A DNA stretch of 64,000 nucleotides from Mucispirillum schaedleri (GTDB lineage: Bacteria; Chrysiogenota; Deferribacteres; Deferribacterales; Mucispirillaceae), in contig CASEIN010000017.1 of assembly GCA_949287985.1 (NCBI GenBank), positions 1-64,000 of the forward strand, written 5' to 3'. The notes beneath the pieces are model-generated. The model searched no databases. It saw only the letters and a program-made list of their open reading frames with translations, and was not told the DNA's origin. This document shows positions 1-64,000 of this stretch, one piece after another (positions within the stretch are counted from its first letter, which is position 1; each line of letters begins with the position of its first letter). Position numbers and translations under genes: made by a program.

Positions 1-98
1 ATATAGAAATTATCTTTTTTACACTATCAGTTTTTAAAAAAATATGTTAATATTAAATATTGTTTCAAAACATTATAATTTTTTTAGCGAGGTCAGCT

Positions 99-1739
99 AT
101 GTACGAAAAATGGAAAGAACAGTATGAAAAAACAATCAGCAAATTTCCTGAGCGTAAGAAAACATTTAAAACTACTTCTGGCTATGAAGTAAAACCTTTC
201 TACACTCCAAATGATATTCCTGATTTTGATTATGAGAAAAAACTTGGTTATCCGGGTATCTACCCACTTACAAGAGGCGTGCAGCCTACAATGTATCGTG
301 GCCGTTTTTGGACAATGAGGCAGTATGCAGGCTTTGCTACAGCTGAAGAATCTAATAAACGTTACAGATATTTATTAGACCAAGGTACAACAGGTCTTTC
401 TGTTGCTTTTGACTTACCTACTCAAATTGGTTATGACTCTGATGATGCTATGGCTTCTGGTGAAGTTGGTAAAGTGGGCGTTGCTATTGACTCCCTTGCT
501 GATATGGAAATATTATTCAACTCTATCCCACTTGATAAAGTTTCCACATCTATGACAATCAATGCTACAGCATCTTATCTTTTATCATGCTATATAGCAG
601 TGGGCGAAAAACAAGGTGTTTCATCTGAAAAATTAGCAGGTACTATACAAAATGATATTTTAAAAGAATATATGGCTAGAGGAACTTACCGTTTCCCACC
701 TACTCAGTCAATGAGATTAATTACAGATATTTTCTCATTCTGTAAAGATAATGTACCATTATGGAACACTATTAGTATTAGTGGTTACCATATCCGTGAA
801 GCAGGAAGTGATGCTGTACAGGAAGTTGCATTTACTTTAGCTGACGGTATTGCTTATGTGGAAGCAGCTATTAAAGCAGGTCTTGATGTTGATGATTTTG
901 CTGGCAGACTTTCTTTCTTCTTTAACTGCCACAACAACTTTATTGAAGAAGTTGCAAAATTTAGAGCAGCTAGAAGAATGTGGGCAAAAATTATGACAGA
1001 GCGTTTTAAAGCTAAAAAACCAAAATCTACAATGCTCCGTTTCCACACTCAAACTGCAGGTTCTACATTAACAGCTCAACAGCCACAAAATAACATTGTG
1101 CGTGTTGCTCTGCAAACATTAGCAGCTTGTATGGGTGGTACTCAGTCATTACACACTAACTCATATGATGAAGCGTTAGCTCTGCCTACAGAAGATTCTG
1201 TACGTATTGCGTTAAGAACTCAACAAATCGTAGCAAACGAATCAGGTGCTGCTGATACTATTGACCCACTTGCTGGTGCATATATGGTTGAAGCTATGAC
1301 TGATGATATAGAAAAACGTGCATTTGAATATATCCAAAAAATAGATGATTTAGGTGGTATGATGCGCGCTATTGAACAAGGTTATCCACAAAGAGAAATT
1401 CAAAATAGTGCTTATGAATACCAAAAAGCTATTGAAACAGAAGATTTAATCATTGTTGGTGTTAATAAATACCATATTGAAGAACCAGCACCTACTGGGC
1501 TTTTAAAAATTGATTCTTCTGTTGAAATCAGCCAAAAAGCTAAATTAAAACAATTAAGAGAAACTCGCGATAATATGGCAGTAAAAAAAGCATTAGAAGA
1601 GCTTACTGCTGCTGCAAAAACTAGCGATAACTTAATGCCAAAAATATTAAATGCTGTTAAAGTTTATGCTACTCTTGGCGAAACTATAAACGCATTAAAA
1701 GAAGTTTTTGGTGAATACCAAGAAAATATTGTATTATAA
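99..1739 (+). CDS. Methylmalonyl-CoA mutase, large (catalytic) subunit
   Basis: This is the catalytic TIM-barrel half of adenosylcobalamin-dependent methylmalonyl-CoA mutase, which interconverts methylmalonyl-CoA and succinyl-CoA in propionate/succinate metabolism. The protein is 546 residues and ends without a C-terminal cobalamin-binding domain, so it is the split (two-subunit) type; the B12-binding subunit is not in the window. Family stretches are easy to see: [40 protein letters not shown]-like [29 protein letters not shown] and [19 protein letters not shown] start at 60 would add 13 residues, but the ATG at 99 has a GAGG Shine-Dalgarno 7 bases upstream and gives the normal N-terminus. 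A strong terminator follows directly, so it ends its transcript. Function is well supported; metabolic direction is not known from sequence. Confidence 0.95.
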
Positions 1740-1746
1740 TATACAG

Positions 1747-1776
1747 GCCTTTCTGCTTATGCAGAAAGGCTTTTTT
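1747..1776 (+). terminator. Rho-independent terminator after the mutase gene
   Basis: A perfect 10-bp stem (GCCTTTCTGC / GCAGAAAGGC) with a TTAT loop is followed by six T. It begins 8 bases after the mutase stop codon. Confidence 0.93.
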
Positions 1777-1939
1777 ATATCAATTTCTACTAATTTATCA
1801 AACATCATAATAATTAAATTAAAACAAAATAATTCTATAAATAACTTTAAAAATAATATATACTTGAATAAAAGGAAATTTTATATTAATTAAATAGTTA
1901 AGTTAAATATTTTTATAGATAATATTAATTGGAGAAACA

Positions 1940-2245
1940 ATGTCTTTCATAGAAATAGTTATTGGGTTAGTGATATTAATTATAGTAAATCTTTTTGCAT
2001 CAAAAAAAGATAACGGCAAAATAAAAACTCAAAAAGAAGATACTTCAAAGTTTGAAATTAAAACTAAAAAAAACAATATTCCAAATACTGGTAGAGAGCT
2101 TACTCAAAAAATCATCCAAGAACCAATTATGAGCTCATCTGGTGGTAAAATTGTATTTTTTATATTAATTCTTATTATTGTAGGTGCTTTTTATGCCTTT
2201 TTTACAGGTGAAATTCCTTTAGATTTATTAAAATATTTATTCTAG
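1940..2245 (+). CDS. Small membrane protein with two transmembrane segments
   Basis: A 101-residue protein not recognised as a named family. It has an N-terminal hydrophobic segment (about residues 3-20), a central Lys/Thr-rich soluble stretch (about 22-68) and a second hydrophobic helix (about 72-92). A GGAG Shine-Dalgarno lies upstream of the ATG. It sits 7 bases before the RNase HI gene on the same strand, so the two are probably co-transcribed. No catalytic motif is visible. Confidence 0.7.
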   Translation: MSFIEIVIGLVILIIVNLFASKKDNGKIKTQKEDTSKFEIKTKKNNIPNTGRELTQKIIQEPIMSSSGGKIVFFILILIIVGAFYAFFTGEIPLDLLKYLF

Positions 2246-2252
2246 GGTTAGT

Positions 2253-2855
2253 ATGAGCGAAAACAAGTATTATGCTGTAAAAGTGGGCAGAGAAACAGGG
2301 ATATTTGAAAGCTGGGAAGAATGTCAAAAACAGATTATAAATTTTAGTGGTGCAGTTTATAAAAAATTTACTGATTTAAAAGCAGCTGAAAAATTTTTAT
2401 ATGATAGTGAAGTAGAAGAAAATACATCTGATGATTTATCTGGTCTGCACGCTTATGTGGACGGCAGTTTTTCAAGCTCCTTACAAGAAACTGGTTATGG
2501 TGCTGTAATACTGTATAATGGTGAGATAGTGCATACAATCAGTGGTAAAAGTAAAAAGTATATAGATATGCGTAATGTGGCAGGTGAGCTTTTTGCAACT
2601 GGTATGGCTGTAAAGTGGGCATTTGATAATGGCTATAAGGAAATCACACTTCATCATGATTATTCAGGTATTGCCTCATGGGCAAAAGGTGAATGGAAAA
2701 CAAAGCAGGAAGGCACAATCAATTATAAAAACTATATGGATAGCTTAAAAGATAAGATAGTAGTAAAATTTATAAAAGTAAAAAGTCATTCAGGTGATTT
2801 ATATAATGATATGGCTGATGAGCTTGCAAAAAAAGCATTAGATATAATTGAATAA
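2253..2855 (+). CDS. rnhA: Ribonuclease HI with N-terminal viroplasmin-type RNA/DNA-hybrid-binding domain
   Basis: RNase HI cleaves the RNA strand of RNA-DNA hybrids during replication and R-loop removal. The 200-residue protein has an N-terminal hybrid-binding domain (about residues 5-50: KYYAVKVGRETGIFESWEEC, then GAVYKKFTDLKAAEKFL) as in eukaryotic RNase H1 and Bacillus RnhA, then a catalytic domain. The four acidic catalytic residues are visible in order: Asp70 in YVDGSF, Glu in AGELFA, Asp in HHDYSGI and Asp in YNDMADELAKKA. An AGGG Shine-Dalgarno lies before the ATG. It follows a small membrane-protein gene by 7 bases and precedes the tRNA-Leu promoter. Confidence 0.93.
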   Translation: MSENKYYAVKVGRETGIFESWEECQKQIINFSGAVYKKFTDLKAAEKFLYDSEVEENTSDDLSGLHAYVDGSFSSSLQETGYGAVILYNGEIVHTISGKSKKYIDMRNVAGELFATGMAVKWAFDNGYKEITLHHDYSGIASWAKGEWKTKQEGTINYKNYMDSLKDKIVVKFIKVKSHSGDLYNDMADELAKKALDIIE

Positions 2856-2858
2856 GTA

Positions 2859-2887
2859 TTGACAAAAGCATATAAATTATGTTTAAT
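2859..2887 (+). promoter_or_regulatory. Sigma-70-type promoter of the tRNA-Leu gene
   Basis: TTGACA at 2859-2864, a 17-base spacer and TTTAAT at 2882-2887. Transcription should start near 2894, about 12 bases before the mature tRNA 5' end. Confidence 0.75.
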
Positions 2888-2905
2888 CAGTAATCTTAAA
2901 TACGA

Positions 2906-2987
2906 GCCGAAGTGGCGGAATGGTAGACGCAGTGGACTCAAAATCCACCGGTTTCTAATCGTAGGGGTTCAAGTCCCCTCTTCGGTA
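2906..2987 (+). tRNA. tRNA-Leu (anticodon CAA)
   Basis: The acceptor arm GCCGAAG pairs with CTTCGGT (first pair G-T), the discriminator is A, and there is a long variable arm as expected for a class II tRNA. The anticodon stem GTGGA/TCCAC encloses loop CTCAAAA, giving anticodon CAA, which reads UUG. The T arm is GGGGTTCAAGTCCCC. CCA is not encoded. The 3' end of this gene recurs three times downstream, so it is an integration hot spot. Confidence 0.95.
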
Positions 2988-2995
2988 TAAAATAT

Positions 2996-3030
2996 AAGCC
3001 AGTGATTTTTATATCACTGGCTTTATTTTT
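2996..3030 (+). terminator. Terminator of tRNA-Leu
   Basis: An 11-bp perfect stem (AAGCCAGTGAT / ATCACTGGCTT) is followed by a T-rich tail. It starts about 9 bases after the tRNA. Confidence 0.85.
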
Positions 3031-3045
3031 AATTATCTAGAATGC

Positions 3046-3167
3046 GGGGACTTGAAGCTAAATTTTGCCGACCGAATAGGGAGGAAGAAGCAGGCAGGAC
3101 GCCTGCGACCAAATTTAGCTGGCTTTTTTGGAATTTTTAGGACTAAAATTACAAAAAAGAAGTCCCC
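3046..3167 (+). repeat. 122-bp inverted-repeat element, copy 1
   Basis: Starts GGGGACTT and ends AAGTCCCC, so its ends are inverted copies of the tRNA-Leu T-arm sequence. Inside are a perfect stem AGCTAAATTT / AAATTTAGCT and a central hairpin GCAGGC-AGGAC-GCCTGC. The segment GACCGAATAGGG resembles the reverse complement of the tRNA acceptor end. There is no plausible coding content. Copy 2 (3233-3355) has nearly the same length and internal organisation. Function unknown. Confidence 0.75.
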
Positions 3168-3178
3168 TCTTCGGTATA
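3160..3178 (+). repeat. tRNA-Leu 3'-end copy (att-like core), first repeat
   Basis: AAGTCCCCTCTTCGGTATA is identical to the tRNA-Leu 3' end at 2971-2989. Displaced copies of a tRNA 3' end are the classical footprint of tyrosine-recombinase integration. No integrase gene is present in the window. Confidence 0.8.
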
Positions 3179-3190
3179 ATAACGAAAAAG

Positions 3191-3211
3191 GCAGGTTTAC
3201 CCTGCTTTTTT
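3191..3211 (+). terminator. Terminator after the first displaced tRNA end
   Basis: GCAGG / CCTGC stem with a 5-base loop and six T. A near-identical terminator follows the displaced tRNA end at 4655, as part of a direct repeat of about 100 bp. Confidence 0.7.
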
Positions 3212-3232
3212 GTTATTAATAACTAAATAGTT

Positions 3233-3355
3233 GGGGACTTGAAGGCAAATTTTGCTGACCGAATAGGGAAGGATAAGCAGGCAGGACGCCTGCGACAAAA
3301 TTTGGCTGGCTTGGAAAAAATTTTTAGGACAAAAATTTATGGAAAGCAAGTCCCC
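3233..3355 (+). repeat. 123-bp inverted-repeat element, copy 2
   Basis: Same plan as 3046-3167: GGGGACTT start, AAGTCCCC end, and the identical central hairpin GCAGGC-AGGAC-GCCTGC. The flanking arms changed to GGCAAATTTTG / CAAAATTTGGC, which keeps most of the pairing. This hints that the folded form is what is maintained. No coding content. Confidence 0.75.
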
Positions 3356-3365
3356 TCTTCGGTAT
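3348..3365 (+). repeat. tRNA-Leu 3'-end copy (att-like core), second repeat
   Basis: AAGTCCCCTCTTCGGTAT matches the tRNA 3' end exactly. The following sequence (TTAAAAATATT) differs from the other copies. From here to 3548 I see only a possible 31-codon minus-strand reading frame (3480 to 3385), which is not convincing. Confidence 0.75.
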
Positions 3366-3548
3366 TTAAAAATATTATTAATTATCAATAGTTTATAAAG
3401 CTAATGAGTTGAGATACGAATCTTTTTTTGTTTATACAGTCTGTAAATAACTCTATTAACTGTGCTTTATTTTGCTCCATAACACTATCCTATATTCTTT
3501 AAATATTTATATAAAAGACTTGTTACATATTTATTGAAAAATAGGCAT

Positions 3549-3575
3549 AAAAAAGCTCACCTTTAAGGTGAGCTT
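3549..3575 (-). terminator. Terminator of the higB-higA-DUF2442 transcript
   Basis: On the minus strand AAGCTCACC / GGTGAGCTT forms a 9-bp stem with a 5-base loop and a T run. It lies 25 bases beyond the DUF2442 reading frame. Confidence 0.85.
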
Positions 3576-3599
3576 GAATAGTTTACAGAATTACATGTA

Positions 3600-3851
3600 T
3601 TATAAAATAGATGTGCCATTAAAATACAACTCATTACAGGATAAATCGAGTTCATCATTCCAGCTGATACCATAACCTCCTGCATCTATTTTTACTTGCT
3701 AAAATAAGCCAGTAGTATTAGACAATACTTTAAAATCATAATTTTTATCAAACCATATATCTACATTGTATTCTTTAATTTCATCATTAAAGAATGTGAC
3801 AAGTAACTTATAATTATCTATAGGCTTGATTGCTTTTATTCTATAAAACAT
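3600..3851 (-). pseudogene. DUF2442-type protein, interrupted by an in-frame amber stop
   Basis: On the minus strand the frame opens with ATG at 3851 and ends with TAA at 3600, giving 83 codons. The start reads MFYRIKAIKPIDNYKLLVTF and the end GGYGISWNDELDLSCNELY, which is the DUF2442 pattern; that family is often found beside toxin-antitoxin or small DNA-binding genes and has no firm function. Codon 51 is TAG (3699-3701), between NTTGLF and QVKIDAGGYG. Because homology continues in frame past the stop, this looks like a recent nonsense mutation. It begins 14 bases after higA and would be the third gene of that transcript. Confidence 0.8.
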
Positions 3852-3865
3852 AAATAACCTGTATA

Positions 3866-4159
3866 TTAACCTACCAAACTTTTTATATTCTCCAGCTCAT
3901 TATTCATACTTACTAATGCGTTGCGAATATCTATATCGTTTTGCAGATTTAAGAAATACTTATCACTTACATTAAAATATCTTGCTAGTCGCAGAGATGT
4001 ATCAACAGTGATTTTACGTTTATCTTTTAATATATCCTGTATACGAGATGTTGGAACATTTATATCTTTTGCTAATTTATATGCAGATATTCCCAGTGGT
4101 TGCATAAATTCTTCTAATAATATTTCACTTACTTTTGGTGTTTCTATTATATTTTCCAT
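3866..4159 (-). CDS. higA: HigA-family antitoxin (XRE helix-turn-helix)
   Basis: A 97-residue antitoxin that would neutralise the upstream toxin and bind the operon promoter. The HigA hallmark is clear: ILLEEFMQPLGISAYKLAK, then the helix-turn-helix INVPTSRIQDILKDKRKITVDTSLRLARYF, then VSDKYFLNLQNDIDI. An ATG at 4183 is possible, but the ATG at 4159 has an AAGGAG Shine-Dalgarno at proper distance and gives the family-typical N-terminus. It follows the toxin stop codon by 10 bases. A second, frameshifted copy lies at 4948-5240, so this module has been duplicated in the island. Confidence 0.9.
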   Translation of the reverse strand: MENIIETPKVSEILLEEFMQPLGISAYKLAKDINVPTSRIQDILKDKRKITVDTSLRLARYFNVSDKYFLNLQNDIDIRNALVSMNNELENIKSLVG

Positions 4160-4169
4160 AGAATGCTCC

Positions 4170-4451
4170 TTAATGATAATCAACTATTTCAACATTATGT
4201 ATGTCGTTATTATCTACAGTAAAACAAATCCTATATTGGTCATTAATCCTAATACCATACTGCCCTGCTCTATCACCAGATAATTTTTCTAAATGGTTTG
4301 ATGGTGGAACTTTCAAATCTTGTATATTTTCAGCATTATCCATCATTATTAGTTTTCTTAATGCTATCTTCTGAATAACCGACGGTAATTTTTTAGAAAA
4401 TTGCTGGTTATATATCTGTTCTGTTTCCTTACACTTAAATGTTTTAATCAT
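4170..4451 (-). CDS. higB: HigB/RelE-type toxin (mRNA interferase)
   Basis: A 93-residue RelE-superfamily toxin, expected to cut mRNA on the ribosome. Family features are FKCKETEQIYNQ near the N-terminus, then IALRKLIMMDNAENIQDLKVPPSNHLEKL, GQYGIRINDQYRICF and the C-terminal VEIVDYH; this matches the HigB (host-inhibition) branch. The frame is open to 4517, but the ATG at 4451 gives the family start MIKTFKCK. It lacks a good Shine-Dalgarno, and the best promoter (see 4458-4486) would start transcription almost on this ATG. Gene order toxin then antitoxin is normal for higBA. It appears intact. Confidence 0.9.
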   Translation of the reverse strand: MIKTFKCKETEQIYNQQFSKKLPSVIQKIALRKLIMMDNAENIQDLKVPPSNHLEKLSGDRAGQYGIRINDQYRICFTVDNNDIHNVEIVDYH

Positions 4452-4457
4452 ACATAT

Positions 4458-4486
4458 AATATACCTGCTATCCATATACATGTCAA
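4458..4486 (-). promoter_or_regulatory. Promoter of the higBA module
   Basis: Minus strand: TTGACA (4486-4481), 17-base spacer, TATATT (4463-4458). The expected start point falls at or next to the higB ATG at 4451, so the toxin mRNA may be leaderless or nearly so. A short inverted repeat CTGCT / AGCAG in the region could be an antitoxin operator. Confidence 0.55.
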
Positions 4487-4517
4487 GCAGATATATTTTT
4501 ATATACGATATTTGCAC

Positions 4518-4582
4518 AGAGAAATCAAGGGGAACTAATTAGAAAAAGTTCCCCAAGAATTTCCCCAAACTTTTAAAAAAAT
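4518..4582. repeat. Direct repeat R1 with hairpin (partner at 6105-6168)
   Basis: Begins AGAGAAATCAAGGGGAACT and contains GGGGAACT / AGTTCCCC, a perfect 8-bp stem, then runs into A+T-rich sequence. The same sequence with a few changes lies at 6105-6168. The pair brackets the distal part of the island (4583-6104). Confidence 0.7.
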
Positions 4583-4654
4583 ATATATAATTATATATTT
4601 TTTATATACATATAACTATGTATATTCGTATATAATTGATATATTTAGAATTTC

Positions 4655-4755
4655 AAGTCCCCTCTTCGGTATAATAACAAAAAATGCAGGGTTTACCCTG
4701 CTTTTTTTGTTAGTAATAACTAAATAGTTGGGGACTTGAAGGCAAATTTTGCTGA
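4655..4755 (+). repeat. Third displaced tRNA-Leu end plus terminator (about 100-bp direct repeat of 3160-3260)
   Basis: TTCAAGTCCCCTCTTCGGTA at 4652-4671 repeats the tRNA-Leu end with more of the T arm than the other copies. It continues with a terminator (GCAGGG / CCCTGC stem at 4686-4701 plus seven T) and the start of a third inverted-repeat element. The block matches 3160-3260 almost base for base. Confidence 0.8.
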
Positions 4756-4906
4756 ATTATTTAGTTCATATTAAAAATTACATACTTGTAATTTTTAATT
4801 TATCGTTTAGTCGCAGTAAATGCTCCTGCACTCACTAAAGAAAAAACTTCCTGTTTTTTAGAAGGAACAGTAAACAGGACATTTGCAACAGAAATTTGAC
4901 TGGCTT
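4730..4906 (+). repeat. Diverged third copy of the inverted-repeat element
   Basis: Opens GGGGACTTGAAGGCAAATTTTGCTGA like copy 2 and closes with a sequence resembling its end (CAGAAATTTGACTGGCTT). The centre is replaced by unrelated sequence that holds its own hairpin (AAAAATTAC / GTAATTTTT). No tRNA-end copy follows it. Confidence 0.55.
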
Positions 4907-4947
4907 AATGGCTATTTATCTTTATATTTAATTATTTAACTTACTAT

Positions 4948-5240
4948 CTACCCTATTAAACTTTTAATATTCTCCAATTCTTTATCCATAGTTAATAATG
5001 CATTTCTTATATCTATATCATTTTGCAGATTTAGGAAATACCTATCACTTACATTAAAATATTTTGCCAGTCGCAACGATGTATCAACAGTGATTTTGGT
5101 TTGTCTTTTAATATATCCTGTATGCGTGATACTGGTACATTTATATCTTTTGCCAATCTATATGCTGATATGCTTAGTGGCTGCATAAATTCTTTTAATA
5201 ATATTTCACTTATTTTTGGCGTTTCTATTATATTTTCCAT
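4948..5240 (-). pseudogene. Second higA-type antitoxin copy, frameshifted
   Basis: Starts MENIIETPKISEILLKEF at 5240 and is a close paralogue of the antitoxin at 3866-4159. One base is missing in the helix-turn-helix region: AAACGTAAAATC in the intact copy is AAACCAAAATC here (near 5098). In the open frame the protein ends after 63 residues, but in the shifted frame homology continues (VSDRYFLNLQNDIDIRNAL, then LENIKSLIG and TAG at 4948). No cognate higB copy is visible upstream; a yoeB remnant lies there instead. It is likely a dead duplicate. Confidence 0.85.
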
Positions 5241-5321
5241 AATCTGCTTCATTAATTGTAAGGAAAACCTACTTTAGAAAATATGATACAGCTCCATAAC
5301 ATACAACATTAACATTACACT

Positions 5322-5584
5322 CTATCTATCCCTATAATGGGAACCACATTGCACAATTTTTATTGTATCGTTTTCTATACAATAAACTATCCTGTTGCAG
5401 TCATCTATACGCCTGCTCCAATATTTTGATAAATCACCTTTTAAAGGCTCAGGCTTGCCTATGCCTTCATAACCATTTCTTTCTATATCTTTCAGAAGCT
5501 GTAATATTCTTTTTAATGTTTTTTATCTTGTTTCAGCCAATATTCGAAATCTTCCCAAGCCTCATCTGACCAAGATTTAATCAT
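5322..5584 (-). pseudogene. yoeB: YoeB/Txe-family toxin, frameshifted
   Basis: Reading from ATG at 5584: MIKSWSDEAWEDFEYWLKQD, the signature N-terminus of YoeB endoribonuclease toxins, then a stop after KKH. Moving one base restores LKRILQLLKDIERNGYEGIG, KPEPLKGDLSKYWSRRIDD, and IVYCIENDTIKIVQCGSHY to a TAG at 5322. The lesion is a missing A in the A6 run at 5519-5524. The start overlaps the end of relB by 8 bases, the standard antitoxin-toxin arrangement. The toxin should be inactive unless the run slips back into frame. Confidence 0.88.
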
Positions 5585-5834
5585 TATATTCTACCTCATG
5601 TATAGTGCCACCAGTTTTTTCCATCTGTTCTATTGACTTCCTTAGTCTTGCCATATTTTGTTCAGAATAAAATGGATCTGCTGATACTTCAAAAGGTATT
5701 CTATATTCTCTTGCTACTTTTTTGGCAAAAATAGTGAAAGCCGCACTCATGGTAAGCCCCATCGCTGCACATGCCTGCTCCATTTCCTTTTTAACATCTG
5801 CATCTAATTTAAAATTTACATTTACAGTGTGCAT
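5577..5834 (-). CDS. relB: RelB/DinJ-family antitoxin
   Basis: An 85-residue antitoxin with an N-terminal ribbon-helix-helix: MHTVNVNFKLDADVKKEMEQ, then AAMGLTMSAAFTIFAKKVAR, and the typical RIPFEVSADPFYSEQNM neck before the toxin-wrapping C-terminus. Upstream ATG codons exist, but the ATG at 5834 has AGGAG 7 bases before it. The gene is intact although its YoeB partner is broken, so it is an orphan antitoxin that could still repress its promoter or counter a related toxin elsewhere. Confidence 0.9.
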   Translation of the reverse strand: MHTVNVNFKLDADVKKEMEQACAAMGLTMSAAFTIFAKKVAREYRIPFEVSADPFYSEQNMARLRKSIEQMEKTGGTIHEVEYND

Positions 5835-6104
5835 AACCATTCTCCTATAATTATATATTATATACAAAATAATGATTTTAACAAGTTATTATCTTTAATT
5901 TTTCTTATTATTTATGCATAAAACGTGTTTATAAGCTTTTTAGATACTTTTGCTATAAATATTATATACTCATTTATTTAATTATTTACACTGAAGTCGC
6001 ACTTTTTCTAGTAGATTTTTTATTATTTCTATGTACTGCTTTTCTTATTATAATTAAATAATATTTTCATAGGATATGAGCCATTATGACTTTGTTTGTT
6101 AAAT
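5835..6104. other. A+T-rich gap without recognised genes
   Basis: No reading frame, RNA or repeat is recognisable here. It should hold the relB promoter at its left end. Repeat R2 begins directly after it. Confidence 0.5.
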
Positions 6105-6168
6105 AGAGAAATCAAGGGAAACTGATTAAAAAAAGTTCCCCAAAATTTTCCCAAACTTTTAAAAAATT
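6105..6168. repeat. Direct repeat R2 (partner of 4518-4582)
   Basis: Matches R1 from AGAGAAATCAAGGG through CCAAACTTTTAAAAAA with scattered differences. The hairpin is weakened by one mismatch (GGGAAACT opposite AGTTCCCC). It may mark the distal edge of the tRNA-Leu island. 6169-6334 is plain A+T-rich DNA. Confidence 0.65.
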
Positions 6169-6334
6169 ATATACATATATTTTTTATATTTCTATAACTA
6201 CTATATTAAATTATTTTAAATTTATCCTTTAGATATGCATATTTGTTATAACATTTTTTTATTTAGTTATTATTTATATTTTTTGGATTTGTTGGATATT
6301 TTTTGGTTATATTGTTTTGAAAAATAATTATCTT

Positions 6335-6491
6335 TAAAAAAGAAATGAGGGGGTGAGTAGTACATGCGCGTTTACCACCCACACCCCAGCATTTCATATG
6401 CGAATCAAAGCCCGTCCCTGAGTTGTTTCTCTTCTGCGGCTGCTTTGGACTCCCTAAGGCTTGCCGGAGCGAATGGCTCACCTTAGAGAAA
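6335..6491 (-). ncRNA. G+C-rich structured RNA downstream of flgE, ending in a long terminator hairpin
   Basis: On the minus strand this segment begins about 20 bases past the flgE stop codon. It is clearly richer in G+C than everything around it. A first hairpin (CTAAGG / CCTTAG with inner GCC/GGC) lies at 6454-6486. A long terminal hairpin at 6342-6395 pairs GAAATG-CT-GGGGTG ... CACCCC-CT-CATTTC with an inner GTGGTA / TACTAC stem, then a T6 run at 6341-6336. It is either the structured 3' end of the hook mRNA or an independent small RNA processed or transcribed there. I cannot match it to a known RNA family. A 72-codon minus-strand frame overlaps it but does not look like a protein. Confidence 0.55.
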
Positions 6492-6509
6492 ATTTTTAAT
6501 CATCTATTC

Positions 6510-9500
6510 TTAACGTTTCATGTTAAGTAACTCTTGGATCATCTCATCGGAGGTAGAGATAACTTTAGAGTTTGATTGGTATGCCCTTTGAGTTGTAATC
6601 ATATTTACAAGCTCTGTTGATAAATCAACGTTTGAGTTTTCAAGCATAGATGCTGCAATTTCGCCTCTATCACCTGTCATTGGTTCGCCTATTGTAGCTT
6701 GACCTGATGCACCAGTTGCTTGGAACATAGTATCCCCTACTTTTTCAAGACCACGTTCGTTTACAAATGTTGCTAATGCTACTTGAGCTAATACTCTTGT
6801 TTGACCGTTAGAGTATGTACCTACAAGCTCACCTGCTGGGTTAAACATAGTTTGTTTTAAATCACCAACTGTATAACCATCTGTAGAAGCTCTAGTGATA
6901 CCGCCACCATTTGCTGCAATTGATAAACCATCGTTTGCACCTGCTGTACCTAAGTTTAATGCAATTGGGTTAATTGTATTTGTACCGTTTGCAGCAGAGA
7001 ACCTAAGTGTTGGGTTTGCAATTACTTTTGTAGGAACTGTAAACCTGTCATACATATGGCTTAAAGTACCGTCAGCATTAAACCTTAAAATAAGTTCGTT
7101 TTGGCTTGCACCGTTAATTGCTACATCATTTAATGGGTCATCAGTTTCGATTTCCATTCTCCATTCATTTAACTCTTCATTCCATAAGCTGAATGTGAAG
7201 TTAATGTTGTGTTTATTACCTTGTTCGTCATATATTTCCATAGTTTTATAAGCAATACCACCTTTTGCTGCAGTTACTGTTCCCTGCATTGCGTTATTGA
7301 AAATAGTGTTAGATTCTGTAGAACCACCTGTTGCTGTAATGGACAGGAAGTCTATATTGTTTCTAAGACCTTTTTCACCAGTTACTTTCATTACACCGTT
7401 TTCCATAGTAACGTTATCAAAAGTATTATGACCACCGTTTAAATCTATAAATTTTTCAAGAGCAAGCATATAATCTGCTATTGTGCTTGTAGCACCTATA
7501 GAGAAGTAGCCGTTATTAACGATTTCTTCACCATTTATGCTGCCTTTAAATTCCAGTGTAGATTGGTTTTCTACAAAGTTCATATAGTTACCGTTTTCAT
7601 TAAACAGGTTCATCATAAGTGTAGTATCATCTGCTGTTGTTAAGAACCTTTCAGATGTAATTGATTTACCAATACCTAATGCACCTGTTGTGCCTTCTGC
7701 AAACATATTATTGTTAAAAATATCACCTTTATTTGCTTTTTTAATTGTAAGCCCTGTAATATTATCAACTATATTTGAGCTTGCATCCATAGTTAATGTA
7801 GCACCAGCTGTTACAGTCTGACCTACCATACCGCTTGTTAACATTTCTTTTAAGAAAGGTTTTTTAGCAGTAGTTTCAATCCTAGTAATGTTAAGGTCTT
7901 GAGCTGCATTAGTATGAGTAACAGTTAATTGACCATCAGCAGTTATTTGAACATCTGCACCAGTAAAACCTCTAGCAGTTAAAGCAGTTTCTAATTGTGT
8001 TGCTAAACCAGCAGCATCAGTAAATACTGCTGTTGCAGCAGGTACTACGCCTGCAGCTGGACCGTTATTTGCACCATCATATTCTAATATGATAGGGTCT
8101 TGACCATCTACATAGAATATAAGCCTTTCTTCGTCTTGCATATGAAGAGTATCAGTATTTAAGTCTACAAGTGTGTTTTCTTGAGTATCTTGGAAGTTGT
8201 AAACAATTCTACCTTTACCTGCAATTTCTTGTACATCTAATGTAGATTGTACACCATTTAATATTTTTGGAGTAACAATACCGTTGTTTCCGTATGTATT
8301 AAATGAGTTATCAAATACCATTTTTAAGTATGTATTTGGGTCTTGTGTTGAGCCAGGAGCTCTATGCAATGTTGCTTCACCAAAGCTCATATCAAAGTTA
8401 GAGCCTGTTACAGAGAAGCTTAATTTATTACCGTCAAGACCAAATGATATACTGTTTGTAACCGCTACACCACCAATATTTTGACCTTGTAATTCTTGGT
8501 TTACAGCATCAGTAATAAGTCTGCCAAGTTCTTGGATAGTGTGGAACTGGCCCGGAGCTGTTGGGTTTACATTTTCAGTATATGTAAATGGTCCAATATT
8601 TAATGTTAAATTGTTAGCACCTGCTGGGTCCCAAACAGTAATACCTTGGAAAGATATACCTTCGCCTTCACCAAGACCAAAGTCGTTATCTAAGAACTCT
8701 GCATCAAAGCCATTTGGTACAACACCACCATTAATAGAGTTGCTTATTCTGTTAGTTAATTCTTCAATAGAAGTAAAGTCTTCTTGATAAGTTACTTCTT
8801 TTTGATAGCTTATTGTGCTTGAATATTCTGTTTTACCTGCTTTATATGTTGTAGCAAGTGGAGAAAGCAGTTTTGCAAGCTGAGAAGAACCACTGATACC
8901 TTGAATTTCAAATTCATGGCCATAGTTAGCTTCAATTGCAAATTTACCATCTTTAAATGTCATAGTTGCAATAGGCGTACCGTTAGTATTTTGTGCAGAA
9001 CCAACGTGTTCTTTTGTAGCTTGAGCAAATATATTGTTTACTTCTTGTAAGAAATCTTCAATAGAAGTATATTTACCATCACCCGGTGTACCACCACCAA
9101 GAGAGCTGTAGTTTAATGAATATGTAGAACCGTTAATTCTAAATGTAACGTTACCGTTAAGTTCACTGATACCTAAAGATGTACCATTTTCATCAGAAAG
9201 TTCACTCATAGCAGTATATAATGATGGGTTAGCTGAAATTCTTACTTTTTCACCTTCAGCTAAGTCCATAGCTGCACCACTACTGCTAAGCATAGTGCCT
9301 ATATCTTGTTTACCTGAGCCCTGAGTTAAAAGTTTACCATATGTTACAGTAGATGCTTCTGCACTAGTATCTAATGCACCAGACATATTGATTTCTGTAG
9401 ATTCTTTTGGTTTCATAACTTGGTAGTTAGTACCTAATACGATATCACCAACACCAACTTGTTTATTCATAACACCAGTATCTGGGTCTGCCATCCAGCC

Positions 9501-9911
9501 TTGCACTCTATACCCTGATGGAGTAGTTAATGTATTTGTGTTATCAAAGTTAAAGTCCCCTGCACGAGTATAGTAGTTTTCACCAACACCCTCACCGCGA
9601 ACTACGAAAAAGCCTGTACCTTGAATAGCTAAGTCTGTAGTACTTTGAGTTGATTTCACAACACCTTGAGCAAATATATTATCAACTGCTGCTAAATATA
9701 CACCGTTACCAACTTGACGAGGGTTAATACCACCTCTTGAATCTGTAGGTGTTTTACCACCAATTAAAGTTTGGCTCATTAAATCTTGGAAAACTGCACG
9801 TCCCATTTTAAAACCAATGGTATTTACGTTTGCAATATTGTTACCTAATACATCCATTGCTTTTTGGTTTACATCTAAACCACTAACTGCATTATACAAT
9901 GACCTTAACAT
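6510..9911 (-). CDS. flgE: Flagellar hook protein FlgE (unusually long)
   Basis: FlgE polymerises into the flagellar hook outside the cell. The N-terminus (MLRSLYNAVSGLDVNQKAMD then VLGNNIANVNTIGFK) and C-terminus (STELVNMITTQRAYQSNSKV then MIQELLNMKR) are the conserved D0/D1 parts. At 1133 residues it is more than twice the roughly 400 of enteric FlgE; the extra length is in the middle, rich in Thr, Asn and Gly, as in surface-exposed D2/D3 domains. A strong GGAGGTG Shine-Dalgarno precedes the ATG at 9911. It is the last gene of fliK-flgD-flgE, and all three must be secreted by the flagellar type III apparatus. Confidence 0.95.
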   Translation of the reverse strand: MLRSLYNAVSGLDVNQKAMDVLGNNIANVNTIGFKMGRAVFQDLMSQTLIGGKTPTDSRGGINPRQVGNGVYLAAVDNIFAQGVVKSTQSTTDLAIQGTGFFVVRGEGVGENYYTRAGDFNFDNTNTLTTPSGYRVQGWMADPDTGVMNKQVGVGDIVLGTNYQVMKPKESTEINMSGALDTSAEASTVTYGKLLTQGSGKQDIGTMLSSSGAAMDLAEGEKVRISANPSLYTAMSELSDENGTSLGISELNGNVTFRINGSTYSLNYSSLGGGTPGDGKYTSIEDFLQEVNNIFAQATKEHVGSAQNTNGTPIATMTFKDGKFAIEANYGHEFEIQGISGSSQLAKLLSPLATTYKAGKTEYSSTISYQKEVTYQEDFTSIEELTNRISNSINGGVVPNGFDAEFLDNDFGLGEGEGISFQGITVWDPAGANNLTLNIGPFTYTENVNPTAPGQFHTIQELGRLITDAVNQELQGQNIGGVAVTNSISFGLDGNKLSFSVTGSNFDMSFGEATLHRAPGSTQDPNTYLKMVFDNSFNTYGNNGIVTPKILNGVQSTLDVQEIAGKGRIVYNFQDTQENTLVDLNTDTLHMQDEERLIFYVDGQDPIILEYDGANNGPAAGVVPAATAVFTDAAGLATQLETALTARGFTGADVQITADGQLTVTHTNAAQDLNITRIETTAKKPFLKEMLTSGMVGQTVTAGATLTMDASSNIVDNITGLTIKKANKGDIFNNNMFAEGTTGALGIGKSITSERFLTTADDTTLMMNLFNENGNYMNFVENQSTLEFKGSINGEEIVNNGYFSIGATSTIADYMLALEKFIDLNGGHNTFDNVTMENGVMKVTGEKGLRNNIDFLSITATGGSTESNTIFNNAMQGTVTAAKGGIAYKTMEIYDEQGNKHNINFTFSLWNEELNEWRMEIETDDPLNDVAINGASQNELILRFNADGTLSHMYDRFTVPTKVIANPTLRFSAANGTNTINPIALNLGTAGANDGLSIAANGGGITRASTDGYTVGDLKQTMFNPAGELVGTYSNGQTRVLAQVALATFVNERGLEKVGDTMFQATGASGQATIGEPMTGDRGEIAASMLENSNVDLSTELVNMITTQRAYQSNSKVISTSDEMIQELLNMKR

Positions 9912-10004
9912 GAAAGCACCTCCGAATGCTTGTGAAGTATAATTTAGCGCCCCTCCAAATTATACCCAATTTTTTAATTTCTTTTATTTTTTTCTTTTAT
10001 TAAC

Positions 10005-10889
10005 TTATCTATTAATATTATATTTTCCTAAAAATGCCTGGGTATCTGTCCCTGATGAACCACCTTCTGTTCCACCAGTTCCACCTTCTGTGCCACCTGT
10101 TGAACCTCCATCTGATCCACCAGAACTGCCACCAGAACCACCGTCTGAGCCTCCGTCTGACCCACCAGAGCCACCATCACTAGGTTCTGGGTCATAAACA
10201 GAGTAAACATACTCACTAGAAACAACACCTGTGCCAATATCAAAGTATAAAACACCACCTGACATTTTAACACCTTGAACAACACCTGTACCGTATTCCT
10301 GAACTTCTATCATTTCACCGCTTGTGTTATAAGCTTGAACTTCAAAATAGTATGTGCCATCAGGAACTTCTACACCTCCAACACCTGTGCCGTCCCAGTG
10401 GATAACGTTTTCACCGCTTACTAAATCTTTATCTGGTTTAACAACTGCAACCACTGCACCTTCTTCGTTATAGATGTTAATTTGTGATTTACCAGCTGCT
10501 GCATCTTCTGCCAAATAAAAGGAAATATTTTTTAAACTGTCACCACCAACTGTTACTGTGTTTGTTTGGTATTCAATTTCTTTACCAATGAACCCAGCAC
10601 CTGCAGTTAAAGAACTGTTATTGTAAGACTGCATAGCTAAGTGCTCTAACATTTTCTCTAAAGATGAATTCATAGTAGTCATCTCATTTAATTGAGAAAA
10701 TGCTGTAGTCTGACTCATAAACTCAGCATTATCTGTTGGGTTTAATGGGTCTTGGTTTTGAAGCTGAGTAACAAGCAGGTTTAAAAAATCCTGTTGGTCC
10801 ATCTCCGCATCGCCTACGCCATCTTTTGTATTGTTTACTTGCTGAGTCACTGTTGTTGGCTCAAGCTTTCCTAATAAATTTGGTTGCAT
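10005..10889 (-). CDS. flgD: Flagellar hook assembly (cap) protein FlgD
   Basis: FlgD forms the temporary cap that guides hook growth. The conserved N-terminal motif is present (MDQQDFLNLLVTQLQNQDPL, NPTDNAEFMSQTTAFSQLNE), followed by the FlgD tudor/FnIII-like region (ISFYLAEDAAAGKSQINIYN, VIHWDGTGVGGVEVPDGTYY). At 294 residues it exceeds the usual 220-240 because of a C-terminal tail of about 55 residues made almost entirely of Gly, Ser, Asp, Thr and Glu (repeating SDGGSGG / TEGGTGG units). It starts 15 bases after fliK and has a GAGG Shine-Dalgarno. Confidence 0.93.
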   Translation of the reverse strand: MQPNLLGKLEPTTVTQQVNNTKDGVGDAEMDQQDFLNLLVTQLQNQDPLNPTDNAEFMSQTTAFSQLNEMTTMNSSLEKMLEHLAMQSYNNSSLTAGAGFIGKEIEYQTNTVTVGGDSLKNISFYLAEDAAAGKSQINIYNEEGAVVAVVKPDKDLVSGENVIHWDGTGVGGVEVPDGTYYFEVQAYNTSGEMIEVQEYGTGVVQGVKMSGGVLYFDIGTGVVSSEYVYSVYDPEPSDGGSGGSDGGSDGGSGGSSGGSDGGSTGGTEGGTGGTEGGSSGTDTQAFLGKYNINR

Positions 10890-10904
10890 TTTTTTCCTCT
10901 TTAC

Positions 10905-13457
10905 TTAAGCATAAATACCTGATGCCTTTTTATTAGCAACTTCTGTGCCAACTTCTAAGTCATTATCCTGTTCTTTGAAATTTCTTCCTTTTTGTGCATG
11001 TTTAGAAGTTCTTCTGCCCTGCTCGTCACCATTTTGACCTTTGCTCATTGCATCATTAAAGGCAAACTCCATATTATCTACTACTATTCCTTTTTCAGAA
11101 AGCTGATTTTTAAACATATCGCTTTGAGCCATAATTAATTTGTGGCTTTGTTCGTTATCTGATAAAAATTTTGCAGTAATTTTGCCACCAGTTTCTGTTA
11201 ACTGTATTTGTAATTTACCAAGATTTTCTGGTGTTAAAACTACTGTAAGTTTAGACTGCCCTTTACTAACAGATGACTGCATAGTGCGAACAAGCCTTTC
11301 AATATCCCTTACATCTTTCATATTATAAGGTGCTGCAGCTTCTTTTGTTTGTGCAGCTTCATATTTAGCATTTGCTTCACTGCTTGATTTTAAAAAGTAG
11401 TTGAAATTATTTCCTTTATCCTGAGTATTAGTAGAAAAATTTTCCCCTGCTTTATTTTGCATAGTAAAAAATTCTTTTTGGGCATTATTATTTGAAAGCC
11501 CTTTAGATGTATCTGTTAACTGAACTCTTTGAGCTTTAGCTTCTAATTTTTCTTGAGCTTGGCCTCTTAAGCTTTCAGTTACTTCCACATTAGCAGTTTT
11601 AAATTCTTTTTTAATATCTTTAATAGAAGCTGCATCTACTTGTTTTGCACTATCTTTTGAAATTTTTTCGCCTATTTCTTTACCTGTTGTTATTTCATCT
11701 TCCAGTGCTGCTTCCTGCATTGCTGCTTCATCAATTATTTCTTCTGCTTTATTAACTGTATCTTTTAAAACTTCAGCCTGTGGATTTGCAGTTTTTTGTT
11801 GTGCAGCAGGTTGGTTTTGTTGTGCAGCAGGTTGGTTTTGTTGTGATATTTTTTGTGTATCATTTTGTGCAGTATTTATTTTACCATCACTAGTAGTTTT
11901 AACTTGTTCTTCATCTTGCAGTGGCATTGCTGTTAATTCTTCAACATTTTCAACTTCTGTATCTACTACTGCAACATTTTCAGTATTAACATCTGTTGTT
12001 TTTACATTTTCTGATTTAACTGTTTGGCTGTTTAATACTGCAGCTGTAAATGATTCTAATGACGCATCATCTTGGCTAGCAAGCATATTATCATCTGTAT
12101 TATTAATAGCCATATCTTCTTCAGAATTTACTTCTAGCTTAATTTCACCGTCTGTTTCCACAGTTACTTTAAGCTGTTCATCAGTTTTTATACCTGCTGT
12201 ATCTTTAATATTTTCCATTGGGTTTTCTTCAGATACTTCAAGGCTTTCAATAATATCAGCAATATTTATATTTTCTGCTGTATCTAATGTTTCTAAATTA
12301 GCTGTATCAAGATTTTCATCACTTAAACCTTCTGCTTTTAATGATGCTTTAATGTATGATAAAATATCTTTTGCAAGAGATAATTTATCCTGCCCTTTTA
12401 TATCTTCACTATTAACTGCTTCTTCAATTAATGATGCTATTTTATCAATAACTTTATTTAATGATTGATTATCCATATTTGCATTTTCAGTTTGAGCTAA
12501 TTCTTTTATATCTTCTACTATCTCATCTGCTGTATTTGTGATTTCATTATTATTTATGTCTTCTGCTATATTATTTTTATTTAATAAAGCAATTTTTTCC
12601 TGTAACACATCAAATGCACTATCTAATGATTTATCATCAGTATTGCCCATTACTATTTCTGAAAGTTTTGATAATATAGAAGTTTCATCAGCAGCATCAA
12701 TATTTAATACTTCCAAATTTGAAAGAGTATTATTTAAATAATTTTCAAGGTCTGCAAGTTCTTCTTGTGGTAAATTTTGCAGTGCTTCAACAATGCTTTT
12801 AAGTGAATCTTTTAATTCTTCACTTATTTCTAAATCTTCTATCATCATATTAACATCAACATTTTCTTCGTTAGAATCTGTTACTTCTTCAGTAGATGCA
12901 GATTTGGAAGCAGTTTGTAAAAGCATTAATAAATCTTTTATAGATACTTCTTCTTTTTTATTTTCTTCTGATACATTAATTTGTTCATCTTCCTGTGGAG
13001 CTTTACTTACATTATTTTGTGTTCCTGCTTTAAACTCTTTAACATCTTTTTTCTCAAAAACATTTTTACCATCAATATTGTTTTCTTCTTTTCTGTTTCT
13101 TCTGCCAACATTATTATTTTCATTAGTATATGATTTGCTTTCTACAGCTTCATATGATTGCCTGTATTTGTCATATCTGTTATCTTTTGCTCTTTCTGAA
13201 TATGGCGAATAGGAATTTTTTTCACTATATGAGCTTTGAGCATTTTTTTCACTGTATAAACTGTATGAATTTTTTTCACTATAGCTTTTTATCTCAATTT
13301 CATTACTACTTTTAGAATTTGCCAAATAGCTTGTCTGTTCTTTCATACTATCCATTAAAGATTTGAAAGAATCACCAGTAATATCAGTATTTTCTGCAAA
13401 TGATGGTAATAATGACTGGCTGTTATTTGTTTTGTTTAAAGCGTTGATGTTTATCAT
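10905..13457 (-). CDS. fliK: Flagellar hook-length control protein FliK
   Basis: FliK measures hook length and switches the export gate to filament substrates. The C-terminal Flg_hook domain is recognisable near residues 715-800 (RDIERLVRTMQSSVSKGQSK, LTVVLTPENLGKLQIQLTE, MFKNQLSEKGIVVDNMEFAF). The rest of the 850 residues is low-complexity and acidic with long predicted helices, consistent with a molecular ruler for a long hook. Near the N-terminus a short unit (YSEKNSYS-like) is repeated four times, and QNQPAAQQ is repeated further on. The frame extends to 13499, but the ATG at 13457 has a GGAGG Shine-Dalgarno at the right distance. First gene of the hook operon. Confidence 0.85.
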   Translation of the reverse strand: MININALNKTNNSQSLLPSFAENTDITGDSFKSLMDSMKEQTSYLANSKSSNEIEIKSYSEKNSYSLYSEKNAQSSYSEKNSYSPYSERAKDNRYDKYRQSYEAVESKSYTNENNNVGRRNRKEENNIDGKNVFEKKDVKEFKAGTQNNVSKAPQEDEQINVSEENKKEEVSIKDLLMLLQTASKSASTEEVTDSNEENVDVNMMIEDLEISEELKDSLKSIVEALQNLPQEELADLENYLNNTLSNLEVLNIDAADETSILSKLSEIVMGNTDDKSLDSAFDVLQEKIALLNKNNIAEDINNNEITNTADEIVEDIKELAQTENANMDNQSLNKVIDKIASLIEEAVNSEDIKGQDKLSLAKDILSYIKASLKAEGLSDENLDTANLETLDTAENINIADIIESLEVSEENPMENIKDTAGIKTDEQLKVTVETDGEIKLEVNSEEDMAINNTDDNMLASQDDASLESFTAAVLNSQTVKSENVKTTDVNTENVAVVDTEVENVEELTAMPLQDEEQVKTTSDGKINTAQNDTQKISQQNQPAAQQNQPAAQQKTANPQAEVLKDTVNKAEEIIDEAAMQEAALEDEITTGKEIGEKISKDSAKQVDAASIKDIKKEFKTANVEVTESLRGQAQEKLEAKAQRVQLTDTSKGLSNNNAQKEFFTMQNKAGENFSTNTQDKGNNFNYFLKSSSEANAKYEAAQTKEAAAPYNMKDVRDIERLVRTMQSSVSKGQSKLTVVLTPENLGKLQIQLTETGGKITAKFLSDNEQSHKLIMAQSDMFKNQLSEKGIVVDNMEFAFNDAMSKGQNGDEQGRRTSKHAQKGRNFKEQDNDLEVGTEVANKKASGIYA

Positions 13458-13554
13458 AGTCAAACCTCCACGCCCTGATATTAGCAAATAACAAGCCAAA
13501 ACTTATAAATAAGATTTGTATAAAAGAATTACTTAATACTTATATATATAAAAC

Positions 13555-14456
13555 TTACTGCTTTAACCATATTCTATTATTTAATTCTAAAATTTCTACA
13601 AGACTTATAATATAATTAATCTCATAATAAAATAACTTGATTTGCTCCTTAACATTTTCTTTTTTTTCCATATCTAAAAACTGCATTCCTGGAAATGCTA
13701 TATACATTTTATTATCTATAAAGGTTATAGTAATTTCCTTAATATGTTTATCAAAGGATTTAAGTTTTATAATATGCTCAATAAATTCTGGAGATAATAT
13801 ATATAAGGCTTCTTGAATATCTGTAGAGTATACAGTAAATAATTTGTTAAAATCTTGATTTTCAAGAGTTATTTTTTCATACTTATCACCTAAAACACCT
13901 TTGTATATATTTTTGTTTTTCCAGTAAAATATTTATTAAAATCAAGAGTTACTAATGTGCCTGTATATGCAGGAACGTATGCTACGATGTTATTATAGTT
14001 ACCCCTGTTCTCTACTAATATATATGAAATCTTCATAGAAGTCTTGCCTATTATAGCCTGTATTAAATCACTTGAACTATATTTATCTATTCTATCATCA
14101 TACACTTCTGCTTTTTTAAATTCATCTTCTGTATGACCAGCTTGTGTTGTATATGTAAGATTAGAATTAATAAGTGAAAGCAGTTCTGGAACAACTGACT
14201 GTTTATATTTACTATTAAGTTCTCTAATACTATAAACTCGTTGAAAATACAGCAGTATACACATTCCAAGACCCATATGTAACAAATATTCTGCTTTGTC
14301 TTTATAAGAAAATGCTTCATACGTTAAATAAATTGCAAAAAGCATAAATAATATACTTAAAATAATAAATCTAATGTTAATCTGTTTCTTACTATTTTTA
14401 ATATCTTCTTCTAATGTGCTAAACTTTCTATAAATTTCTTCAACTTTATCTTCCAT
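13555..14456 (-). pseudogene. DUF3137-family membrane protein, one frameshift
   Basis: Starts at ATG 14456 (GGGAG Shine-Dalgarno) with a helical N-terminus and two transmembrane segments (about residues 30-48 and 58-76). It runs to a TAG at 13890 just after FNKYFTGKTKIY. In the -1 frame the DUF3137 homology goes straight on: KGVLGDKYEKITLENQDFNK, LFTVYSTDIQEALYILSPEF, ITFIDNKMYIAFPGM, to TAA at 13555. One base has been lost near 13897-13915, beside two T5 runs. It may be a mutation, a sequencing error, or frameshifting; the site is not a standard slippery heptamer. DUF3137 proteins have no firm function. It lies downstream of the AAA ATPase on the same strand. Confidence 0.8.
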
Positions 14457-14535
14457 ATAAACTCCCAAACATATGAATAAATAATAAAAATTTTATAATA
14501 TGTTTATATGATTAATTCAACGAAATTATTAATAT

Positions 14536-14570
14536 CAAAAATAAACCCCTTTACTTATTTTGTAAAGGGG
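14536..14570 (-). terminator. Terminator of the double-AAA ATPase gene
   Basis: Minus strand CCCCTTTAC / GTAAAGGGG, 9 bp with a 7-base loop, followed by TTTATTTTT. It lies 8 bases past the ATPase stop codon, separating it from the DUF3137 gene. Confidence 0.88.
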
Positions 14571-14577
14571 TAGTCAA

Positions 14578-16608
14578 TTAAAAACCAACGCTTTTTGGGA
14601 AGTATTGTTCCTTATACTTTTGCTCTATCAATGCTAAATTTACAATTTCAGAGCCTTTTATATTTTCCATGAATTTGACTTTTGAAATAATTACAGCAAT
14701 ATCACCTGCTGTAATTTTTTGTATGTTTTTAAATTTATCATCTAACCCACTAAAATCCACCTGTGGAAAAAAGTATTCAAAAGCCTGCTTTATTTTATTT
14801 TGTGCAATAGATTTAAACTCTACTTTCCAGTTAAACCTTCTCATGGCTGCCATATCAAACTGCTTTACAAAATTTGTTGTAGCAATAAATACTCCTTTAT
14901 ATCTATCAAGCTGAGCTAAAAATTCATTTACTTGAGAAACTTCCCAGCTTCGAGTTGCCCCACGCCTATCAGAAAGCAAAGAATCTGCCTCATCAAATAT
15001 TAGCACCATATTATTTTTTGTGGCTTCTTTAAATGCTTTTGCAATATTTGCTTCAGTTTTACCAATATAAGGGGATAAAAAATCATAAACTGATACGGTT
15101 TTGTGGTCAAAGCCTGTTAATTCTGCTAAAAAGCGTGCAAATTCTGTTTTACCAGTTCCCGGCTCTCCATGAAAAAGTATGGCACAGCGTTCTTTTTCTT
15201 CCATATTTTTATAATGCTCAATGTATGACTTAATGGTATCTGATGCAATATCTGTATTTAAAAACTCCATATTAAAATTTGATTTTGGCTCAAATTTCGT
15301 GATACTATTTTTATTTCTTAAATTACTATGGCTTTCTAATATGCTTTCAAACATTTTTTTACGTTTTTCTTTACTTCTATAACAACGTACAGCACTATCA
15401 ACTGCTTTTGAAACGATACCTATTGGCAGGCTGTATTTTTTTGCATGTTCTTTTATTTCCTGCTCTGTTAATATTTTTTCAATATCTATTATATTTTTTT
15501 GCCAAAGCACAGCATTTTCTTTATCAGATAAATCAGAAAATCTTATAATATAATGAAATCGCCTTAATACTGATTTATCTGCATATTCTAATGTATTTGT
15601 TATAAATATACAGGGTTTATCAATATCATCTAAATCTTTATTAAGCTTAGCTTTTTTGCTGTCTTTCATAAAATCAAACATACCTTCATTTAATAAATCA
15701 TCTGCTTCATCAATGATTAACACTTCATCATAGGATATACACCTTGAAGCAATCCATAAATTTTCATTTTCATCAAGAGTATAAGGCGCTTTGCAAGCAC
15801 ATTCTGCTAAACTTTTTGCAAAGGAAGTTTTACCTGTGCCTGAAGCACCATAAAGTAAAATTTTTACATCTGGCACTTTTTTCATCATGGTAATGGCATT
15901 ATTTCTTATATGCTCATCAAGAAAAAAGCTTTCTATTTCATAATCACCATATTCTTTTGTGCATAAATAATCTAATAGACTTTTACTGTCTGTGGATAAA
16001 TATTCCATAACTGTATCTGATAAATCAAACCTATTACGCCCAGTGATTATTTCATTATATATCACATTGCTTTTATAGCTTAATAATTTATTTATTTTAC
16101 TCTTTGGTATATCTAAAAAATATTGGATAGAACTATCTCTATCAAACTCATATTCACAAAAATCCCAATCATAAGTTCTTTTTAAGTAGAAAAAAGTGAT
16201 AATTTCAAGTTCTTCAGAAGAAAGGTCAAATATGTTTGAAAGTTGTTTCACTTTTTTTAACACAAGATTATTAGATTTTACTGTATATATATATTTTTTA
16301 ATGATACTAAATATTTCTTTCTGCCCATTTCTTGAAAGATGAATACATGCTCTTGAAAATGATTTGCTATGCTGAAAAGATTTAAACATTAACTTCTTAA
16401 TATCACCATCTATTTCTGTATCGCTTTGAATTATTTTATTTATCTTCACTAATAATTCTTTTGGTAATAGGGTAATAAATAGATTCCATAAATCTTCACT
16501 AATGTTATAAAGGTCTATATTACGAAATAAATTTTTAGTATAGTTTGTAACAATTACCTTTTCTTCTGCTGTAAAACCTTGATTTTTCATTGCCCTTCTT
16601 CTTCTCAT
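14578..16608 (-). CDS. Tandem AAA+ ATPase (two AAA domains)
   Basis: A 676-residue ATPase with two AAA modules. Module 1 has Walker A GASGTGKTS from about residue 254 and Walker B VLIIDEADDLL. Module 2 has Walker A GEPGTGKTE from about residue 481 and Walker B MVLIFDEADSLLSDRRGATR, then a sensor-1 Asn in FIATTNF and an arginine-finger region (AAMRRFNWKVEF). The first 240 residues are helical and not recognised. The N-terminal part and overall plan recall stand-alone AAA proteins of the SpoVK/Cdc48-like group, but I cannot assign a substrate. Start ATG 16608 chosen for the GGAG 8 bases upstream. It is transcribed alone. Confidence 0.85.
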   Translation of the reverse strand: MRRRRAMKNQGFTAEEKVIVTNYTKNLFRNIDLYNISEDLWNLFITLLPKELLVKINKIIQSDTEIDGDIKKLMFKSFQHSKSFSRACIHLSRNGQKEIFSIIKKYIYTVKSNNLVLKKVKQLSNIFDLSSEELEIITFFYLKRTYDWDFCEYEFDRDSSIQYFLDIPKSKINKLLSYKSNVIYNEIITGRNRFDLSDTVMEYLSTDSKSLLDYLCTKEYGDYEIESFFLDEHIRNNAITMMKKVPDVKILLYGASGTGKTSFAKSLAECACKAPYTLDENENLWIASRCISYDEVLIIDEADDLLNEGMFDFMKDSKKAKLNKDLDDIDKPCIFITNTLEYADKSVLRRFHYIIRFSDLSDKENAVLWQKNIIDIEKILTEQEIKEHAKKYSLPIGIVSKAVDSAVRCYRSKEKRKKMFESILESHSNLRNKNSITKFEPKSNFNMEFLNTDIASDTIKSYIEHYKNMEEKERCAILFHGEPGTGKTEFARFLAELTGFDHKTVSVYDFLSPYIGKTEANIAKAFKEATKNNMVLIFDEADSLLSDRRGATRSWEVSQVNEFLAQLDRYKGVFIATTNFVKQFDMAAMRRFNWKVEFKSIAQNKIKQAFEYFFPQVDFSGLDDKFKNIQKITAGDIAVIISKVKFMENIKGSEIVNLALIEQKYKEQYFPKSVGF

Positions 16609-16720
16609 AAAAAACACTCCTTTATTCTTTTATTAAGTATATTATATTCAGAGCTACGACAATATATGTCGCTATTATAATTTTAAAAAAAATCATAATA
16701 TACGCGTTCTATTGATGTAA

Positions 16721-16872
16721 AAATACTGTACCATAATCAATGCAGGCTTTTTCAATCAAATAATATTTGAAGATGTAGTATGTAATGCCATATATATTAG
16801 CGGTAATAGTGATACAATTGGTGCTATTCTTGGCCCTACTTTCGGAGTAGCTATGGAGTGCCAAAAAGTTTA
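16721..16872 (+). pseudogene. Remnant resembling the C-terminus of an ADP-ribosylglycohydrolase
   Basis: A stretch of about 50 codons between stop codons reads FFNQIIFEDVVCNAIYISGN followed by SDTIGAILGPTFGVAM. This resembles the conserved FEDAVRNAISIGGDSDTIAAITG segment of ADP-ribosylglycohydrolase/DraG proteins, with GGD replaced by SGN. No start codon or rest of the gene is present, so it would be a decayed fragment upstream of the NfeD gene. The match is from memory of the motif only and needs a profile search. Confidence 0.4.
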
Positions 16873-16943
16873 TATAATATATTATATCTTGAAGAGTCTT
16901 ATTATATATGATATCATCAATAAGTTTTATAAAAGGAGGGTAT

Positions 16944-17372
16944 ATGGCTTTATCTCTAATATGGCTTTTTCTTGTTATAGTATTTATTATAGTTGAAATA
17001 TCTACTCTAGCATATGTAAGTTTTTGGTTTATTTTTGGTGCTGTAGCTGCAATGTTTATATCATTAGTTACTGCAAGCACAACTATACAAATTGCTGTTT
17101 TTTTAGCAGTATCATTAATATCACTTATTTTACTTCGTCCTTTTGCTTTAAAATTTGCAAAACCTAAAGCCAAATCAAATATTGATGCATTAATGGATCA
17201 AGAAGGCATTGTTACAGAAGAAATTAATAATGCTGAAAATAAAGGAAGAATTAAAGTTATGGGGCAGGACTGGGCTGCTTTATCAGAAAGCAATAATATT
17301 ATTGAAGCAGGTAAAAAAGTTGTTATACTAAATGTTACAGGTATTAAATTAATTGTTAAGGAGGTAGATTAA
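16944..17372 (+). CDS. NfeD-like membrane protein
   Basis: A 142-residue NfeD-family protein: two to three transmembrane helices (about residues 3-70) followed by a small beta-barrel (OB-like) domain that begins GQEG-like (DQEGIVTEEINNAENKGRIK) and ends VIEAGKKVVILNVTGIKLIV-like. NfeD proteins accompany SPFH/stomatin proteins and are thought to help organise them in the membrane. The ATG at 16944 is preceded by AAGGAGG. The stop codon overlaps the start of the SPFH gene (TAATG), so the two are translationally coupled. Confidence 0.88.
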   Translation: MALSLIWLFLVIVFIIVEISTLAYVSFWFIFGAVAAMFISLVTASTTIQIAVFLAVSLISLILLRPFALKFAKPKAKSNIDALMDQEGIVTEEINNAENKGRIKVMGQDWAALSESNNIIEAGKKVVILNVTGIKLIVKEVD

Positions 17373-18352
17373 TGACATCTATTTATATTTTACTAGCTGC
17401 TATTTTAGTATTGATTTTTGTCCTTATAAAATATATTAGGATTATTCCTCAATCAGTGCAGTATGTTATTGAAAGGTTAGGCAGTTACCATGCCACATGG
17501 GGTGTTGGGATTCATATAATGGTTCCTTTTATTGACAGAATTTCAAACAAAGTATCTTTAAAAGAGCTTGTAATAAATTTTGCACCACAGCCTGTTATTA
17601 CAAAAGATAATATTACAATGTCTATTGATACTGTATTATTTTACCAAATAACAGATGCATTTGCTTATACTTATGGAGTGCACAACCCACTTGTAGCTAT
17701 TGAAAACTTAACAACTACAACACTTCGTAATATTATAGGTGATTTAGAGCTTGATGAAACCCTTACATCAAGGGATTTAATAAACAGTAAAATGAGAGCA
17801 AATCTTGATGAAGCTACAAATACATGGGGTATAAAAGTGCTTCGTGTGGAAGTTAAAAATATTGTTCCACCAAAAGATATACAAGACACTATGGAAAAAC
17901 AAATGCGTGCAGAACGTGAAAGACGTGAAGCAATCTTAAAGGCAGAGGGTGAGAAAAAATCTGCCATATTAGTGGCTGAAGGTCAAAAACAGGCTAAAAT
18001 ACTTGAAGCAGAAGCCCTAAAACAATCACAGATATTAGCTGCTCAAGCTGAAAAAGAAGCAACTATTTTAAAAGCTGAAGCTGCCAAAGAGGCTGCTGTT
18101 AGAACTGCTGAAGGTGAAGCACAAGCTATTTTAGAAGTGCAGACAGCAACAGCAAAAGGTTTAGAACTTATTAATAAAGCAATGCCGTCAGATGCTGCCC
18201 TAACTTTAAAAGCATTAGAAGCATTTGCTGCAATGGCTGATGGGCAGGCAACAAAAATAATTATTCCATCAGATATTCAAGGTTTAGCAGGCTTAACCAC
18301 ATCAATTACCGAAATAATCCAGCAAAAACAAGTAAAACTTGCAAAAGATTAA
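17372..18352 (+). CDS. SPFH/Band 7 membrane protein (stomatin/QmcA type)
   Basis: A 326-residue stomatin-like protein: one N-terminal membrane segment (about residues 3-22), then the SPFH domain (YVIERLGSYHATWGVGIHIM, VSLKELVINFAPQPVITKDN, NLTTTTLRNIIGDLELDETL) and a long Ala/Glu/Lys-rich coiled coil with AEGEKKSAILVAEGQKQAKI-type repeats. Such proteins form oligomeric membrane microdomain scaffolds and often guard proteases. It is the second gene of the NfeD-SPFH pair, overlapping it by 1 base, and ends at a terminator 9 bases on. Confidence 0.93.
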   Translation: MTSIYILLAAILVLIFVLIKYIRIIPQSVQYVIERLGSYHATWGVGIHIMVPFIDRISNKVSLKELVINFAPQPVITKDNITMSIDTVLFYQITDAFAYTYGVHNPLVAIENLTTTTLRNIIGDLELDETLTSRDLINSKMRANLDEATNTWGIKVLRVEVKNIVPPKDIQDTMEKQMRAERERREAILKAEGEKKSAILVAEGQKQAKILEAEALKQSQILAAQAEKEATILKAEAAKEAAVRTAEGEAQAILEVQTATAKGLELINKAMPSDAALTLKALEAFAAMADGQATKIIIPSDIQGLAGLTTSITEIIQQKQVKLAKD

Positions 18353-18360
18353 ATAAATTA

Positions 18361-18386
18361 AGCCGAATTTAATATTCGGCTTTTTT
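18361..18386 (+). terminator. Terminator of the NfeD-SPFH operon
   Basis: AGCCGAAT / ATTCGGCT stem with a 5-base loop followed by T6. Confidence 0.93.
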
Positions 18387-18416
18387 ATACTTCCTATTAA
18401 AATTATTTTAAATATT

Positions 18417-18445
18417 AAAAAAAGCCTTAAATATTCAAGGCTTTT
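18417..18445 (-). terminator. Terminator of tRNA-Arg
   Basis: Minus strand AAAAGCCTT / AAGGCTTTT, 8-base loop, followed by a T run; it begins 6 bases past the tRNA 3' end. Confidence 0.85.
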
Positions 18446-18451
18446 AAATTA

Positions 18452-18525
18452 CGCGCCCAGCAGGAATCGAACCCACAACCTTTTGATCCGTAGTCAAACG
18501 CTCTATCCAGTTGAGCTATGGGCGC
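18452..18525 (-). tRNA. tRNA-Arg (anticodon ACG)
   Basis: A 74-base cloverleaf on the minus strand: acceptor GCGCCCA / TGGGCGC with discriminator G, D arm GCTC...GAGC, anticodon stem TTTGA/TCAAA around loop CTACGGA (anticodon ACG) and T arm GTGGGTTCGATTCCTGC. CCA is not encoded. The wobble A would be edited to inosine to read CGU/CGC/CGA, which requires TadA. Confidence 0.96.
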
Positions 18526-18738
18526 ACTTGTTATTTATTTGAGAATGTATTTATATATAATTATTTATAATTTTGCAAGTATTTTTTTCACCACCTTTAT
18601 ATTTTTTTATAACTAACTTATAAATAAAGTGTTTTTAGTATATTCTTATAAATATAATAGGAAAATATTATATATTTAAAAAAAACTTTTGCAAATCTTA
18701 TGAATTTAGTTTATTTTATTAGATATTTGGAGTATAGT

Positions 18739-19194
18739 ATGCAGGAAAAAGATATTGAAAAGAACAGGGAATATTTTAAAACATTCCTTGCTACTCAAAA
18801 ACTTAGGCTTACAAATCAACGGCAGGTTATATTTGATGAGTTTATGAAATATGATTCTCATCTTGATATTGATAAGCTTTACGCTATTACAAAAGAGATT
18901 GACTCTAATATTGGTCTTGCTACAATTTATAGAACCATTAAGCTTTTAATTGAAGCAGGTATTGTTAGAGAAGTTCGTTTTGGTGATGGCAGAAGTTACT
19001 ATGAAGTTATTATGGGAAAAGTTCACCACGACCATCTAATATGTGTGGTATGTGGTAAAAATATAGAATTTAATGACCCAGATTTAGAAGCGATGCAGGA
19101 ACAGATTGCAGCTAAATATAAATTTAAGCTGACAAACCACTACATGAACCTTTTTGGTGTGTGTGAAAAATGCCGCTCTCTTGGTATGGGCTGA
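18739..19194 (+). CDS. fur: Fur-family metal-responsive transcriptional regulator
   Basis: A 151-residue Fur-family repressor. The winged-helix part (LRLTNQRQVIFDEFMKYDSH, IGLATIYRTIKLLIEAGIVR) is followed by the dimerisation/metal domain with HHDHLICVVCGKNIEF and the second cysteine pair in GVCEKCRSLG, giving the two-CxxC structural zinc site. These features suit Fur itself or PerR; the sequence alone does not decide between them. Start ATG 18739 has TTGGAG at proper spacing. The next gene (cyclophilin) starts 15 bases after the stop and may be co-transcribed. Confidence 0.9.
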   Translation: MQEKDIEKNREYFKTFLATQKLRLTNQRQVIFDEFMKYDSHLDIDKLYAITKEIDSNIGLATIYRTIKLLIEAGIVREVRFGDGRSYYEVIMGKVHHDHLICVVCGKNIEFNDPDLEAMQEQIAAKYKFKLTNHYMNLFGVCEKCRSLGMG

Positions 19195-19209
19195 TTATTG
19201 GAGTATTCA

Positions 19210-19782
19210 ATGAAAAAATTAATGATTTTAGTTACATCGTTATTGATGACAGCTTTATGTTCTATCAGCTTTGCACAAAGTAACCCAAAAGTATTAATCG
19301 ATACTTCTATGGGGCAAATAGAAGCAGAATTATACCCAAAAAAAGCACCTGTTACAGTGCAAAATTTCTTAGCTTATGTTAATAATAAATTCTATGACGG
19401 GCTTATTTTTCACCGTGTTATAGATGGCTTTATGATACAAGGTGGTGGCATGAATGCTGAATTAAAAGAAAAAGCCACATTAAACCCTATTAAAATAGAA
19501 AGTAATAATGGACTTAAAAATACTAAAGGCACTTTAGCAATGGCTAGAACTAGTGATCCAAACTCTGCTACAAGCCAGTTTTTTATAAACCTTGTAGATA
19601 ACCCATTTTTAGATTATAAAGCACCAACTATGGCAGGTTATGGTTATACTGTATTTGGTAAAGTTACTAAAGGTATGGACGTTGTTGAAAAAATAGGTAA
19701 AGTAAAAACAGGCAGTAAAGGTTTCCATGACGATGTTCCACTTACACCTGTAACAATAAAAAGTATAAAGGTTATTAAATAA
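19210..19782 (+). CDS. Periplasmic peptidyl-prolyl cis-trans isomerase (cyclophilin type)
   Basis: A 190-residue cyclophilin that speeds folding at X-Pro bonds. It opens with a Sec signal peptide ([20 protein letters not shown], likely cut after SFA near residue 22), so it acts in the periplasm. The catalytic core is complete: [13 protein letters not shown], then [17 protein letters not shown] and [20 protein letters not shown] lies 7 bases before ATG 19210. Its stop overlaps the start of a second cyclophilin gene by 1 base; the two cores are close paralogues. Confidence 0.93.
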
Positions 19783-20423
19783 TGGCAGAAGAAAAAGAAA
19801 CAAAAAAGAAAACAGCAACTAAAAAAACAACTGCAAAGAAAACAACTGCTAAAAAGACAGCTGCTAAAAGTGATAAACATACAAAAGCTGATAAAGCAAC
19901 TAAATCAGCCAAAAAATCTAGCAGTAATATTAATATATTAATGAAAACAAATGTTGGTGATATAGAGCTTGAGTTATATCCTGATAAAGCACCTGTTACT
20001 GTTGAAAATTTTGTATCATATATTAATGATAAATTTTTTGACGGGCTTGTATTCCATCGTGTAATTGATGGTTTTATGATACAAGGTGGTGGGTTTGATG
20101 ATAGTCTTTCACAAAAGCAAACAAAAGCACCTATTAAAATAGAAAGTGATAATGGCTTGAAAAATGACCGTGGCACTATTGCTATGGCAAGGACAAATGA
20201 TCCAAATTCTGCTACAAGCCAGTTTTTTATAAACCTTGTTGATAATAACTTTTTAAACTTTAGAGAAGCTACTATGGCAGGCTATGGTTATGCCGTATTT
20301 GGTAAAGTTACTAAAGGAATGGATGTGGTTGATAAAATAGGCACTGTGCCAACTGGTTCTATTGGATATATGCAGGATGTGCCAAAATATTTAATACAAA
20401 TAGAAACAATCACATTAATATAG
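19782..20423 (+). CDS. Cytoplasmic cyclophilin with a Lys/Ala/Thr-rich N-terminal tail
   Basis: A 213-residue peptidyl-prolyl isomerase. The C-terminal 165 residues are a full cyclophilin ([40 protein letters not shown]). There is no signal peptide; instead residues 3-46 are a strongly basic tail of [16 protein letters not shown] units resembling histone H1-type tails. Such tails bind nucleic acids, so the enzyme may be tethered to the nucleoid or to RNA; that is inference. It is translationally coupled to the upstream periplasmic paralogue, as expected after tandem duplication and re-targeting. Confidence 0.92.
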
Positions 20424-20434
20424 TATGGTGATAA

Positions 20435-20998
20435 ATGCTTAGTGATAATGATAACAACCAAAATCCACCTAAATCTCATTTAAAGCCTTTACCTGATGGC
20501 TCTTATGAAATATCAAAAAGTGAAGGTAAAGTATTTTATTATGTGGCAGCAGCCTTTGTGTGTGCTCTTGCCACATTATATATGCTTAAAGGTGGGTATA
20601 GGATTATAGGTAATATATTTCTTGTATCTTTTGCTGTTGTTTCTGCTATTGCTTTAAAATTAGTATTATTTAAAAAAACTATTCTTACAATTAATGACAA
20701 ATTTTTAGTTATTACTTCCATAATTGGTTCTTCTGAACAAGTTTTATGGGAAGATGTTACTGGTTTTAAAGAAGTTAGAGATAAGCGTAACCATTATATA
20801 GCAGTAATGGTAAAAGACCCTGAAAATATTTTAGAGCTGCAGCAAAATAAACTAACATATAAAATAATGCGTTACAACATTAAACTATATGGCACGCCAT
20901 TTTTAATACAAACAGATACTTTAAATGCCCATAGAAAAGAAATTATGCAGCTTTTAAAGAAATTTCATGAGGAATATTTGGAACAAGGTGTTCTATAG
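20435..20998 (+). CDS. Membrane protein with two helices and a PH-like soluble domain
   Basis: A 187-residue protein: soluble N-terminus, two transmembrane helices (about residues 34-50 and 57-76) and a C-terminal domain (TILTINDKFLVITSIIGSSE, VLWEDVTGFKEV) of the bacterial PH-like type seen in STM3941-family proteins. Function unknown. It begins 12 bases after the second cyclophilin and its stop overlaps the GTG start of the next gene, so this is the middle of a tightly packed operon. Confidence 0.7.
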   Translation: MLSDNDNNQNPPKSHLKPLPDGSYEISKSEGKVFYYVAAAFVCALATLYMLKGGYRIIGNIFLVSFAVVSAIALKLVLFKKTILTINDKFLVITSIIGSSEQVLWEDVTGFKEVRDKRNHYIAVMVKDPENILELQQNKLTYKIMRYNIKLYGTPFLIQTDTLNAHRKEIMQLLKKFHEEYLEQGVL

Positions 20999-21534
20999 TG
21001 CAGGATACTATTAAAATATACCTGTCACCTTTTAAGATTTTTTATATGTTTTTAGGCAGTATATTTTTTACTGCATCTTCATTGGTGATTTATTTAGGTG
21101 ATATTATTAACCCTGTATATAAACCTATTGCTATATTAGGTGTGGTATTTTTTGGAATAGTGGCTGTTTTAAATATTGCATCATTATATAAACTTTCAAG
21201 CCCTTGTATAGAATTTACAAATCAAGGTTTTATTAGATATAATAGAGTAACTAAAAAACCTGTATATTTTATTCCTAGAGAATTTCTTTTAGGAATATAT
21301 TATGATTTAAAACGCCCTTCTTTTTTCACCCTGCTTCTTATGCCTCATAATAACGATGAACAATATAGAACAAAGCTAAAAAATATAGAACTTCCTGAAA
21401 ACTTTAAAAACTGCCCACAAAAAATACCTGTCATAATATCAAACCAAATAGTAATAAAATTTTATACTGAAAGATTAGATTTTATAAAACATGAGCCATT
21501 AATTAAAAAATATTTCAATGTAGAAGATAACTAA
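20998..21534 (+). CDS. Membrane protein with PH-like domain (STM3941-type)
   Basis: A 178-residue protein beginning at GTG 20998, which overlaps the previous stop codon. It has two transmembrane helices (about residues 13-32 and 42-62) and a soluble domain with ISNQIVIKFYTERLDFIKHE near the end. The arrangement is the same as in its upstream neighbour, though sequence similarity is low. It ends in a 4-base overlap with the convergent YgiQ gene. Function unknown. Confidence 0.7.
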   Translation: MQDTIKIYLSPFKIFYMFLGSIFFTASSLVIYLGDIINPVYKPIAILGVVFFGIVAVLNIASLYKLSSPCIEFTNQGFIRYNRVTKKPVYFIPREFLLGIYYDLKRPSFFTLLLMPHNNDEQYRTKLKNIELPENFKNCPQKIPVIISNQIVIKFYTERLDFIKHEPLIKKYFNVEDN

Positions 21535-23252
21535 TTTTTCTTTTTCCTATAATTTGTATTATTAATCTTACTGCTGCTATTATTACCCATAATTATACTT
21601 TTATATTTTTCTTTTTTATTTAGTGATTTTTCTACATATATTTTATTACCTTCTTCATCAAGCCCTGTATAATAAGCACAAGTTGCCCATGTGGAAGGTG
21701 TTGGAGTAAATATCTGCACTTGTTCTGGATTAAAATCTAAATACTTTTCAATAAATTTTCTTGTGCTGCGTGCTTCTTTTTCGCTTTCTGCAGGGTGGGC
21801 TGCTATAAAATAGCAGGAAATATACTGGTTTTTATTATATTTTTTACTGTAATCTTTATATAAGGAGCAAAACTCTAAAAAGCTGCTGTTATCTGGTTTT
21901 TTCATAGCTTTAAGCACATTTATATCAGCACTTTCTGGTGCCATTTTTAACTGCCCAGAAACATATTTTTTTGCAATTTCTGAGATATATTTTTTCCCAT
22001 TTTCTTTATCATTTACTGCTAAATCTGCCCTTATGCCTGATGTGGCAAATAATTTTTTTACGCCATTTATATGGCTTATGTTTTCAAGCATATCTAAAAG
22101 TGGTTTATGATTTGTATTCATACCATTGCATACTTCAGGGCAAAGGCAGTGTTTATGAGTGCAGGCACCTAATTTTTCCATTTTTTTGCACTTCATCATA
22201 TACATATTTCCAGTAGGTCCACCTATATCTGTAATAGTGCCATTAAACCATTTTTTTGATACCATACTTTTAACTTCTTTTTCAATGGAAGCAGCACTTC
22301 TTGAAACAACACGCCTTCCCTGATGAACTGCTATTGCACAAAATGAACAGCCACCAAAACAGCCTCTGTGGCTTATAATTGATGTTTTTATGGTATCTAT
22401 TGCTTTTACTTTACCTTGAATATACGGGTGAACTGCCCTTTCATACTCTATATCACTTATTTCATCTAGTATATTATCATCATAATAAGCTGGTGGGTTT
22501 TGGATTAAATATCTATCCCCTGTTTTTTGTATTAATCTTTTACCAGATACTGCTTCACTGTTATTATAAAATGTTTTAAACATATTATAAAAAGCTTTTT
22601 TATCAACACTTACTTCTTCATATGATGGCAGCTCTACTGCATCTGGCAACTTTTCTTTTGATATATAGCATAAGCCATTAATTTTATTTACTTCTTCATT
22701 ATTTTTAATGGCATTTGCAAGCTCTAGAATAGGCAGTTCTCCCATGCCGTAAATTATATAATCAGCTTTAGCATCAAAAAGAATACTTCTGCGAACTTTA
22801 TCTGTATTAAAATCATAGTGGGCAATTCTGCGAAGGCTTGCTTCTATACCACCCAGCACAATAGGTTTTGTGTTTTTAAAATATCTTCTAATAAGCCCAG
22901 TATAAACTATGCTTGCCCTGTCTGGTCTTTTATTATTTATGCCATTTGGTGTAAAATCGCACTGTTTTCTAGGTTTTCCACTTGAAGTGTAGTTTGCCAC
23001 CATAGAATCTACACAGCCTGCACTTATTCCCCAAAAAAGACGTGGTTCTCCAAATAAAGTAATATCTTTATCACTATTTATATCAGGCTGAGAAATAACA
23101 GCTATCCGAAACCCATGTTTTAAAAGATATTTACCAATAACTGCAATACCAGAAAATGGGCTGTCAATATATGCGTCCCCTGATACTAGTATAACATCTA
23201 TATAATCCCAGCCTAATTTTTCTACTTCCTGCCTGCTTATAGGTAAAAACAT
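21531..23252 (-). CDS. YgiQ-family radical SAM protein
   Basis: A 573-residue UPF0313/YgiQ radical SAM enzyme. The N-terminal region (FLPISRQEVEKLGWDYIDVI, YIDSPFSGIAVIGKYL) and the radical SAM cluster motif CFGGCSFCAI (CxxxCxxC) preceded by SHRG are diagnostic, as is PESADINVLKAMKKP further on. A Cys-rich stretch (CTHKHCLCPEVC) lies around residue 365. The substrate of the family is not established. ATG 23252 was preferred to GTG 23258 because AAGAGG sits just upstream. Transcribed alone. Confidence 0.93.
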   Translation of the reverse strand: MFLPISRQEVEKLGWDYIDVILVSGDAYIDSPFSGIAVIGKYLLKHGFRIAVISQPDINSDKDITLFGEPRLFWGISAGCVDSMVANYTSSGKPRKQCDFTPNGINNKRPDRASIVYTGLIRRYFKNTKPIVLGGIEASLRRIAHYDFNTDKVRRSILFDAKADYIIYGMGELPILELANAIKNNEEVNKINGLCYISKEKLPDAVELPSYEEVSVDKKAFYNMFKTFYNNSEAVSGKRLIQKTGDRYLIQNPPAYYDDNILDEISDIEYERAVHPYIQGKVKAIDTIKTSIISHRGCFGGCSFCAIAVHQGRRVVSRSAASIEKEVKSMVSKKWFNGTITDIGGPTGNMYMMKCKKMEKLGACTHKHCLCPEVCNGMNTNHKPLLDMLENISHINGVKKLFATSGIRADLAVNDKENGKKYISEIAKKYVSGQLKMAPESADINVLKAMKKPDNSSFLEFCSLYKDYSKKYNKNQYISCYFIAAHPAESEKEARSTRKFIEKYLDFNPEQVQIFTPTPSTWATCAYYTGLDEEGNKIYVEKSLNKKEKYKSIIMGNNSSSKINNTNYRKKKN

Positions 23253-23367
23253 AGCCACCTCTTAAATAATATATAACTTATATTATAAATTTATAAATGT
23301 CTAATTATTTGTTATGGAAATTATTAGAAAAAAATATTATATATATTAAATACATATGGAGGATAAT

Positions 23368-23781
23368 ATGCAGACTGAAAATCAAAATATAATTTTTACT
23401 GTTTTTAATAGTATATTTATATATGTATTAAGTATACTTGAAATCATTAATATAATTATAGTAATACTATTTTTTACTGTAATTAAACCTGATTATATTG
23501 TTTTAGGTATTCCTTTTGTTTCATTAGTGTTAATTATTCCTATATTTATGTATGGTATGCGTTACAAAATAATATACAGGTTTACAAAAGATGAGTTTCA
23601 ATACAGAGGTAAAAATCCATATAGAACAAACTGGGATAATATTTTATCTTTTAGTATAGATGAAGAAAATATCACACTTTTGTTAAAAGATAAAACAACT
23701 AAATTATTTCCTATATTACAATTTAATAAAGAAGACTTGCAAAAAGCATTAACAATATATATGGAAAACAGCAGTAAATAA
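23368..23781 (+). CDS. Small membrane protein with PH-like C-terminus
   Basis: A 137-residue protein with two hydrophobic helices (about residues 12-38 and 44-65) and a soluble end (IYRFTKDEFQYRGKNPYRTN). Its layout resembles the two membrane proteins at 20435-21534. The ATG at 23356 lies upstream of the GGAGG Shine-Dalgarno, so ATG 23368 is the start. It is followed after 8 bases by the metallopeptidase gene. Function unknown. Confidence 0.65.
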   Translation: MQTENQNIIFTVFNSIFIYVLSILEIINIIIVILFFTVIKPDYIVLGIPFVSLVLIIPIFMYGMRYKIIYRFTKDEFQYRGKNPYRTNWDNILSFSIDEENITLLLKDKTTKLFPILQFNKEDLQKALTIYMENSSK

Positions 23782-23789
23782 GGCTAAAA

Positions 23790-24506
23790 ATGGCAGATTT
23801 ATATAACTTTACAGATGATGAATACTGCATAATTGACTTTTTAAAAAAATTTGTTGTAATTAAATATGGTAATTTTAGAAGTTTTAAATTAAAAAAAGAA
23901 AAAGATAAACACTATAAAATAATTACACTTTATGCTCCACGACTTTATAATACAAATACTATTGATGCATATTTACTAAAAAATGCAGATAATATTTATA
24001 AAATGGGGTATAAATGTAATTTTCCAAAAATAAACCTTTTACCTGAAAGTAATAACTACATACTTTATTTAGGAGATGTATATAAAATTATACATAATCA
24101 GTTACTAGATATTCCATATTATATTGATGAAAACAGTAAAACTATTACTTCAAAATACAATTTAAATATTAAAGAAAATAAAGAATTATTTTACAAAAAA
24201 CAAGCTGTGGAAATTTTACCAAAAAGGCTTTATCAATACGCTGAAAAATTTAATTTACATGTGAAAAATGTAAAGATAAGGTTTTACAAAAGTATGTGGG
24301 GAGCATACTGTAGTAATAAAACAATTATGCTTAATGAAAAATTAATATTATCACCAGTATACACAATAGATGCAGTCATATGCCATGAACTTGCCCATAT
24401 GCTGCAGCCAAACCATTCAAAAGATTTTTACAGCACATTAGAAAACATGTATCCAACTTATTATAAAGACTATATTTGGTTAAATATTTATATGAAAATA
24501 AATTAA
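23790..24506 (+). CDS. YgjP/WLM-type zinc metallopeptidase (DUF45)
   Basis: A 238-residue DUF45 protein. The zinc-binding motif CHELAHMLQPNHSKDFY shows the HExxH core plus the third ligand region typical of the YgjP family, preceded by the family segment FYKSMWGAYCSNKTIMLNEK. No signal peptide, so it should be cytoplasmic. Family members are uncharacterised putative proteases linked to SprT/WLM domains. It overlaps the convergent response regulator gene by 4 bases. Confidence 0.88.
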   Translation: MADLYNFTDDEYCIIDFLKKFVVIKYGNFRSFKLKKEKDKHYKIITLYAPRLYNTNTIDAYLLKNADNIYKMGYKCNFPKINLLPESNNYILYLGDVYKIIHNQLLDIPYYIDENSKTITSKYNLNIKENKELFYKKQAVEILPKRLYQYAEKFNLHVKNVKIRFYKSMWGAYCSNKTIMLNEKLILSPVYTIDAVICHELAHMLQPNHSKDFYSTLENMYPTYYKDYIWLNIYMKIN

Positions 24507-25123
24507 TAACTATTTTTTAATAAATATTTTAATTTTTCAATAACACCTTTTACTGTATGAATTATTGGTAAAGATTCCATACAGTGTTGAGAAGCAAGCC
24601 TTGAGATAACAGAACGAAGCTCGTCTATTGACTGGCTTATAGTATCATATGACTCTGTATCAAGGTGTGTAGTGCTTTCAATATGGGCAGAATATAATGA
24701 CTTCAATGTAAATGCATATTCAGCAAAGTTTACCATAACACTCATAAAATCTTTAAAACTGCATGGTCTTATAAGATATTTATCCACTTTTAAATTAATA
24801 GCTTCTAATAGGTGGTCTGGGTCATTTTTATCAGTATAAATAATTATTGCACAAGATGGATTATGCCTGCGAACATATACTGGAAATTCAGTGCTTTCAG
24901 CATCTGCCAAGTTAAAATCGGTTATTAATATATCAATATCTTTACCTTCTGACTTTTCCTTTGCTTCACTAGCAGATGTGGCAACTATTAAATTTTTAAT
25001 ATATTCAGACATAAGATTTATAAGTTCATTATTTTTAGCAGCACTATCTTTATCATTATTTAGGAACAATACTGTAACAGAATTAAGCAAATCTGCATTT
25101 TCTTCACGTAATTCAAATTCCAT
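24503..25123 (-). CDS. Stand-alone response regulator receiver protein
   Basis: A 206-residue protein whose first two thirds fold as a CheY-like receiver: acidic N-terminus of strand 1 (LFLNNDKDSA), phosphoacceptor Asp in ILITDFNLAD, Thr switch region in AIIIYTDKND and Lys in KYLIRPCSFKDF. The last 60 residues are helical with no DNA-binding or enzymatic domain recognised, so output is by protein-protein contact or phosphotransfer. No kinase is adjacent; the hybrid kinase at 30999-33308 is the only one in the window. GGAG lies 10 bases before the ATG. Confidence 0.82.
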   Translation of the reverse strand: MEFELREENADLLNSVTVLFLNNDKDSAAKNNELINLMSEYIKNLIVATSASEAKEKSEGKDIDILITDFNLADAESTEFPVYVRRHNPSCAIIIYTDKNDPDHLLEAINLKVDKYLIRPCSFKDFMSVMVNFAEYAFTLKSLYSAHIESTTHLDTESYDTISQSIDELRSVISRLASQHCMESLPIIHTVKGVIEKLKYLLKNSY

Positions 25124-25234
25124 AGTTACATTTCTCCATAAATATTATAAATCTATTACCATATAGCATAAAACTTTATTTTACTTTCGTCAAGAAATAT
25201 TAAAAATTATTTATTACAAGCATCTATATAAAAT

Positions 25235-25258
25235 AAAAAAAAGGGAGCAATAGCTCCC
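25235..25258 (-). terminator. Terminator of the DUF2155 lipoprotein gene
   Basis: Minus strand GGGAGC-TATT-GCTCCC followed by T8. Confidence 0.9.
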
Positions 25259-25284
25259 ATAATAAACTGTATAATTATAATAAT

Positions 25285-25794
25285 TTATTTTTTCACGCCA
25301 TGAAGCATAATAATACGCCATACTGGGTGTTCAAAACTGTGCATATCTGGGTGGTTTTGAAAAAGCCAGCTGTCAAAAACTTCTGTATCATTATCGTATA
25401 AAATTACTTTTGCTCCGGGATTTTTTTCTTCCATACTTACATTTGTAACTCCACCTGAAGAAATTGTAAAGTTAGTAAAATAAGATGTAGTCATAATAGA
25501 AAGCCCTGTATTACCTATTGGTGTTTTTACATTAAATGGTGCATCAACTTCAATTACACTGCTGTCATTTTTATTAAGTGCAGCAACTCTAATGCCTGAA
25601 TATTTTGCAGAAATATCAGGTAAAAGCTCAACAGGTTTTGTTACTTTCATGTTAGAAGAAGCTTCAGGTAATGCACGACCTTCTGGAACAGGAGCATTAT
25701 TAGCTGATTTTTCAAAAGACTCCTGCCTGTTTGTATTTTGTGAGCATGCAGCAAAAGCTAATGCAATGAATAATACTAGAACTATATTTTTCAT
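25285..25794 (-). CDS. DUF2155-family lipoprotein
   Basis: A 169-residue envelope lipoprotein: signal peptide MKNIVLVLFIALAFAACSQN with lipobox AFAAC (lipidated Cys about residue 17), a low-complexity linker, and a C-terminal DUF2155 domain (IEVDAPFNVKTPIGNTGLSI, then VILYDNDTEVFDSWLFQNHP and FEHPVWRIIMLHG). The family is found in Gram-negatives and is uncharacterised. A GGGG Shine-Dalgarno precedes the ATG and a strong terminator follows, so it is monocistronic. Confidence 0.85.
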   Translation of the reverse strand: MKNIVLVLFIALAFAACSQNTNRQESFEKSANNAPVPEGRALPEASSNMKVTKPVELLPDISAKYSGIRVAALNKNDSSVIEVDAPFNVKTPIGNTGLSIMTTSYFTNFTISSGGVTNVSMEEKNPGAKVILYDNDTEVFDSWLFQNHPDMHSFEHPVWRIIMLHGVKK

Positions 25795-25959
25795 GTTATA
25801 CCCCTTTGGTTTTATAAATATTTATTAAAATTAATGAACTTTAAATAAATATATTATGTTTTGCAAGATATTTTAAGAAGATGACTATAAAAAATACACA
25901 AATTAAACAAACATATTGAAAAAAATATAATTATCTTATAGAATAAATCAGGGTGATGT

Positions 25960-28566
25960 ATGGATAATAATTGGATTATTACTTCTAAAATACATATTTC
26001 TGAAGATGATTATAAAAAATGGCTTAAATCTTCAGCTCAATTTATTACTAATGCAGAACTGTATAATTGTGATACGGCAGACCGTTTTGTTAATATTCTG
26101 CTTGGTGGTTCCATTAAAGCTCCTTATAGTTCTATAGAAATGTTTTTTGCCAATGAACTTTCAGAAATGATGCTTTCTTTTGATAAGGAAGTTCTTATTC
26201 TTCATTATAATAAATTTAGTAAAACTTTAGATTTTGCCTTTGAAATAAACAGATATAACGGCTTTAACATGGCTGCATATAATATTGCCATGCTTTTAAG
26301 TATATCATCTTATAAAAATAATAATATATCTGATGTGTGTATTTTAAGTGATAAATCTTTTAATAACGCCAGTTATGCCATAGAATTTACTGATAAAAGC
26401 GCAAAAATTATTAAAATACTTACAAAAGATATTGTTATCCCCCACAGATACAGGCTTGTTTATGATATGCTTTTAGGCGATGAAGTTTTACAGACATATC
26501 TTGATAAAGATGTTTATGAACTTTTTACAGCTATGATAACAAAACGTTTGGAAACCGATTTAGAAGATATTATTATGTTTTCATCTCCAACACAACCTGC
26601 TGTTATTACATATGATGCTAAATTTAAAACTGATGGAAAACATGTAATTACTGATAAAGGTGAGATTGTTAATGGTGCTGACCCTGCCAAATTTATGTCC
26701 ATAGGGCTTGGTTATGGAATGGACAGTAATAAAATATACTACTGCACAAAAGAAGTAACAGGTGCTGATATAGATTCTTTTTATGTATTAAATTACGGCT
26801 ATGCAAAAGATAAAAATTCTGCCTATTATAAAGGCGAAAAAATATGTTCCCTTAACTGTAATTTCCGTGCCTTTAAACAGGCAGAAGGCTATGCTACTGA
26901 TAATACTAACATATACTATCATGGTAAAGTATTAGAAAACAGTGACCCTATGGCTTTTGCTACTGTTGGTGATGCTTCCTTTTACGAAGCAAAATTTTTA
27001 GTTAAAGATAATGTATATACATACCTTGATGGTGAAGTAGTTGATTATATAGACAGCCAAACATTAACTTCAATTGGTAAAAATTTTTATAAAGATAAAA
27101 ATTGTGTATACTATATAAAAACACCATTAAAAGATTTAAATCCTAATGATGTTAGAGTTCTAAATGAATACTACATTGCTGATAAATCAAAAGCATATTA
27201 CTGTGATAAAAAAAGTGTGCAGGCTTTAGAAAATGTAAACCCACTTGGGTTACGTGTTAGAAGCCGCCTTGCCAGTGATAATGTAAGTGTATATTTTAAG
27301 GGTATTTTAATACAAGGGCTTAATGGAGCTGAAGTTGATATTGAATACTACAATTTTTGTGGTTATTTGCAGGATAAAAATTCAGTTTACTATTATTTAG
27401 ATAAGGTAGATGCAAACCCTGCAACATTTAAAGCATTAGATTTTGGTTACGGCTCAGATGGTAACTACTTATTTTTTAAAGATAAAAAGATTAGAGAAGG
27501 TAATTTCCAGTCAGTAATATCATTATTTGACAGTTCTATTGCAGGCACTTCTCATAAAATTGATATTAATGATATTATTGAGCTTGGTGGTTCATTTAGA
27601 AAATTAAAAAATAAAATCTACTATTCATCATTTTTAATAAAAGATGCAGATGCTGAAACTTTTCACACATTAACAGTGGATACTCCTACTGGCCCTATTT
27701 ATACAAACTATGCCAGTGATAAAAACCATGTATATTATAAAGATAAAATACTGCCAGAAGGAAATAAAGATGCATTTTGTATTTTACTGCACCCAGATTA
27801 TGATACAATTGTAGATTATATACCAGGAACAGCAGTAGATTTGAAAAATGTATACTACAGAGGGGAAATTATACCGGGTATTGACCCTCAAGTAATTCGC
27901 CCTTTTCCAATACACAGAGCATGGTATGCTGGTAATGATATTATTTATAAAGGAAAAGTTATAAAAGGGATAGATTTAGAAAACTTCCATAAAATAGAAG
28001 GCGATATTTATACAGATAATAAACGGATATACTATAAAATATTACCTGCTATTAATATTGAGCCTGATAAAATCGTAATACTATCAAACAACTATATTAA
28101 AGATGATAATGACTTATGTTATTTAGAAGAAGACAGGCACGGTAATTTAACTGCCAATTCTTTTTCGCCACATATTAATAGTTTTGATATATTACCTGAA
28201 AATAATGCCTTTTCTTTTGACAGATATAAAATATATTTTAAAGGGCTTGAAGTTAAGGATATTGATTTAGGCAGCCTTGCTATGATAGGTAATAATTATA
28301 TAAATGATAAAGACCATATATACTGTGGTAATGTAAGGTTAGATAATGTGGATTTAGGCTTATTTATGCTTTTAGGGGACGGATATGCAACAGATGGTCA
28401 CCACACATTTTATCAAGATAAATTATTAGAAACAAAAAATATGTTGCATGTTTTAGGTCAAGGTTATGCAACCGATGGTGTTACATTTTGGCTATATGGA
28501 GTAGTGCTTGATAACCCATATGAACATCAATATATTACTGATATATTAGGGCAAGGGTTTGCATAA
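25960..28566 (+). CDS. Large DKNYY-repeat protein
   Basis: An 868-residue protein. From about residue 250 it is built of about 19 units of the DKNYY type, each near 35-45 residues: examples are KDKNSAYYKGEKI, TDNTNIYYHGKVL, SDKNHVYYKDKIL, VDLKNVYYRGEII and TDGHHTFYQDKLL. DKNYY domains occur in Gram-negative surface or effector-like proteins and have no established function. The first 250 residues are unlike the repeats and not recognised. There is no obvious Sec signal. An AGGGTG Shine-Dalgarno precedes ATG 25960. It appears monocistronic. Confidence 0.85.
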   Translation: MDNNWIITSKIHISEDDYKKWLKSSAQFITNAELYNCDTADRFVNILLGGSIKAPYSSIEMFFANELSEMMLSFDKEVLILHYNKFSKTLDFAFEINRYNGFNMAAYNIAMLLSISSYKNNNISDVCILSDKSFNNASYAIEFTDKSAKIIKILTKDIVIPHRYRLVYDMLLGDEVLQTYLDKDVYELFTAMITKRLETDLEDIIMFSSPTQPAVITYDAKFKTDGKHVITDKGEIVNGADPAKFMSIGLGYGMDSNKIYYCTKEVTGADIDSFYVLNYGYAKDKNSAYYKGEKICSLNCNFRAFKQAEGYATDNTNIYYHGKVLENSDPMAFATVGDASFYEAKFLVKDNVYTYLDGEVVDYIDSQTLTSIGKNFYKDKNCVYYIKTPLKDLNPNDVRVLNEYYIADKSKAYYCDKKSVQALENVNPLGLRVRSRLASDNVSVYFKGILIQGLNGAEVDIEYYNFCGYLQDKNSVYYYLDKVDANPATFKALDFGYGSDGNYLFFKDKKIREGNFQSVISLFDSSIAGTSHKIDINDIIELGGSFRKLKNKIYYSSFLIKDADAETFHTLTVDTPTGPIYTNYASDKNHVYYKDKILPEGNKDAFCILLHPDYDTIVDYIPGTAVDLKNVYYRGEIIPGIDPQVIRPFPIHRAWYAGNDIIYKGKVIKGIDLENFHKIEGDIYTDNKRIYYKILPAINIEPDKIVILSNNYIKDDNDLCYLEEDRHGNLTANSFSPHINSFDILPENNAFSFDRYKIYFKGLEVKDIDLGSLAMIGNNYINDKDHIYCGNVRLDNVDLGLFMLLGDGYATDGHHTFYQDKLLETKNMLHVLGQGYATDGVTFWLYGVVLDNPYEHQYITDILGQGFA

Positions 28567-28578
28567 ATTATAATGCAA

Positions 28579-29469
28579 TCATTTAAAAAATGTATACACA
28601 ATCTTTAGTATAATATGGTGCATAGTCTGTAATATGATAATACCAAAACTTATTGTTGATATTATCTTGAAAGCCTTTTTAGGCATATTAAAAAACTTAT
28701 ATTCATAATAAAAACATAATATTACAGCCATTAAACAAATAAATATTATAGCATAAAGTAAAAATAAAAATCCCTGTTCTGGATGCGCCATTAATAAAAT
28801 TAAAAAACCATTATATATAACAACTAATAAGAGATAAAATATATATAAACCTATTAAATATACATATTTATTTTTTGTTTTCTTATAAATAAGGCTAATA
28901 CATAATAACAGCAAACCACATATTAATAAAATAATCCATACATACTCACCTGATAAAAATATTTCAAGAGTCTTAGAAAATAGAAACATCAATGCAAATA
29001 AAGCACTTAATAACAGCCCTCTAAATATATTTACAACTATATTTAACTGTAGATTATAAAATTTATGTTCAAAGATATAACAGAAGATAAATGGTATTAA
29101 GTCTATAGGAAATAAAAATATTTGTAATTTCATTTTTATATTTGAGTATTCAATTGATTTCTGCATATAATCATATGAATCACTATCCAGCATATCTAGA
29201 GATGGTGGCTCAGGCAGTAATAAATCACAGATTTTAAAATAAATAAGTTTGATTAAAAAGTATAATAAAAACAAACATAATAAATATATATATTTATTTT
29301 TAGTCTTATAATATATAAATGCAAAAAGTAACTCTATTGCTCCAACTATATATAAATTACAAATATAATCTGATAAAGGTAAAAAACATATTATCAAAAA
29401 TGCTAAAATGAAAAGCATACCCAGTAATAACATTCTAGCTACACTTATTACCATAGAATAGTTTGTCAT
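28579..29469 (-). CDS. Integral membrane protein with internal duplication
   Basis: A 296-residue, very hydrophobic protein with about eight transmembrane helices. The two halves are related: FIYYKTKNKYIYLLCLFLLY in the first matches LIYKKTKNKYVYLIGLYIFY in the second, and EHKFYN matches EYKFFN at the end of each half. It is not recognised as a named family. The gene sits alone between the convergent DKNYY gene and the RNase P RNA gene on its own strand. Confidence 0.65.
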   Translation of the reverse strand: MTNYSMVISVARMLLLGMLFILAFLIICFLPLSDYICNLYIVGAIELLFAFIYYKTKNKYIYLLCLFLLYFLIKLIYFKICDLLLPEPPSLDMLDSDSYDYMQKSIEYSNIKMKLQIFLFPIDLIPFIFCYIFEHKFYNLQLNIVVNIFRGLLLSALFALMFLFSKTLEIFLSGEYVWIILLICGLLLLCISLIYKKTKNKYVYLIGLYIFYLLLVVIYNGFLILLMAHPEQGFLFLLYAIIFICLMAVILCFYYEYKFFNMPKKAFKIISTISFGIIILQTMHHIILKIVYTFFK

Positions 29470-29500
29470 AAACCTAATAAAAAACCTTTATAAAAAAATT

Positions 29501-29853
29501 AAGGATTTACTATAAGCCGGATTCTGTTCCATATAAATGGTGGCAGTCATTTATCTAGGTTATTAGTTGCCTAATAACTCAAGCAGCTTACCCGCTGCAA
29601 GTAACGGCTAAGAGCAAGCCTTTGCAGCCTATTTGCCTTGCACCTAATGGGGCTTGTTTTGCTTACCTTTGTTACCAAAAGTAACGGTGAGCTCTTACCT
29701 CACCTTTTCACCCTTGCTGTTATAAAAACAGCGGTTATTTTCTGTAACGCTTTCCCCGCATTACTGCGAACTGATGTTATCAGTCATTATGCTCTTATGG
29801 TGTCCGGACTTTCCTCTCGTAATAAAATTACCAGCGACTGCCCGTAAATCCTT
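29501..29853 (-). ncRNA. rnpB: RNase P RNA (class A)
   Basis: About 353 bases on the minus strand. The P1 helix is AAGGATTTAC / GTAAATCCTT at the ends. Conserved core elements read GGGCAGTCGCTGG and GAGGAAAGTCCGGACACC near the 5' end and AGAATCCGGCTTATAG near the 3' end. A T7 run follows the 3' end. This is the catalytic RNA that matures tRNA 5' ends. Ends are set by P1 pairing and by the upstream promoter. Confidence 0.95.
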
Positions 29854-29860
29854 AATATAC

Positions 29861-29889
29861 TCTATATTATATTAAATATTATATGTCAA
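29861..29889 (-). promoter_or_regulatory. Promoter of rnpB
   Basis: Minus strand TTGACA (29889-29884), 17-base spacer, TATAGA (29866-29861). It places the start point at the 5' end of the RNase P RNA. Confidence 0.7.
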
Positions 29890-29901
29890 ACCATAAATTA
29901 C

Positions 29902-30987
29902 TTATTCAACTATTTCAAGACCATAACTTGAAAGCAGTGTAATAGCTTTTGGGCTGTTGCCTATTAATTTTATTTTCTTTAATCCAAGCATCCTTAGGCA
30001 CATTGCTCCAAACCCATAGCCTTCTACATTTGTATCATTTGGGTTATGTGGACTAAGCATACCTTCTGGTGAACTTAAAAAGCCAGACTTTGATGTATCT
30101 TTATAAATATAAAGCACAACACCTCTGCCCTGTTCTTCTATGGTATGCAGTGCATTATGAAGCTTTTTACCACAGCCGCAGACACTTGATGCAAAAATAT
30201 CACCAGTTAAACACTGGGAATGAACTCGCACTAATACTGGTTCTTCTCCAGATATATCGCCTTTTATTATAGCAACTGCTTCATTTTCATCACTTGTATT
30301 TAAAAAGCCTTTAATTTTAAAATAGCCATAAGCAGAAGGCATAAGTGCAGTTTCTATTTCTTTTACTACCTGTTCTGTTTCAAGGCGATATTTAATTAAG
30401 TCAGCCACTGTAACAATTTTTATATTATGTTCTTTTGCAAACTTAATAAGCCTTGGCATTCTTGCCATAGAACCATCATCGTCCATAATTTCACATATTA
30501 CACCACTTGGGTATAAACCTGCCATTCTAGCTAAATCGTAAGAACCTTCTGTCTGTCCTGGGCGAACTAAAACACCACCTTTTTTAGCTCGCAGTGGAAA
30601 CATATGCCCTGGGATAACAATATCTCTAAAGGTTGATGATGTGTTTATTAATGTTTTAATAGTAACTGCTCTATCATGAGCAGAAATTCCTGTTGTTACC
30701 CCTTCCCTTGCTTCAACTGATACTGTAAATGCCGTTCCAAATTTACTTGTATTATCCTGCACCATCATATTAAGCTGCAGTTCATCACACCTTTCTGCTG
30801 GCAGGCTTACACATATTAAGCCTTTACCATACTTTGCCATAAAATTTATTTGTTCGGCTGTAATAAATTCTGATGCAACAACTAAATCACCTTCATTTTC
30901 ACGTGTTTCATCATCAGTTAAAATTACCATACCACCATTTTTAATTATGTTCACTGCTTCTTCAACAGATGCTCTTACTTGTTCCAT
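29902..30987 (-). CDS. ribBA: RibBA: active-looking DHBP synthase fused to a degenerate GTP cyclohydrolase II domain
   Basis: A 361-residue riboflavin-pathway protein. Residues 1-200 are a well-conserved 3,4-dihydroxy-2-butanone-4-phosphate synthase (DDETRENEGDLVVASEFITA, GHMFPLRAKKGGVLVRPGQT). Residues 203-361 align with GTP cyclohydrolase II and keep its three zinc cysteines (Cys259, Cys270, Cys272 in CLTGDIF...VCGCG). However, the RQEGRGIG motif is replaced by YKDTSKSGF, the catalytic DLRDYGIGA segment reads NVEGYGFGA, and TNNPRK reads GNSPKA. The protein also stops early, after GLEIVE. I infer RibB activity only; a separate RibA would be needed. GGAG precedes ATG 30987. Confidence 0.9.
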   Translation of the reverse strand: MEQVRASVEEAVNIIKNGGMVILTDDETRENEGDLVVASEFITAEQINFMAKYGKGLICVSLPAERCDELQLNMMVQDNTSKFGTAFTVSVEAREGVTTGISAHDRAVTIKTLINTSSTFRDIVIPGHMFPLRAKKGGVLVRPGQTEGSYDLARMAGLYPSGVICEIMDDDGSMARMPRLIKFAKEHNIKIVTVADLIKYRLETEQVVKEIETALMPSAYGYFKIKGFLNTSDENEAVAIIKGDISGEEPVLVRVHSQCLTGDIFASSVCGCGKKLHNALHTIEEQGRGVVLYIYKDTSKSGFLSSPEGMLSPHNPNDTNVEGYGFGAMCLRMLGLKKIKLIGNSPKAITLLSSYGLEIVE

Positions 30988-30998
30988 TTAATCTCCAG

Positions 30999-33308
30999 TT
31001 AATCTAAATTATTTATTTTAGTCCAAACCATGATTTTTTCACTTTTATTTAATTTATTATTAAGGGCTTTAATTATTGCATGGTTTAGTTTTTCAAAATT
31101 AACAGGTTTAGCTATAAATCCATTCATACCACATTCTAGTACCTGCTGCTCTGTTTCTTTAAAAGCATCAGCAGTAACTGCTATTATCGGTATAGATAAA
31201 GCGTCCATTTTAGATGATTTTCTTATGGCTTCAGTAGCTTCATATCCGTTCATGTTAGGCATATGTATATCCATTAAAATAAAATCATAATAACCATCAG
31301 GTGATTCTAAATATAATTTAACAGCTTCGCTGCCACTTTCTGCCTCATCTATTTTAATACCCGTTTTTTCTAAAAATGTACATATTACTTTTCTATTAAG
31401 TAAAACATCATCAACTAAAAGAAGTCTATAATCCTTTAATGAATTATTATCAATAATTATTTTACTTAATTTATCTTCAGTGCAGCATTCTCCTCTTTTA
31501 AAAGTAACGTCAAACCAGAATTTACTACCTCTGCCTTCATGGCTTTCCACATTGATTGTGCTGCCCATAAGCTCTACAATACTGTTTGATATACTAAGCC
31601 CAAGCCCTGTGCCGCCAAAATTTCTACTAATACTTGTATCTGCCTGCTCAAAAGGATTAAATATTTTTTCAAGCTTTTCTTCACTCATACCAATACCTTC
31701 ATCAGATACAGTAAAGCGAATTGTTATATATTCATCATCACTGGATAAACATAATACCGATAATCTTATATGCTTACCTTTACCCGTAAATTTAACTGCA
31801 TTTGAAAGCAGATTTAAAAGCACTTGATTTAAACGAAGTTTATCCCCAATAATTATATCATTTTCAATATTAGGCATATTTGTGGTAAATACTAATTCCT
31901 GCTCTTTGATTTTTGGAGATATTAAAATTTGAATATGGTTTATGTTATCTTTTAATGAAAAAGATGAAAGGGAAAGTTCCAATTTACCAGCATCTATTTT
32001 AGACATATCTAGTATATCATTTAATAAACTTAAAAGATGGGTGGAAGCCATATTAATATTTGTAAAAGCATCTTTTACACGGTTTTCATCAAAATCTGTT
32101 CGCATACCCATTTGTGCCATGCCTATAATAACATTTAATGGAGTTCTAATCTCATGGCTCATCATTGCAAGAAAATCACCTTTTGCAGCAGCAAGCAGTT
32201 CTTTTTCATTAACTAATTTCTTTTCAGTAAGTAAAAGATTTTTTAAACGGCTAACCATGGAATTTATACTTTCTGAAAGTATGGAAAATTCATCACATGT
32301 ATTTAATTCTACCTTTGTATCTAAATTATCTTTTGTAATAGAGTTAAGGCAGTTTATAATATATGATATACCACTAATAATATGCTCATTTACAACCTGA
32401 AGCATAAAAAGCTGCATAAAAACAATCATTAACAATATTGAAACAATAATAATTACAATATAAACATATACAGTAAAATAAACATCTTTTTCATAGGCTA
32501 TGGCAATAAGTGAATAATTGCCTTTATCCCTTAACAATGCAAATGCATCTTTATTTTCAAGAGTAACAGGTGTTACTTTTGTAGCAGAACGCAGCATATT
32601 TATATCTATACCAAGCTCTTTTATATCCACACCTAAATTTCTATTATCTTTATAGCTTATAATAGTATGAGTATCTTTATCTATAATGGCAATAAAACCA
32701 TTTTTATATATTGGATATATTGATGATAATTCACTAGTTATATTTGATTTAATTATACTTGCAATATTTTCACTTTTTTTGGCAATAATTACAATACCAT
32801 GCTTATCTTTTCTTGATACACCAGTATACTGAAGCACTGCTTTATGCCTGTCGCAGTATAATGGTTCAAGGTATCTTTTATAATCAGTTTGATATATGCC
32901 TGAAGCAAATTCATATACATGAACACAAGGATTTTTATTACTTCCATTAATTGATGAAGATGCTGTTACTTCTGAATTTTCATCTGTTATTAATATTTCA
33001 TCAAGCCTTAATGATTTTCTTAAATCATCAAGTAATTTTTGATTATTTAAATATTTTGTATCAGCTTGGATTAAAAGTGCAATACTTTCAGCAGTAGAAA
33101 TACTTGTTGCTTTATAATCTTTTAATAAAATATCATGCTGTTTATTATCAAACTCTATAATATTAATACTACTTTGCAGGTAGTTATCAAGTGTAGCTTC
33201 AAGAGTGCTCATAGTAGAACGGGAAAGAGCAGCCCAAACTAAAGCTATTACACTTATACCAATAATTAATGCATATTTTACAACTTCATTAATAAATATC
33301 TTACGCAT
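30999..33308 (-). CDS. Hybrid sensor histidine kinase
   Basis: A 769-residue membrane kinase. Two transmembrane helices (about residues 11-30 and 280-303) enclose a periplasmic Cache-type sensor. A HAMP linker follows (about 304-356). The kinase core has the phosphoacceptor His385 in MSHEIRTPLN, the N box LLNLLSNAVKFTG, DEGIGMS and GGTGLGLSIS. A C-terminal receiver carries Asp680 in LMDIHMPNMNGYEA. Phosphate may pass to an external Hpt or regulator; none is adjacent. It lies 60 bases after modC and 11 before ribBA on the same strand. The ligand is unknown. Confidence 0.93.
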   Translation of the reverse strand: MRKIFINEVVKYALIIGISVIALVWAALSRSTMSTLEATLDNYLQSSINIIEFDNKQHDILLKDYKATSISTAESIALLIQADTKYLNNQKLLDDLRKSLRLDEILITDENSEVTASSSINGSNKNPCVHVYEFASGIYQTDYKRYLEPLYCDRHKAVLQYTGVSRKDKHGIVIIAKKSENIASIIKSNITSELSSIYPIYKNGFIAIIDKDTHTIISYKDNRNLGVDIKELGIDINMLRSATKVTPVTLENKDAFALLRDKGNYSLIAIAYEKDVYFTVYVYIVIIIVSILLMIVFMQLFMLQVVNEHIISGISYIINCLNSITKDNLDTKVELNTCDEFSILSESINSMVSRLKNLLLTEKKLVNEKELLAAAKGDFLAMMSHEIRTPLNVIIGMAQMGMRTDFDENRVKDAFTNINMASTHLLSLLNDILDMSKIDAGKLELSLSSFSLKDNINHIQILISPKIKEQELVFTTNMPNIENDIIIGDKLRLNQVLLNLLSNAVKFTGKGKHIRLSVLCLSSDDEYITIRFTVSDEGIGMSEEKLEKIFNPFEQADTSISRNFGGTGLGLSISNSIVELMGSTINVESHEGRGSKFWFDVTFKRGECCTEDKLSKIIIDNNSLKDYRLLLVDDVLLNRKVICTFLEKTGIKIDEAESGSEAVKLYLESPDGYYDFILMDIHMPNMNGYEATEAIRKSSKMDALSIPIIAVTADAFKETEQQVLECGMNGFIAKPVNFEKLNHAIIKALNNKLNKSEKIMVWTKINNLD

Positions 33309-33367
33309 AATAAATTATACCATAAAATATTATTTTTTGTATATAAAATTTCTAAAAGAGATGTTTT

Positions 33368-34453
33368 TTAATGGACAATTTTTAGGCTTTCAGTTACTGC
33401 TGCACTTTTAAACATTACATATACATTTTTGCCACAGGCAATATCTAAATCTTTATAAGCACCTGATGAAATCCTTGCCCAAACAGATTCGCCAAAATTA
33501 ATTTCAATATCATAAAAATTATTTTTATTTTTTATAATATTGCTGATAATACCTTTATAAATATTACGGATACTAATATTTTTAGGGTAATCAATACTTA
33601 AAACAACATCATCAACATTAATGGAAAAACGAACTTTTTTACCAATTTCAACATTTTCGCAGGCTGATTCTACTATTCCTGCACCAAAAGATATTAAAGC
33701 ATTTGATGTTCTTTCATCATATTCTTTTATTACACCTTCAAATACTGTATTAAAACTTGAATTTTCGCTATTTGTATGGGAAGTTTTATTTAAAACTTCA
33801 ACTACATTGCCATAATATTTTAAAGCACCCTGCTCCATATATATGGCATTATCTGCAAGCTGCATAATTTCATCTATGGAATGTGATACATAAAGTATTG
33901 GTATATTATAATTATTTCTTATAATATTAATATATGAAATTAATTCTTTTGCTCTTAAGCTGTCAAGAGAAGCCAGTGGTTCGTCCATTAAAAGCATTTC
34001 AGGGTTTGAAAGTAACGCTCTGCCTATGGCTACCCTTTGTTTTTCTCCACCTGAAAGTTTTTGTGGGTATCTTTCTAGTAAGTGGTTTATTCCTAAAAGC
34101 TCACACACCTGCTCTAAATTACAGCTTAATGAATAACTGCTTTTACGCTTACTGCCATATAAAAGATTATCTTTAACAGACATATTAGGAAAAAGCCTTG
34201 AATCTTGAAAAACATAGCCAATAAACCTTTTATCTGCAGGTATATTTATTTTTTTCTCATGGTTAAAAAATTCTTTATCTCTAAATGAAATAATGCCACT
34301 GTCAGGGCTTATTAACCCTGCCATCATATTAATAATAGAAGTTTTGCCTGCACCTGAAGCACCATATACAGCAGTAATTCCATTAGAATCAAGCTTAAAA
34401 TCACATTTAATTAAAACATCACCCAGCTTTTTTTCCACATTCATTATAATCAT
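33368..34453 (-). CDS. modC: Molybdate ABC transporter ATP-binding protein ModC
   Basis: A 361-residue ATPase powering molybdate import. Walker A GASGAGKTS near residue 31, signature LSGGEKQRVAIGRAL, Walker B MLLMDEPLASLD and the switch His in LYVSHS are all present. The C-terminal 130 residues are the TOBE/MOP oxyanion-binding region (SFGAGIVESACENVEIGKKV, WARISSGAYKDLDIACGKNV). Its ATG overlaps the modB stop codon (TAATG). Molybdenum from this system would go to the cofactor of NapA in the same window. Confidence 0.95.
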   Translation of the reverse strand: MIIMNVEKKLGDVLIKCDFKLDSNGITAVYGASGAGKTSIINMMAGLISPDSGIISFRDKEFFNHEKKINIPADKRFIGYVFQDSRLFPNMSVKDNLLYGSKRKSSYSLSCNLEQVCELLGINHLLERYPQKLSGGEKQRVAIGRALLSNPEMLLMDEPLASLDSLRAKELISYINIIRNNYNIPILYVSHSIDEIMQLADNAIYMEQGALKYYGNVVEVLNKTSHTNSENSSFNTVFEGVIKEYDERTSNALISFGAGIVESACENVEIGKKVRFSINVDDVVLSIDYPKNISIRNIYKGIISNIIKNKNNFYDIEINFGESVWARISSGAYKDLDIACGKNVYVMFKSAAVTESLKIVH

Positions 34454-35166
34454 TATATTCTTCCACCTGCCTTATATCTTTTAGCACGTCTTGCAAAATA
34501 TTCTGAAATTATAAGTGAACCAAAAGCAATGATTAAAGAAATAATGGCAAGCCTTGCAGCATATAATTCACTTCCCGGCACCTGCAAAACTGCTGATAAA
34601 GCAAGTGGAAGCGTTTGAGTCTGCCCGTAAGTATTGCCAACAAAAGTAACAGTTGCCCCAAATTCTCCAAGACTTCTTGCAAATGCAAGCACAATACCTG
34701 AAATAATACCGGGAACTGCAAGTGGCAGTGTTATTGTAAAAAATACTCTAAAAGGACCTGCACCAAGAGTTTTTGCAGCCTGCTCTAAATTTTGGTCAAT
34801 AGATTCTATGGAAAGCCTAATGGCACGAACCATTAACGGAAAAGCAACAACTGCACTAGCAAGAGCTGCCCCCTTATAATTAAAAGCAAAAGAAAGCCCA
34901 AAAGTCTCATAAAGCCATGGACCAAAAACACCATTACGCCTGCCAAATAATATTAAAAGAAGATAGCCTGTAACAACAGGTGGAACTACAAGTGGAAGAT
35001 GTAGAAAACCATCTAATATAGATTTTCCAAAAAATTCAAAACGGGCTAAAAGCCAGCCAAAAAACACTCCAAAAGGAAGGCTTAAAAAAACTGACCAAAA
35101 GCCCACTATCATACTTAACTTTACAGCAGAAATCTCTTCCTGACTTAAAGAAAATATATCCAACAA
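34453..35166 (-). CDS. modB: Molybdate ABC transporter permease ModB
   Basis: A 237-residue inner-membrane permease with about five to six transmembrane helices. The ModB signature is clear: PFGVFFGWLLARFEFFGKSI, HLPLVVPPVVTGYLLLILFG, the coupling loop EQAAKTLGAGPFRVFFTITL and ARSLGEFGATVTFVGN. The start is TTG (35166, or the next TTG at 35163); GGGGAG lies just upstream. It follows modA by 9 bases and overlaps modC. Confidence 0.95.
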   Translation of the reverse strand: MLDIFSLSQEEISAVKLSMIVGFWSVFLSLPFGVFFGWLLARFEFFGKSILDGFLHLPLVVPPVVTGYLLLILFGRRNGVFGPWLYETFGLSFAFNYKGAALASAVVAFPLMVRAIRLSIESIDQNLEQAAKTLGAGPFRVFFTITLPLAVPGIISGIVLAFARSLGEFGATVTFVGNTYGQTQTLPLALSAVLQVPGSELYAARLAIISLIIAFGSLIISEYFARRAKRYKAGGRI

Positions 35167-35175
35167 TTTCTCCCC

Positions 35176-35928
35176 TTAGATTCCAAAGCCGTATTTTTTA
35201 TATATTTTTTTCGCTTCATCACTTATTAAAAAGTTATAAAGTTTTTTCACTTCATTATTTGCATTTTCTTTGATAACAGCAATAGGATAGCTAATATCAT
35301 CATGAGTATTTTCTGGAAATTCTGCCACTACTTTTACATTTTTATCAGCAATAGCATCAGTTGCAAAAACTACCCCTAATAATGCCTCACCCCTTGAAAC
35401 AAAAGCTAAAGCATCACGAACATTAGCAGCTGTTACAATATTTTTTTGTAAAGACGACCAGTAACCAAGTTTTGTAAAAGCCTGCTTTGCATATTCACCA
35501 GCAGGAACACTTTCAGGTGCTCCAATTACTAATTTCTCATTTTTTAAAATAGAAGCAAAATCAATTTTTTTACTAAAATCTGCTGTAATATTATTTTTCT
35601 TATGTGTTATTAATACAAGCCTGTTTTTAACTAAATTTTTACGAGTAGATTTTTCAATTAAATTACTTTTTTCCAGATTATTCATCCATTTTTGGTTTGC
35701 AGATATAAAAATACCAGCTGGAGCACCAGATTGTATCTGTTTCACTAAAGCACCAGAAGAACCATAACTGCCAACAGCATTGCCACCTTTCTTATTATAA
35801 ACGGAAAGCACTTCATTTATCATATTTGTAGTAGATGCGGCAGCAAAAACAGTTACTTTCTCTGCTGCAAATATTACTTGTGGTAATAAAAATGTAAAAA
35901 CTAAAATACTTATTAAAAACTTTCTCAT
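35176..35928 (-). CDS. modA: Molybdate-binding periplasmic protein ModA
   Basis: A 250-residue substrate-binding protein. A Sec signal peptide (MRKFLISILVFTFLLPQVIF, cut after FAA near residue 22) leads into VTVFAAASTTNMINEVLSVY, GSSGALVKQIQSGAPAGIFI and FVSRGEALLGVVFATDAIA, the conserved ModA segments including the oxyanion-binding Ser/Ala loops. GGAGGT precedes the ATG. First gene of modABC. A palindrome of ModE-box type lies about 110 bases upstream. Confidence 0.95.
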   Translation of the reverse strand: MRKFLISILVFTFLLPQVIFAAEKVTVFAAASTTNMINEVLSVYNKKGGNAVGSYGSSGALVKQIQSGAPAGIFISANQKWMNNLEKSNLIEKSTRKNLVKNRLVLITHKKNNITADFSKKIDFASILKNEKLVIGAPESVPAGEYAKQAFTKLGYWSSLQKNIVTAANVRDALAFVSRGEALLGVVFATDAIADKNVKVVAEFPENTHDDISYPIAVIKENANNEVKKLYNFLISDEAKKIYKKYGFGI

Positions 35929-36031
35929 ATATGACCTCCAAAATATATACTTCGTAATATATTTTTTTATATATAAAAAGTCAATAAAATTTTTACTTTA
36001 TATATTTTTTAATATTTTTTTAATTTTTATA

Positions 36032-36060
36032 TTGACACGTTATATTTTTTATAATATAAC
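36032..36060 (+). promoter_or_regulatory. Plus-strand promoter overlapping the ModE-like box
   Basis: TTGACA at 36032-36037, 17-base spacer, TATAAC at 36055-36060. It faces away from modA and would start an RNA near 36067. The spacer and the -10 hexamer lie inside the palindrome at 36038-36061, a repressor position. Confidence 0.65.
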
Positions 36061-36061
36061 G
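36038..36061. promoter_or_regulatory. ModE-type operator
   Basis: CGTTATAT at 36038-36045 and ATATAACG at 36054-36061 form a perfect inverted repeat with an 8-base A+T spacer, closely matching the CGNTATATA...TATATANCG pattern of ModE boxes. It stands upstream of modA. No modE gene is present in the window, so the regulator is inferred from the site. Confidence 0.75.
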
Positions 36062-36066
36062 ATATT

Positions 36067-36150
36067 AGATAGTTAAAATTATTTTACCTATTCTACTTCC
36101 AAATTTTGCTTAATCCTCTACTAATCCTCCCAATTGGTAGAGGTTTTTTT
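36067..36150 (+). ncRNA. Putative small RNA of about 84 bases with a CCTCCCA loop
   Basis: It runs from the promoter at 36032-36060 to a terminator whose stem is CCTCTACTAAT / ATTGGTAGAGG (11 bp with one G-T pair) and whose 7-base loop is CCTCCCA, followed by T7 (36144-36150). No reading frame of note. metN has its own promoter-like sequence further on (TTGACT at 36181), so this looks like a separate transcript, not a leader. The loop is complementary to GGAGG ribosome-binding sites. The RNA is inferred from promoter plus terminator only. Confidence 0.5.
36115..36150 (+). terminator. Terminator of the putative small RNA
   Basis: 11-bp stem 36115-36125 / 36133-36143 with loop CCTCCCA and seven T. 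It lies about 95 bases before metN. Confidence 0.88.
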
Positions 36151-36244
36151 ATAATTAATTTTAAATTATCATTTTTTTTATTGACTGAAAGAGTAAGAAT
36201 ATATAAAGTAAAAAAGTTATTTTCTCTTGGAGCATTATAATAAA

Positions 36245-36988
36245 ATGATTAAAATTGAAAATCTTTCTAAAGAGTTTAATGGAAAAAATGGTAAGGTAAA
36301 AGCACTAAACAATATAAACCTTGAGTTAAATGATGGTGATATTTTTGGTATTATAGGCATGAGTGGTGCTGGAAAATCTACTCTTTTAAGATGTATTACT
36401 CTATTAGAAAGACCAGATAGTGGCAGCATATATATTGGTGGCAGTGATATTTTAAAGCTTAGCCCAAAAGAATTAAGAAGTGCAAGGGGTAAAATGGGTG
36501 TAGTGTTCCAAAACTATAATCTTTTAATGCAGGAAACAGTTGCAAAAAATGTTGCGTTTCCTATGGAGATTGCAGGCAGTCCAAAACATGAAATAAAAGA
36601 AAGAGTGGCTTCTCTTTTAGATTTAGTTCAAATTGGAGATAAAGCATCATTTTATCCTGCTCAGCTTTCAGGTGGTCAAAGGCAAAGGGTGGCTATTGCA
36701 AGGGCTTTAGCAACAAGACCAGAGGCACTGCTTTGTGATGAGCCTACTAGTGCATTAGATGTACTTACTACAAAACAAGTGCTTACTTTATTAAAAGAAA
36801 TTAATGAAAAATTAAATACTACTATTATAATTATTACCCATGAAATGTCTGCAGTTAAAGCAATATGTAATAAAGTTGCAGTTATTGATGATGGCTGCTT
36901 TGTAGAAATGGGCGATACAAAAGAAGTTTTTTCAAACCCTAAAAGCTCTGTTACAAAAATGCTTTTAGGGGAAGATTTAAGGATATAA
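36245..36988 (+). CDS. metN: Methionine ABC transporter ATP-binding protein MetN (no NIL domain)
   Basis: A 247-residue ATPase. Walker A GMSGAGKST near residue 39, Q loop VFQNYNLL, signature LSGGQRQRVAIARALA, Walker B ALLCDEPTSALD and the switch His in IIITHEM are all present. The MetN assignment rests on synteny with MetI and MetQ-like genes and on overall similarity. Typical MetN proteins are about 340 residues with a C-terminal NIL/ACT-like domain that gives transinhibition by methionine; this one ends at LLGEDLRI without it. Start ATG 36245; GGAG lies 12 bases upstream, a little far. Confidence 0.9.
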   Translation: MIKIENLSKEFNGKNGKVKALNNINLELNDGDIFGIIGMSGAGKSTLLRCITLLERPDSGSIYIGGSDILKLSPKELRSARGKMGVVFQNYNLLMQETVAKNVAFPMEIAGSPKHEIKERVASLLDLVQIGDKASFYPAQLSGGQRQRVAIARALATRPEALLCDEPTSALDVLTTKQVLTLLKEINEKLNTTIIIITHEMSAVKAICNKVAVIDDGCFVEMGDTKEVFSNPKSSVTKMLLGEDLRI

Positions 36989-36990
36989 TT

Positions 36991-37662
36991 ATGGAAGCTT
37001 TTTTTAATGTATATGGCAGCCTGCTTTTAGATTCTACATTAGAAACACTTTATATGACTTTTATTGCAACACTTTTTTCATATATTTTAGGTGTTCCTTT
37101 AGGTGTTATATTATCTGTTACTAAAAAAGGTGCTATTGCTTCATCACCTTCTTTTAACAGTGTAGCTGGCTGGATAGTAAATATTGTTAGAAGTGTTCCT
37201 TTTATTATTCTCATGGTGTTTGTAATACCTTTTACAAGGCTTGTTACAGGCTCATCTATTGGTCTTAATGCTGCTATTGTCCCATTAATTATAGCAGCTA
37301 CCCCATTTGTAGCTAGGATTGTGGAACAAAGCCTTGAAGAAGTGGACAGAGGGTTAATAGAAGCAGCTAAATGTATGGGTGCAACAGATATACAGATTAT
37401 TACAAAAGTTATGCTAAAAGAAAGCAGACCATCACTAATTCGTGGGCTTTCCATAAGCACAATTACTATACTTAGTTATTCTGCTATTACAGGCAGTATT
37501 GGTGCTGGTGGTCTTGGAGATATGGCTATTAGGTATGGTTATCAGCAGTATATTGATTCTGTTATGTATGCTACCGTTATTTTACTTGTTATTATTGTAG
37601 TTTTAATCCAATGGTTATGTAATATATGGGCTTTTAAAGCTGATAAAAGAAATAGAAATTAA
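36991..37662 (+). CDS. metI: Methionine ABC transporter permease MetI
   Basis: A 223-residue permease with about five transmembrane helices. MetI-family segments are TLYMTFIATLFSYILGVPLG, NIVRSVPFIILMVFVIPFTR, the coupling motif GLIEAAKCMGATDIQIITKV and SYSAITGSIGAGGLGDMAIR. It starts 2 bases after metN and is followed after 17 bases by metQ. Confidence 0.94.
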   Translation: MEAFFNVYGSLLLDSTLETLYMTFIATLFSYILGVPLGVILSVTKKGAIASSPSFNSVAGWIVNIVRSVPFIILMVFVIPFTRLVTGSSIGLNAAIVPLIIAATPFVARIVEQSLEEVDRGLIEAAKCMGATDIQIITKVMLKESRPSLIRGLSISTITILSYSAITGSIGAGGLGDMAIRYGYQQYIDSVMYATVILLVIIVVLIQWLCNIWAFKADKRNRN

Positions 37663-37679
37663 TAATTTTGGGGGAATGT

Positions 37680-38483
37680 ATGAAAAAAATACTTCTTATA
37701 TTAACAGCGTTTTTAATGCTGATTACAGGCTGTAAAAAACAGGCAGCAAATGATGATACAATTATCATAGGTGCTTCACCTACTCCACATGCTGAAATTT
37801 TAAAATTTGCTATGCCATATTTTGAAGAAGCAGGCATTAAAGTAAAAATTCATGAAATGAACGACTATATTATACCAAATACTGCTCTTGATAGTAATGA
37901 TATCCAAGCAAACTATATGCAGCATGAACCATATTTAATCAATTTTAATGAGAAAAATAAACTTCAAAATAAACTTGTTTCTGCTGGTAAAATCCATTTT
38001 GAACCATTAGGTATATATGCAGGAAAAAGTAATGACCTTAAAAATATTAAAAATGGTGCAATAATTGGAATACCAAGCGACCCTACAAATGGTGCTAGAG
38101 CATTACTTTTACTTGACAGTTTAAATATTTTAAAAATAAACAAAGATAAAGGTTTTGAAGCAACAGAACTTGATATTACTGAAAATCCAAATAATATTAA
38201 AATAAAAGCATTAGAGGCAGCTCAACTTCCTGTTAGCCTGCCAGATATGGATTTTGCAGTTATTAACGGTAACTATGCTCTTGGTGCTGGTGTGCTTGAT
38301 AAAGTTTTAACTACAGAATCAAGTGATTCTAAATCTGCTGAAACTTTTGGTAACATTATTGCTGTTAAAGAAAAAGACTTACAAGATGAAAGAATTAAAA
38401 AAATAGTAGAAATACTTAAAAGTGAACCTGTAAAGAAATTTATTAGTGATAAATATAAAGGTGTTGTTCTACCTTTAAATTAA
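37680..38483 (+). CDS. metQ: Methionine-binding lipoprotein MetQ
   Basis: A 267-residue NlpA/MetQ-family lipoprotein with signal MKKILLILTAFLMLITGCKK (lipobox LITGC, Cys18). The mature part shows IIIGASPTPHAEILKFAMPY, NYMQHEPYLINFN, IGIPSDPTNGARALLLLDSL and DFAVINGNYALGAGV, all typical. GGGGG precedes ATG 37680; the frame is open to a TTG at 37668 but that lies inside the Shine-Dalgarno. Last gene of metNIQ. Specificity for methionine versus another amino acid is by family inference. Confidence 0.93.
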   Translation: MKKILLILTAFLMLITGCKKQAANDDTIIIGASPTPHAEILKFAMPYFEEAGIKVKIHEMNDYIIPNTALDSNDIQANYMQHEPYLINFNEKNKLQNKLVSAGKIHFEPLGIYAGKSNDLKNIKNGAIIGIPSDPTNGARALLLLDSLNILKINKDKGFEATELDITENPNNIKIKALEAAQLPVSLPDMDFAVINGNYALGAGVLDKVLTTESSDSKSAETFGNIIAVKEKDLQDERIKKIVEILKSEPVKKFISDKYKGVVLPLN

Positions 38484-38501
38484 TTGAAAAAGGAGAGTAT
38501 T

Positions 38502-39653
38502 ATGGCAAATATTGAAGAATATCTTTTATGGCGTGGTGATTTAACAGTTCAGCAGGCACCATTTAATAATGTGGATAACTTAATACTCTCCAATCTTTCA
38601 TACCTTGTTTTTAAAGGTATAGTGCCTGAACTTGGAAATCAAAAACCATCATTTTTAGACAAAATAACATCGCTTTTCAAATCAGATGATGAAAGCCATA
38701 TGCAGTATATAACTGTGCATGATGCCATTGCAGCCATGAATTTAGCTACAGAAGGAAAAGACAGAATACGTGTTTCCCAGGATATTCAAATGGGTATAAA
38801 ATTAGCCCAGACAAAGCGTTTTGGTAACATGAAATTAATGTGCTATGTGGATAAATATGATGAAAGCATAGAAACTCAATTTGCAGCAATTACTATCTTA
38901 ATGGAAGATAAAACAGCATACATTGCATTTCGTGGCACAGATACAAGCCTTATAGGCTGGAAAGAAGACTTTAACATGAGTTTTATGGACCAAGTCCCTG
39001 CGCAAAAACTGGCACTTTCATATTTAAAAGATGTAGCATCAATTATTAAATGCCCTTTAAGAGTTGGCGGTCACTCTAAAGGTGGTAATTTAGCAGTTTA
39101 CTCATCACTTTATGCTGGAAAAGATGTTCAGGATAGAATTATAAATATTTACAATAATGACGGTCCCGGCTTTAAATCAAGTGTTCTGCAAACTGAAGAA
39201 TATAAGCAAATACAACAAAAAATTGATACTATTATACCACAGACTTCCATTATTGGTATGCTTTTAGAACATGAAGAAGAATATATTGTTATTAAAAGTA
39301 ATGAAACACTTATCATGCAGCATGACCCATATTCATGGGAAGTGCTAGGTCCTGATTTTATTAAAATGAAAGAAACCACATCAAGCTCTCATTTTATAGA
39401 TACTACCCTTAGAAACTGGCTTAATGATATGGATAGTGAAAAAAGGGAAAAATTTGTTGATATATTATGGGAAGTGCTTGGGGCTACTAAAGCAAAAACT
39501 TTTACAGAAATGGCAGAAAGCCTTTTTGCCAATGCTGTAAAAATTGGCAAAAAAATAAATAATTTAGACGCTGAATCTAAAGAAGTGCTTTCCACAGCCC
39601 TTTCTATGCTTATAAAAAGTGCTAAAAATGCAATACTTGCAGGGTTTAAATAA
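38502..39653 (+). CDS. DUF2974-type alpha/beta-hydrolase (Mbeg1-like)
   Basis: A 383-residue cytosolic hydrolase-fold protein. Residues near 135-205 read AFRGTDTSLIGWKEDFNMSF, then RVGGHSKGGNLAVYSSLYAG, which holds the lipase-type nucleophile elbow GHSKGG and the family's YNNDGPGF segment. The N-terminus (YLLWRGDLTVQQAPFNNVDN, LSYLVFKG) is also characteristic of DUF2974. The substrate is unknown. AAGGAG lies 6 bases before ATG 38502. It follows metQ by 18 bases and might be read through from it. Confidence 0.85.
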   Translation: MANIEEYLLWRGDLTVQQAPFNNVDNLILSNLSYLVFKGIVPELGNQKPSFLDKITSLFKSDDESHMQYITVHDAIAAMNLATEGKDRIRVSQDIQMGIKLAQTKRFGNMKLMCYVDKYDESIETQFAAITILMEDKTAYIAFRGTDTSLIGWKEDFNMSFMDQVPAQKLALSYLKDVASIIKCPLRVGGHSKGGNLAVYSSLYAGKDVQDRIINIYNNDGPGFKSSVLQTEEYKQIQQKIDTIIPQTSIIGMLLEHEEEYIVIKSNETLIMQHDPYSWEVLGPDFIKMKETTSSSHFIDTTLRNWLNDMDSEKREKFVDILWEVLGATKAKTFTEMAESLFANAVKIGKKINNLDAESKEVLSTALSMLIKSAKNAILAGFK

Positions 39654-39725
39654 GTAACTTATTATATATGCATGGTTATAATATTTTAACACATGCATAT
39701 ATTTTAATATTTTATGCTATCAAAT

Positions 39726-40640
39726 TTATTTATTGTTTTCATAGGCTTCTTTTAGCCGTTTAGAAAAAAACTTCCTTGCATCAGGTGTTATTATTTTAAA
39801 ATGTGGAGCATAGGGCATAAGTTCCATAAAAAGCGCCATATAGTTATAAACTACTACTCTTATAACAAAAGGTTCTTCTGATATTATCTTCATATTTTTA
39901 AGTATTGGTCTGTCTATAAAATATTCTTTAACATAATCATCAAGTTCAATATCAACAGATAATTCTTCTTTTCCAAACCAAATAGATGTGGTATTATCCA
40001 CCATTTTTTTTGCTTCATCACTTATTTTAATACTTTTCTCACCAGTTAATGATATATCTTTTATATAATCTATACGGTATGCTCGCACTTCCTCATTATC
40101 TTTAAAACCAATTAAATACCAAAAACCATTGTAAAACATTATTTTATATGGTGATGTTACCTTTTCTTTATTATCTTTTATATATATAAATTTAATTTTT
40201 AATGTTTTATATTTTACAAAATGCTCTATATCTTCAATTGTTTGCTCTATTTTATCATAATTAATTGATGAAGTTTCTAAAACTTGAATGGCAGATGTTA
40301 AATTCTGCAAATTAAATAGAGTAAGATATTTATCAATAGCATCATACCTTGTTTCTGGAAAAAGTGCCCTTGCATATTGAAGTAATGTTGTTGTTAAATA
40401 TGAATCATCTCTTTTTACAATAGAATACATATTAGATTTATTTAATAAAGAATAGCTTCCATCATCATTTTTTTTAATATCCATGTTATCCATAGCATCT
40501 TTTAAATACCGTTGTGCACTACGTTTACTCATTCCAGTATGCTTTACTATATCATCTGAAGTTACTGAATTATTTATTAAAAATAACTCTATTATTGTAA
40601 AAAGTTTACTTATAACCCTTTCACCATCTTTTACACGCAT
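39726..40640 (-). CDS. WYL-domain transcriptional regulator
   Basis: A 304-residue regulator with an N-terminal helix-turn-helix (about residues 1-55: SDDIVKHTGMSKRSAQRYLK) and a WYL ligand-sensing domain (YNGFWYLIGFKDNEEVRAYR then IDYIKDISLTG), where the usual WYL triad reads WYL in GFWYLIG. A C-terminal WCX-like part follows (VVVYNYMALFMELMPY). WYL regulators sense nucleotides or nucleic acids and often control stress or defence genes; no target is evident here. ATG 40640 has GAGGTG upstream. Confidence 0.88.
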   Translation of the reverse strand: MRVKDGERVISKLFTIIELFLINNSVTSDDIVKHTGMSKRSAQRYLKDAMDNMDIKKNDDGSYSLLNKSNMYSIVKRDDSYLTTTLLQYARALFPETRYDAIDKYLTLFNLQNLTSAIQVLETSSINYDKIEQTIEDIEHFVKYKTLKIKFIYIKDNKEKVTSPYKIMFYNGFWYLIGFKDNEEVRAYRIDYIKDISLTGEKSIKISDEAKKMVDNTTSIWFGKEELSVDIELDDYVKEYFIDRPILKNMKIISEEPFVIRVVVYNYMALFMELMPYAPHFKIITPDARKFFSKRLKEAYENNK

Positions 40641-40747
40641 AATGCACCTCATATATTTTATTAATATATGATAAAAACATTAAACGTCAATAGATGTCGC
40701 TATAAATTAATTCTTTTAAATAATCTAATATTAATATATATTGCAGT

Positions 40748-42439
40748 ATGAAGTATATTAATAAAATTCCAAAAACATATATATTTATAATTTTAATGAT
40801 TTTTGCTGCATTTATATACCCTTACTATCCACTTGCTTTCATTGCAGCAGCTTCTATTGCTTTATTTATAACAATAAAAACACCTTTAAATCTACTGTTT
40901 ATTACAATGTTTCTTATAATTCATATATCTTATAATTCATTTTTTATAGTTGTTGATGTGGTAGAATATGAAAAAATAAACAGCGTGCAGTTTGGCAGTG
41001 GAAAAATATATCTTGATAAAAGCTATAAAGTTGCTCAAGGTGATTTATTATTTGGTAAGTTCATAGTAGATAAAGAAAAATCAAAACCATTTTTCAAGCC
41101 AGTCTATAAAAATATTTCAAAAATATCCATTATTCAAGTGCCTGTCATTACAGATATTTTAAAATTTAGGAAAAATATATCTGATTATATATTTTTTTCA
41201 TCAGGTGGTAAAATAAGTGTTGCTCAAGCATTAATTTTAGGGGATAAAACATATATTAGTGATGATTTAAAAGATGCCTATACCATATCTGGTCTTTTTC
41301 ATTTACTTTCTATGAGCGGCAGCCATGTGGCAATAGTAACAGCCATATTTTTAACCACTCTTTTATTTCTGCCTGTAAAAATCAGGTTTATATTTGCAAG
41401 TTTTGGAGCATTATTTTTAATACTGCTTGGTGGGTTTAATGTTACTGTTATACGTGCTTCCATATTTGCTTCTATTATAATGATGGCTTATGTTTTTGAT
41501 ATAAAGGTGAACTCTAAAAAATTTATTCTTTTCATAGCAGGTCTTTTTCTGCTTGTATCTCCACTTTCATTGCAGGATATATCATTTTTAATGTCCTTTG
41601 GTGCAGTTTTTGGTATTATTTATATGATGCAGGCAGGATTTGGTATTATAAAAACATCATTATTAACAGGTGTTGCAGCTACTTTAATAACTGCTCCCCT
41701 TGCATTATATGTTTTTGGAACTACTAACCATTTAAGTATTTTATCTACTATGATAATTTCCCCTGTAATATATATGCATATTTTATTTTCCATATTTGCT
41801 TTAATTGCCCCAGATTTAGCATCTGCCCCACTATTAATAATTGAAACAATTTCAAATAATATGGTATTTTTCCTAGCTAAAGTTACATATTTTGCTTTTA
41901 TATTTAAAACTATTCCTTTATGGCTTTTAATATTTACTATACTTTTTATAATTATTACACTGCTTATACCAAATAAATTAAAATTTCTATCTGCCCTTTC
42001 ACTTTTAATTATATTCTACCCTGCAAAAAGTCCACATGAGTATAATTTTTTATACTTAACACCTAGGGATAAAGGGTTTATAATATATAAAAATGGCAGT
42101 AGAGAAATATTTTACCAGGGAAGTGAAGCATCATTTAGATATAGATTTATGCCCTTAGTAGCAGAATATGGATATAAGACATTTCATAAGGGTGAAATAC
42201 GAGTATTTGGTGGTAAAAATAATTTTATTAAAATAAAAAATATTACAAGAAATAATTTTACAAACCTGTGCTTAAATGAATTAAATAAAGAGTGTGCATA
42301 TTTTTATCATACCCGTTCAAACAGTATAAAAGAAAAAGATATAGATAACAAAACACTACACATTATATGGAAAAATAAAGTAAAGGATAAATCTATTATA
42401 GAGCTTGAAAGCTTTGGTAAAAATTATGTAATAAATTAA
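40748..42439 (+). CDS. comEC: ComEC/Rec2-type DNA-uptake channel protein
   Basis: A 563-residue polytopic membrane protein with the ComEC competence domain: QALILGDKTYISDDLKDAYT, GLFHLLSMSGSHVAIVTAIF and MSFGAVFGIIYM. ComEC conducts single-stranded DNA across the inner membrane in natural transformation. The N-terminal OB-like part is short. The usual C-terminal metallo-beta-lactamase domain is missing; only about 130 residues follow the last helix. No other competence gene is in the window, and no clear Shine-Dalgarno precedes ATG 40748. Confidence 0.85.
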   Translation: MKYINKIPKTYIFIILMIFAAFIYPYYPLAFIAAASIALFITIKTPLNLLFITMFLIIHISYNSFFIVVDVVEYEKINSVQFGSGKIYLDKSYKVAQGDLLFGKFIVDKEKSKPFFKPVYKNISKISIIQVPVITDILKFRKNISDYIFFSSGGKISVAQALILGDKTYISDDLKDAYTISGLFHLLSMSGSHVAIVTAIFLTTLLFLPVKIRFIFASFGALFLILLGGFNVTVIRASIFASIIMMAYVFDIKVNSKKFILFIAGLFLLVSPLSLQDISFLMSFGAVFGIIYMMQAGFGIIKTSLLTGVAATLITAPLALYVFGTTNHLSILSTMIISPVIYMHILFSIFALIAPDLASAPLLIIETISNNMVFFLAKVTYFAFIFKTIPLWLLIFTILFIIITLLIPNKLKFLSALSLLIIFYPAKSPHEYNFLYLTPRDKGFIIYKNGSREIFYQGSEASFRYRFMPLVAEYGYKTFHKGEIRVFGGKNNFIKIKNITRNNFTNLCLNELNKECAYFYHTRSNSIKEKDIDNKTLHIIWKNKVKDKSIIELESFGKNYVIN

Positions 42440-42440
42440 T

Positions 42441-43550
42441 TTATCTTGCTTTGCTTCGCGAATATATTAGAAATACAGAAATAACTAAAAATAGTATAAG
42501 AGGTCCAAAAGTTGCAGTAACTGGTGATAATGCCCCTTTATCCCCTAATGATTTACCAATGGTTTGAGAAATTATAAAAACAAGTGCAAACGTAAATGTA
42601 ATGGTAGCATTTTTTACTATCGAATAATTTCTTGAAAAATTAATTGAAATTGGAAATAAAAATATTACTAAAACAATAACTGATAATGCAGAAGCAATTT
42701 TAAAATAAAGGTTTATCTCATAGGTTGAACTATTTATACCCTTGCTTTTGCTTATTTGTATCATAGTATATAATTCTTTAGGTGTTAATGCTTTTTCATT
42801 TGTAGTGGAAAGGCTTACCATTTGGTCCCAAATACTCGTTCCTTCTCTTAGAACTCTTGATTTAATATAAGATATTTCTGGTGGATTTTTAGATATATTG
42901 CTGACAGTAATATTATCTGCCACCCATTCATTTTTATTACCATTTGTATTGTTTTCCTGTTTTGAAATAACATCTATTTTAACAATATATTTTACTGAAT
43001 TATTATCTAAAAAATATTCCGTAACATTATACACTTTCTTATCAGTAATAGAAACAAAACCAATATTAGAAATAACTTTATCACTGCCTACAAACCAAGT
43101 ATTATTAAAACCTGTTAATGAATTTGTAGTAACACCCGATTTTAGTCTACTTAATTCACTATCTTTATAGACTCTTGCTTCTGGCACAACTTTATATTCA
43201 ATATAAAGCATAATGGCTGATAATGCTATGCCTATAAGTAAAAATGGAATAACTAGTTTTCCAACAGAGCCACCTATTGTCATATAAGCAAGCAGTTCAT
43301 TGGAACGCATTAATATAAGCATTGTAACCATTACTGCTAAAGCTGCAATAATAGGCACAACTTTATTAACATCTATTAATGATGATGCTGCAGCTATGGA
43401 AACAAGTTCTTGTGATGTATATTCGGTTTCAGAAAGAGAAACTGATAGTGTCCAGATAGATGAAAGCACTAAAAGCATTAAAATCAAAAGTGCAACAAAA
43501 AATAAGTATTTTAAAAAGGTTTTGATTGTATATACATAAAAACTGTTCAT
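42441..43550 (-). CDS. LptF/LptG (YjgP/YjgQ) family lipopolysaccharide-export permease
   Basis: A 369-residue protein with the YjgP/YjgQ plan: transmembrane helices near residues 10-35, 60-80 and 98-118, a periplasmic jellyroll domain (about 125-260), then three more helices (about 270-365). The segment TMLILMRSNELLAYMTIGGS is the family coupling helix. In the Lpt system LptF and LptG pair with LptB to extract lipopolysaccharide. I cannot tell LptF from LptG, and the partner is outside the window. Convergent with comEC, 1 base apart. Confidence 0.85.
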   Translation of the reverse strand: MNSFYVYTIKTFLKYLFFVALLILMLLVLSSIWTLSVSLSETEYTSQELVSIAAASSLIDVNKVVPIIAALAVMVTMLILMRSNELLAYMTIGGSVGKLVIPFLLIGIALSAIMLYIEYKVVPEARVYKDSELSRLKSGVTTNSLTGFNNTWFVGSDKVISNIGFVSITDKKVYNVTEYFLDNNSVKYIVKIDVISKQENNTNGNKNEWVADNITVSNISKNPPEISYIKSRVLREGTSIWDQMVSLSTTNEKALTPKELYTMIQISKSKGINSSTYEINLYFKIASALSVIVLVIFLFPISINFSRNYSIVKNATITFTFALVFIISQTIGKSLGDKGALSPVTATFGPLILFLVISVFLIYSRSKAR

Positions 43551-43683
43551 ATGCAATACTAATATAATTATATATTTTTTTCAACGATTACTTTTATTTA
43601 TACTGATTTATAAGACATATTAGATATACTTTTATTATTGAAAATAACATAATAATACTGTATAAAATTCTACAGGAGGAAAT

Positions 43684-45693
43684 ATGGCAAATAAGATTTT
43701 TAAAATTTATGTTCAAACTTTTTCATTTCTAGTATTTTTTCTCATAGTATCTAGTCTTTGCAGAGTAGGATTTATAATCCATAGTGGTATTATAAATAAA
43801 GGATTAAATATTGCAGAAAATAATATTTTTCCATTTCTAGACTTTTTAAATACTATACTAGCAGGTTTAAGATATGATGGAAGAATTATTGGTTCTCTTA
43901 CTTTAATTTTTTTGGGACTATATACTATTTTTATTATACAAAATAAAACCAAATTTATCTTACTCTGTATTTATTCATTTACTATTTCTTTTTTTATCAT
44001 AACTGCTACTGTTGTAAATGATACATATTTTTTCATTTATAATGACACATTTAATATTATCTTACTAGGTGCTGTTTTTGATGACCAAACAGCCATTTTT
44101 CAAACGGCTCTTAATAGTGGATATAGCGTACCACTAAAACTATTTTTTATCATGATATTTACAATATTTACCACATATTTATATGCAAAATTGTATAAGA
44201 ATATAGAAAAGAAACAATTTAAAAGTAATACTAAATTAAATGTTTTTACAGGTATATTTTTAGCTTATCTAATTCCTTTTATAACATCATCTACATTAAA
44301 TCTTCAAGGTGGTGATTTAAATTATATTGTTACTTTACCTGAAAATAACTTTTTAAAAAAAGCAACTCCGGGTGCAATACATGATTTAGACAGAGTAAAT
44401 AGAGCCTACAATAAAATAAAAGGCGAAAGTTTTGAAAAGTATGCTGGGGGGGGGGAATCCATTGCTAATGTTTTAAAAAAATATTTTAATCATATAAATA
44501 TTCAAGATAATATAAGTATGCTTATGGAAAAAGAAGTTAGTTTTGATAATCATAAGCAGGCAGACCACATTTTTCTTATTATTATGGAATCACTTTCTGA
44601 ATACCACTTATCACACGAATTTGAAGAATCAGGCATAAGCAAAAGCATGTATAAATTAATTAATTCTGAAAATGGATTAAAAGTTCCTATTTTTATACAA
44701 AACGGATATGGAACAATAGAAACTCTTGATTTAATGGTTACTGGCTTATACAGCACATATTTTCCTGTTAGTGAGATGATAGGAAAAATTTCTTGTTTTG
44801 ATTCATCAACTGGAAAAATATTTAAAGATTTAGGCTATGATACATCTTTTTATTATTTTGGAAGCTCAGCATGGAGAAAAGTTGGAAGTTATGTTTTATC
44901 TCAAGGCTTTAACCAAAGCTATGCTATGGAAAATATGAAAAATAAAACAAGAAGTACGTGGGGTATATATGATAATGAAGGTTTTGATTTTATATATGAT
45001 GATATAAAAAATCATAAAGGTAAAACTTTTAATATGATATTAACCACATCTAACCACCCACCATATGATATAAACACTAAATCATATAACATTGATACCC
45101 AAAAAATTGAAAACTTTTTAGATGAAAAATACCCTAAAAATAAAAGATATGGTGGTATAAACAGCCAAATATTATCTGTTACTGCATACTCAATAGAATC
45201 TGTAGTAGATTTTGTTGAAAAAACATATACAAAATATCCAAAATCCTTATTTATAATTACTGGCGACCATTTTGATAGAATACACCCAAGCCCTGTGAGG
45301 GATATATATACTTCCACATCTATTCCTCTTATAATGTACGGCTATGGAGTTAAAGATATAAAACTAAAATATGCTGCTGCAAGCCACAAAGATATAGTAC
45401 CAACTATTGTGGAAATGAATGCTCCACTAGGTTTTAAATATCATTCCTTTGGAGATAGTTTTATTACTTATGATAATAATTCTTTAATAGATTATGAAAG
45501 AATAGCTATAGGGGCACAATCTATCGCTAATGGCAGGTTTATATATAATGGAGAAAATATAGAATATTTTAATGGTGCAAAACAAAAGAAAAATGATATT
45601 AATATTGCAAAAGAATATATCAATAAAAGAAATGATGGTAGAGCTATAAGTTGGTATATTGTTAATAAAGGCTATGAAATAAACAGCCCTTAA
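43684..45693 (+). CDS. LTA-synthase-like membrane sulfatase-fold phosphotransferase with G10 tract
   Basis: A 669-residue alkaline-phosphatase-superfamily enzyme. About five transmembrane helices occupy residues 1-205, then an extracytoplasmic catalytic domain: HIFLIIMESLSEYHLSHEFE (metal site), NGYGTIETLDLMVTGLYSTY (nucleophile Thr region) and ITGDHFDRIHPSP (second metal site). Relatives transfer glycerol phosphate or phosphoethanolamine groups to surface glycans or lipids. Residues 255-257 are encoded by ten consecutive G at 44446-44455; as read, the gene is in frame. One base more or less would truncate the protein ahead of the active site. AGGAGG precedes the ATG. Confidence 0.88.
   Translation: MANKIFKIYVQTFSFLVFFLIVSSLCRVGFIIHSGIINKGLNIAENNIFPFLDFLNTILAGLRYDGRIIGSLTLIFLGLYTIFIIQNKTKFILLCIYSFTISFFIITATVVNDTYFFIYNDTFNIILLGAVFDDQTAIFQTALNSGYSVPLKLFFIMIFTIFTTYLYAKLYKNIEKKQFKSNTKLNVFTGIFLAYLIPFITSSTLNLQGGDLNYIVTLPENNFLKKATPGAIHDLDRVNRAYNKIKGESFEKYAGGGESIANVLKKYFNHINIQDNISMLMEKEVSFDNHKQADHIFLIIMESLSEYHLSHEFEESGISKSMYKLINSENGLKVPIFIQNGYGTIETLDLMVTGLYSTYFPVSEMIGKISCFDSSTGKIFKDLGYDTSFYYFGSSAWRKVGSYVLSQGFNQSYAMENMKNKTRSTWGIYDNEGFDFIYDDIKNHKGKTFNMILTTSNHPPYDINTKSYNIDTQKIENFLDEKYPKNKRYGGINSQILSVTAYSIESVVDFVEKTYTKYPKSLFIITGDHFDRIHPSPVRDIYTSTSIPLIMYGYGVKDIKLKYAAASHKDIVPTIVEMNAPLGFKYHSFGDSFITYDNNSLIDYERIAIGAQSIANGRFIYNGENIEYFNGAKQKKNDINIAKEYINKRNDGRAISWYIVNKGYEINSP
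44446..44455 (+). repeat. Homopolymeric G10 tract inside the sulfatase-fold gene
   Basis: Ten G in a row within a coding region of a strongly A+T-rich genome, in the sequence CT-G10-AATCC. I saw no comparable G or C run elsewhere in the window. Such tracts are hot spots of slipped-strand length change. Confidence 0.95.
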
Positions 45694-45718
45694 GTCAATA
45701 AGGGCTGTATTATTTTTA
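45683..45718 (+). terminator. Terminator overlapping the end of the sulfatase-fold gene
   Basis: ACAGCCCTT / AAGGGCTGT, 9-bp stem with an 8-base loop that contains the stop codon, followed by a T-rich tail. Confidence 0.85.
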
Positions 45719-45759
45719 TTAGTTTCTATTTTTTTATTTTAGCATTAATGTAAATTCTA

Positions 45760-45785
45760 AAAACGCCTGCATAAGCAGGCGTTTT
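45760..45785. terminator. Bidirectional terminator between convergent genes
   Basis: AAAACGCCTGC / GCAGGCGTTTT with an ATAA loop; flanking A and T runs allow use from either side. It ends the small secreted-protein gene on the minus strand, 9 bases past its stop. Confidence 0.85.
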
Positions 45786-45794
45786 AAGGAAATT

Positions 45795-46241
45795 TTAATG
45801 AGCCGGTGTATATGGCACCATTTGATTATACTGATTTGTAACAGCAGGTGCTTGAGGTTGCTGTGCTGGCACTTGCTGGGTGTTAGGTAATGGCTGCTGT
45901 GGTGCTGGTGCAGGGGCTACTGTATTATTTTGTTGTTGAACTGGAGCACCTTTTTGGTAAAAACCATGTTTTTCAGCATATTTTCTCCAGTACCTGCATA
46001 CCATACCTCTGTGTTCATAGCCTAATATACATTCATAGTAATCTTCAAGATAATCATCATAATCATCTCTTACATAAAAAGGAACTTCACTCATTGGTGG
46101 AGGCGGTGGCAGGCTCATAACAGTATAACCATTATATGGATTATACTGCGGTGTGCCATTATAGTAAAAATCAGCACGAGCAAAATTATAAGTTGCAAAT
46201 AATAATGTAAATAATATTAATAAAAATGTTATTCTTTTCAT
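45795..46241 (-). CDS. Small secreted Pro/Gln-rich protein
   Basis: A 148-residue protein with a Sec signal peptide (MKRITFLLILFTLLFATYNF, cut after ARA near residue 23). The mature part starts Tyr/Asn/Pro-rich, has a middle with two cysteines (YYECILGYEHRGMVCRYW) that could form a disulfide, and ends in a Pro/Gln/Ala tail (QQNNTVAPAPAPQQPLP, QVPAQQPQAPAV). Not recognised as a family. Its Shine-Dalgarno is part of an inverted repeat (46250-46300), which suggests translational control. Confidence 0.75.
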   Translation of the reverse strand: MKRITFLLILFTLLFATYNFARADFYYNGTPQYNPYNGYTVMSLPPPPPMSEVPFYVRDDYDDYLEDYYECILGYEHRGMVCRYWRKYAEKHGFYQKGAPVQQQNNTVAPAPAPQQPLPNTQQVPAQQPQAPAVTNQYNQMVPYTPAH

Positions 46242-46249
46242 ATTAAACT

Positions 46250-46300
46250 CCTAATCAAATATTACCTTCTACATATACTGTCGTTACAAGTTTGATTAGG
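46250..46300 (-). promoter_or_regulatory. 5'-UTR hairpin that would cover the Shine-Dalgarno of the secreted-protein gene
   Basis: On the minus strand CCTAATCAAA (46300-46291) is followed after 31 bases by TTTGATTAGG (46259-46250), a perfect 10-bp pairing. The second arm runs into the ribosome-binding site TTAGGAG, 6 bases before the ATG. The fold would hide most of the AGGAG. It could act as a thermosensor, a ligand- or sRNA-responsive switch, or be a leaky terminator of mgsA; a T-rich tail is lacking on this strand. Confidence 0.6.
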
Positions 46301-46309
46301 TTACATTTT

Positions 46310-46765
46310 TTATACATGTCTATTTAAATAATTTGCATAATCAATAGTAACAGGTTCATAATCTTCTTCAAATAAGTGGGAAGATATTACAAAATCTGCC
46401 GTTGAACGTGTGCAGGCGATAACCACATTATAAACAGAACAAAGCCTTTCTAATGCTTTTATATCCACATCATGTGGTTGAGTTGTCATTGGGTCTATAA
46501 AAAATATTAATATATCTACATGACCACTGGCGATTAAAGCACCCATTTGCTGGTCTCCACCTAAAGGTCCAGATTTTAATTTAATTATATCTGCAGCTTT
46601 ATTTGGCTCTCTGCGTAAGAAGACTTCCTCTACTAAACGTCCTGTGGTTCCTGTACATATTAACTTGTGGTCTTGTAACCTTTTATAGTTAAATTCCACC
46701 CATTCTACCATATCTTTTTTTCTAGCATCGTGTGCTACAAGACCAATAGATTTAATTTTTTTCAT
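46310..46765 (-). CDS. mgsA: Methylglyoxal synthase
   Basis: A 151-residue enzyme converting dihydroxyacetone phosphate to methylglyoxal, the bypass that relieves sugar-phosphate build-up. The family core is intact: GLVAHDARKKDMVEW, LICTGTTGRLVEE, the catalytic Asp in SGPLGGDQQMGALIASG, FFIDPMTTQPHDVDIKALER and the His in QPHDVD. It is cytoplasmic and of standard length. AGGAG lies 12 bases before the ATG, slightly far. It is followed by the secreted-protein gene at 45795-46241 and may be co-transcribed with it. Confidence 0.95.
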   Translation of the reverse strand: MKKIKSIGLVAHDARKKDMVEWVEFNYKRLQDHKLICTGTTGRLVEEVFLRREPNKAADIIKLKSGPLGGDQQMGALIASGHVDILIFFIDPMTTQPHDVDIKALERLCSVYNVVIACTRSTADFVISSHLFEEDYEPVTIDYANYLNRHV

Positions 46766-46950
46766 AATTTTAAAATTCTCCTATATTATTATTAACAAGT
46801 TTGAACTTATATACCTATTTTTATATAATTACAATAGAATATTTTATATTTTTTTTATATATTATATAAATTATTTGTAGTTTTAAATATTAATTTGTAA
46901 AATAATTGTAATTTTATAATATTATATATAAATACGCTGGTGGTGAAAAA

Positions 46951-47604
46951 ATGGATTTAAGTAAAGCATTAAAAATATTTATGGATAATTTTATTAACAG
47001 CAATGATGAGCAAATATATAATAATTTAAAACAAATTACAAAAATACAAGTGCTAAATAATAAAAGTATTTTATTTATAGAAAACCAGCTGGCAGAATAC
47101 TTTTATTATGTAGTAGATGGTAATATTAAACTTTCAAAACTTACAGAAAATGGTAAAGAAACAATAATTCGCATTGTTCATAATAATGAAATATTTGCAG
47201 AAGCCACATTATACGGCAGAAAAACATACCCTGTAAATGCTGCTGCAATAAACAAAACTTATCTGCTTGCTATAAGTATAAAGGGTTTTCAAGAATTGTG
47301 TTCTAAAAATAATGCCTTTGTATTAAAACTTTTTATTACTATGAGCCATCAGCTTAGATATTTAGTAGATATGATAAATGATTTATCATCAACAGATACT
47401 ACAAAAAGGCTAATGAAATATTTATATGCCCTAAAGGAAAAAAAAGGAAGCTCAATCATAAAACTTCCTATTCCAAAGCGTGATTTGGCAATGCTTTTAG
47501 GTGCTGCACCTGAAACTATATCACGTGTTTTTACAAAACTGCAAAATGATGGTTTTATAAAAATTCAAGGAAGAGAAATAACTATATTAAAAGATGAATA
47601 TTAA
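46951..47604 (+). CDS. Crp/Fnr-family transcriptional regulator
   Basis: A 217-residue regulator with an N-terminal cyclic-nucleotide-binding-like fold (YFYYVVDGNIKLSKLTENGK, IIRIVHNNEIFAEATLYGRK), a long dimerisation helix (about 118-145) and a C-terminal winged helix (LPIPKRDLAMLLGAAPETIS, RVFTKLQNDGFIKIQG). It lacks the N-terminal cysteine cluster of Fnr, so it does not look like a [4Fe-4S] oxygen sensor; the plan resembles the DNR/NnrR/HcpR groups that respond to nitrogen oxides. It stands just ahead of the cytochrome maturation and nitrate/nitrite genes and is a fair candidate for their regulator. Confidence 0.88.
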   Translation: MDLSKALKIFMDNFINSNDEQIYNNLKQITKIQVLNNKSILFIENQLAEYFYYVVDGNIKLSKLTENGKETIIRIVHNNEIFAEATLYGRKTYPVNAAAINKTYLLAISIKGFQELCSKNNAFVLKLFITMSHQLRYLVDMINDLSSTDTTKRLMKYLYALKEKKGSSIIKLPIPKRDLAMLLGAAPETISRVFTKLQNDGFIKIQGREITILKDEY

Positions 47605-47628
47605 AAATCATGGTTTAATATAAATATA

Positions 47629-48681
47629 CTAACTTCCATAGCTGTGAAGCCCTGCGATTAATAAGTTTACACCTAAAAATGTAAAGATAGTAGATAAAAG
47701 CCCAATTAAAGCAACTGTTGCTGCTAATTCTTTCGACCATTTATTTGAAAGCCTGCCATGGAGATATAATCCATAAATTATCCATGTAATAAATGTCCAA
47801 GATTCTTTTGAATCCCACGACCAAAATCTACCCCAGGCAACTTCTGCCCAAATTGCACCAAAAACCATACCACCTATTGTAAATATAGCAAACCCTACTG
47901 CAATAAATTTATATGTTATTGCTTCTATTGTATCTGCATCAAAGCCTATATCTTTAAATAAATTTTTAAGTGACAAACCATTTTGATAAAATATAATAAA
48001 AAATGATACTGTAAAAAATACAAATATTATCATCATATTTATAGTATTTGCTTTTTCACCAAGTATTATATTTATAATTAAAGTAATTATTACAGATACT
48101 AACACACCAAGCACAAAAGTATATATAATGTATGAATATCTTTTTTTATTATCTACTGTTTTAATTAAATAAAGTATGGCAGCAATTGCAGCAACAGTAA
48201 AGCAAACATATGCTGTAAAACTCAATGAAACATGGGCTAAAAGCCAGTTACTTTTTAATGCAGGAACAAGTAGATTTAAATCAGAGGGTGCACCAATGGC
48301 ACTTATAAAAAGTGCAAATGAACCCGATATAGCAAACGCAAATACACCTAATGATTTATTTTTTGTTTTATACTCCAGCACAACATAAAAACCTGATAAA
48401 AGCAGTGCAAAAAACATTAGTGACTCATATTTATTTGTAATAGGAATAGACCGTAATATTTGACCATTTGATAAATCATAAAATTCTATCCATCTAATAA
48501 TAAACGATATAAAATGCAGCGAAAATCCTATAATACCAGTAACCGATGCTGCAATACCTACCTTTTTATTTTTAAATATTATAAAAAATATATACAGCAC
48601 CATTGCAAGTAGATATAAAAGGCTTGCTGTAACAACCATTTTACTTGAAATAAGTACCATATTATTCATTGTTTCTACCAT
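47629..48681 (-). CDS. ccsA: Cytochrome c maturation protein ResC/CcsA (system II)
   Basis: A 350-residue heme-handling membrane protein with about eight or nine transmembrane helices. The WWD-type heme motif is visible as WAEVAWGRFWSWDSKESW, and conserved His residues flank it (for example SNKWSKELAAT is preceded by LYLHGR). Together with ResB it moves heme to the periplasm and attaches it to CxxCH apocytochromes. GGAG precedes ATG 48681, and the gene overlaps resB by 20 bases. Confidence 0.93.
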   Translation of the reverse strand: MVETMNNMVLISSKMVVTASLLYLLAMVLYIFFIIFKNKKVGIAASVTGIIGFSLHFISFIIRWIEFYDLSNGQILRSIPITNKYESLMFFALLLSGFYVVLEYKTKNKSLGVFAFAISGSFALFISAIGAPSDLNLLVPALKSNWLLAHVSLSFTAYVCFTVAAIAAILYLIKTVDNKKRYSYIIYTFVLGVLVSVIITLIINIILGEKANTINMMIIFVFFTVSFFIIFYQNGLSLKNLFKDIGFDADTIEAITYKFIAVGFAIFTIGGMVFGAIWAEVAWGRFWSWDSKESWTFITWIIYGLYLHGRLSNKWSKELAATVALIGLLSTIFTFLGVNLLIAGLHSYGS

Positions 48682-49987
48682 TTACATCTCCTTTTATAAA
48701 TTTGTAAAACTTATCTGCTGGGTTTACAACAGATAATTTTCTATGAACTCTTACCTTATATTTTATACTACCACCAGAAACTATAAAAACTATTGATGTA
48801 TAATTTAAGAAATATACAAATAGAACACCAAAGCACATTAGCACGCCGCCAAGATAGACTATATCTATTCCCGGATTATATTTTACTGAAATTGTAGAAT
48901 ATTCCACACCTTTTAAATCTGTAAAATGAAATGACATATCTATAAAATCAACATATGTTGGCTCTAACGCTTTTAAAACAAGCATACCTTTTGCTACTTC
49001 TTGTTTTAGCATATTATAAACAGTAATCTCTATGGCAGGAACAACTTCTTTATTGGCAGCATTTTCATCTTTATATACAGTAGTAAAGTTTGATACGGCT
49101 ATAACATAACTGCCTGCCTGATAAAATTTACCATACTTTAATACTTCCTCTTTTTTCAAACCACCTGCTGTATATGTTAAATATATATCCATATTTTCAT
49201 TAGGGGAAAGACCGTAATCAGCCTGATAAAAATATATATTATTCATTTTTAATGGACGGTTTACATCAATATAATCATGCTTTAACACTTTACCATCTTT
49301 AGATACTGTAATTTCGCTTTTAAAAGCTGATGCAGTATATGTATTATTATAGTATTCTATATTAAACTTATCTAATGTAATATCAAAACCAAAGGGTATA
49401 AATTCTCCATTTTTATTTTCAACACCATTAACTGTTTGGTTTTCAAAAATAGATAGCACACCTTTAAAACCAAATAAATAATCCACCAATGCCCCTGCCA
49501 TTACTAAAAAAATACCTAAATGAATAATTATTACACCATATCTTCCCGGTCTATTATGTTCTACCTTAATTAAAGGGCGTTTATTAAGATGAACTTTCCA
49601 GCCTTCTTTATTAAAAAACTCAATAAATTCATCAGTATCCATATTGGTTTGTGCAGTATCTTTAAGAGCATTTTCTTCTAAATCAGGAAAACCTTTTCTA
49701 GCAAAAGGAATAAGCCTAATAGTGCATATTACAAGGCTTAAAGTAAATAAACTAAGTAATGTAATAAATAATGGCGATGTATATATATTAATTAAACCAA
49801 TATTTGTTATAAACTCCCTAAAATCGTTGGTTGCTGGGTCAAAAAATATTGATATAAATGAAACATGCTTTAATTTATCCACTGAACTTTCAGAAACAAT
49901 ACTTCCTAAAATAGATAAAAATATAATAATAAGTATAACTACTAAAGCAAATTTCACTGATCCAATAAAATTGATTATTTTTTTCAC
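48662..49987 (-). CDS. resB: Cytochrome c maturation protein ResB (system II)
   Basis: A 441-residue ResB/Ccs1 protein. Three transmembrane helices lie in the first 165 residues (VKFALVVILIIIFLSILGSI, the TLLSLFTLSLVICTIRLIPF region, RYGVIIIHLGIFLVMAGALV), then a large periplasmic domain (about 170-385) and a last helix (about 387-410). IYFYQADYGLSPNE and GVLMCFGVLFVYFLNY are family segments. It partners ResC and serves the octaheme and tetraheme cytochromes next door. Confidence 0.92.
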   Translation of the reverse strand: MKKIINFIGSVKFALVVILIIIFLSILGSIVSESSVDKLKHVSFISIFFDPATNDFREFITNIGLINIYTSPLFITLLSLFTLSLVICTIRLIPFARKGFPDLEENALKDTAQTNMDTDEFIEFFNKEGWKVHLNKRPLIKVEHNRPGRYGVIIIHLGIFLVMAGALVDYLFGFKGVLSIFENQTVNGVENKNGEFIPFGFDITLDKFNIEYYNNTYTASAFKSEITVSKDGKVLKHDYIDVNRPLKMNNIYFYQADYGLSPNENMDIYLTYTAGGLKKEEVLKYGKFYQAGSYVIAVSNFTTVYKDENAANKEVVPAIEITVYNMLKQEVAKGMLVLKALEPTYVDFIDMSFHFTDLKGVEYSTISVKYNPGIDIVYLGGVLMCFGVLFVYFLNYTSIVFIVSGGSIKYKVRVHRKLSVVNPADKFYKFIKGDVNGRNNE

Positions 49988-50084
49988 ATTAATTCCTAAA
50001 TATATTTTGTATAAAGAATTTTTATAAAAATATGATAATAAAAAAAACTAAAAAAAAATGAGTATGCACTATTTCTACACACTC

Positions 50085-50124
50085 ATTAAAAAAAGTTGTT
50101 TTGGCAAAATGCCAAAACAACTTT
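50085..50124 (-). terminator. Terminator of the octaheme cytochrome gene
   Basis: Minus strand AAAGTTGTTTTGGCA / TGCCAAAACAACTTT, a 15-bp stem with a 3-base loop, then T7. It lies 14 bases past the stop codon. Confidence 0.93.
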
Positions 50125-50138
50125 TATATTTTAACTGC

Positions 50139-51968
50139 TTATCTAGCAGCTGTGCTTTTAGCTTTCATTGCTTTATTAAGAGCATCGTAAGCGTTCATAG
50201 ATATTGTGATAGAGTTAGTTATAGACTCTCTAGCAAGTGGTGGGTTGTGGAAACCGTCAGAGTTTTCTGCAGTCCAGTATTCCCATAAAATGTGAGCTCT
50301 TGTGTGAGCATTTCTTGCTTCGTCTAATGTAGCTTTATCAACACCCATGCGTTCAGCAGTAGCAATAGCATCTATTAATTCTGCTAACCAGAATTCTGCT
50401 TTTCTCATTTTACCAGTAGTGTAAGTTTTGATAGAATCAATTGAGTATTTAGCATCTTCTTTAGTCCAGTTAGTAGAAGCTTTTACATATGCAGCATCTT
50501 TACCTTGCCAGTTAGCATGTTTATCAGCACCTGTTCCGTGACAGTCTGAAGTTAAGCAAGTAGATTCAAGTATGTATCTTGGAGATTGAACAAAGTGAGA
50601 AGTGTATTGTAATTGTCCATCTTTTTCAACAACGTCCATGTGACATTGAACACAAGATACGCCTGCTTTATCGTGAACAGAGTTGTAGTAAGTTTCAAAC
50701 TCTGGGTGTTGACCTTTCCATAATTTTGCACCAGAGAATTTGTTTGTAAAGTCAACAAATTTTAAGTCTACAAAATAGTGGTCATATAATGCAAGTGCAT
50801 TTTTAAGTGGGAAATGGTTAGTTCTTCTATCGTTAAAACCAATTTCAGCACCAGTAACTAAATCAGTTCCTTTTGCACAGTTATATTCAACGTGACATTG
50901 AGCACATTGTAAAGTGCGTCTTCTAGGGTCATTTTTATCTAAAATAGCGATTTTACGAGTAAAGCCTCTTTCACCCATGTCAAGAACTTCAAATTTAACA
51001 TGGTTAGGGTCGCTTTGGAAAAGGTTATTTTTAGCGTAAGATTCTTCACTTGTCATAGCTTCAATTAAAGCATCACGAACAATTCTTGGTTCTGCAGAGT
51101 GTGGGTCGTGGCAGAAGAAACAGTTTAATGCGTGGTTCATATTTTTAGCCATTTCAACTGCATTTGATTCTCTACTCCAAGTAGTACCTGTTACATTATC
51201 ACCAAGGTAAGCCCAGCCTAACATATGGTCCATAGTTTTACAGTTCATACAAACTGGGTTAACTGCAGTTGCAGTTTGTGGTAAGTTTTCAAATTTTTCA
51301 ACGCCTTCACCTGCATCAAAAAGAACTTCCCATGCTTTACCAGATTGGAAAATATAATTCCAGCCCGCTTTTGGTTGGAACCTGCCACCAAATGCTCTAT
51401 CAACTATAAATTGGTCAATAAGCATAAGAGAGTGAGAACGAGTTGCAGCATGTTCTTTAGTAAAGCCATAAGGTGACATTAATTTTTCCCAAGTAGGGTT
51501 TGGTGAACGACCATTTAAGTTTGATTTTTCAAAACGAGCTGGTCTGTGTTTACCTACTTCTAAGAAAGAATGCATTTGAGTATCATGGCATTGGCCACAT
51601 GCTTCCCATTCCAGATGAACAACTGGTCTGTTTTCTGGAAGTGGATTATCCATGTGTTCTGGTTTAATATCGTGACAGAAAGAACAGTCAACATCTTTGT
51701 GAACACCTCTAGTATGAAGTTCACTAACTGTAGTGTGGCATTCAAAGCATTTTGCTTTATCTGTTTGCCCTTTCTTTTCACTTAATTTTGAGTTTGCAAG
51801 AGTAAAGTCCGCCTTAGTAGCAGCTACTTGCCCTCTGTCGAAACTTGCTTTAACAAATTCACCTTTTGTATCACTTGCTTGAGTAGATGTTCCCGAATTA
51901 CAAGCAACAACAAAAACTAAACCCATTGATATTAAAGCAAATACAACATACTTTAATACTTTATTCAT
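50139..51968 (-). CDS. Octaheme cytochrome c, nitrite-reductase (NrfA/ONR) type, lipoprotein
   Basis: A 609-residue periplasmic multiheme protein with a lipobox (VVAC, Cys23). Eight heme motifs are visible: CFECH (74), CSFCH (95), CGQCH (124), CMNCK (240), CFFCH (283), CAQCH (355), CVQCH (439) and CLTSDCH (471). The CxxCK at position four is the mark of the catalytic heme in NrfA and octaheme nitrite reductases; CHVEYNC supplies the active-site Tyr region (Tyr362). Three extra N-terminal hemes before an NrfA-like five-heme core is the octaheme nitrite reductase plan. The last motif is CX4CH, not CxxCH. Likely reduces nitrite to ammonia. Start ATG 51968 has GAGGAGG upstream. Confidence 0.88.
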   Translation of the reverse strand: MNKVLKYVVFALISMGLVFVVACNSGTSTQASDTKGEFVKASFDRGQVAATKADFTLANSKLSEKKGQTDKAKCFECHTTVSELHTRGVHKDVDCSFCHDIKPEHMDNPLPENRPVVHLEWEACGQCHDTQMHSFLEVGKHRPARFEKSNLNGRSPNPTWEKLMSPYGFTKEHAATRSHSLMLIDQFIVDRAFGGRFQPKAGWNYIFQSGKAWEVLFDAGEGVEKFENLPQTATAVNPVCMNCKTMDHMLGWAYLGDNVTGTTWSRESNAVEMAKNMNHALNCFFCHDPHSAEPRIVRDALIEAMTSEESYAKNNLFQSDPNHVKFEVLDMGERGFTRKIAILDKNDPRRRTLQCAQCHVEYNCAKGTDLVTGAEIGFNDRRTNHFPLKNALALYDHYFVDLKFVDFTNKFSGAKLWKGQHPEFETYYNSVHDKAGVSCVQCHMDVVEKDGQLQYTSHFVQSPRYILESTCLTSDCHGTGADKHANWQGKDAAYVKASTNWTKEDAKYSIDSIKTYTTGKMRKAEFWLAELIDAIATAERMGVDKATLDEARNAHTRAHILWEYWTAENSDGFHNPPLARESITNSITISMNAYDALNKAMKAKSTAAR

Positions 51969-52038
51969 AAGTATCCTCCTCATCAAGATATCCTATGGTT
52001 ATAGCATACATGCAATAAAGTAAATGTGTTGTAAAAGT

Positions 52039-52058
52039 TGTAAAGATTTATCTTTACA
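52039..52058. promoter_or_regulatory. Palindromic operator candidate between the octaheme and nap genes
   Basis: TGTAAAGAT (52039-52047), two bases, ATCTTTACA (52050-52058): perfect 9-bp inverted arms. It lies in the only divergent promoter region of the respiratory block. A TATAAT at 52100-52105 would put its centre about 62 bases upstream of a nap start point, a usual place for a Crp/Fnr-family activator. Which protein binds is inference. Confidence 0.5.
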
Positions 52059-52148
52059 TAATTTTTCTACACAATACAAACTTAACAACATATTTTCAAT
52101 ATAATATGTTATATTACACCTGTAAGCAAAATATCATTGGAGGTATAT

Positions 52149-52559
52149 ATGAAAAAAACTATCTTATTCTTAGTTTTACTGCTTTCATTAGTATGGTCAA
52201 TGGCAGCAGCACAAACTGAAACAGTAACTCACCCAATAGAGATGCAAGGTAAAGACTGTGCAGTATGTCATGCACCGGGAAGCACTGAAGAAATAGTTGC
52301 TGACCCTGCTGCATATACTGAATGGTCAGAATCTTTACACGGGTTAAATAACGTAAGCTGTCTTACTTGCCATGGTGATGAATCTACTTTCAAAGCTGAT
52401 TCAGATATAAATACATGCTTATCATGCCACCCACAAGAAACTACTGTAATCAATGCAAAAGCAGAAGCACAAAACAATGGTCTTGTATGCACAAGCTGCC
52501 ACAAAGTTCATACTTTTACAGCTGCACCACAAGAAAAATTAGTGCATGGTAATAAATAG
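52149..52559 (+). CDS. napM: Tetraheme c-type cytochrome, NapM-like
   Basis: A 136-residue periplasmic cytochrome with a signal peptide (MKKTILFLVLLLSLVWSMAA, cut after AAA near residue 21). It has four CxxCH heme sites: CAVCH (37), CLTCH (71), CLSCH (90) and CTSCH (114). Its place immediately upstream of napA matches napM of the Desulfovibrio desulfuricans napCMADGH operon, where a tetraheme cytochrome replaces NapB. It should pass electrons to NapA. GGAGG lies 5 bases before ATG 52149; napA starts 14 bases after its stop. Confidence 0.85.
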   Translation: MKKTILFLVLLLSLVWSMAAAQTETVTHPIEMQGKDCAVCHAPGSTEEIVADPAAYTEWSESLHGLNNVSCLTCHGDESTFKADSDINTCLSCHPQETTVINAKAEAQNNGLVCTSCHKVHTFTAAPQEKLVHGNK

Positions 52560-52573
52560 TTGAGGTTATGAAA

Positions 52574-55054
52574 ATGGATATATCTAGAAGAAATTTAATA
52601 AAAACAACATTGGCAGCAAGTGCTGCAGCAGCAGCTGGCTTAACTATTGGCTGTAAGAAAAAAGAAGCACCTCAGACTGAAACTGCTGCTCAAGCACCTA
52701 AAGAGGCAGCAGCAACAACAGCAGCACCTGCAAGCACAGTAGCAGTTGATAACTGGGTAAAAGGCGTTTGTAGAATGTGTGGAACAGGCTGTTCTATATA
52801 TGTTGGTGTAAAAGACGGCAAAATGGTTGCTATTAAAGGTAATGTAGATTCTAAGACTAATACGAAAGGTTTCTTATGTATTAAAGGTATGAATATATGG
52901 AAAGTTGCATACCACCCAGACAGGCTTACTACTCCACTTATTAGAAAAAATGGTAAGTTAGAACCTGCTACATGGGACGAAGCACTTACTTTAATTGAAA
53001 CAAAATTTAAAGAATTTCATAAAAAATATGGTTATGATTCTGTAGCTTATTACGGCTCAGGTCAATGCACTACTGAGGAAAGCTATACTTTCAATAAAAT
53101 TTGGAAAGGTGGTTTTGGTTCTAATATGATGGACGGAAACCCTAGACTTTGTATGGCTTCAGCTGTTGCTGGTTATCTTTCTTCCTTTGGTTCTGATGAA
53201 CCTGCTGGTGCTTATGAAGATATTGAAAATGCAAAATGTATTTTTATTACTGGTTCTAATACATCAGAAGCTCACCCTATTTTATTTAGAAGGATTTCAA
53301 GCTATAAAAGACAAAATCCTGATGTGAAAATTATTGTGTGCGAACCAAGAAAAACACAAACTTCAAAAATTGCTGATTTATGGATGCCTTCTCTTCCAGG
53401 AACAGATTTAGCAATTTTTAATGGTATGGCTAGAGAAATCATTAAAAATGACTGGCACAATAAAGAATTTATTGCTCGTCATGCAAGATTTACTCAAGGG
53501 GACGGCTCACAAGCTGCAACTTTTGATGAATACATTAAATTTATTGATAAATATACTCCAGAATATGTGGAAAAAGTTACAGGCTGCCCAGCTGCAAGTG
53601 TAAAACAAGCTGCAGAATGGTTTGCAAAAAGCGGGGCAACACTTTCATTATGGTGTATGGGCTTAAACCAAAGGTCAAATGGTGTATGGGCTAATAACCT
53701 TATCCATAACTTACATGTAATTACAGGCAATATTGGTAAACCGGGAGCTGATTCTTTTTCTCTTACTGGTCAGCCTAATGCATGCGGTGGTGTAAGGGAA
53801 ACTGGCTCACTTGCTCACCTTTTACCAGGCTGCAAACCTGTTACTATAGAACCATGGAGAAAACATGTAGAAAGCTACTGGAAAGTTGCAGAACATTCTA
53901 TTAACCCATCAAAAGCAATTAATCCAAAACCAGGTTTTCCTGCTGTAAAACTTTTCTCAAGCTTAGGTGGTGAAAATGAGGCAGATAAACCAGTTAAAGC
54001 TGTGTTAATTTCTACTACTAACCCAGCACAAACTCTGCCTAACTTAAATAAGTTTGTGCCAAATATTAAAAATGCTTTTACAGTTGTAATAGATATATTC
54101 CCAACAAGAACTGCTCAGCTTGCTTCAGTTGTTCTTCCTGCTTCATTCTTATATGAAAAAGGTGGTGTATATGGCTGTTCTGAAAGAAGAAGTTTCTTAA
54201 CTCAAAAAGCTATTGAACCACTTGAAGGCACAAAACCAGACCTTTGGATAGCATGCCAGATAGCAAAACGCATGGGTCTTGAAAAATATATTGCATGGAG
54301 CAATGAAGAAGATATTTTAAAAATGGCTGAAATGGCTTGGAATGACTATATTGGCTGCACAGCTAATTCTGATAAAACATTAGCTGGTGCTACTTATAAA
54401 AGATTAAAAGAATCTACTACTGGTGTTCAATGGCCTTGCCCATCAGAAGACCACCCAGGCACATACAAAAGATATGTTAGAGGAATGGACCCAATATTTG
54501 ATGATCCAAAAAGATATGGTTACAATATACCAGCAGATGCAGATATGTTCTTCTATGGAAGACCAGATGGTAAAATTAACGTATTTATGAGAGATGCTGA
54601 ACCAAAAGCCAGTGAAAAAATCTCTAAAGAATACCCATTCTTAATGACAACAGGACGTGTTATTGAGCAGTGGCATACAGGAACTATGACAATGCGTATT
54701 CCAGAAACTGCAGCTGCACACCCTAATTCATACATTGAAATACATGTAAATGATGCGAAAAAATTAGGGCTTTCTCAAGGTGATATGGTTAAAGTTGAAA
54801 GTGTTCGTGGGGAAAATATACTTCCTGTTAGAGTTGTTAATATGACTTTAGAAGGTGTATGTTTTGTGCCAATGCATGACCAAAAAGGTAATCGTATGGT
54901 TAACTTCATATGCTCTGATGTTGTTGATGCTACTTCTGGTGAGCCAGATTATAAAGTATCTGCCGTTAAAATTACAAAAGTTAGTGGCCCACAAAAAGTT
55001 GATGATAGATATGTTGTAACAAAAGCAGAGCTTGACAGCCCTACTTTTAGTTAA
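52574..55054 (+). CDS. napA: Periplasmic nitrate reductase catalytic subunit NapA
   Basis: An 826-residue molybdopterin enzyme that reduces nitrate to nitrite. A Tat signal (SRRNLIK near the start, then an Ala-rich segment) exports it folded; the signal ends in an LTIGC that could be a lipobox. The [4Fe-4S] ligands are Cys66, Cys69, Cys73 and Cys102 (CRMCGTGC ... GFLCIKG). The molybdenum ligand is Cys193 in NPRLCMASAVAGYLSSFGSD. MEHP-like SEAHPILFRR and MTTGRVIEQWHTGTMT are NapA-typical. ATG 52574 is favoured over 52568, which is only 2 bases from GAGG. Second gene of the nap group; needs molybdate from ModABC. Confidence 0.94.
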   Translation: MDISRRNLIKTTLAASAAAAAGLTIGCKKKEAPQTETAAQAPKEAAATTAAPASTVAVDNWVKGVCRMCGTGCSIYVGVKDGKMVAIKGNVDSKTNTKGFLCIKGMNIWKVAYHPDRLTTPLIRKNGKLEPATWDEALTLIETKFKEFHKKYGYDSVAYYGSGQCTTEESYTFNKIWKGGFGSNMMDGNPRLCMASAVAGYLSSFGSDEPAGAYEDIENAKCIFITGSNTSEAHPILFRRISSYKRQNPDVKIIVCEPRKTQTSKIADLWMPSLPGTDLAIFNGMAREIIKNDWHNKEFIARHARFTQGDGSQAATFDEYIKFIDKYTPEYVEKVTGCPAASVKQAAEWFAKSGATLSLWCMGLNQRSNGVWANNLIHNLHVITGNIGKPGADSFSLTGQPNACGGVRETGSLAHLLPGCKPVTIEPWRKHVESYWKVAEHSINPSKAINPKPGFPAVKLFSSLGGENEADKPVKAVLISTTNPAQTLPNLNKFVPNIKNAFTVVIDIFPTRTAQLASVVLPASFLYEKGGVYGCSERRSFLTQKAIEPLEGTKPDLWIACQIAKRMGLEKYIAWSNEEDILKMAEMAWNDYIGCTANSDKTLAGATYKRLKESTTGVQWPCPSEDHPGTYKRYVRGMDPIFDDPKRYGYNIPADADMFFYGRPDGKINVFMRDAEPKASEKISKEYPFLMTTGRVIEQWHTGTMTMRIPETAAAHPNSYIEIHVNDAKKLGLSQGDMVKVESVRGENILPVRVVNMTLEGVCFVPMHDQKGNRMVNFICSDVVDATSGEPDYKVSAVKITKVSGPQKVDDRYVVTKAELDSPTFS

Positions 55055-55077
55055 TAAACTGCACTCCCATATTGCAT

Positions 55078-55121
55078 TTGGTCTGCTAAATATGTATAAT
55101 ATTTTAGCAGACCAATTTTTT
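55078..55121 (+). terminator. Terminator hairpin between napA and napD
   Basis: TTGGTCTGCTAAA / TTTAGCAGACCAA, a perfect 13-bp stem with a 12-base loop, then T6. It lies within the nap cluster and ends 15 bases before napD, so it should reduce expression of napDGH relative to napMA. Confidence 0.88.
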
Positions 55122-55136
55122 ATTAGCAGGTGTTAA

Positions 55137-55448
55137 ATGATTATTGCAGCAAGTATACTGTATTTTGAAGAAAACCATTATGATGATTTAATCTCTCTTA
55201 TTAATAAATATAAAAACATTGAAATAGCAAACGAAGATAAAGACAACGGAAAAATGGTTGTAACTATTGAAGCAGAAAATAACAGCGATATTGAAAAACT
55301 GGAAGAAGTTTTCCATAATTGTGATTATATAATAGATTTTACTCATCATGCATTTTATTTTGGCGATGAAGTTGAAAAAGCGGAGTTAACAGGTGTTATA
55401 CCTGATTTTGATATTAAAAAACCTTTTAGTAAAAAACGGATATTATGA
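55137..55448 (+). CDS. napD: NapD-type chaperone for NapA
   Basis: A 103-residue cytoplasmic protein of NapD type. NapD binds the Tat signal peptide of NapA and holds back export until cofactor insertion is finished. The sequence has the family's ferredoxin-like beta-alpha-beta pattern (MIIAASILYFEENHYDDLIS, MVVTIEAENNSDIEKLEEVF, then the YIIDFTHHAFYF strand). The C-terminus is a little longer than usual. Assignment rests on this pattern and on the place between napA and napG. The stop overlaps the napG start by ATGA. Confidence 0.8.
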   Translation: MIIAASILYFEENHYDDLISLINKYKNIEIANEDKDNGKMVVTIEAENNSDIEKLEEVFHNCDYIIDFTHHAFYFGDEVEKAELTGVIPDFDIKKPFSKKRIL

Positions 55449-56071
55449 GCATATTTGATAATATAAAAAATGCATTAAACAGTTTTCCTGTTAAAAGCAC
55501 ATATAAAATTAACCGTATGCGTCCACCCGGTTCTGTTGATGATGATTTATTTATGAAGCTGTGTATTAGATGTGCAAGATGTGTGGAAGCATGCCCATAT
55601 AGAGTTTTAAGGCGTTCATCTGCCACTAAAAATGCAGAAATTGGCACTCCTTATATATATGCAGAAGTTGCAGGCTGCCAGCTTTGTATGAAATGCACAA
55701 GTGTATGCCCAACTGGTGCAATAGACAGCTCAACGGTGGAAATGCATCAAGTGGCTATTGGTGTTGCACGTATTAATGAAGATACATGCATGAACCATCT
55801 TTATGCAAAAGTAGAATCTGGAGAGCTTGAACCTACTGGCAATATGGCTCTTTGTAATTCATGCCTAAATACCTGCCCTTTAAAAGATGAAGCAATATAT
55901 CTTAAAGATGGTATTATACCCACTATTACAGATAAATGCACAGGTTGTGGGCTTTGTGTGGAAAGATGCCCTATTACACCAATTAAAGCCATATATGTAG
56001 TTCCAAAAAATATGCCTGATGAAGAAACTGCAGGCTACTACAATTATCTTAAAAGAATAGGAAAAAAATAA
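55445..56071 (+). CDS. napG: NapG-type ferredoxin
   Basis: A 208-residue iron-sulfur protein with four cysteine groups: CIRCARCVEACPYRVL, CQLCMKCTSVCP, CNSCLNTCPL and CTGCGLCVERCPI, enough for four [4Fe-4S] clusters. In Nap systems NapG passes electrons from the quinol-oxidising NapH. A Tat signal, usual in NapG, is not evident at the N-terminus (MSIFDNIKNALNSFPVKSTY), so either its location differs or export depends on a partner. It is translationally coupled to napD and lies 1 base before napH. Confidence 0.88.
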   Translation: MSIFDNIKNALNSFPVKSTYKINRMRPPGSVDDDLFMKLCIRCARCVEACPYRVLRRSSATKNAEIGTPYIYAEVAGCQLCMKCTSVCPTGAIDSSTVEMHQVAIGVARINEDTCMNHLYAKVESGELEPTGNMALCNSCLNTCPLKDEAIYLKDGIIPTITDKCTGCGLCVERCPITPIKAIYVVPKNMPDEETAGYYNYLKRIGKK

Positions 56072-56072
56072 T

Positions 56073-56867
56073 ATGCAAAAATTTAGAAAAGTTATACAGT
56101 TTATATTTTTAGCACCACTTTTTATTGTTCCCATTCTAAATCTTTTAGAAATTTATTTTATGAAAGGCACATATATTTCTTTAGATGTTGGTGGGCTTTC
56201 CATATCTGACCCTATTGCAGTTTTACAGGCACTTTTTTTATCCCACCATGTTGCCCCTATTATGTTTGTTTCTGTTGCCATACCTGCTTTAATAGTTATA
56301 TTTTTTGGCAGAGTATGGTGCAGCTGGGCATGCCCTTATTATTTAATGCTTGATGGTTTTGAAGCATTACGTAAAAAATTAAAACTTAAAAGCCTTAAAA
56401 AACCATATAAAAAAGAAATACATATGCGAGCAAATATTTCAAGACTTGGTATATTAATTATTGGGCTTATATTTGTAGGGATTATAGGTGTGCCGTTACT
56501 TTACTTAATATCACCACCTTCCATTATGAGCTCTCAAAGCGTATTATTAATAAAATATGCTTATGTAACAGCTGAATTTATACTGCTTCCTATTCTTATA
56601 ATAATTGAATTTTTCTTTGGTTATAGAATATGGTGCAGATATATATGCCCAACTGGCACATGTTTAAGTTTATTACAGACAAAACATTCAATGCATGTAG
56701 AATATGCTGGCAAATGCACAAACTGCAATAAATGTGTGCATGTATGCCCTATGATGCTGGACCCTAAAACAGAGAGTTTATCTTCTGCCTGCAATAACTG
56801 TGGCGAATGTATATCAGCCTGCCCAGATAATAAAAAAGAAAAAACTCTCTATTTTAAATCTCATTAA
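56073..56867 (+). CDS. napH: NapH-type membrane quinol dehydrogenase
   Basis: A 264-residue membrane iron-sulfur protein. Four transmembrane helices (about residues 8-26, 62-80, 122-146, 160-185) are joined by loops holding the two Cys motifs of NapH/NosR relatives: WCSWACPY near residue 88 and WCRYICPTGT near residue 190. Two C-terminal [4Fe-4S] motifs follow (CTNCNKCVHVCPM, CNNCGECISACPD). It oxidises menaquinol and hands electrons to NapG. Last gene of the nap group, ending 9 bases from the convergent symporter gene. Confidence 0.92.
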   Translation: MQKFRKVIQFIFLAPLFIVPILNLLEIYFMKGTYISLDVGGLSISDPIAVLQALFLSHHVAPIMFVSVAIPALIVIFFGRVWCSWACPYYLMLDGFEALRKKLKLKSLKKPYKKEIHMRANISRLGILIIGLIFVGIIGVPLLYLISPPSIMSSQSVLLIKYAYVTAEFILLPILIIIEFFFGYRIWCRYICPTGTCLSLLQTKHSMHVEYAGKCTNCNKCVHVCPMMLDPKTESLSSACNNCGECISACPDNKKEKTLYFKSH

Positions 56868-56876
56868 AGTAATTAA

Positions 56877-58388
56877 TTATGCACAGCAGTTGTTATCGCC
56901 GTCTTTACTAGGCGGTGTATAACCTGCTTTTAAATAGCCCTGCACTCTTTCGTATTCTTCATCAATTTCTTTATCAGTATTAGGTTTTAAAGCATTAATT
57001 ATAAGCATAACTATTAAGTTAGCTAAAAAGCCCGGAACAATTTCATACATATATTTATTAAGCCCTGTAAAATACCACACAAGCATAACTATTGTGCCAA
57101 CAACCATACCTGCAAGGGCTGAATACCATGTAGTTTTTCTAGAATAAAGTGCCATTAATACTAAAGGACCAAAGGCAGCACCAAAACCACCCCATGCAAA
57201 TTTTACAAGGTTAAATATGTTGCTTGATTTATCAAAAGAAAGCACTAATGCAACAAGTGAGATAATAAGCACAAAAAGACGGCTTACAAATAATAACTGC
57301 CTGCCTGATGCTTTAGGTTTTATAATATTTGCATAAATATCTTCAGTTAATGTGGAAGAACATACTAAAAGTTGAGATGATATGGTAGACATAATAGCAG
57401 CAAGTATGGCAGCAAGCAGCACACCAATAAAGTAAGGAGATACAAAATCTGCTATCATATATATTAAAACTTTTTCTTCATCGCCACTTGGTAATTCTGC
57501 ATATAATGGGATACCTAAAAGACCAATTACAACAGCACCAACTAATGAAATAACAACCCATACCATAGCAATAGTAATAGAGCGTGGCAGAAGTTTTATA
57601 CTTTTTACACTCATAAACCTAACTAATATATGAGGCTGACCAAAATAACCAAGCCCCCAGGCAACACTAGATATTATAGATACTAAAGCAAATATTCCAA
57701 CCCCTTGTGGTATTGGGTTAAAAATATTTTCTTTTGAAGCAAAAGCTTTACTCATAGTATCAGGGTCAATATTGCTGTAAGCTATAAAAGGAAGCACAAC
57801 TATTGCAAAAATCATAAGCAGTGCTTGAAAAAGGTCTGTCCAGCAAACTGCCAAAAAGCCGCCTAAAAGTGTATAAAATATCATAACAGCCATACCTATA
57901 ACTACAGCTGTAGTATAATCAATATTAAACATAGATTCAAAAAGTTTACCAGCACCCACAAGCCCAGAAGCTGCGTAAACTGTAAAAAATAATAATGTAA
58001 TAATTGATGATATTAAACGAAGCGAATTTGTAGGGTCTTTAAATCTTTTGCCTAAAAATGAAGATAATGTCATAGAGCCAGTTTCCCCAGTATAAAGCCT
58101 AAGGCGGGCTGATATAAATACCCAGTTTAAAAACGTACCTGCAATTAAACCAACAGCTATCCAAATTTCACTCATACCAGCAAGATAAATAGCACCAGGA
58201 AGCCCCATTAAAAGCCATCCACTCATATCACTTGCCTGAGCTGATAAGGCTGTAACCCAGCTGCCCATGTTTCTGCCACCTAAAAGATAATCTTCTATTT
58301 TTTTTGATTTAAAATAGAAATGTATCCCCATAAATATAAGTATAAGAAAGTAAAGCACAAAAGTAGCATAAGTCATGTAGTTATTCAT
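56877..58388 (-). CDS. putP: Sodium:solute symporter, PutP (proline) type
   Basis: A 503-residue transporter with about thirteen transmembrane helices. SSS-family marks are YLLGGRNMGSWVTALSAQAS, DMSGWLLMGLPGAIYLAGMS (the sodium-site region), GYFGQPHILVRFMSV and AAIMSTISSQLLVCSSTLTE. The pattern is closest to PutP, the Na+/proline symporter, but specificity is by family inference. The C-terminus ends in DNNCCA. GAGG precedes ATG 58388. It is monocistronic and convergent with napH. Confidence 0.9.
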   Translation of the reverse strand: MNNYMTYATFVLYFLILIFMGIHFYFKSKKIEDYLLGGRNMGSWVTALSAQASDMSGWLLMGLPGAIYLAGMSEIWIAVGLIAGTFLNWVFISARLRLYTGETGSMTLSSFLGKRFKDPTNSLRLISSIITLLFFTVYAASGLVGAGKLFESMFNIDYTTAVVIGMAVMIFYTLLGGFLAVCWTDLFQALLMIFAIVVLPFIAYSNIDPDTMSKAFASKENIFNPIPQGVGIFALVSIISSVAWGLGYFGQPHILVRFMSVKSIKLLPRSITIAMVWVVISLVGAVVIGLLGIPLYAELPSGDEEKVLIYMIADFVSPYFIGVLLAAILAAIMSTISSQLLVCSSTLTEDIYANIIKPKASGRQLLFVSRLFVLIISLVALVLSFDKSSNIFNLVKFAWGGFGAAFGPLVLMALYSRKTTWYSALAGMVVGTIVMLVWYFTGLNKYMYEIVPGFLANLIVMLIINALKPNTDKEIDEEYERVQGYLKAGYTPPSKDGDNNCCA

Positions 58389-58546
58389 TTATTGCCTCAT
58401 CAATTATTTATTAAGTTTTGATAATACCATAAGAAAAAGATATATGTAAATTACTTTTTTAAATTTTTTATGTTTTTATATTGTAAAATAGATTATTATA
58501 TAAGAAAAATTTATAAGATATAATTTAAATTCTTAATTTAAAAACC

Positions 58547-58583
58547 TACCCATAAGTAGTATAAATTTAACTACCTATGGGTA
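58547..58583 (-). terminator. Terminator of the small secreted-protein gene at 58605
   Basis: Minus strand TACCCATAGGTAGT / ACTACTTATGGGTA (one mismatch), 9-base loop, then GGTTTTTAAATT. Confidence 0.7.
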
Positions 58584-58604
58584 TTTAATGTAGTAATTAT
58601 ATTA

Positions 58605-59192
58605 TTATGATGAACCATTTCGAATTAGTTCTATATAACCATCACTTCGTTTATTAAGATAATAGCTTTCTTCCACTTGATTATCTAATGTAATCGCAAA
58701 TACATATGTATTACCTTTTTTCACTATTATTATATCATTCAATTGATGTGCTTTTATAATGGTTGAAGTATCTGGTAATTTTGCTTTTTCTCGTATTTCA
58801 TACCCAAAAATATAATACATGATTTGGTTTATACGAGTGCTGTATGCTTCTTGAAATGTTTTATAATTTAATACTTCTCTACCTATTGTATACTCAAAAC
58901 CATTAGGTCCATCATATCCATAATAATAACATTCTCGTATATATTTATCATTACAGGATTCTGGTTCTTTTTTTATAAATTTTGACTGAGTATGTTTATT
59001 CCATTTATGAAAATAGTCAATACTTTCTTCTAAAGCTGATATAATTTGTTGATTAGTTAATGGTCCTTTATATTTGGCTTTTACATAGTAATATGGTGGA
59101 ACTTCATATTTAGCAATATCACCATAATATAAAGCATGCACAATGTTTACAGATAACATTAAAATAAGAAATACATAGATTACTTTTTTCAT
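58605..59192 (-). CDS. Secreted protein of unknown function
   Basis: A 195-residue protein with a Sec signal peptide (MKKVIYVFLILMLSVNIVHA, cut after HA near residue 20). The mature part is rich in Tyr and Lys and contains a cysteine pair (ESCNDKYIRECYYYGYDGP) that may form a disulfide. No family is recognised. GGGAG lies 6 bases before the ATG and a terminator follows the stop, so it appears to be transcribed alone. Confidence 0.75.
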   Translation of the reverse strand: MKKVIYVFLILMLSVNIVHALYYGDIAKYEVPPYYYVKAKYKGPLTNQQIISALEESIDYFHKWNKHTQSKFIKKEPESCNDKYIRECYYYGYDGPNGFEYTIGREVLNYKTFQEAYSTRINQIMYYIFGYEIREKAKLPDTSTIIKAHQLNDIIIVKKGNTYVFAITLDNQVEESYYLNKRSDGYIELIRNGSS

Positions 59193-59272
59193 AAACTTCT
59201 CCCTTTAATTAGTTTTAATTTATTATTTTAGTTTAAATTTATTATTTTTTAATGTCAATTAAAATAATTATA

Positions 59273-60232
59273 CTAAAAATAAACCCAAACTAATTCTGCC
59301 TTATTAAATATACGTGGCATTATGGGGTTAAAACTTAAGCCCCTTGATACAATTAAATTTTTACCATTATCAATATTATATAACCCACCTGCATATTTTG
59401 GAAGTAAACCTTGGTTTGGAGCATAAAGTCCGTTTAATATAAATGGAATATTTACCTGCCCGCCATGAGTATGCCCTGATAAAATATATTCATATGGCAG
59501 TTTACTATAGCTTTCCACAAATTCTGGTCTGTGGGTTAATAACACTTTATGGCTGTTTTCTATTTTTTTAATATCTGTGTTTTCAACTATAATATTTTTA
59601 AGCCATAATATATTTTCATAACCATTTATATTATTAATCTTTTTTAAAATATTATCATATGTTAAGAAATTATTATAAAGATAATCTTCCACCCATTTAT
59701 CCTGCCAGTTTTCTTCATAATCCTTTTTTATAAACCTGCCAATATTATCATATTTTATAACATATGGGTCGCATATACCAGAAATGAGTATATTTTCATC
59801 TTTAATATTGATTAAAAATGAGGGGCTTAAATTATCTAAAACTACTATATTATATTTTTTTACTAAATCTTTAAATTCTACTATCCTGTTGCTCCAAAAC
59901 TCATGGTTTCCTGTAACATAAAACTTTGGAATATTACTAAAGGGTGATTCGCTTAATTTTTTTAATAATAATTCTGCACCGTAAACATCTTCTTCATCAT
60001 CAATAATATCTCCACCTAACAGTATTATATCAGGTGTATTATTTATTAATTTATTTACAAGGCTTTCATAATATAAGGTAGCAGAATGATAATCTGTAAT
60101 TAATGCCACTTTTATATTAGCTTTTCCAAAAGAATAAGTTTTTTCAACTAATGGAGCATAAAGGGCAAAAAATAATAGAATAATAAAGACAGTAAGAGCA
60201 GTAATTAATATAAATTTTTTAAATTTTTTCAT
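59273..60232 (-). CDS. Membrane-anchored metallophosphoesterase (YkuE/YaeI-like)
   Basis: A 319-residue phosphoesterase with one N-terminal membrane anchor (about residues 6-27). The metallophosphatase motifs run in order: LITDYHSA (Asp and His), LLGGDIIDD, YVTGNHEFW, LLTHRPEF and SGHTHGGQVNIPF. The first motif has DYH where DxH is expected, which fits. YkuE-type enzymes act on lipid-linked or UDP-sugar substrates at the membrane; the substrate here is unknown. Its start overlaps the end of the acetyltransferase gene by 14 bases. Confidence 0.9.
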   Translation of the reverse strand: MKKFKKFILITALTVFIILLFFALYAPLVEKTYSFGKANIKVALITDYHSATLYYESLVNKLINNTPDIILLGGDIIDDEEDVYGAELLLKKLSESPFSNIPKFYVTGNHEFWSNRIVEFKDLVKKYNIVVLDNLSPSFLINIKDENILISGICDPYVIKYDNIGRFIKKDYEENWQDKWVEDYLYNNFLTYDNILKKINNINGYENILWLKNIIVENTDIKKIENSHKVLLTHRPEFVESYSKLPYEYILSGHTHGGQVNIPFILNGLYAPNQGLLPKYAGGLYNIDNGKNLIVSRGLSFNPIMPRIFNKAELVWVYF

Positions 60233-60755
60233 ATTTATCTTTTGTTATGCTGTAGACATTATGGGTCATATCCATATTATAGTAATATTTTATAATAGTA
60301 TCTTTTAATGTCATACCATTTTTTATGGCTACTTTTATACTTGGTGCGTTATTAGTGCGTATTATAGCATAAACTTCATCAGCATGGAGCACATTAAAAG
60401 CATAGTTTCTACAGGCTTTTGCACTTTCTATAGCATACCCTTTATGCCAGTATTCTTTTTTTAAAAGATAGCCTGTTTCATAAACTATATTTTCTTTATA
60501 TTCTTGATAAGTTATACCGCACTGACCTATAAACTTACCATTACTTTTTAATATTACAGCCCAAAGCCCAAAACCATACTTATTATATCTTTCTATCTGC
60601 TTATTATACCAAGCGATTACTTCTTCTTTAGAAAAGCCATGCTCATAAGCATACATTACTTTCCTATCTTGTAATAGTGCATGTAAATTACACAAATAAT
60701 TTTGGTTTAAAGGGCGAAGATAAAGCCTTGTGGTTTCCAGTATTATATTATTCAT
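60219..60755 (-). CDS. GNAT-family N-acetyltransferase (RimJ/RimL type)
   Basis: A 178-residue acetyltransferase: ETTRLYLRPLNQNYLCNLHA at the N-terminus, IGQCGITYQEYKENIVYETG in the core, then the acetyl-CoA loop YWHKGYAIESAKACRNYAFN and NNAPSIKVAIKNGMTLKDTI, all typical of the RimJ/RimL-like group that modifies protein N-termini or small amines. Start ATG 60755 lies inside the end of the RND transporter gene. The three genes RND - acetyltransferase - phosphoesterase overlap in turn and form one transcript. Confidence 0.9.
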   Translation of the reverse strand: MNNIILETTRLYLRPLNQNYLCNLHALLQDRKVMYAYEHGFSKEEVIAWYNKQIERYNKYGFGLWAVILKSNGKFIGQCGITYQEYKENIVYETGYLLKKEYWHKGYAIESAKACRNYAFNVLHADEVYAIIRTNNAPSIKVAIKNGMTLKDTIIKYYYNMDMTHNVYSITKDKYEKI

Positions 60756-63700
60756 ACTCAATTATTTCCTCACTTCCTTTTACTTTGCCTAAAAATAATG
60801 AAAGTAATGCAGGTATTAAAAATAATGTAAATATAGTAGATAACGCCATACCACCAAGTATTACACTACCCATACCGCGATAAAGCTCACTGCCAGCTCC
60901 GGGAGCTAATACAAGGGGCAGCATACCAAAAAGTGATGTGGCTGTACTCATAAATATAGGGCGGATACGAGTTTGTAGTGCATAGCTTATGGCAACCTTA
61001 CCACTCATACCATATTTTATATTATTTAATGTTTGGTATACAATTAATATTGGGTTATTAACAACAGAACCAATAAGCATAATAAACCCAAGCATAGTAA
61101 TTACATCTAATGACTGGGTGGCAATAAATTTATTTACAAACTCAAGCCCAATAAACCCGCCAGTTGCAGCAAGCGGTACAGAAAAAAGAATTATTAATGG
61201 GTATAAGAAATTATTAAGTAAAGCTGCCATTAATAAATATGTAATTAATACTGCCAGTAAAAAATTACCTGATAGTGCATTTTTAGCATCTTCCAGTTTA
61301 GATGAAGCACCACTTGTATAGTAAGTGATACCTTGCAGCAGCCCTTCTTCTCGCATTGGCCCAAGCACTTCTTGTTCCATTTTTTCCTGTAACTGCTCTA
61401 AAACCATATCTTTTGGAATAGTTATAATAAATAAAAATGCTCTTTGGTAATTATAACGCCTAATTCTTTCTATACCCATTATTTCATTACTTTCTGAAAG
61501 GCTAGATATTGGAACAGGAAGCCCAGATGTAGAATTTACAAGTATTGAGTATACATCTTGAGGGTTTTCAAACTTTCTTTGCTCCCCTTGAAGCATTATA
61601 TCTATTGTGCCAACAGATGGGTCTTTAAATTCCCCTATTTTTCTGCCATCAAGGTATACATCTACAGAAATACCAAGCTCTGTTGCTGTTATTCCTGCTG
61701 ATTTTAATGCTTCCCTTCGTGGAGCAATCTGCACTTCAGGGTATACTGGGTTTGATGCAGGGTTTAACCTAAGCTGCACATCGGGCATAACAGTCATAAT
61801 TCTTTCTTGTATAAGCTTAACTGTATTAATAAGGCTTTCATATTCCATATCCCCTGCTACATTCATTAAAAATGTATTAGAAGAACCCCTGCCAATATTA
61901 AAAAGCGGCACTTGGGAAGTAGAAGCTGTAATACCGGGGATTTTTGCAGCAACTGATGCCATTAATGGCTGTAATTCTGAAACTCTTGCTTCATCTTTAC
62001 TTGTTGCACGCATGGCAACGTATGTAGAGCTTGCAATAAATACATAATTATCTATTTGTGGGTAACCATCTTTTTCTGATTCCATATATGGTTTTAACTC
62101 TCTATATATAAAATCACCCATAGCTTTACGTTCATTATATGAAATACCAGGTGGTGGTGTAAAACGTGATTCCATCATATTTTTATTACCAAGTGGCAGA
62201 TAGTCCATTTTTGGCATTAAAATATATGCAATTAATACGGAAAATATTGTTACAGATATAATAAAAGAAACTTTTATAAAATACGATGAATTAATTTTAT
62301 CTGATAAAGCTGTAATTTTATTAACACAATAATCACCTATATTTACAAGGAATCTATCAACACTAAAATTCTTGATTTTTTCTTTTATTTTTGGGCTTAT
62401 TTTTAGTGATATTTTATTGAAAACAGCTTCTTTTTTATGTTTTAATTTATCTTTATAACTGCCTGGTGAAGTATTTTCACTTTCTTCTTGTTTTTCTTTT
62501 TTACTAAAAAATACTTTAGCAAGAACAGGTATTACTGTAATAGATGTTATTAAGCTTAACCCAACGGCAGCACTTACTGCAATGGCAATATCTCCAAAAA
62601 GCTGCCCTGCCTCTTCTTTTATAAAAACAACTGGTAAAAATACTGCAATTGTAGTTAATGTTGAAGCAAGAACTGCCCCCCAAACTTCCTTTGTAGCTGT
62701 AACAGCAGCAGTAAATGCATTTTTCCCTAAACGCATGTGCCTGTCAATATTTTCAAGGACTACAATAGAGTTATCTATAAGCATACCTACAGAAAAGGCA
62801 ATACCTGCTAAACTTATTACATTTAATGTTCTACCCAATAAATGCATTATTAAAAATGTGCCTACAATACACACTGGAATTGTTACAGCAATAATCAATG
62901 TGGCTTTTATACTTCTTAAAAATACTAAAAGTACAATAACAGCTAAAAGACCACCTTCTATAATATTTGATTTTACTAAGTCTATAGCCTGTAATATATA
63001 GTTTTTCTGGTCTGCTATTTTTACAAACTTTAATCCGTTGTTTTTTAATATACCATTATTTAAATTTGCAACAACCTTTTCCACATCATTTGTAACATCA
63101 AGAACATTGGCACCAGCTTGGGCAATAATACCAATGCTTAATGCATTTGTATTACCATAACTAACTATTGTGCTTCTTTTAGAAAAACCGTAATCAACAT
63201 ATGCAATATCTCCAAGTTTTATTCTTGAGTTATCCCCAGAAATAACTACTATATCGCGTATATCCTGTGGTGTTTTTGCTTCTGCCACCGTTCTAAAACG
63301 GTAATCTTTTGCACCAAAATCTACATTACCTGCAGATATATTTACATTTTCATTATTTAATGCACTAACTATTGATGATAAAGTAATATTATATGCACTA
63401 AGCCTGTATGGGTCTATTTCTATTTGCATCTGCCTTGCTCTGCCACCCCAGTAGCTTACATCTGCAACACCATTAATCCTGTCAAAATATGGCTTGATTG
63501 TTTCTTCAAAAAAACTTAAGTATTCATCAATGGAACGCCTGTTTGTATCATCTGTTAAAAGCATTAAATCAACTACAGATACAGCATCAGTATTTGCTGC
63601 CCTAATAGTCGGCTGGTTCATATTATCAGGATATCCACTTACTTCATTTAATTTATTTGATACTAAAAGCATAGCATCATTAACTGATACATCAATATCA

Positions 63701-63978
63701 AACATTAAAGTAATATAAGCAGAACTTTCTTTGGCAGAACTTTCACAGTCTATTAAACCAGGAATTGTTTTTAATACCCGCTCCTGTCTGTCTATAATCT
63801 CTTTTTCTACTTCATAAGGGGAAGCACCACGCCAATAAGTGCTCACAGATATTTGTGGGTATTCTATACTTGGAATTAAGCGATAGGGCATATTTAAAAA
63901 AGCCTGCACCCCAAATATTATAAGAAAACATATACCTACTAATACTTTTACTGGATTTTCTACTGCAAACTTAATCAT
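60748..63978 (-). CDS. RND-family efflux transporter (AcrB/HAE1 type)
   Basis: A 1076-residue inner-membrane pump. It has the twelve-helix RND plan with two large periplasmic loops: N-terminus PVKVLVGICFLIIFGVQAFL, MPYRLIPSIEYPQISVSTYW, helix 4 AGIAFSVGMLIDNSIVVLEN, then VFLPVVFIKEEAGQLFGDIA and, in the second half, LIGSVVNNPILIVYQTLNNI. The proton-relay position reads DN where AcrB has DD. A basic cytoplasmic insertion of about 60 residues (near 500-560) links the halves. The membrane-fusion and outer-membrane partners are not downstream; they may lie upstream, beyond the window. Confidence 0.93.
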   Translation of the reverse strand: MIKFAVENPVKVLVGICFLIIFGVQAFLNMPYRLIPSIEYPQISVSTYWRGASPYEVEKEIIDRQERVLKTIPGLIDCESSAKESSAYITLMFDIDVSVNDAMLLVSNKLNEVSGYPDNMNQPTIRAANTDAVSVVDLMLLTDDTNRRSIDEYLSFFEETIKPYFDRINGVADVSYWGGRARQMQIEIDPYRLSAYNITLSSIVSALNNENVNISAGNVDFGAKDYRFRTVAEAKTPQDIRDIVVISGDNSRIKLGDIAYVDYGFSKRSTIVSYGNTNALSIGIIAQAGANVLDVTNDVEKVVANLNNGILKNNGLKFVKIADQKNYILQAIDLVKSNIIEGGLLAVIVLLVFLRSIKATLIIAVTIPVCIVGTFLIMHLLGRTLNVISLAGIAFSVGMLIDNSIVVLENIDRHMRLGKNAFTAAVTATKEVWGAVLASTLTTIAVFLPVVFIKEEAGQLFGDIAIAVSAAVGLSLITSITVIPVLAKVFFSKKEKQEESENTSPGSYKDKLKHKKEAVFNKISLKISPKIKEKIKNFSVDRFLVNIGDYCVNKITALSDKINSSYFIKVSFIISVTIFSVLIAYILMPKMDYLPLGNKNMMESRFTPPPGISYNERKAMGDFIYRELKPYMESEKDGYPQIDNYVFIASSTYVAMRATSKDEARVSELQPLMASVAAKIPGITASTSQVPLFNIGRGSSNTFLMNVAGDMEYESLINTVKLIQERIMTVMPDVQLRLNPASNPVYPEVQIAPRREALKSAGITATELGISVDVYLDGRKIGEFKDPSVGTIDIMLQGEQRKFENPQDVYSILVNSTSGLPVPISSLSESNEIMGIERIRRYNYQRAFLFIITIPKDMVLEQLQEKMEQEVLGPMREEGLLQGITYYTSGASSKLEDAKNALSGNFLLAVLITYLLMAALLNNFLYPLIILFSVPLAATGGFIGLEFVNKFIATQSLDVITMLGFIMLIGSVVNNPILIVYQTLNNIKYGMSGKVAISYALQTRIRPIFMSTATSLFGMLPLVLAPGAGSELYRGMGSVILGGMALSTIFTLFLIPALLSLFLGKVKGSEEIIEYE

Positions 63979-64000
63979 ATATATACTAAACCTTAACCTA

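Follow-up and report, generated by a model that had tools for sequence, protein, structure and literature searches.

A G10 tract in a membrane-anchored sulfatase-like gene of Mucispirillum schaedleri, very probably one of about 30 poly-G/C phase-variation switches in coding regions and promoter spacers

A run of ten G residues in the gene for a membrane-anchored sulfatase-like enzyme of Mucispirillum schaedleri very probably confers phase variation at the level of translation, as a contingency tract, and would be one among about 30 poly-G/C switches in this genome, which sit in coding regions as well as in promoter spacers. In the mechanism that we envisage, slipped-strand mispairing in replication would gain or lose single Gs, a process that we infer because pure homopolymers are found to differ in length by single bases. 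At ten Gs, the switch would be ON and the full 669-aa membrane-anchored, phosphotransferase-like enzyme would be made; at nine or eleven Gs it would be OFF, with an early stop past the tract leaving a membrane stub without the catalytic domain. Some tracts would act in this way, by frameshift, in surface-glycan and DNA-methyltransferase genes, while others would act by altering the −35/−10 spacing of lipoprotein promoters. Such switching would presumably occur within a population. The preliminary description of this DNA had called the gene probably phase-variable, and this reading is supported both by a G9 allele with a broken frame in a related genome (G005) and by the genome-wide excess represented by 30 tracts.

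The window analyzed here comprises 64,000 nucleotides (64 kb) with a G+C content of 30.6%. Read directly from the sequence, exactly ten G occupy positions 44446-44455 of the forward strand (44440-44459: tatgct-GGGGGGGGGG-aatc), and they constitute the sole G/C run of at least 8 in the window. At its present length, the proposed switch is in frame (ON) and forms codons 255-258 of the 669-aa open reading frame 43684-45693 (+ strand; ATG start, AGGAGG upstream), which encodes the sulfatase/LTA-synthase-like enzyme. GGG accounts for 10% of the glycine codons in the large open reading frames of the window, and the other two Gly-Gly-Gly stretches in these reading frames are encoded by GGTGGTGGT and GGTGGCGGT, both of which avoid GGG; codon use therefore does not account for the G10 tract. 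The preliminary description had been struck by ten consecutive G in a coding region of A+T-rich DNA and had regarded codon use as a poor explanation, and both statements hold on exact counting.

The N-terminal membrane part of the enzyme, of about five helices, covers residues 1-201 (43684-44286, + strand; low-confidence model) and is retained in the OFF product. Its predicted helices span residues 2-201 in this low-confidence model, an AlphaFold2 prediction for the 669-aa protein with seven orthologues whose mean pLDDT is 46. The Sulfatase catalytic domain (PF00884; E 1.4e-19) covers residues 295-577 (44566-45414, + strand) and is lost upon frameshift. The tract accordingly lies between the membrane part and the catalytic domain, as had been claimed, with the last helix ending at about residue 201 in the low-confidence model and the Sulfatase domain beginning at residue 295. 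Five residues (E302, T344, H458, D528 and H529) are invariant across seven full-length orthologues and presumably correspond to the metal and nucleophile positions of LtaS/OpgB/EptA-type transferases. A membrane N-terminus (helices from the low-confidence model) followed by a Sulfatase (PF00884) domain is the architecture of LtaS/OpgB-type proteins. A profile search of solved structures with the 669-aa protein matched only 3lxq, an uncharacterised Vibrio protein (E 5.4e-07), and nothing else. Against the phosphoglycerol transferase I profile (NF009027), the protein scored 18 bits, below the family cut-off of 572, and it is not counted as a member of that family. The designation as an envelope-modifying enzyme given in the preliminary description can be retained at the family level, on the strength of the PF00884 match and the membrane N-terminus. 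Decoration of an envelope glycan or lipid is the candidate function that we deduce. The divergently oriented neighbor (42441-43556, − strand) encodes an LptG-like LPS-export permease of the LptF/LptG family, as assigned by domain and family match, and is given as context only; the sulfatase-like gene sits in different neighborhoods in the congeners G006, where it adjoins an RND efflux pair, and G002, so that gene neighborhood says little about it.

Frame computation shows that the full 669-aa protein is encoded only at G10, while alleles with G8, G9, G11 or G12 are truncated at residues 260-264. The G9 product (263 aa) ends at a TAA at 44474-44476 and the G11 product (261 aa) at a TAA at 44466-44468 (both + strand); these predicted stops lie at most 10 codons past the tract. 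A one-base change in either direction therefore costs the catalytic domain, in agreement with the earlier claim that such a change would remove the active site.

Such an allele is present in G005 (record CALUZC010000027), the closest relative with a good genome of G000, the genome from which the window derives; G005 is related but falls into a different species-level cluster, rather than being a strain of this species. The proteins of the flanking genes (ComEC, LptG, MgsA, Crp) are 96-99.5% identical between the two. At the same site, G005 carries G9 and its gene is split exactly there, with residues 1-263 followed by about 410 codons in another frame. The dN/dS ratio between G000 and G005 is 0.21 upstream of the break and 0.12 downstream, and the break is therefore recent and not a product of decay; the downstream frame of the G005 orthologue is, to judge from these substitutions, under purifying selection. 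Related genomes consequently hold an open G10 allele and a broken G9 allele that is otherwise intact, as contingency loci do. The preliminary description had named an invariant tract length as the outcome that would refute phase variation; instead, the length differs between these two genomes. Parts of the sulfatase-like gene (window 43984-45600, compared with L048 and L047) are 83-90% identical to G005, while the flanking DNA is mostly 93-100% identical, and over 44784-45383 the match of G005 to G004 is at least equally close; the gene may be a recombination mosaic.

The genome-wide search for G/C tracts of at least 8 that had been proposed earlier was carried out by pattern searches of the 2.44-Mb genome (79 contigs) and returned 30 runs with a sharp peak at 9. 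Counted by exact length from 6 upward, 24 runs have length 9, 21 have length 6 and four have length 10, and lengths 7, 8 and 11 occur once each. From a third-order Markov model fitted to the same sequence, 0.54 runs of at least 9 per genome would be expected. The tracts exceed chance in both length and number, and their length distribution is bimodal, a shape that neither chance nor codon use yields. Since base composition differs between genomes, no host association is claimed from tract counts across the order. In G005, a C9 and a G9 lie about 17 bases apart in opposite orientation (G005:C4:65851-65884; L110/L111) and could form a hairpin.

In nearly all coding tracts, the G run is on the coding strand. 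The genes that contain or adjoin them code for glycosyltransferases (GT2, GT8, GtrII), an MBOAT O-acyltransferase, FdtA and a formyl/GNAT enzyme; the others encode a methyltransferase, a type III mod with res behind it, and a further methyltransferase that is type III-like. The coding tracts are mostly in glycan-modifying and methyltransferase genes, and the glycosyltransferases, the MBOAT acyltransferase and the type III mod bear out the contingency-locus pattern for surface modification genes invoked in the preliminary description. The type III mod gene at L064 (71-4602) carries G9 at 1217-1225 and is followed by res, and in G005 the orthologous frame is broken at a G11 tract; it is a candidate phasevarion. 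At L061 (1142-7186), a DISARM-like DrmD helicase gene adjoins the type III-like DNA methyltransferase gene; in the latter, a G10 tract (4073-4082) puts the 5' part out of frame. This is possibly a switched phage-defence locus.

About nine tracts of G000 constitute a second class and make up most of the spacer of sigma-70-type promoters with the sequence TTGACA-TT-C9-ATGA-TATAAT or one close to it, the homopolymer separating consensus −35 and −10 elements (L049 4152, L054 3991, L055 3961, L056 4003, L059 3990 and 5050, L060 3941, L065 4048, L072 3992). The intergenic tracts with shared flanks had been considered as a repeat element, an idea that was given up when alignment in the C orientation revealed the −35/−10 promoters. 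The pattern is strand-specific, occurring 10, 12 and 9 times on the C strand of three genomes versus 0, 1 and 0 times on the G strand. The −35-plus-tract pattern is found in 9 of 10 Mucispirillum genomes and in G011, a member of a sister genus, but hardly occurs elsewhere in the order, and it is near zero in the reversed control. The next gene often starts within 60 bases, and most downstream genes encode proteins with a lipoprotein signal (lipobox read by eye), some being outer-membrane-protein genes. The −35/−10 spacer is mostly 15 bp with C9, mostly 16-17 bp with C10, and 17 bp with C11, and slippage would be expected to shift these promoters toward or away from the usual 17-bp optimum. We regard the C9 promoter cassette as a candidate genus-wide cassette for transcriptional phase variation.

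The sulfatase-like gene itself has tracts elsewhere among the relatives. Orthologues from G001 and G006 carry G9 at residue 316, that of G009 carries G9 at residue 364, and that of G006 has a second G9 at residue 626, whereas three orthologues (G002, G003 and G004) have no tract, and G007 and G008 lack the gene. Where the G10 tract of G000 is located, other Mucispirillum orthologues have AGGTGGC or a similar sequence. The homologue in G011, which is 45% identical in the catalytic part, also carries G9 at the corresponding position, with its frame broken there. Congener genomes contain 18-49 G/C runs of at least 8, with the exception of the incomplete G004. With these numbers, roughly 2% of genes would be expected to carry a tract. 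Because four tract positions occur in one gene, a result that together with the sister-genus case is far from chance, the comparison suggests that switchability has been selected for; how often tracts arose is beyond what a gene tree of this size can resolve. The genome of G004 (57% complete; L032, L047) has only 2 runs of at least 8, through either assembly loss or real tract loss.

Tract lengths were taken from draft, mostly metagenome, assemblies, and homopolymers are error-prone, so that the true tract might be stable and the differences between genomes artefacts of sequencing or assembly. Among the rivals to phase variation, this one retains the most weight, and it is nevertheless improbable. 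Fifteen tract loci are common to G000 and G005, and among coding tracts five of eight G/C tracts differ in length versus three of 51 A/T runs (Fisher p = 0.0005; the A/T set consists of the coding A/T runs of at least 7 in the same alignments), so that G005 differs at coding G/C tracts and hardly at coding A/T runs. Noncoding G/C tracts are no more variable than noncoding A/T runs (2/8 vs. 6/18, both G/C cases coming from the L059 tract), and a general extra variability of G/C tracts is therefore unsupported for noncoding DNA. In four G000-G005 pairs the frame is clearly toggled, and the lengths match open versus broken frames with intact flanking frames: L063 (G9 off, G10 on), the type III mod of L064 (G9 on in G000, G11 off in G005), the methyltransferase of L066 (G11 off, G10 on) and the sulfatase-like gene (G10 on, G9 off). 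Moreover, the tract recurs in independent genomes, and orthologues bear tracts at other positions.

Both frames might instead be read from one DNA length, through slippage of transcription or ribosomal frameshifting at the tract, so that expression would be tuned rather than switched; this is slightly less probable still. Homopolymers of 9-10 can cause slippage, and the genes that are out of frame retain intact downstream frames. However, the DNA length itself varies among related genomes, the promoter-spacer tracts are untranslated, and bacterial slippage is best known on A/T runs. Two further explanations have very little to recommend them. The tract lies in a linker, where it adds one residue to a conserved Gly-Gly, and GGG might have been selected at the protein level with the DNA run being incidental; but the other triple glycines avoid GGG codons, the run is ten bases and not nine, 24 of the 30 tracts of the genome have a length of exactly 9, many tracts lie outside coding sequence, and the frame-broken G005 allele already contradicts a structural role. 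Ordinary pseudogenisation, to which the broken frames of G005 and G011 and the absence of the gene from G007 and G008 might be attributed, is equally implausible, as each break coincides exactly with a tract, the genes are otherwise unbroken and dN/dS downstream is 0.12.

Several points count against phase variation itself. The lengths are those of metagenome assemblies, G005 represents another species-level cluster, three orthologues lack a tract, and the noncoding G/C tracts do not exceed noncoding A/T runs in variability. In addition, MutS and MutL domains are present in long open frames of G000, and intact MutS/MutL would lower the slippage rate. The tracts therefore persist alongside mismatch repair, and loss of mismatch repair was rejected as their cause. 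Taken together, the data make it probable, at a confidence below that placed on the G10 tract, that the genus operates a dual programme, in which poly-G frameshift tracts serve glycan and DNA-methyltransferase genes, a recurrent poly-C cassette in promoter spacers makes the expression of a set of lipoproteins random, and selection has repeatedly produced new tracts at different sites in one envelope-enzyme gene.

The gut mucus is the habitat of Mucispirillum, which has been linked to inflammation in mouse models (PMC5285517). The text of the 2017 Mucispirillum genome paper (PMC5285517) nowhere mentions phase, homopolymer or frameshift, and we found no report of phase variation for Mucispirillum or the Deferribacterota in the open-licence literature. 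If about 30 loci switch randomly, one strain would comprise many surface types, which would matter for immune recognition and phage resistance as well as for differences among mouse colonies.

The mechanism as such is already known. Neisserial contingency genes with poly-G/poly-C coding tracts, such as pilC and the lgt genes (PMC5320596), likewise have an uninterrupted G run of about 9-12 inside their coding sequence, where a one-base change shifts the frame, and a neisserial genome, too, holds many of these loci in genes that modify the surface. Mucispirillum differs in phylum, in the position of the run mid-gene between domains and in a length distribution peaking sharply at 9, and its switches are putative. 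The neisserial lipid A phosphoethanolamine transferase gene eptA is switched by a coding poly-T (PMC6111236); its product shares with the Mucispirillum enzyme the membrane anchor and the alkaline-phosphatase-like superfamily, and both genes have a coding homopolymer. Unlike the mid-gene poly-G, however, the poly-T of eptA lies at the 5' end, and the Mucispirillum protein is closer to LtaS/OpgB-like proteins than to EptA. Promoter-spacer phase variation of porA, fetA and opc (PMC5320596, PMC2791445) also rests on a homopolymer between −35 and −10 whose length sets the spacing upstream of surface-protein genes, whereas in Mucispirillum a nearly identical cassette, with a predicted effect, recurs before many lipoprotein genes of one genome. 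Phase-variable type III mod phasevarions are known elsewhere, e.g., ModS (PMC8125046), and L064 is comparable in that it encodes a type III mod, with G9 in the coding sequence and res behind it, and in that the G11 allele of G005 is broken; L064 differs in having a single-base repeat and is a putative phasevarion. Mucispirillum stands out for its phylum, for how many loci are involved, for the class of promoter tracts and for the recurrence of tracts in one gene; the last of these, with tracts at different sites among orthologues, provides a case in which selection for switchability itself could be tested.
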